Part shown: piece after piece, positions 1 to 20,305 of the stretch
Layout: each line of letters begins with the position of its first letter
Numbering within the stretch: position 1 is the stretch's first letter
Virus record (IMG/VR): IMGVR_UViG_3300048929_000035
Coordinates: 1-20,305 of that record
Strand: one strand, 5' to 3'
DNA from: a virus
DNA: 20,305 nt
Translations under genes and position numbers: made by a program
The notes under the pieces: model-generated
The model's database searches: none
Told to the model about the DNA's origin: nothing
What the model saw: only the letters and a program-made list of their open reading frames with translations

Positions 1-300
1 ATAAGCGACCGCATCCCGGAAAAGGTGCGAATCGCCTAAGACTCCATCAATCAGATGGGATACTGCTACCATTGCAAAAATAAATACCTTTCGGGCAATA
101 CCGATCAGGCCGATCTTACTTTTCAAGCCGGGTCCGGTCCCCTTCTTACCCTCGGCTCCCGCCGCGAACAGCCCTGTCACATAATCAATAATGACTAGTG
201 CAAGCAACACCCCCAATACTCCCGACCACCCACCATAAAGATACGTCACCGCACTACTCCCTAAAGCGGTGCTAAACTTGAAAATCTCCCACTTATCCAA
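1..300 (-). CDS. Phage holin, toxin-secretion/phi29-Cph1 type (C-terminus cut off)
   Basis: The first 100 codons of a small membrane protein are visible and the frame is still open at the window edge. The peptide begins LDKWEIFKFS. It has a hydrophobic stretch at about residues 21-48 (YGGWSGVLGVLLALVIIDYV, then TGLFAAG) and a second at about 62-89, separated by a Gly/Lys-rich loop. The GGWS...IDYVTG pattern is typical of the Phage_holin_4 (TcdE/Cph1) family, which forms membrane lesions that let endolysin reach the wall. The TTG start at 300-298 is chosen because family members begin close to DKW and a GGGGG run lies upstream. A CTG nine codons earlier is possible. It follows the tail genes after a gap holding hairpins and presumably opens the lysis cassette, whose endolysin would lie beyond base 1. 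Confidence 0.82.
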   Translation of the reverse strand, partial: MDKWEIFKFSTALGSSAVTYLYGGWSGVLGVLLALVIIDYVTGLFAAGAEGKKGTGPGLKSKIGLIGIARKVFIFAMVAVSHLIDGVLGDSHLFRDAVAY

Positions 301-351
301 CCTTTCTTCCCCCGTCTCTCTGTTCAGGAAACTTTTCCTGATCTAAAATAG

Positions 352-372
352 GCCCCCGACCACTCCGAGGGC
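352..372 (-). terminator. Local hairpin upstream of the holin, weak terminator candidate
   Basis: The minus strand reads GCCCTCG, a 7-base loop GAGTGGT, then CGGGGGC. This gives a seven-pair stem with one G-T wobble, followed by CTATTTTAG. The stem is GC-rich but the T tract is short and interrupted, so it would be a weak or partial rho-independent terminator. It lies about 50 bases before the holin start. Confidence 0.4.
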
Positions 373-374
373 AT

Positions 375-396
375 AAAAAATACGCCTCAATGGGCG
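375..396 (-). terminator. Short hairpin plus T6 directly after the last tail-region gene
   Basis: The minus strand has CGCC, loop CATTGA, GGCG (396-383), then TA and six T residues (380-375). It begins two bases after the stop of the 46-residue gene. The stem is only four pairs plus a possible wobble, so it is weak, but its position at the end of the tail genes fits a leaky terminator. Confidence 0.35.
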
Positions 397-397
397 C

Positions 398-538
398 CTA
401 TTGTGCTGTACCGTTAATTACCTCTGTTACGACTGACTTGAGATTGAATATAGCTGGAACTTGATCGGCTTTGTATACATCAGTCAAAACCAGACCAACC
501 CACACTTTCACTAGACCGGAATCCTTTGTAAATGTCAT
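398..538 (-). CDS. Small unknown phage protein (46 aa) after the tail fibre genes
   Basis: ATG at 538-536 opens a 46-codon frame ending TAG at 400-398. The product begins MTFTKDSGLVKVWVGLVLTD and ends EVINGTAQ. It is preceded by GGGAGGTGAG about five bases upstream. Its ATG overlaps the TGA of the preceding gene (ATGA), so it is very probably translated by coupling. The short hydrophobic centre is not a convincing membrane segment. It occupies the place where Gram-positive phages carry small XkdX-type proteins between the fibre and holin, but I see no real similarity to XkdX and make no functional claim. Possible roles are a tail-associated or lysis-associated accessory protein. Confidence 0.75.
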   Translation of the reverse strand: MTFTKDSGLVKVWVGLVLTDVYKADQVPAIFNLKSVVTEVINGTAQ

Positions 539-1038
539 GTTGTCTCACCTCCCCTCGAAGCAAACATCATAGTCAACTCAGCGATTGCTAATTGCATAGC
601 CTCGTTACTGGCTCGCAACTGATCCAACTCCGATAACTGTTCTGTTGGCTTGGTCAACTCTGCTATTTGCTCCGGTGTAAGTCCTTCTGTCCAAAGGTTA
701 TCCGGCTGCTTAGGAGCAACATACACAGGCTGATTCTCTACTACCCTACCCTTAGCCTGCCATTCGTCCAGTGCGGATATATACGCCTCCTGCGCCTCGT
801 ATACGGCTACTTGGTACACCTGCCACGCCGCCAAATCAAAGCGCGGCTTGTACAGGCCCGGCGTATTAACAGGCACACCTACCGTGTACCCAGCAGGCTC
901 CGACTGTGTAGGTGTTAATACTTCGCCTTGTTCGCCCACTGACTCCGCATAAAAAGGGACGACACCCGAAAAGGAATCGTCCACCAACTCGTCCTCCAGA
1001 TAGAGGCCGTTTGTGTTTACTTTGGCTGCTGATTTCAT
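535..1038 (-). CDS. Tail-fibre partner protein of unknown function (167 aa)
   Basis: This 167-residue protein follows the tail fibre by 13 bases and has GGGAGGGG ahead of its ATG. Its middle part (about residues 50-115) is aromatic and rich in Tyr, Trp and Pro, including GLYKPRFDLAAW and EWQAKGRVVENQPVY. The last 45 residues look like one or two amphipathic helices (EQLSELDQLRASNEAMQLAI) and end in a loose Gly/Thr tail. A protein of this size just downstream of the fibre is often a fibre-assembly chaperone or a fibre-bound structural protein in contractile phages. That role is inferred from position only, since I recognise no named domain. Its stop overlaps the start of the 46-residue gene. 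Confidence 0.8.
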   Translation of the reverse strand: MKSAAKVNTNGLYLEDELVDDSFSGVVPFYAESVGEQGEVLTPTQSEPAGYTVGVPVNTPGLYKPRFDLAAWQVYQVAVYEAQEAYISALDEWQAKGRVVENQPVYVAPKQPDNLWTEGLTPEQIAELTKPTEQLSELDQLRASNEAMQLAIAELTMMFASRGGETT

Positions 1039-1051
1039 ACATTCCCCTCCC

Positions 1052-3994
1052 TTAGTCCAATGTGAACTCTAAGTAGATATTCACTTCATTGTTACTCCCA
1101 CCGGATACGATAAATTTACCGTCAGCATTTATTAAAACGGCAGCAAACACGTCTGTAGTCGTATAAGAATGTACGGGGCGAACCTGACCTACAAGCGGCC
1201 TATACCCTTCTGGCAAAACCATAAACGGCTGTCCTATTACACCGCTTTTAATCCGGGCCTTAACTTGTACCTTATTGTCAATTTTACGATAGCCCAGCAT
1301 CCCCATACTTACCCATCCATTAAGTAATGTAGTTGGCGTAATCCATGCAGGATTATCTTTGTCAGCCTTCTTGTTCTCAAGCACACTCACACGCGCTGTG
1401 TTCTGTTGTACGCTGTCTACCAAGCCTGACAGCAACGTCTTTTCATTCGCCGCGTACGAGCCTGTGAATGGTACTACTGGCGATGATGCAGCCATAAGGT
1501 ATGTGACACTGTATGACTTTTCTGGAGTATATGCATACAACTGGTCTATATAAACGCCGCCATACCAATTAGTTAAATCACCTGTAGTTCCTGTATTGAA
1601 AGGCTCACTAAATCCATTACCATACACCTGTAACGCTTTACGCGGTAAGTTTTTAAAAGGATTAGGCGAACTAGAGGTAAGCTTATTCATAGCCCACCTA
1701 TTCGTAATCTGTGCACCCTCTTGGTACGGCACAGGCTTTGATGGTTCCCGCAATACAATTCCCGTACCTACTTCAACCTGATTATCACCCTCGGTAAAAG
1801 TTAGCTTACCCTCTGAAACGATAGGCTCTACTGTAGGCGTTGCAAGTTGGTATACAAGTTTGTACGGCTCCCAATATACGAACCTGCCGTCTTTACTCAA
1901 TCCAGGTTCTATTTGCGTTGTTGGTAAAGTGGAGGTGGTAGCCCCGTGATTGTTTATTTTTCTCCAACTTTTAGGACCTTGATTATTGTATAATTCGGCA
2001 GAAGTACCGTTCCAGTAATACATATTCCACCCTAGGAAATACGCTTTAATCTCGTCCTGTGTTGGTGTGTATCCATCTGCCCATCCGCTGTCTACAGCAG
2101 GAATACCCAAGTAAATTTCTCCAACTGCTGTAACGGCATTCGTATCTGTTGAACTGCCCGTACTTCCTTGCGGTAGTAGTTTTCCGTCATATTTTGTGCC
2201 TATACCACTACCTGCAACCGCTCCAACCGCCAGGCCTGACACTTTAACTTGCTTGTTTCCACTAGCAGGAGAGCCTTCCCCTAATGCCCATGCTAAATTA
2301 CCATCTAGCGTCATGCCTCGCCACTTCTTCGATTTGAAGTATTGCCCGTCCCTCTCATAGACTGTATCCGCATTATCTCCTGTGACCGGATCGGCGTACA
2401 GGTCTGTTTGTAAGGCTAACATGGAGTCTTCACGCGGCTTAAATGGTTTGGCTGTGCTACCGATATTGAGCATAGGGTTGGTGAATGTCACAGTACCACT
2501 CACTCCACTGAGCGTGTACAGAACTACCCGTATCACAGCCGTACCTGGTGGCGCCGTGAATTGGCAAAGGTTATCATTTTTAATTACGGGACTGCCCACA
2601 GTCGCAAGGTTTTTATCGTAAAACTGAATTTCACACGTTGCCGCAACATCACTATTAATGGTGAAGGTGTAAGCCTGACCTCCTATGCCGTTAACATCTA
2701 TATACATGTTTTGGCCTGCTCCAGAACGAGTAAATGAAGCATTGTACTGTGAATTAACAACCATCTTCCCGCTTGCCGATGTCCATCCATAAAATGACGG
2801 CAACAGGTTTTCCCCGTACCGAATCGCATAAGGATTACGTACAGGCATTACACTATCTACATAAGGCCATTTAGCCGCTGCTTGAGCTGCCGTGTAGCTC
2901 GCCGCTGCTGCGTAGTCTGTGTCCGATACCTCGTAAACACGCACACTGTCCATATTAAATGTGCTGCCGCTGTTCCCCGTACCAGTTACAGTTACGATAT
3001 GAAAAAAGTCTGTAGCCGCAAAACGGACAACGGATGGCGCGAAAGCCGAAGCTGCTGCTACATCATTTCCATTGGCGCCAGCAATACCGTTTATGGATAT
3101 TGCCACCTTGCTGGTGTTGCCGTTTTTTACATCAGCCACGGCTATATACTTTTTGCTGGGTGTTGTCAAAAAGCTTGCGGAAGCTGTAGCGGGCACAGAG
3201 CCAAGCGTAAGCTTAAAACTGCTGGTCCCACTGGTTTTATTGGTCGTATCGCTCCCAATAGCTACATTAGATGACCAGGAGCCTACCGTTTCGCAATTCC
3301 CCATACGCCCAAGTAGGTTAACCAGCATTCGTCCCGTAATGCCATCCAAACTAAATAACGCTGACTTGATGGAGTTTAAAACCTGCACTCCGCCAGCCAA
3401 CGTTATCTGTTTAGTGTCTACATTATTCAGCCGATCTTGTAAATTATCTACATCCGTTTCAGCGGTTGTCATACGAGCTTTCAAATCCAATATGTTAACA
3501 TCGTTGTTTGTCGTATAGGCTGTATAATCCTGTAGACTCACATACACCTGTGAAGGGTCAGCGGTAATGCTTATATTTGTTGCATTGCCCACGAGCAAAT
3601 TAACATTAATCAATTTTTCGATTACGTCTGCTCCACCGCCCGGAGGGATGTATTCAGCCGACCCGCTGCCGCTGTTGCCGTAGGCATACATAATCTCGCC
3701 CTCGTCCGGGTCCAGAGCAAAAATACCAAGCTCCCTGAAAAAAAATCCGGTCGTAATATCCTGATTGGACAGGATCGCGCTTACGGTCGCCCGGCCTGCG
3801 CTCGGTGTGTACACCCGATTAACGGCAATGCTCTTGCGCTCCGTGATTAGCCCTGTCATGTTTGGGATGGACTGGCTTGTTATTACACCATCGCCCAATC
3901 CCATCCTGCTAAATTTTAGCTGCTGACCTGCCTGTACCTTAGCTTGCAGGTTGCGTCCTTTAATCGTTAAAACTAGACCTCCAAATGCCGCCAT
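1052..3994 (-). CDS. Tail fibre / receptor-binding protein (gpH-like, 980 aa)
   Basis: The N-terminal 150 residues, starting MAAFGGLVLTIKGRNL, match the phage tail-collar fibre domain (DUF3751, PF12571) that attaches fibres to the baseplate. A short coiled coil follows at about 165-195 (DLKARMTTAETDVDNLQDRL). Two beta-rich, carbohydrate-binding-like regions then appear (about 230-355 and 395-515). After them come a Trp/Tyr-rich repeat-like region containing YERDGQYFKSKKW near 547 and a second helix at about 850-878. The last 100 residues hold a small beta domain found at the tips of many Gram-positive phage fibres (LPEGYRPLVGQ). The protein lies directly after gpI, as gpH does in P2. It should recognise the host surface. 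The N-terminal and C-terminal assignments are firm; the middle domains are my reading of composition. Confidence 0.9.
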   Translation of the reverse strand: MAAFGGLVLTIKGRNLQAKVQAGQQLKFSRMGLGDGVITSQSIPNMTGLITERKSIAVNRVYTPSAGRATVSAILSNQDITTGFFFRELGIFALDPDEGEIMYAYGNSGSGSAEYIPPGGGADVIEKLINVNLLVGNATNISITADPSQVYVSLQDYTAYTTNNDVNILDLKARMTTAETDVDNLQDRLNNVDTKQITLAGGVQVLNSIKSALFSLDGITGRMLVNLLGRMGNCETVGSWSSNVAIGSDTTNKTSGTSSFKLTLGSVPATASASFLTTPSKKYIAVADVKNGNTSKVAISINGIAGANGNDVAAASAFAPSVVRFAATDFFHIVTVTGTGNSGSTFNMDSVRVYEVSDTDYAAAASYTAAQAAAKWPYVDSVMPVRNPYAIRYGENLLPSFYGWTSASGKMVVNSQYNASFTRSGAGQNMYIDVNGIGGQAYTFTINSDVAATCEIQFYDKNLATVGSPVIKNDNLCQFTAPPGTAVIRVVLYTLSGVSGTVTFTNPMLNIGSTAKPFKPREDSMLALQTDLYADPVTGDNADTVYERDGQYFKSKKWRGMTLDGNLAWALGEGSPASGNKQVKVSGLAVGAVAGSGIGTKYDGKLLPQGSTGSSTDTNAVTAVGEIYLGIPAVDSGWADGYTPTQDEIKAYFLGWNMYYWNGTSAELYNNQGPKSWRKINNHGATTSTLPTTQIEPGLSKDGRFVYWEPYKLVYQLATPTVEPIVSEGKLTFTEGDNQVEVGTGIVLREPSKPVPYQEGAQITNRWAMNKLTSSSPNPFKNLPRKALQVYGNGFSEPFNTGTTGDLTNWYGGVYIDQLYAYTPEKSYSVTYLMAASSPVVPFTGSYAANEKTLLSGLVDSVQQNTARVSVLENKKADKDNPAWITPTTLLNGWVSMGMLGYRKIDNKVQVKARIKSGVIGQPFMVLPEGYRPLVGQVRPVHSYTTTDVFAAVLINADGKFIVSGGSNNEVNIYLEFTLD

Positions 3995-3995
3995 G

Positions 3996-4556
3996 TTACA
4001 CCATCCTTGCTGTTATGATATCTCGCATATGCAGACCAGCACCAAAGTACAGCTCCATTTGCTCTGTTTGCTCAAGCACTACGGAATCCAATTTTGCGGA
4101 AAAGCGAGTGACCGAATCAATGGCCCGGTAAAACTCCGCGACTCTATCCCGTGTGGCTGCTGGATTGCTTGTTTTAACTCGGTAGTGTCCTGGTATCCCG
4201 TTATATTGAAACCACTCTTCAACAGCCCCATCACCAAATAAAATATCTATAAGTTGTTCAACCGCTGCTGGAGTACCCTTGATCCGGTGAAAGTTTATAG
4301 AATTTTTAATAAGTTGCCTGCGGGTATCAAGTGGAAGGTTAGGGTCATAAAAGTCTACGTGCATCTGATACGCCATGTAATTTGCTTCGTCACTTGTTAG
4401 TTCGTCGGTCCTCGTCAGCCTACGCAGCTTGTAAACCTCGTCCTTAGCTACTTTAAGGTACTCGTCCAACGTAAGGGCAAAGGCTTGCATCGTGGGGTCT
4501 TCCTTAACGCTTTGGGGCAGGAGGTCAACAATACTAACTTCATTGATGTTAATCAT
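3996..4556 (-). CDS. I: Baseplate/tail protein I (P2 gpI-like)
   Basis: This 186-residue protein begins MININEVSIVDLLPQSVKED. It carries the gpI hallmarks: an N-terminal LLP..., the RLTRTDELTSDEANYMAYQ helix, then VDFYDPNLPLDTRRQLIKNS and the HRIKGTPAAVEQLI motif near residues 90-105. Together these identify the phage tail protein I family (PF09684). In P2, gpI is a baseplate component between J and the fibre H, which is the order here. The start is preceded by GGAGGT with good spacing and lies 8 bases inside the 3' end of the J gene. Confidence 0.93.
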   Translation of the reverse strand: MININEVSIVDLLPQSVKEDPTMQAFALTLDEYLKVAKDEVYKLRRLTRTDELTSDEANYMAYQMHVDFYDPNLPLDTRRQLIKNSINFHRIKGTPAAVEQLIDILFGDGAVEEWFQYNGIPGHYRVKTSNPAATRDRVAEFYRAIDSVTRFSAKLDSVVLEQTEQMELYFGAGLHMRDIITARMV

Positions 4557-5679
4557 CTACAAGACCTCCATAGACGATATTAGGCGTTGTTTCCTTCGGT
4601 ATTTCCAATTCCCCTACGTCTTTAAATATAGGGCTTGTGACCTCAACCCTTAGCGCTCCAGCAGCATACATACGTCCAATCAGGTTGGTGGGGTTGATAT
4701 CCCTACCAAGACGGCTTTTTTGCCAAAGGATATAATCCTGTATAGCCTGACGGATGTTTGCCTCAATGGTCTGTGATTCAGCCTCGTTAGCCCGATTTAT
4801 ATAAAACTTAACATTTATGTCATAGGCCACTTGGACAGGAGCCTGAACCTTAACCAAGTCAGTGAGTGGACGGCGCGTTCGGTCATTTACGCTGTCGTAA
4901 ACGTTCTGTATAAGTTCCTCGCCCGGTATCTCTCCACCCTCCAACAAAGGTACGATAATGACCTCGTAAGGCTCAGGGGATACCAAGCCAACGTCTACAA
5001 TGGACGATGAGGCAGATTTAGCCCAATATTCGTATCCATCCCTTGGGCCAGCCGTTGAAAACGACTCAGGAGCCAACCGGATACGCTCTTTGAATGCATT
5101 GTCTCCTTCTACCGCAGCTCCTCCGCCCGTGACGGTAGTATTTGACACACTCGAAATGAAAGGTAGCTGGTCCATCAGGACATTAACCTGACCAACTGCA
5201 AACCCATTGCCTGCAATGCCTGTAACGTTAGCTGTTGCCTCTACGCTGCCTGTGAGCGTGCCAGAGGGTATGATAATGGTTTGATTGGTTGTAAAGTAGA
5301 TCGTGCCATCTCCATTTTGTAACCCTACCCTTGTCCCTCCCGGAATAGTTGACGCTGTACTGAGCTGAGTGGATAGCGTAAACCGTAGCTGTGTTGTAGC
5401 TGCGTTAGCATCCAGTCTCACCACACCGTATAAATCACCTATATAGTCGAGCATGATGCCTGTAGCATATTTGAGTAAGTCTGCCTTTTTCTCGCGGTCA
5501 ATCAGTACACGCAACTGGATAATCTCATTCATCAAAGCCAGGAACAAAATCCGGTCAGGATCGGCCTTTTCATAGACCTTGCCTGTCTTGTTTTGGAGAG
5601 AAACAAGGGACTCACTTAATATTTTTTGCACATCGTAATCTGTGAACTGGATATCCGGTAAAGTTATTTGCTGCGCCAT
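4549..5679 (-). CDS. J: Baseplate assembly protein J
   Basis: At 376 residues this is the usual length for Baseplate_J (PF04865), the wedge protein that links the central hub to the periphery and fibres. It shows the N-terminal ADPDRILFLALMNEI and LLKYATGIMLDYIGDLYGV segments. The core follows: TIPGGTRVG, IAGNGFAVGQVN, then GDNAFKERIRLAPES and GPRDGYEYWAKSAS. The C-terminal half has EVIIVPLLEGG and the DRTRRPLTDLV motif. Its ATG shares one base with the TAA of the preceding wedge gene (TAATG), and it overlaps gpI by 8 bases. The gp25/W - J - I order is standard for P2-type baseplates. Confidence 0.96.
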   Translation of the reverse strand: MAQQITLPDIQFTDYDVQKILSESLVSLQNKTGKVYEKADPDRILFLALMNEIIQLRVLIDREKKADLLKYATGIMLDYIGDLYGVVRLDANAATTQLRFTLSTQLSTASTIPGGTRVGLQNGDGTIYFTTNQTIIIPSGTLTGSVEATANVTGIAGNGFAVGQVNVLMDQLPFISSVSNTTVTGGGAAVEGDNAFKERIRLAPESFSTAGPRDGYEYWAKSASSSIVDVGLVSPEPYEVIIVPLLEGGEIPGEELIQNVYDSVNDRTRRPLTDLVKVQAPVQVAYDINVKFYINRANEAESQTIEANIRQAIQDYILWQKSRLGRDINPTNLIGRMYAAGALRVEVTSPIFKDVGELEIPKETTPNIVYGGLVDD

Positions 5680-6023
5680 TAAACGTTCGCCCCCTCTCCA
5701 TCATCATTGATGGTAAATCTAACTATGGGTACGAGTCTGCCTGTCTTTTCAAAGTCTGCATCCTCAACGACATCAACCTCTTGTATCTCTACCGCAGGTT
5801 CCTGCTCATTGATTGCTGTGATTACCATTGCAATCATTAGCTGTCTAGCGCCCAGCGTGGTCAAGTCCTGACTCACATCATCTACACCCAATTCCCGATC
5901 CATAACACACGTTCCTAGCACTGTCGAAGTGATAATTCGAACACGCTGTTTAATTGCGTCTACACCTGTTAAGCCAAACTTAAAAGGCTTGTATATCCCT
6001 GTAATCTCGTAGAGGGTCGCCAT
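5679..6023 (-). CDS. W: Baseplate wedge protein, gp25/W-like
   Basis: This 114-residue protein belongs to the gp25-like/P2 gpW baseplate group (GPW_gp25). That fold initiates sheath assembly at the baseplate. The segment VRIITSTVLGTCVMDRELGV sits where the family has its conserved arginine-containing (EPR-type) motif. After it comes the helix LTTLGARQLMIAMVITAINE and a C-terminal strand pair ending LVPIVRFTINDDGEGANV. It shares a TAATG overlap with the genes on both sides, and it precedes J as in P2 and Mu-type tails. P2 gpW must not be confused with the lambda gpW-like protein at the other end of this window. Confidence 0.88.
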   Translation of the reverse strand: MATLYEITGIYKPFKFGLTGVDAIKQRVRIITSTVLGTCVMDRELGVDDVSQDLTTLGARQLMIAMVITAINEQEPAVEIQEVDVVEDADFEKTGRLVPIVRFTINDDGEGANV

Positions 6024-6430
6024 TATACGTATTCCTCCAATGATAGGGAATATGTAGCTGATATGAGCCGACCCTTGTTGTCGATATTGTTAAATTTCTG
6101 CGACATGCCTTTGATTTTCCACCACTTTACACCCAACCCTTTGTTACCAAGCACGAAAGGCATCACCTTCCCCTTTCGGCTGTAGTCAACAAGCTTATCC
6201 ACCTCTTTACGGGGATTCATGCCATAGGACGCGTCAATTCGGACCGTCAAATCTATCGTATCAAGCCCCGGCCCTAGGAATTGCGAACGAGGTTTTTTTC
6301 CGATAATTTCATTCGCCGCCCATCTGTCATTGTTGGTGCGGGTAAAGTCGGTGAAGGTCCTTATTTTGTAGTGAGTAACGATAAAAACAATATCGCCAAG
6401 TGTGGCTAACCCACCCCAATCCTTTGCCAT
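6023..6430 (-). CDS. U: Tail protein gpU-like
   Basis: The 135-residue product contains the P2 gpU (PF06995) core: RWAANEIIGKKPRSQFLGPG, then DTIDLTVRI. A Gly-containing middle follows (GMNPRKEVDKLVDYSRKGKV) with WWKIKGMSQ, and it closes with strands RLISATYSLSLEEYV. In P2, gpU acts in tail assembly alongside D, near the tape-measure gene. Here its gene sits between the spike V and wedge W, so its position differs from P2. AGGCGGTG lies six bases before the ATG. Codons 45-46 form an A AAA AAA run (6299-6293); a -1 slip there would terminate after ten codons, so it is probably not functional. Confidence 0.87.
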   Translation of the reverse strand: MAKDWGGLATLGDIVFIVTHYKIRTFTDFTRTNNDRWAANEIIGKKPRSQFLGPGLDTIDLTVRIDASYGMNPRKEVDKLVDYSRKGKVMPFVLGNKGLGVKWWKIKGMSQKFNNIDNKGRLISATYSLSLEEYV

Positions 6431-6442
6431 GCTATCACCGCC

Positions 6443-6796
6443 TTATATGTTACTTCCCTTGACCTCTCCAACTGCTACTATACCGCCCGTTTCAGGTGGA
6501 ACTCCAAGGATTTTCAAGTTGCCATCTATCGTAAGTGTGCCTTTCATTTCAGCATCACCCTCCGTGTTAACAAATTCGGATGTAACGCCAAAGCACACGC
6601 CATTACTACGGTCAAACATGAGCACAAAAACTTCGTCTCCCGGTTTGGGGAGTGTTTTCCGCAACATCCCAGCCGGGAACACAACGGGCAGGTCACCCGT
6701 AACAAAGTCTTCTCTGTCCGGGAACGTTGCTGTTATTGTGCCGGATGCTTCATCTGCTGTTGAACAGGTTCCAAACTTAGGTAACATACTCACCAC
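6443..6796 (-). CDS. V: Baseplate spike protein V (short OB-fold type)
   Basis: A 117-residue protein with the Phage_base_V pattern: MLPKFGTCSTADEASG, the strand pair TGDLPVVFP, then PKPGDEVFVLMFD and NGVCFGVTS. That is the OB-fold expected of the membrane-piercing spike. The C-terminal part (about 80-112, KGTLTIDGNLKILGVPPETG) would be only a very short beta-prism. I see no HxH metal motif at the tip, unlike P2 gpV. The start is the GTG at 6796, with AAGG seven bases upstream; an ATG three codons later would give a product of 114 residues. It overlaps the D gene by 7 bases. Confidence 0.85.
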   Translation of the reverse strand: MVSMLPKFGTCSTADEASGTITATFPDREDFVTGDLPVVFPAGMLRKTLPKPGDEVFVLMFDRSNGVCFGVTSEFVNTEGDAEMKGTLTIDGNLKILGVPPETGGIVAVGEVKGSNI

Positions 6797-7839
6797 CCCA
6801 ACACCTTCCTGATTTCAAGAGTCGTCGTATACGGAGAATTGGAGCTAATATGATGTTCCGCGCTCTCGATGATGTATTTACCGCTGTAATAACCGATTCC
6901 AAGTACGTTAACCGTCACGCCAGCCGCCAGCCGCGTATCACCGCTCATTTCAAGCTTCGCCTTGCCTGACTTCTTATTCTGTTCCCGAAGCCTGTTACGG
7001 GCGATTCTTGTAGCTTCTGCCACGGTACCCGCCTGTTCATTCAGTCTTAGGGTCGGGTACTTGCTCATGCCAGGCGCGCTGTATGTCCCGGTAACAGTCT
7101 TGCTCTTTTCCGTTTTGGATTTGGCTGTCGTGTAACTCACAATAGCCTTTCCATAGGCTGCGCTCTCGCTGTCCCTGCTAAATTCATAGCTGAGAATATC
7201 GCTCTTACCTCTGACAATATCCATCACAGGGGCATTATTTTCAAAATCCAGTTCGCTGAACAAGACCAGTTTTTTGCCGGACAGTTTCACGGATATTCCC
7301 TCAGCCTGACATGTCTTAATCAGAAATTCGAAGTCGGTTTCATCCGACTGGTCTAACCGCTCATATTGAGGATTTACCTTGGCGTTATAGCTAAGAGTAA
7401 GCCCTGAACGTTTGGCGATATCCGCCGCTACCGTCTGCAATCTAACCTTCTCATAGGACTTGGATCGCTTTTGCTGTTTGGTAGACTGCCCAGCTAAAGG
7501 TAACGCGCTTGCCTCAATAACGATCATGTCAGGCTTCCCGGTAAATCGAAACGCTTTGACATAAAACGTTCCGCATACCAGCTTTTTGACCTCGCCGTTT
7601 TTATGCCAATCCCGGGTGACAATTTCGGCCCGTATCTTATCATCAATGTAAGGCACCCAGCCTTTAATCCAATCGTTGTTGCGGTCATCCAGTGTTATTG
7701 TAATGGTGTCAATCTGACCGTTATATCCATCCGAATAGGTAAAATCAATTAGGTATTGATCCAGGACCGTGCTGCTGACAACCTTCCCATTGTAGGTAAG
7801 GGCGACACTTGCTGTGCGCCCTTCGTTTACAACTGCCAT
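6790..7839 (-). CDS. D: Late control protein D / baseplate hub
   Basis: At 349 residues this has the length and pattern of the phage late control D family (PF05954-type). It is homologous to the T4 gp27 hub, on which the spike and tube sit. Visible features are ALTYNGKVVSSTVLDQYLID and DTITITLDDRNNDWIKGW. Next come the ASALPLAGQSTKQQKRSKSY segment, DETDFEFLIKTCQAEGISVK near the middle, and a C-terminal domain with DTRLAAGVTVNVLGIGYYSG and AEHHISSNSPYTTTLEIRKV. The ATG overlaps the stop of X by one base. It follows the LysM protein X and precedes V, the usual hub and spike order. In P2 the gene name comes from an effect of D mutations on late expression. Confidence 0.94.
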   Translation of the reverse strand: MAVVNEGRTASVALTYNGKVVSSTVLDQYLIDFTYSDGYNGQIDTITITLDDRNNDWIKGWVPYIDDKIRAEIVTRDWHKNGEVKKLVCGTFYVKAFRFTGKPDMIVIEASALPLAGQSTKQQKRSKSYEKVRLQTVAADIAKRSGLTLSYNAKVNPQYERLDQSDETDFEFLIKTCQAEGISVKLSGKKLVLFSELDFENNAPVMDIVRGKSDILSYEFSRDSESAAYGKAIVSYTTAKSKTEKSKTVTGTYSAPGMSKYPTLRLNEQAGTVAEATRIARNRLREQNKKSGKAKLEMSGDTRLAAGVTVNVLGIGYYSGKYIIESAEHHISSNSPYTTTLEIRKVLGW

Positions 7840-8066
7840 TACTCACCGTCACCCTCTTCCTCTCCAATCCTCCAAGGCGGCAGGGTGGACGATGTATCAT
7901 CAGGAACAGGAGGGACGGTCAAGATAACGCCAGCACCAAAAAAGACCGTATCTACATGGTCGAAGTTGGCTGCCATTAGATCGGTCATAAAGTTAATACT
8001 GCCTGTGAGTTTGTAGGCGATATTATCCCATGTATCGCCCTGTATGGTTCGATATGTTGTGGTCAA
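7839..8066 (-). CDS. X: Tail protein X with LysM-like domain
   Basis: I set the start at TTG 8066-8064, not at the upstream ATG at 8120. AAGGAGG ends seven bases before this TTG, and the TTG overlaps the tape-measure stop as TTGA. The 75-residue product then begins TTTYRTIQGDTWDNIAYKLT, which is the exact entry into a LysM/P2 gpX-type fold (PF05489). The domain ends in VILTVPPVP, followed by a Pro/acidic tail. In contractile phages this small protein binds the hub and tape-measure end. The reading frame stays open 18 codons upstream, inside the tape-measure gene, so an 93-residue longer form cannot be excluded. Confidence 0.9.
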   Translation of the reverse strand: MTTTYRTIQGDTWDNIAYKLTGSINFMTDLMAANFDHVDTVFFGAGVILTVPPVPDDTSSTLPPWRIGEEEGDGE

Positions 8067-10996
8067 ACCATCGACCTCCTTCTGTTCTTGCGCTCCCACT
8101 CCTGCATATTGGCTTCCCATTCACGTTGAGAATCACGCAGGGACTTTTGGATTACCTTTTCGTCTGCGTTCCCTTGAATAACAATCTGAGGGCTAAACAC
8201 AGGGGCAAAGTGTCCGCCCCCTCCACCATCCATCCCTAATGCACTCCCTGCGGCTGCGTAGAGGTCGCGTGATCGTTTGGAGTTATTGAGGGGTATAATT
8301 GCCTCGTCGTCTCCAGCCTCACCCACAAGACCCAGCGTTGGGCTTGTTACAATGCCGCCATCAGCAAACTTTCTAGGTTTCAGAGGCGGGATTGCCTGTA
8401 GAGGGAACCCGTGTGTATTTTTGACCACATTCGGAAAGTTGTTTGGAGTAGCCATTGGCCCATATTTTTGTTTTATATCAAGCGTGACATCAATCTGCTT
8501 TTCAAAAGGCAAATCACTAAGGCTTTTATTCAGCTCTTGGACCCTGAGTATAGCAGCGTCTACTCGAGCTTTTTCCGTATTGGATAACTGATCATACTTC
8601 CTCATGAGCGATTGCAGCGATTCTCCACCCAGGTCCTGTACTTCGACAAGCCGAACATTTGCGTTATAAAGCTCCTGGAATGAGGCTTTAGAGGACTCCA
8701 TTTCCTTTTCATTCGTTTTCAAGTCTTGCTTGGTCTTATTCATGGTCATTCTTACTGTACCAATGAACTGGTCAAGGCTACCTAAATTAGCCTGATCATA
8801 GTTCATTAATTGCTTTAATTCATCGGTTAGAGGTTTTAATTGTTCATCCCTCTTTGCTCCGGCTGGAGTATTGTTCATGACCTCATTATATTTTATGCGT
8901 AGAGCTATTAATGATGTGAGGACTGACTCACTATTTCCTTGCGCTTTGTTTAATTCTTTTTCTTTGCTCTGAAGGTTATCATATTCCTTCAGTAAATCGG
9001 GAAGCTGTGCCTCCTTGTCAAGAATGGTAATACGTGCTTCCTGCTCTGACGCTTTAGCCATGTTGTTATAAAGATCAAGCTGAGCGCCAGCCTGTTCACG
9101 TAATGCATTGGTTTTAGCATCCTGTGCGGTGATGTAACCGTCACTTTGTTCTACGATCTTCTGTTCAATATCGGCTATTTTCCGTTGAGCTTCAGCAAGT
9201 TCATTAGCTGGAGTTTTGGCGTTGTCGATTTTGGCTTTTAACCGATCGTACTCCTTGACCAAGTTGGTCAGTTTGTCGCGTTGCTTATCCACTGTGTTGT
9301 AATCATCAAAAGCAGTTTTAAGTTCATCACCCATGTTAATCATAGACTCGCGTACAGCCTCTTGATGCTCCTGATACGCAATTAAACCCGCTGTAAGCAA
9401 ACCGACAGCTCCGACAGCAATGCCAGCAGGTGATTTCATAAACGCCAAAGATTTCCCCAGCAATCCCCCAGCTCCAGCCGCTTCGGTTAACTTACCTTTC
9501 AAGTCCCATAAGCCCTTACCAAGTACAGTCACATTTTTACCAATCAAAGCAGCAGGAGTCGCAAGGGCTATAAACTCGATAAAATCCTTATGCTCCTTTG
9601 CCCAGTCCACCATTTCATGAAGCATCGGCAAAAGTTCTTCACCGATTGGGAGAACAACTTCCGTCATAATTTCCCTGCCCAATCCGCGCAACTGCTTGGT
9701 GAATGACTGCATGTTGAGGTTTTTGATTTCTTCCATCGAATTTAGATTTTTATCAAACCCGCCGTTTACATCATTGAGCGCTTGCGTGATGCCTGCGCCC
9801 ATATCCTCGTATTGCGTACCGAACAGGGACACGGAAATAGCATTTCGCTGTTGCAAATCGTCTATGGTTAGTAGTTTGTCATTAACCAACTGCAACGCGT
9901 CACGCGCCTTCATAGACCCGCTAGAAAGACCGTTGAATACCTTTTGACTATCACTCATAACTGAGCTGATAGTTTGTTGCATCTTGGCTACCTGCGTGCC
10001 TTTGCCAGACTGCAACGTTTTAAGCATGGTAGCCGCTGTTGTTTTGCTCGTTTTAGCTACCAGTTGTTGAAACTCTTTGGTTTTCTGTCCGCCCTTGGCT
10101 AGATTTTTGGTAAACTTCTCTATGCCATCCATCGCGAACAGTTCGTCCATTGCTTCAACTACTGCCTTATCACCGCTTACGATACGGATACGGAACTCTT
10201 TGAGGGCATCCGCTATTTTGTCGGTATTGAAAGCCCCTTTTTCAAGCCCGCTGTTGAGTACGCTTAGCATCTGTTGGGCATTGTAGCCAGCGTCTTTGAA
10301 CTGTACTGAATATTCGTTCAGTGTATCCAAAAAGTCGTCAGCGCGATTAAGACCCTTCTGACTACCTTGTGCAATGAGGTTAAAAGCTTCCTCGGATGAT
10401 ATGCCAAGGTTTTTCATCAACACGCCAACCGTCCGCATGGTTTCAGGAACTTCGTATCCGAAAACATCACGCAATGACAACGCTGATTCCGTAGCATCTT
10501 TGAGCGCTTCGCCTGTGAGTCCTGTGGCGTTTTTAACGCCAACCAAAGAGTCGGCTATATCACCGAACCCCTCACCGTAATTAGACTCATACATGCCACG
10601 TATGGAGCTATCTAAATCCTTCATTTCCGTGGCACTGGCTCCAGTTGCCGCCTGAACCTTTAATAAAGATTCCTCAAGCTCACCCACGTCGTTTATCATG
10701 TTGCCAAACGCTCCGGTAACACCGTCTATAATCGCTTTAGCGCCTGTGAAGTCCAGCGCGCGTTGAAATACATCCCCAAACTCACGCGCGCGATCTGTAA
10801 TGTCTCGGATAGAGTCAGGCACATCGTCCGGGATAGGACGTGTGCGCCTTAATTCATCCAAATTCTGTTCCAGCAAAGCTACGTCTCTACTCAAGTCGGT
10901 GAAGCTACGTATGATACGTGGGTCAATCTGTCCCGACAACTCAAACGTTAGTTCATACCGCCTTGAACCTCCCGAACCCCCTCCAGCTCCAGCCAT
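8063..10996 (-). CDS. Tail tape measure protein (TP901-type, 977 aa)
   Basis: This is the largest tail-shaft protein. Residues about 85-400 match the PhageMin_Tail/TP901 domain, with VQAATGASATEMKDLDSSIR, FGDIADSLVGVKNATGLTGE and the VFGYEVPETMRTVGVLMKNL helix. A hydrophobic stretch at about 523-541 (AGIAVGAVGLLTAGLIAY) could insert in the host membrane. Long helical/coiled-coil sequence runs from about 550 to 830. The C-terminus has the Firmicutes signature FADGGIVTSPTLGLVGEAGD and a basic end. The N-terminal Gly-rich MAGAGGGSGG is followed by GAGGT-type pairing upstream of the ATG. At roughly 0.15 nm per residue, the length suggests a tail near 145 nm; that is an estimate. Confidence 0.95.
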   Translation of the reverse strand: MAGAGGGSGGSRRYELTFELSGQIDPRIIRSFTDLSRDVALLEQNLDELRRTRPIPDDVPDSIRDITDRAREFGDVFQRALDFTGAKAIIDGVTGAFGNMINDVGELEESLLKVQAATGASATEMKDLDSSIRGMYESNYGEGFGDIADSLVGVKNATGLTGEALKDATESALSLRDVFGYEVPETMRTVGVLMKNLGISSEEAFNLIAQGSQKGLNRADDFLDTLNEYSVQFKDAGYNAQQMLSVLNSGLEKGAFNTDKIADALKEFRIRIVSGDKAVVEAMDELFAMDGIEKFTKNLAKGGQKTKEFQQLVAKTSKTTAATMLKTLQSGKGTQVAKMQQTISSVMSDSQKVFNGLSSGSMKARDALQLVNDKLLTIDDLQQRNAISVSLFGTQYEDMGAGITQALNDVNGGFDKNLNSMEEIKNLNMQSFTKQLRGLGREIMTEVVLPIGEELLPMLHEMVDWAKEHKDFIEFIALATPAALIGKNVTVLGKGLWDLKGKLTEAAGAGGLLGKSLAFMKSPAGIAVGAVGLLTAGLIAYQEHQEAVRESMINMGDELKTAFDDYNTVDKQRDKLTNLVKEYDRLKAKIDNAKTPANELAEAQRKIADIEQKIVEQSDGYITAQDAKTNALREQAGAQLDLYNNMAKASEQEARITILDKEAQLPDLLKEYDNLQSKEKELNKAQGNSESVLTSLIALRIKYNEVMNNTPAGAKRDEQLKPLTDELKQLMNYDQANLGSLDQFIGTVRMTMNKTKQDLKTNEKEMESSKASFQELYNANVRLVEVQDLGGESLQSLMRKYDQLSNTEKARVDAAILRVQELNKSLSDLPFEKQIDVTLDIKQKYGPMATPNNFPNVVKNTHGFPLQAIPPLKPRKFADGGIVTSPTLGLVGEAGDDEAIIPLNNSKRSRDLYAAAGSALGMDGGGGGHFAPVFSPQIVIQGNADEKVIQKSLRDSQREWEANMQEWERKNRRRSMV

Positions 10997-11012
10997 CTAA
11001 AATACCTCAATT

Positions 11013-11542
11013 CTACTGTGGATTGTCTTCCTTCCGCCGTTCTTCCACTTTCCTGTGGAAATTGTTCATGGAAATTATCCAATCATCCATTTCAACCATT
11101 GGGCGCTTGATGTAATCTAACGGGCTTCCGCCTGCGAATTTAGCAAGGGCTATACAATCCTCCATCACCTTCGTAGACGGGTTCCCTATTAGATCAAGCC
11201 GTCCAAAAAACGTCGAGACGCTCCAATAACCCGGTTAAAATCTTTGGCTGGGAGCTTTTTCAAGAAGTTTGGGTGCACGCCAGCAGCTTTGGCAGCCAAG
11301 ACAGCCAAATACGCCGGATGTTCATTTTTGAAGGAGGGCAGGAAGTTTTTACCTTGATTCAGAGCGAGAAAATCACCCTCAAGCGCGATAATGTCTTCGC
11401 CTGTGAGTTTGTCGAATTCGAGATTAAGCTCGTTATAATCAACATCCTCCCAATTAACAGAAAGAGACAGCCTAATGACTGTCCCTGTTGGTTGTGCTAC
11501 TTCCTCTTTCATTTGTTCTTCCGTTGTCCCTTGTGCGCTCAT
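11013..11542 (-). CDS. Tail assembly chaperone, frameshifted long form E' (176 aa)
   Basis: Ribosomes that slip back one base at T TTT TTG (11210-11204) leave the E frame after residue 113 and read GGA CGG CTT GAT CTA into a second frame. That frame stays open to the TAG at 11015-11013 and adds 63 residues. The added segment includes DLIGNPSTKVMEDCIALAKF and a helical, charged end (FHRKVEERRKED). This matches the E/E' arrangement of P2 and the G/GT arrangement of lambda, where the long product binds the tape measure. A separate 50-residue product from the ATG at 11165 is possible but has no convincing ribosome site. The stop lies 16 bases before the tape-measure ATG. Confidence 0.85.
11189..11542 (-). 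CDS. E: Tail assembly chaperone, short form E (117 aa)
   Basis: The in-frame product of 117 residues fits the tail assembly chaperone family of P2 E / Mu gp41 type (PF10109). After a flexible start it has TVIRLSLSVNWEDVDYNELN, then FDKLTGEDIIALEGDF and the C-terminal helices AYLAVLAAKAAGVHPNFLKK and FNRVIGASRRFLDGLI. These proteins coat the tape measure during tail-tube assembly and are absent from the finished virion. It lies between tube and tape measure, exactly where expected. AAAGG is ten bases before its ATG. The TAA at 11191-11189 terminates translation when no frameshift occurs. Confidence 0.93.
   Translation of the reverse strand: MSAQGTTEEQMKEEVAQPTGTVIRLSLSVNWEDVDYNELNLEFDKLTGEDIIALEGDFLALNQGKNFLPSFKNEHPAYLAVLAAKAAGVHPNFLKKLPAKDFNRVIGASRRFLDGLI
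11204..11210 (-). promoter_or_regulatory. Programmed -1 ribosomal frameshift site T TTT TTG
   Basis: On the minus strand the heptamer T TTT TTG sits in the correct phase (codons CGT TTT TTG) near the end of the E frame. The same heptamer is known for the P2 E/E' frameshift. Just downstream, GACGG (11203-11199) can pair with CCGTC (11180-11176) around an 18-base loop. The stem begins immediately after the heptamer, closer than the usual spacer, so its stimulating role is uncertain. Confidence 0.85.
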
Positions 11543-11569
11543 GTTTAATCAACCTTTCTATTTTTAGGA

Positions 11570-12097
11570 TTAGGCTTTGCCCAATGCTTTATTGATGTCG
11601 AATAGATCGTCCACACTATTAATGCGACTTACGCTGTTGAGCTTGTCCAATTCGATTACTGCTACGCCGTCAATGAAAACTTTGATGTACGTGACTTCAA
11701 GCGTAGTTGAGGTGCCAGTAGTGGCATTTTGGGCGAAAGTACCAAGGTCAATCCCTTTCCCGATGCCCTTGACCACTATCTTAACGGCCCGTGTTTCCAA
11801 CTCACCGGATGTGGTATTAAACTCGGTAAATGCACCACGAATCTCCAAGGACTTGAGTTTAGTACCTATCAACCCGAATGCATCTTTGTCAATCGTACGC
11901 CAAGCAATGCCAAGTTCCAGTGAGCCGTAATGCCCTGGCGTTGGGATATCAAGTTCCCCCAAGATGCCAGCCCCGGACAACGTATCTGTCAAAGGTGTGA
12001 AGTTGGGCAACGTAATGTCACCCGTGGAAAAATCGGTGCTTGAGCCATTTGCATAGATCGCCATACCGACCAATTTAACCGGAATATTTTTAGCCAA
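11570..12097 (-). CDS. Major tail tube protein (FII-type)
   Basis: The 175-residue protein matches the P2 FII/contractile tail tube family (PF04985). It begins AKNIPVKLVGMAIYANGSST, has TLPNFTPLTDTLSGAGILGE near residues 29-48, and then the strand-rich HYGSLELGIAWRTID. Further on it has RAVKIVVKGIGKGIDLGTF and VTYIKVFIDGVAVIELDKLN, and ends in FDINKALGKA. It forms the inner tube through which DNA passes. It follows the sheath gene by 13 bases, the invariant order in P2-type tails. The start is a TTG (12097-12095) with GGAGG eight bases upstream; no ATG fits better. Confidence 0.95.
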   Translation of the reverse strand: MAKNIPVKLVGMAIYANGSSTDFSTGDITLPNFTPLTDTLSGAGILGELDIPTPGHYGSLELGIAWRTIDKDAFGLIGTKLKSLEIRGAFTEFNTTSGELETRAVKIVVKGIGKGIDLGTFAQNATTGTSTTLEVTYIKVFIDGVAVIELDKLNSVSRINSVDDLFDINKALGKA

Positions 12098-12110
12098 TGT
12101 CTACCCCTCC

Positions 12111-13565
12111 TTATGCTGCTGCGCCCAGCGTAGTCAGATACGCCAGATCATAAGCAACGATAAATTCAATATCTTGTGCCGGACTTGGAGGTGTGATGAA
12201 CAAGCGGTATGTCAGGATACCATCCTCCAAGTTGGAAACCGTGTTGTCGCTGGCGCGGTATTCAATTCGACCACCCAGCAACGCACCAGCTGCAACCAAT
12301 CCATTCAACCAAAAGTTAACATCATCCGTTATTTCTCCAATCAGACGATTATTAAGCGGACGGTCAACTTTATTCCAGTATTGAAGGACGACGTTATTTT
12401 TCACCCACGAGAACATGCGCCTAACAGGAATAAAGGCCCGCTGTGCGTCCGTTAAAGTCGGAAAGGCTGCTGTCCGGTTCCCCCACAATCTCCAGCCTCG
12501 GCCCATATTAAGACCTGTGACAATACCGTTATTATTTAGATAAGTGGCTTGGTTAAACGGAACGTAAGCCTCTGAACCGTCCTCCATGACCAAGCTATCC
12601 ACAAAAATATCTTTGTTAGATGGAGACTCGAACGGGATACCGCCATTATCTGCATCTATAGCCACGGTGCGAGCAGCCGCCACCACTGACATGTGATAGG
12701 TCACATCGTTGTACTTGGCTTTAGGCCATACATTAAAGCTGTATGGGCTGGTGTAGCGATTGTCGTTTTTCCAGTTGACCAAGTTAATGTAGCGTTCGCT
12801 TGCATCCAAGTCCGCAATAACGTGAGCTTCGAAAAGACCGTTAATGTTGAGGGACTTCGCAACCATAGCAGCATAAACCGTAGGATCGCTGGACCAGCCT
12901 GGTGCAACCAATAGGTTAGGTACTAGGCGAGTAGTCAAGAAAACTTCTTCTACGACTTCCAACCCCGTTCTAACGCCTGTTGTGGAGTTTTCCCCGCCGA
13001 TAATCTTAGCCGCTGTCACCTTTGAAGGGTCCAGTTTAGAGTAACCCACTTGTAGCACTGTAGTGTTTGCAGGGATTGCACCACCTGGGATGATCGTAAC
13101 CACCGTTCTACCGTTGCTATCAAAGCTTGTCGCGAAGTCTGTGTTGACCACATACGTAGTCGCACCGTCAGAGGACTTCACGCTCACCGTAGAGGCGACA
13201 ATGCCACTTTCAGAAGTGGTGTAAATCCCATCAGAAAACGTGGCCGCAGCAGGGGCTACAACTTTATTATCCGTGGCAGGATCAAGCACGTTGACAAACA
13301 CCGCAGGAGACAGTTTAGCAGTTTTAAAAAAGTAGAAAGCCGCTTCGCAGAGCTTGAACGATTCCCAATCATCCGAATAACCAAAGTAGTATTCAAATTC
13401 CTCCATGCTCGACACCAAAATAGCTTTATTGGTGACTGGCGCATTACTTTGCGTCATATTGACTGGAGCCGCACCGAAAAACACGGGCAAGGTAGTAGTT
13501 TGCACAGTGGTGCCGCTACGATCCCGGAACAGCTCTTTGGTTCTAATACCATGATATTCCGCCAT
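12111..13565 (-). CDS. Tail sheath protein
   Basis: At 484 residues this is a typical contractile tail sheath protein, whose contraction drives the tube through the envelope. The N-terminus, MAEYHGIRTKELFRDRSGTT, threads onto the neighbouring subunit. A beta-sandwich-like insertion lies at about residues 105-190 (VSVKSSDGATTYVVNTDFAT...VLQVGYSKLDPSKVT), as in many Gram-positive phage sheaths. The core follows: VAPGWSSDPTVYAAMVAKS, the GIPFESPSNKDIFVDSLVME segment, and NGIVTGLNMGRGWRLWGNRT. The C-terminal helices contain FIPVRRMFSWVKNNVVLQYW and end in a strand typical of the sheath handshake. Its ATG overlaps the preceding stop by one base. Confidence 0.96.
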   Translation of the reverse strand: MAEYHGIRTKELFRDRSGTTVQTTTLPVFFGAAPVNMTQSNAPVTNKAILVSSMEEFEYYFGYSDDWESFKLCEAAFYFFKTAKLSPAVFVNVLDPATDNKVVAPAAATFSDGIYTTSESGIVASTVSVKSSDGATTYVVNTDFATSFDSNGRTVVTIIPGGAIPANTTVLQVGYSKLDPSKVTAAKIIGGENSTTGVRTGLEVVEEVFLTTRLVPNLLVAPGWSSDPTVYAAMVAKSLNINGLFEAHVIADLDASERYINLVNWKNDNRYTSPYSFNVWPKAKYNDVTYHMSVVAAARTVAIDADNGGIPFESPSNKDIFVDSLVMEDGSEAYVPFNQATYLNNNGIVTGLNMGRGWRLWGNRTAAFPTLTDAQRAFIPVRRMFSWVKNNVVLQYWNKVDRPLNNRLIGEITDDVNFWLNGLVAAGALLGGRIEYRASDNTVSNLEDGILTYRLFITPPSPAQDIEFIVAYDLAYLTTLGAAA

Positions 13566-13900
13566 TATTTCACTTCCTTCACAAGTTTGTACGAAACATT
13601 GAGCGGATGCCCTGGAACGCCTACATCAATTTGCGCTTGAGATAGCTGAGTAACGGGCACAAATAAGGACTTGAGTTGCGGGTACTTGTCGTACAGGTCT
13701 TGAAAGTGGTTCGGATATCCACCTACAAATATTTGGTACGTTCGTAACCGTCCTTTATCCAATCTTGGGCCAATATACACAAGATGTTGCTCGTCTACAG
13801 GTGGTTGCTCATTCACAATTACACTCTGTTCAGCTTCGACAGCTCTTGTTTTACGGGTGTTCTTTGCTTCTTCGCTTTTATCTTCAATTTTATCTACCAT
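13565..13900 (-). CDS. Unknown structural-region protein (111 aa) before the sheath
   Basis: The start is set at ATG 13900-13898, because GGAGGT lies six bases upstream and the next possible start, twelve codons earlier, has none. The first 45 residues are charged and probably disordered (KIEDKSEEAKNTRKTRAVEA). The rest is folded-looking: HLVYIGPRLDKGRLRTYQIF, then GGYPNHFQDLYDKYPQLKSL and a closing strand region VSYKLVKEVK. I do not recognise the family. The gene overlaps the preceding one by 7 bases and the sheath by one, so it is surely expressed with them. A neck or tail-completion role is possible but unproven. Confidence 0.8.
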   Translation of the reverse strand: MVDKIEDKSEEAKNTRKTRAVEAEQSVIVNEQPPVDEQHLVYIGPRLDKGRLRTYQIFVGGYPNHFQDLYDKYPQLKSLFVPVTQLSQAQIDVGVPGHPLNVSYKLVKEVK

Positions 13901-14439
13901 AGTCGTACCTCCGTTTGTATTGTAGGTGCCTCCCAATTGGTGCTGACCACGCCTATAAAATAGGGGTCCGTCTGTTCTTCGAAAAAATCAATATCGAGCG
14001 GACGTGCTATTCTAAATCCCCATCCAGCGTAGTCATGCTTTAGTAGAGATTGCCTGATAACCTCCATCAAGTGGAGTGTATCCTTCTGCGCCTGCAAACC
14101 CTCTGCCTCAACGCCACATATCAGATCAATTTCACACAGCCGTACCATGTCGTCCGTATCCGTTGAACGCAAAAAACGAACGATCACAAAAGGGAACCGT
14201 TCGTCTCTATATGTTTCCAGCGTTTGTTGGTTAGGCACAGGCTCTAGTGTCTGCGGCGCGTAAGGATCAGGCATAGCCTCATACTCAGGCACCTGTCTAG
14301 GAGGCAAATCCATTGTAAATACTTTGACTTTTCCATCGGTATTATCGTCACTGGTCTTTTCGCCAAGATACATTTCGGAAGTTATCTCAAGGATATAATC
14401 CCTAATCCTGTCCATCATGCTGGATGGAGATAATTCCAT
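13894..14439 (-). CDS. Probable tail terminator / tail completion protein
   Basis: The protein has 181 residues and begins MELSPSSMMDRIRDYILEIT. The middle has a strand and helix pattern with RFPFVIVRFLRSTDTDDMVR, then the VRLCEIDLICGVEAEG segment and LMEVIRQSLLKHDYAGWGFR. It closes with IDFFEEQTDPYFIGVVSTNW. That layout, an alpha-beta fold reporting on a physical length or coordinate, resembles the tail terminator (lambda gpU/Mu gp37 fold) and minor tail proteins. Its place between the GPZ-like protein and the sheath matches the terminator position. GGGAGGT is seven bases upstream of the ATG. Family membership is inferred from pattern and position. Confidence 0.6.
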   Translation of the reverse strand: MELSPSSMMDRIRDYILEITSEMYLGEKTSDDNTDGKVKVFTMDLPPRQVPEYEAMPDPYAPQTLEPVPNQQTLETYRDERFPFVIVRFLRSTDTDDMVRLCEIDLICGVEAEGLQAQKDTLHLMEVIRQSLLKHDYAGWGFRIARPLDIDFFEEQTDPYFIGVVSTNWEAPTIQTEVRLW

Positions 14440-14441
14440 CG

Positions 14442-14996
14442 TTACAACCTCCCTAATAGCCTATTGAGTTCGTGAGGCATACGCTTGTTCATTTCGTCTG
14501 CATATACCTCTTGCACATGCGTAACGACTTCTTCATTGTTCGCCATCTCCGGCACGGCTGGCCCCCTCAATTCGCGTACAGGAAGTCTTTTCTTTCCAAC
14601 TCGCTCAAATACACCCGTATGACCGCCCATGTTGGATATGAACGCCCTTTTGAGTGGTTTGCGCGGCGATCCTCTCAACACACCCGCTTTGACCGTCTTA
14701 GGTCTGGCAGGTCGTTGTTTTGGATTAACACTAAAGTTAATCAGAGGTATAGTCTTCCCTTTGGTTTTAATCTCGGAAGACATGCCCGTACCTGCCGCCT
14801 TGCGGACTGTGACGGTCTTTGTGGCCTCTGATTGCTTAATAACATACCTTTCCCTTATCTTCCGTCCCAACTCTGTCTTGGAACGCTGTGTGGCGCGGTT
14901 AACGCTCGAACGTGTAGCCTGTTTGAGTATCTTGTCCATAACAGCCATTTGCTTGCGAGCCGCCCGAAGGTTACTCCTTACATCAAGAAAAGACAT
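14442..14996 (-). CDS. Minor tail protein Z-like (GPZ family)
   Basis: The 184-residue basic protein has the prophage minor tail protein Z (PF06763) layout. An N-terminal helix (ARKQMAVMDKILKQATRSSV) leads into NRATQRSKTELGRKIRERYV. A Lys/Arg-rich strand region follows, with IPLINFSVNPKQRPARPKTV near residues 83-102 and then LRGSPRKPLKRAFISNM. It continues with GHTGVFERVGKKRLPVRELR and ends in a helix, YADEMNKRMPHELNRLLGRL. Lambda gpZ helps connect tail and head, and the gene here sits between connector and terminator, which agrees. It shares a TAATG overlap with the connector gene. Confidence 0.88.
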   Translation of the reverse strand: MSFLDVRSNLRAARKQMAVMDKILKQATRSSVNRATQRSKTELGRKIRERYVIKQSEATKTVTVRKAAGTGMSSEIKTKGKTIPLINFSVNPKQRPARPKTVKAGVLRGSPRKPLKRAFISNMGGHTGVFERVGKKRLPVRELRGPAVPEMANNEEVVTHVQEVYADEMNKRMPHELNRLLGRL

Positions 14997-15328
14997 TATC
15001 GCCCACCACCATTTGAGGACAGGGAAATTTTTAGCACCCCCATGTCGTTTGACACCGCTGTGATACGATATTTGAGATTGTCTAGGACAATTACTTGTTC
15101 CCTTGCAGGTGTAAAGCCCAATACACGCGGATCAATATGGATGATTGCGTTATGCGCAGATACACCCTCTGCCGTTTGAATCGGACGACCATCCAACGTA
15201 AATGTCTCCACGATCATATTGAGGCAACGTGACTTACTACCAGCCACGAGAACGTGCGGCTCCGAAAACTCCAAAGGGTTAAAGAATACATTCTGTACAT
15301 CATGAATGATTTGATCACGCAAGCTCAT
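14996..15328 (-). CDS. Head-tail joining protein, FII-like
   Basis: The 110-residue product is close in length to lambda FII (117). It has an N-terminal helix (DQIIHDVQNVFFNPLEFSEP), a strand-rich centre with FTLDGRPIQTAEGVSAHNAI and IIHIDPRVLGFTPAREQVIV, and a last hairpin with YRITAVSNDMGVLKISLSSN. The beta-barrel-like pattern and its position after the capsid gene fit the FII/head-tail attachment family, the connector that receives the finished tail. GGAGGTGCGTC precedes the ATG with ideal spacing. The family call rests on layout and pattern, since sequence identity to lambda FII is not obvious by eye. Confidence 0.6.
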   Translation of the reverse strand: MSLRDQIIHDVQNVFFNPLEFSEPHVLVAGSKSRCLNMIVETFTLDGRPIQTAEGVSAHNAIIHIDPRVLGFTPAREQVIVLDNLKYRITAVSNDMGVLKISLSSNGGGR

Positions 15329-15343
15329 GACGCACCTCCGTTA

Positions 15344-15649
15344 TTATTTGGCAGGATTTTCAGCAAGCCATTTTTCATATTGCTCTTGGCGACCTTCTTT
15401 ATTACTGGATGCTGTCAGCCCAAGTGATTCAAGGCGTGCTTTTTGTTCGTTCGGCCCCAATGCAGCAAAATCAGCAGCAGAAACAGTAGTGTCTGTTAAG
15501 CCTGCCGCCTCCTGCGCCGGGGATTCATTCTTATCAATCGCGCCGCTCTCTTGAAGCTCCAAAATCAAATCAATGGGAAGCTGGCCCGTTACGGTTTCAC
15601 CAGCCTCCCACAGTCGTCCGCCATAATTGAGTGGTTTCTTTAAAATCAT
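15344..15649 (-). CDS. Small protein in the lambda FI position (HeH-like C-terminus)
   Basis: This 101-residue acidic protein lies between capsid and connector, the place of lambda FI (DNA packaging accelerator) or of a small head-completion protein. It has a short N-terminal beta element (NYGGRLWEAGETVTGQLP), an Ala/Glu-rich linker, and a C-terminal helix-extended loop-helix-like stretch: FAALGPNEQKARLESLGLTA, then the NKEGRQEQYEKWLAENP helix. The latter recalls small HeH/SAP-like domains found in phage packaging proteins. AGGAGGT is eight bases upstream. The ATG overlaps the capsid stop as ATGA, so translation is coupled to abundant capsid synthesis. The function is inferred from context. 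Confidence 0.75.
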   Translation of the reverse strand: MILKKPLNYGGRLWEAGETVTGQLPIDLILELQESGAIDKNESPAQEAAGLTDTTVSAADFAALGPNEQKARLESLGLTASSNKEGRQEQYEKWLAENPAK

Positions 15650-17685
15650 GCTCCACTACCTCCTGTTGCACCTGGATTTTTGAACATTCCACGGCTGTCC
15701 AGCACGGTTACGCCATAGTCAAAGAAAATACGGAAGTCCATTCCAAGACGGTCAAACGGTACGTCCGTTTCCAACGTTGGTTCTTCTTGGCCTCGCAGAT
15801 AAGTGACCTCAATTGTGTCCGCAATATTCGGGTTAGCTGCCATATACCACGCCGCTGCTGAATATTGATCCAACTCCGCATCCACAATAATATCCATTGA
15901 GTTACGGAAAACGTTGGATACTCCGCTGTGTTTGCCAGATGGGTCCGCATCACTGTGCAGGAATTGATTAGCTCCAGTTTCCAAAGAAGCAGGAACCAAC
16001 AAAAATTGTGGTGCGATATTTAGCGTAGCTTCCCCGCGCTGTCCCTTTTGTGTTCTCATAGCCGTGCGACCTTCAGACATTGAAACAGTATTGATATCTG
16101 CCCCAGTCCCCAGGTTCTTATGGTCCGCGCTGAACAACGCTTTACCATCCCAAATAAGAGGGTTTGAGGCCAGCATTTTATACACCAAAGCGTTGATACC
16201 ACGTTTCGCCGAGATTACATAGGCTTGTGGCACTTTGGAAAGCATGTCCAGGTCGTCATTAATGAACGCTTCCCGTGTAAATCCCCACCGCTTGGAGTAT
16301 GTGAGCACTGCTTTTGTGACCTTTTCATCCTTCATCGCTGCATCATATGGAATTGGAGCGTTTTGCGCTGTCAACTCCAAACCACCAGCCTCAGAAATGC
16401 GATAGTGTTCTGCTGCCTTAAAATCGGAGTTACTACCACGACCTGTCCAATGTTGGAACGTGGTTGGAGCCTCTGCGTAGGCTTGTGACAGCGTTTTGTT
16501 GGCGGCATTAGAAATAATGCCTTGGAATGTGCTATCAGGCGACAGAGCGCGGCGTAAAAGGTCCTCGTCACGCAACAAATGCGCTCCCGACTCTCCAGCA
16601 CGGACCAAGCACTCAACAGCCAAATCACGCAACCGCAGCGAGCGTAGTTCTGGCGCCCCCGGCGCAGGCTTTGCAACACCTCTGCCTGCACGCATAAGCA
16701 GGGCATCGGATGCAGCAGCACGGAATTTGTCCGTTTCCTCTGTTGTGACCTGTACACCGGAGGCGTGTGGTTTACGATCTTCGATTTGTTTTTGCAAGAT
16801 GGCCTGACGAACAAAATCCAATGTACTTCCATCTGCAATATAATTAGCAGCGTCCACGCCGAAGTTGCGGCACAGTGCATTAATTTCTGTTACACGGGTA
16901 CGTTCTGCCGCTGTCGCTGCCCGAATACTTTCTTCATTAATAGGTGGAGCTGGTGGTGCCTGTGGTTCGCCGGATCGTTGGCCTGCGCCTGCCGGGGTTC
17001 CGCCTCCAATTTCTCCACCTGTATCCGGCGCGTGCATCAATCCTTGTGCGGCTAAAGCCAGCATTTTTAATCCCTTCATTCCTTCATCCTCGCTTTCATT
17101 TTGTAAATTACGCCCTATACCAACTGACGGATCGGCAGGTGTAGGCTCGATGCTTATTTCAAACGGCTGCCATTTAAGAGCCACATAAGCTGGCCCGGTG
17201 AATCGACCATTGGCGGAAGTCTTACCCGCCTTAACTTCTTCCCAGGAGCTGACTTCATAGCCAACTGATACGCCTTTGATGGTCCCTTTTTTAACCTTCT
17301 GAAACACTCGGTCACTGTCAGGGTCGTCGTCAAACTCCACAATAGCTCGTGCCTTCCGCTCGGTATCATCAGTCCATACCTGTTTAATGGTACCGATTGG
17401 CATATTTCCATAATTCGGGTCACGACCATGTGCGAAAAGTAAAACCCCGACATCGTTTAACCTAGAAAGGTCAAGCGCTCCGGGGTCATGAGATAGAATT
17501 TCATCACCAAACCAGCGTCCATAAGGGGCCTCGCTTGAAAATGATAGCTCAATCGTTCGGTCCTCTTCATTTACCGATTCAGTATTGATAGTCAATACAC
17601 GAGATAGTTGCTTATCCGGTACCGTTGCATTTCTATGCAGCGTCATCGGCATCTTCTGCATCTTTATTTTCTTCATCTGGCTCAT
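15646..17685 (-). CDS. Fused prohead protease / scaffold / major capsid protein (679 aa)
   Basis: One reading frame joins three parts. Residues about 25-190 are an HK97-type prohead serine protease (PF04586): the catalytic His is in LLFAHGRDP (H86) and the Ser in IKGVSVGYE (S140), with a strand FEISIEPTPADP near 175-186. Residues about 195-315 form a Gly/Pro-rich then helical linker (AATAAERTRVTEINALCRNF), a candidate scaffold or delta domain. Residues about 320-679 are the HK97-fold capsid of Mu gpT type, with ALFSADHKNLGTG and FLLVPASLETGANQF. I chose the ATG at 17685 because GGAG lies six bases upstream; a longer frame from 17742 lacks such a site. The gene overlaps the portal by 53 bases. 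Confidence 0.93.
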   Translation of the reverse strand: MSQMKKIKMQKMPMTLHRNATVPDKQLSRVLTINTESVNEEDRTIELSFSSEAPYGRWFGDEILSHDPGALDLSRLNDVGVLLFAHGRDPNYGNMPIGTIKQVWTDDTERKARAIVEFDDDPDSDRVFQKVKKGTIKGVSVGYEVSSWEEVKAGKTSANGRFTGPAYVALKWQPFEISIEPTPADPSVGIGRNLQNESEDEGMKGLKMLALAAQGLMHAPDTGGEIGGGTPAGAGQRSGEPQAPPAPPINEESIRAATAAERTRVTEINALCRNFGVDAANYIADGSTLDFVRQAILQKQIEDRKPHASGVQVTTEETDKFRAAASDALLMRAGRGVAKPAPGAPELRSLRLRDLAVECLVRAGESGAHLLRDEDLLRRALSPDSTFQGIISNAANKTLSQAYAEAPTTFQHWTGRGSNSDFKAAEHYRISEAGGLELTAQNAPIPYDAAMKDEKVTKAVLTYSKRWGFTREAFINDDLDMLSKVPQAYVISAKRGINALVYKMLASNPLIWDGKALFSADHKNLGTGADINTVSMSEGRTAMRTQKGQRGEATLNIAPQFLLVPASLETGANQFLHSDADPSGKHSGVSNVFRNSMDIIVDAELDQYSAAAWYMAANPNIADTIEVTYLRGQEEPTLETDVPFDRLGMDFRIFFDYGVTVLDSRGMFKNPGATGGSGA
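17064..17091 (-). promoter_or_regulatory. Candidate internal translation starts at the protease/capsid junction
   Basis: Within the fusion gene, GAGG (17091-17088) is eight bases before an in-frame ATG at 17079-17077 (residue 203). AAGGGA (17076-17071) is six bases before another in-frame ATG at 17064-17062 (residue 208). Both lie just after the protease domain. Initiation here would yield a protease-free scaffold-capsid product of about 477 or 472 residues, similar in principle to the nested C/Nu3 genes of lambda. The motifs are visible; their use is inference. Confidence 0.4.
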
Positions 17686-19150
17686 TGTCTGCTCCTTCCT
17701 TTGGAATATCCGTGGCTGTCGGTTCTGGACCGGACAACTCACGTATCAATTGCTGTTCTGCTGCACGCTGCGCCACCACATCACGCCAATCCTCCCCGCG
17801 CTCGGCGCATATACGGGCTAAAGTGTCTTGGTTGGAAGCAAGAGCTGTTTCATTTGCTTTCACCTCCTTCAAAGGGTCAATCCATGTCGAACCCGGTGGA
17901 ATCCATGCATGTGTGGTATATTGCTCTTTATTTTGTTGGTATTTGGGTAAATTCAACTGGCCCGTAAGCACCATAGCGTCCAAAAACTCCAGATAAATTG
18001 GAGTAAGCACACGCTCTATCAACATTTTTTGCAGTTTCTTATACAATTTACGGTCTTCAATCAATCCCTGGCGTGCAGAAGAATAGTTGACCTGGGACAG
18101 ATCCCGCGACACGGCTTCATAGCTAAGGCCGATTCCGGCAGATGTGAGCCGGACCAATGTGGTAATCCATTCCTTGGCATTCGATGCTTGACCGGACGGA
18201 ACAACCGTCTGGACTTCATCACCGGGATTTAGTTCCCCGATCATCCCCGGAGCAAGTGACACTCCAGAATAGTCAATCGTTTCGCTACTGGTTCTCACTC
18301 CCCGCCCCGCACCACCGGAAGGAACATCCTTTTTAATGAATACAGACAAGCAAGCGAGGACACGCTCCTTTATGGATACAGCTTCAACAAATTGATTCGC
18401 ATCTTTGACGCGTGGTAAAGCTGTTGCCAAATTGGATACTTCCCTGACCTGTTGCGGCGAAGTCTTCTTATATAAAAAAATAACGTCTTTGGCTGGAATT
18501 CTGACCGTTTTAACGGGATTGAGAAAATAACCATCTACGTCCTTAAAATGGTAGGCCACAGGTCTGTTGTATTCGTCAATCTCTACACCTTCAACAATCC
18601 GGTTGCCTTCTCCCGGCGTAACGATGGTGTTTAATTCCTCAACTGACCGAACTTGAAGTTTGAAAGGGAATTTATCATCCTCAACGTAGACCTTAACCAA
18701 GAAAATACCGCCATCCACCACATAACGACGAATAGCCATTTCCTCTATCTCTTCAAGCGATTGCGTAGCGGTCAGGTCAACATTTTCCGCCTTGCAAAAT
18801 TCTTTCCAAAGCCTTTCAATCTGCTGATTCAGCTCACCGTTGATATTCCCAGGAATGTCATGCGCTAATTTTGCTTGGAGCATAATCCCGGTTCCGACGA
18901 CATTGCGTTCAAATGCAGACAAGATCGCCCCGCCGATATCACTATTACGCTCCATGTCCTGCGCCCGTGCCCGGATTAACGATCGTTCCGCCGCCTTCAT
19001 GTGTTCGTTAGGGGTTTGGGATGGGTTCCAGTTATGATTGAGCCGTCCACGGCTGCCTGAATCGAAAACATCCATCCCGGTTCGCCACGCCATACGCTTA
19101 TATGCCCACCTTGGGCTTACAGCGGCTATTGATCGGTCCAGCCAATTCAA
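17633..19150 (-). CDS. Portal protein, lambda family (GpB-like, 505 aa)
   Basis: Hallmarks of Phage_portal_2 (PF05136) are clear. The N-terminus has RSIAAVSPRWAYKRMAWRT, and residues 53-95 hold the RSLIRARAQDMERNSDIGGA and ERNVVGTGI motifs. The helix DLSQVNYSSARQGLIEDRKL follows at about 350-369, then THAWIPPGSTWIDPLKEVKA near 413-432. Portal rings form the DNA channel at one capsid vertex and dock the terminase. The final 40 residues are strongly acidic (DEENKDAEDADDAA), encoded in the same DNA as the Lys-rich protease start. The start is TTG 19150-19148 with GGGAGGT seven bases upstream. A T TTT TTA run at 18479-18473 is in slippery phase but leads straight to a stop after one codon. Confidence 0.96.
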   Translation of the reverse strand: MNWLDRSIAAVSPRWAYKRMAWRTGMDVFDSGSRGRLNHNWNPSQTPNEHMKAAERSLIRARAQDMERNSDIGGAILSAFERNVVGTGIMLQAKLAHDIPGNINGELNQQIERLWKEFCKAENVDLTATQSLEEIEEMAIRRYVVDGGIFLVKVYVEDDKFPFKLQVRSVEELNTIVTPGEGNRIVEGVEIDEYNRPVAYHFKDVDGYFLNPVKTVRIPAKDVIFLYKKTSPQQVREVSNLATALPRVKDANQFVEAVSIKERVLACLSVFIKKDVPSGGAGRGVRTSSETIDYSGVSLAPGMIGELNPGDEVQTVVPSGQASNAKEWITTLVRLTSAGIGLSYEAVSRDLSQVNYSSARQGLIEDRKLYKKLQKMLIERVLTPIYLEFLDAMVLTGQLNLPKYQQNKEQYTTHAWIPPGSTWIDPLKEVKANETALASNQDTLARICAERGEDWRDVVAQRAAEQQLIRELSGPEPTATDIPKEGADNEPDEENKDAEDADDAA

Positions 19151-19155
19151 TAGGA

Positions 19156-19389
19156 TTACCTCCCTTCAAAGTAAGCTCTTCGAAACATCCCTGTTCCGCT
19201 TTCCAGTGCTTCAATTTCTTTTTCTAAGCGGCTTCGTTCCGTGTATAACGTGGCTAAATCAGCACGTTTAAGCGACCTATTTGCGATTGAATATTCTTGC
19301 GCCCCTGACTGTATGGCGCTGATTGCTGTTTCAACCTCAAGCAGTTGTTCGCGCAGCTTTAAGAGCCTTTCTTCCTGTGTCATAGCCAT
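19156..19389 (-). CDS. Head-tail joining protein, lambda gpW-like
   Basis: The product is about 77 residues, close to lambda gpW (68). It begins MAMTQEERLLKLREQLLEVE, has a central AISAIQSGAQEYSIANRSLK with the strand, and ends with a helix and GTGMFRRAYFEGR. That is the gpW (PF02831) layout and order, W between terminase and portal. In lambda W seals DNA in the filled head and prepares the tail-binding site. I chose the ATG at 19389, nine bases after GGAGG. An ATG six bases later overlaps the terminase TGA as ATGA and would give a product two residues shorter; upstream ATG 19413 looks less likely. Confidence 0.88.
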   Translation of the reverse strand: MAMTQEERLLKLREQLLEVETAISAIQSGAQEYSIANRSLKRADLATLYTERSRLEKEIEALESGTGMFRRAYFEGR

Positions 19390-20305
19390 GAACCATTTCC
19401 TCCCCCTACCCAAGAATTTTTCTTCGCAGGCTTTTTACTAACTTCTTTTTTGGGTTCCGGCTGTTCTTCAAAGCGCATGTACCGGATGCCCAAACAATCC
19501 GCAGCAAAAGCGGCATAGACCTCTGTGTCAAGGTAATGGTTATCCGCGTGCGCTGTCTTTGGTCGCCAAACTTCGTATTCGTTGCGGCCTCGTTTCTCAA
19601 TTACCTTTTCCTCAGCTGTTACCTGTTCGGCATATTCCAGGTCACAGCCCGTATAAACAAACCAACCGCCCGGCTCGTCATTTTTGCGAACCATGCGGTT
19701 GGATATGAAGTCTTTATAATAGCCACCATCGACCATGTAGAGCGATATGCCGTACATTCCTCGTTCTTCCCGATCAATTTTGGACAGCTTGTACTTACTG
19801 GGTAGTGCCGTGTTGGAACCTTTAACTGCAACCGCCCATTCAGTGTTGTTAACGCAAAACGTATAGGTGTCGTCAGCGTTATAACCGGAGTCAATGGCGC
19901 ATAGATTAACAAAATATTCTGTCCCGTCTCGGGCGCAGTAAGATATATTCATCACATCTTCAATCTGCGCCCAGGTTTCGACCACTCCATGCCGAATGTT
20001 TTGGCTGCTCATTCCTTCGCCCCAGGCTCGGATGGTGTAGTAAAACCGATCCTTCTGAACGTCCACCCCTCCAGTCAGCAGAATAGTCCGGTCAGGCACT
20101 ACCCCTTCCTCATATCCGCTGTCCTTCTCAAGCACCTTGTCACTGTTAAGCTTTATCTGCGTGTTTTCCCAACACTCAGCCAGCCATGAATTGATAAAGT
20201 TCATGAGTTCTTCCGGCGTTTTCTTGGACGTGATAAACTCCGCCGCCACATCCCCGAATCGCACCCACGGGCTATAAATAGCGTTCAGGCCGAACCCGGT
20301 TTTGC
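19380..20305 (-). CDS. Terminase large subunit, GpA type (5' part cut off)
   Basis: The last 307 residues are present and the frame is open at the right edge, so this is the C-terminal half of a roughly 600-residue enzyme. The visible start is KTGFGLNAIYSPWVRFGD, the linker segment after the ATPase domain in GpA terminases (PF05876). The nuclease domain follows, with acidic candidates in LLTGGVDVQKDRFYYTIRAW, then CAIDSGYNADDTYTF and the NHYLDTEVYAAFAAD motif near the end. The enzyme cuts concatemeric DNA and drives it into the prohead by ATP hydrolysis. The C-terminal tail is Lys/Pro-rich (PEPKKEVSKKPAKKNSWVGG), a likely portal-binding tail. It overlaps the gpW-like gene. Confidence 0.95.
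   Translation of the reverse strand, partial: KTGFGLNAIYSPWVRFGDVAAEFITSKKTPEELMNFINSWLAECWENTQIKLNSDKVLEKDSGYEEGVVPDRTILLTGGVDVQKDRFYYTIRAWGEGMSSQNIRHGVVETWAQIEDVMNISYCARDGTEYFVNLCAIDSGYNADDTYTFCVNNTEWAVAVKGSNTALPSKYKLSKIDREERGMYGISLYMVDGGYYKDFISNRMVRKNDEPGGWFVYTGCDLEYAEQVTAEEKVIEKRGRNEYEVWRPKTAHADNHYLDTEVYAAFAADCLGIRYMRFEEQPEPKKEVSKKPAKKNSWVGGGNGSWL

Follow-up and report, generated by a model that had tools for sequence, protein, structure and literature searches.

Gene content of the locus and layout of the slip site

Is the reading frame that lies open between the tail assembly chaperone gene and the tape measure gene of this prophage a small gene with a start codon of its own, a chance opening, or an extension of the upstream gene reached by programmed −1 frameshifting, as the first-pass annotation had proposed? 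The window, by which we mean the whole 20,305-nt stretch analyzed (IMG/VR record IMGVR_UViG_3300048929_000035), is the morphogenesis module of a contractile-tail prophage, encoded on the minus strand (to which all coordinates of the window given below refer) in the order terminase, portal, protease/capsid fusion, sheath, tube, E, tape measure, X, D, V, W, J, I and fiber. Module genes without a search of their own carry names that we assume from their position and from knowledge of phage P2; the P2-type order of sheath, tube, E/E′, tape measure, U/X and D is present. The prohead protease and the major capsid protein are joined in one 698-aa ORF (15646-17742; NCBIfam NF045541, E = 4.8e-182), a type of fusion that has already been described. 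The nearest named hosts of related loci are Paenibacillus, with ~66% identity in the E protein.

The gene E-like chaperone (11189-11542), 117 aa long in the zero frame, is flanked by the gene for an FII-like tail tube protein (11570-12097; Pfam PF04985 Phage_tube, E = 4.8e-34) and that for a 977-aa tape measure protein (8063-10996; Pfam PhageMin_Tail, E = 4.8e-19, and several PHROG tape-measure families). The E protein matches Pfam PF10109, Phage_TAC_7 (E, 41, 14), with E = 3.8e-5 and 24.1 bits, which is 0.9 bits below the curated cut-off of 25 bits, and the PHROG tail assembly chaperone family phrog_3140 with E = 2.6e-19. The E+E′ fusion aligns to phrog_3140 as far as profile position 271 of 274, and this profile therefore already spans the extension.

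Gene E ends at TAA (11191-11189), followed by TAG in the same zero frame. The heptamer T TTT TTG (11204-11210) lies in zero-frame slippery phase, its first T being the third base of CGT and its TTT the sixth codon before the E stop, exactly as the first-pass annotation had placed it. The −1 frame that a ribosome would enter after the slip (11013-11204) comprises 63 codons, from GGA (11204-11202) to position 11016, and is closed by the stop TAG (11015-11013), 16 nt before the ATG of the tape measure gene (10996), whose own GAGG is found at 11008-11005; these counts, too, agree with the earlier ones. The sole ATG ahead of the conserved part of the extension in its own frame (11163-11165) yields an ORF of 50 residues, one of the two forms, besides a plain gap, in which simple annotation had been expected to leave it.

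The residues at the junction depend on the mode of slippage. If the tRNAs in the P and A sites slip in tandem, TTG is decoded as Leu113 and the junction would read Phe112-Leu113-Gly114; if the P-site tRNA alone slips while the A site is still empty, it would read Phe112-Phe113-Gly114. The F113-G114 junction named in the first-pass annotation thus holds for P-site slippage and fails for tandem slippage. The predicted Lys-C junction peptide, DFNRVIGASRRF(L/F)GRLDLIGNPSTK, separates the two modes by its variable residue, L or F, and the predicted tryptic fragment comprises four residues only, FLGR or FFGR.

Conservation of the heptamer among relatives

Relatives were gathered by the zero-frame E protein alone, so that the sampling favored neither the heptamer nor the extension. 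The first set, drawn from IMG/VR, GTDB genomes and phage records, consisted of 80 distinct loci, in which we looked for T TTT TTN in slippery phase and no more than 16 codons from the E stop. This heptamer is present in 76 of the 80 homologous E genes and absent from all of the 141 other ORFs in these loci that reach 150 aa or more. A second search, of Paenibacillus and Brevibacillus-family genomes, added 33 distinct loci, 32 of them with the heptamer; the lone exception, apparently a dead copy, is interrupted by an in-frame stop. Hence, the occurrence of an in-phase heptamer near the E stop exceeds chance. Furthermore, the heptamer is fixed at a conserved Phe-Leu, its distance to the E stop being 13, 19, 22, 37, 46 or 55 nt, and in every intact relative the −1 extension runs beyond that stop.

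Several loci deserve separate mention. Four (L013, L023, L025 and L075) retain the conserved −1 extension, but at the 3′ end of E they have TTTTTAT(C/T/A)TTGGG where the heptamer would be; because the extension is kept without the heptamer, these loci must use a non-canonical slip site. The E stop is 55 nt past the heptamer in five loci of a Brevibacillus-family genome group (L146, L147, L151, L153 and L154), and in one genome, G110, the locus is present four times. Most of the named relatives of E belong to Bacillota; one locus (L017), with 50% E identity, comes from a scaffold of Pseudoxanthomonas sp. J31, an assembly labeled as a gammaproteobacterium, a placement that possibly reflects contamination or a distant host jump.

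Selection on the extension in the −1 frame

The extensions of the relatives share the consensus ..GL...(R/M)..LS..T.TP..YWL..P..EL..W. Common to those of 60 non-redundant relatives are a Gly-Leu soon after the slip, an (S/A) stretch, T.TP..YWL and P..EL, and the Trp is conserved in 53 of the 60. Substitutions in the extension are codon-periodic, numbering 161, 98 and 303 at codon positions 1, 2 and 3, respectively, in 18 pairs. The pN/pS ratio in the −1 frame is 0.14 between the window and L033 and 0.16 between the window and L034. The extension is under purifying selection in this frame. The first-pass annotation had looked to an alignment of the extension in related prophages for coding conservation and had regarded a lack of selection among homologues as evidence against its reading; the ratios obtained are well below 1. 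A single short open frame can appear fortuitously, and the −1 frame could have been such a case or the relic of a frame since inactivated, but the same frame, length and protein motif recur in more than 100 distinct relatives and the selection test refutes such an origin, the probability of which we consider practically nil.

A rival reading is a separate small gene of ~50 codons, starting at ATG 11165 and translated through translational coupling or from an internal ribosome site, instead of a fusion. The window does have this ATG, and small ORFs are annotated in the related phages Lily, FP_Taranis and Pd_22F. The stretch ahead of any usable start speaks against such a gene. From the E stop up to the first start codon that both members of a pair could use, the pooled pN/pS in the same frame is 0.27, as compared to 0.33 in the rest of the extension (17 pairs, no member shared between pairs), so that the pre-start stretch is constrained no more weakly. 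Being constrained although no start codon is found within it, the stretch following the E stop must be translated. Moreover, ATG is absent before the conserved motif in 17 of the 60 relatives, whereas ATG, GTG and TTG are all absent in 9 of the 60, and one locus (L073) has no start codon anywhere in the extension. The SD-like AAGG located two bases before ATG 11165 in the window is AAAT in L033 and L034, and an independent gene would leave the exact-phase slippery heptamer unexplained. With constraint ahead of the starts and relatives devoid of starts, a separate gene is strongly disfavored for the family; we reject an independent start at ATG 11165 at the family level and judge the separate gene very unlikely, in line with the earlier view that the −1 frame has no convincing start of its own.

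The extension matched no family in Pfam or NCBIfam, and that of the window, taken alone, is too divergent to match phrog_3140 or phrog_30074. The extensions of 35 of 53 relatives match phrog_30074, a PHROG family of unknown function, which can now be identified as the E′ portion of the tail assembly chaperone. In these phages the E′ extension is either divided or overlooked by gene callers, an annotation gap that the present analysis corrects.

Candidate stimulators upstream and downstream of the heptamer

The first-pass annotation had singled out as unusual a five-pair stem, GACGG (11203-11199)/CCGTC (11180-11176), that follows the heptamer without a spacer. The stem can be drawn, but its conservation is at the level of chance, since a five-pair stem is found at the same place in 12 of 60 relatives against 9.5 expected, and it is displaced by competing folds, its pair probability in the window dropping from 0.99 when 40 nt are folded to 0.17 with 60 nt and 0.02 with 80 nt. 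With the heptamer in the P and A sites, a stem abutting it would sit within the ribosome footprint, inside the mRNA channel; stimulatory stems usually start ~5-9 nt after the heptamer. We therefore reject the five-pair stem as a stimulator. A stable stem at the usual distance was not found in the window and, among the relatives, only in a Paenibacillus clade; the sequence downstream of the heptamer in the window displays no excess of structure over synonymous shuffles (z ~0).

Across the family, 60-nt windows starting 10-20 nt past the heptamer have a mean z of ~−1.3, as against values nearer −0.2 at most other places, and this excess of downstream structure survives synonymous shuffling. In the Paenibacillus clade, the helix has a GGC/GCC base 8 nt after the heptamer, with 87.6% of cells paired and 13 cells changed on both sides (compensatory), and its covariation score, uncorrected for relatedness, is reached by 0 of 500 shuffles. 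The hairpin, a strong one, is located at L121:1436-1507 (minus strand) and is present also in L125-L129, L132, L134-L137, L047 and L063; it starts just beyond, or touches, the E stop. Its position and covariation suggest a classical downstream stimulator confined to one Paenibacillus clade and absent from the window. A second clade (L061, L064, L065, L066, L054, L051 and L082) carries a 19-pair hairpin ~37 nt after T TTT TTA, in which four pairs are changed on both sides; the support is weaker than for the Paenibacillus helix, and the hairpin is too far away for a standard stimulator. Neither hairpin, at 8 nt or 37 nt downstream, was found in the window.

Upstream of the heptamer, the window contains a Shine-Dalgarno (SD)-like GGAG (11221-11224; anti-SD duplex −6.2 kcal/mol), a candidate stimulator of the shift. 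Its spacing of 10 nt is within the 9-14 nt given for SD-stimulated −1 shifting of the dnaX type (PMC5009743). Anti-SD pairing of the family 4-14 nt upstream of the heptamer is reached by only 1 of 500 synonymous shuffles, and the enrichment was repeated in 14 independent new sequences (9 of 500 shuffles); a control stretch 30-40 nt upstream gave no anti-SD excess, with 372 of 500 shuffles reaching the family value. For the window alone, 6% of synonymous shuffles reach its SD-like pairing, so that its own site, taken alone, is no more than suggestive. On these sequence comparisons, GGAG appears more plausible as a stimulator than the five-pair stem.

These signals also bear on whether the fusion could arise from the transcript instead of the ribosome. 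Bacterial transcription is known to slip on homopolymers, and the site is a run of six Ts, on which altered-length mRNAs might be produced, with the fusion translated from the shifted transcript. However, in the relatives T6 is almost always followed by G or A and kept in strict slippery phase, and both the SD-like enrichment upstream and the stem-loop 8 nt downstream in some clades point to the ribosome. The corresponding shift of P2 is, furthermore, described as translational (PMC3091744). Slippage during transcription accordingly strikes us as extremely improbable.

Proposed mechanism

The conserved heptamer, the protein encoded in the −1 frame, the position of the gene and the pattern of selection support the reading of the first-pass annotation, and, as judged from sequence, the feature is very probably the E/E′ tail-assembly-chaperone −1 frameshift of a P2-like contractile-tail prophage. 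We infer that most ribosomes would terminate at the E stop, yielding the 117-aa chaperone, and that a minority would slip back by one base on U UUU UUG, tRNA-Phe and tRNA-Leu re-pairing on UUU UUU, an event to which the GGAG 10 nt upstream may contribute. The slipped ribosomes would read 63 more codons and produce a fusion of ~176 aa. If their roles resemble those of lambda gpG/gpGT and P2 E/E+E′, the N-terminal part common to both products would serve to coat the tape measure protein, and the low-copy extension would bring in tube subunits. Such frameshifting is an established mechanism, and the observation is real but ordinary; new to the specialist are only the comparative set and the clade-specific stimulators. 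The more than 100 aligned sites constitute a natural series for studying how slip-site stimulators set the chaperone ratio.

Comparison with P2 and lambda

Lambda gpG/gpGT, like the chaperone frameshift of long-tailed phages in general, is likewise a pair of chaperones with a common N-terminus, arising from a −1 slip shortly before the tape measure gene. It differs from the system in the window by its slippery sequence, GGGAAAG, and by its unrelated protein sequence. The tail chaperone frameshifts of lambda and P2, the ratio in lambda and the binding to tape measure and tube have been described, the frameshift efficiency of P2 being 2-3 fold higher (PMC5009743).

For P2, we relied on GenBank record NC_001895 and on two publications (PMC5009743, PMC3091744). 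The record carries the identical heptamer T TTT TTG and annotates E, E+E′ and the −1 frameshift site, confirming the earlier statement that P2 E/E′ uses the same heptamer. In P2, too, E/E′ is flanked by the tube and tape measure genes, and the E protein matches the same family, PF10109. The extensions are 57 aa in P2 and 63 in the window, where the length falls in the range of ~50-70 codons expected of the P2 type; E′ of P2 overlaps T, whereas that of the window stops 16 nt short of the tape measure gene. The window extension has no match to Pfam PF06528 (Phage_P2_GpE), and a comparison of the extension family with P2-type E′ (hhalign) is weak (probability 26%, E = 7e-4), with the ..L.EL..W.. 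end in common. The E′ domain has likely descended from P2 GpE, as far as this sequence resemblance indicates.

The downstream signals differ as well: P2-like Burkholderia phages conserve TTTTTTG and are reported without downstream hairpins (PMC3091744), whereas the Paenibacillus clade of the L121 type has one. It is conceivable, although we put this forward tentatively and as somewhat less than an even bet, that in this mainly Bacillota P2-like branch the slip is set by signals that P2 lacks, namely an SD-like sequence ~10 nt upstream, that of the window included, to which some clades would add a covarying stem-loop 8 nt downstream, so that different clades would tune the chaperone ratio by different stimulators.
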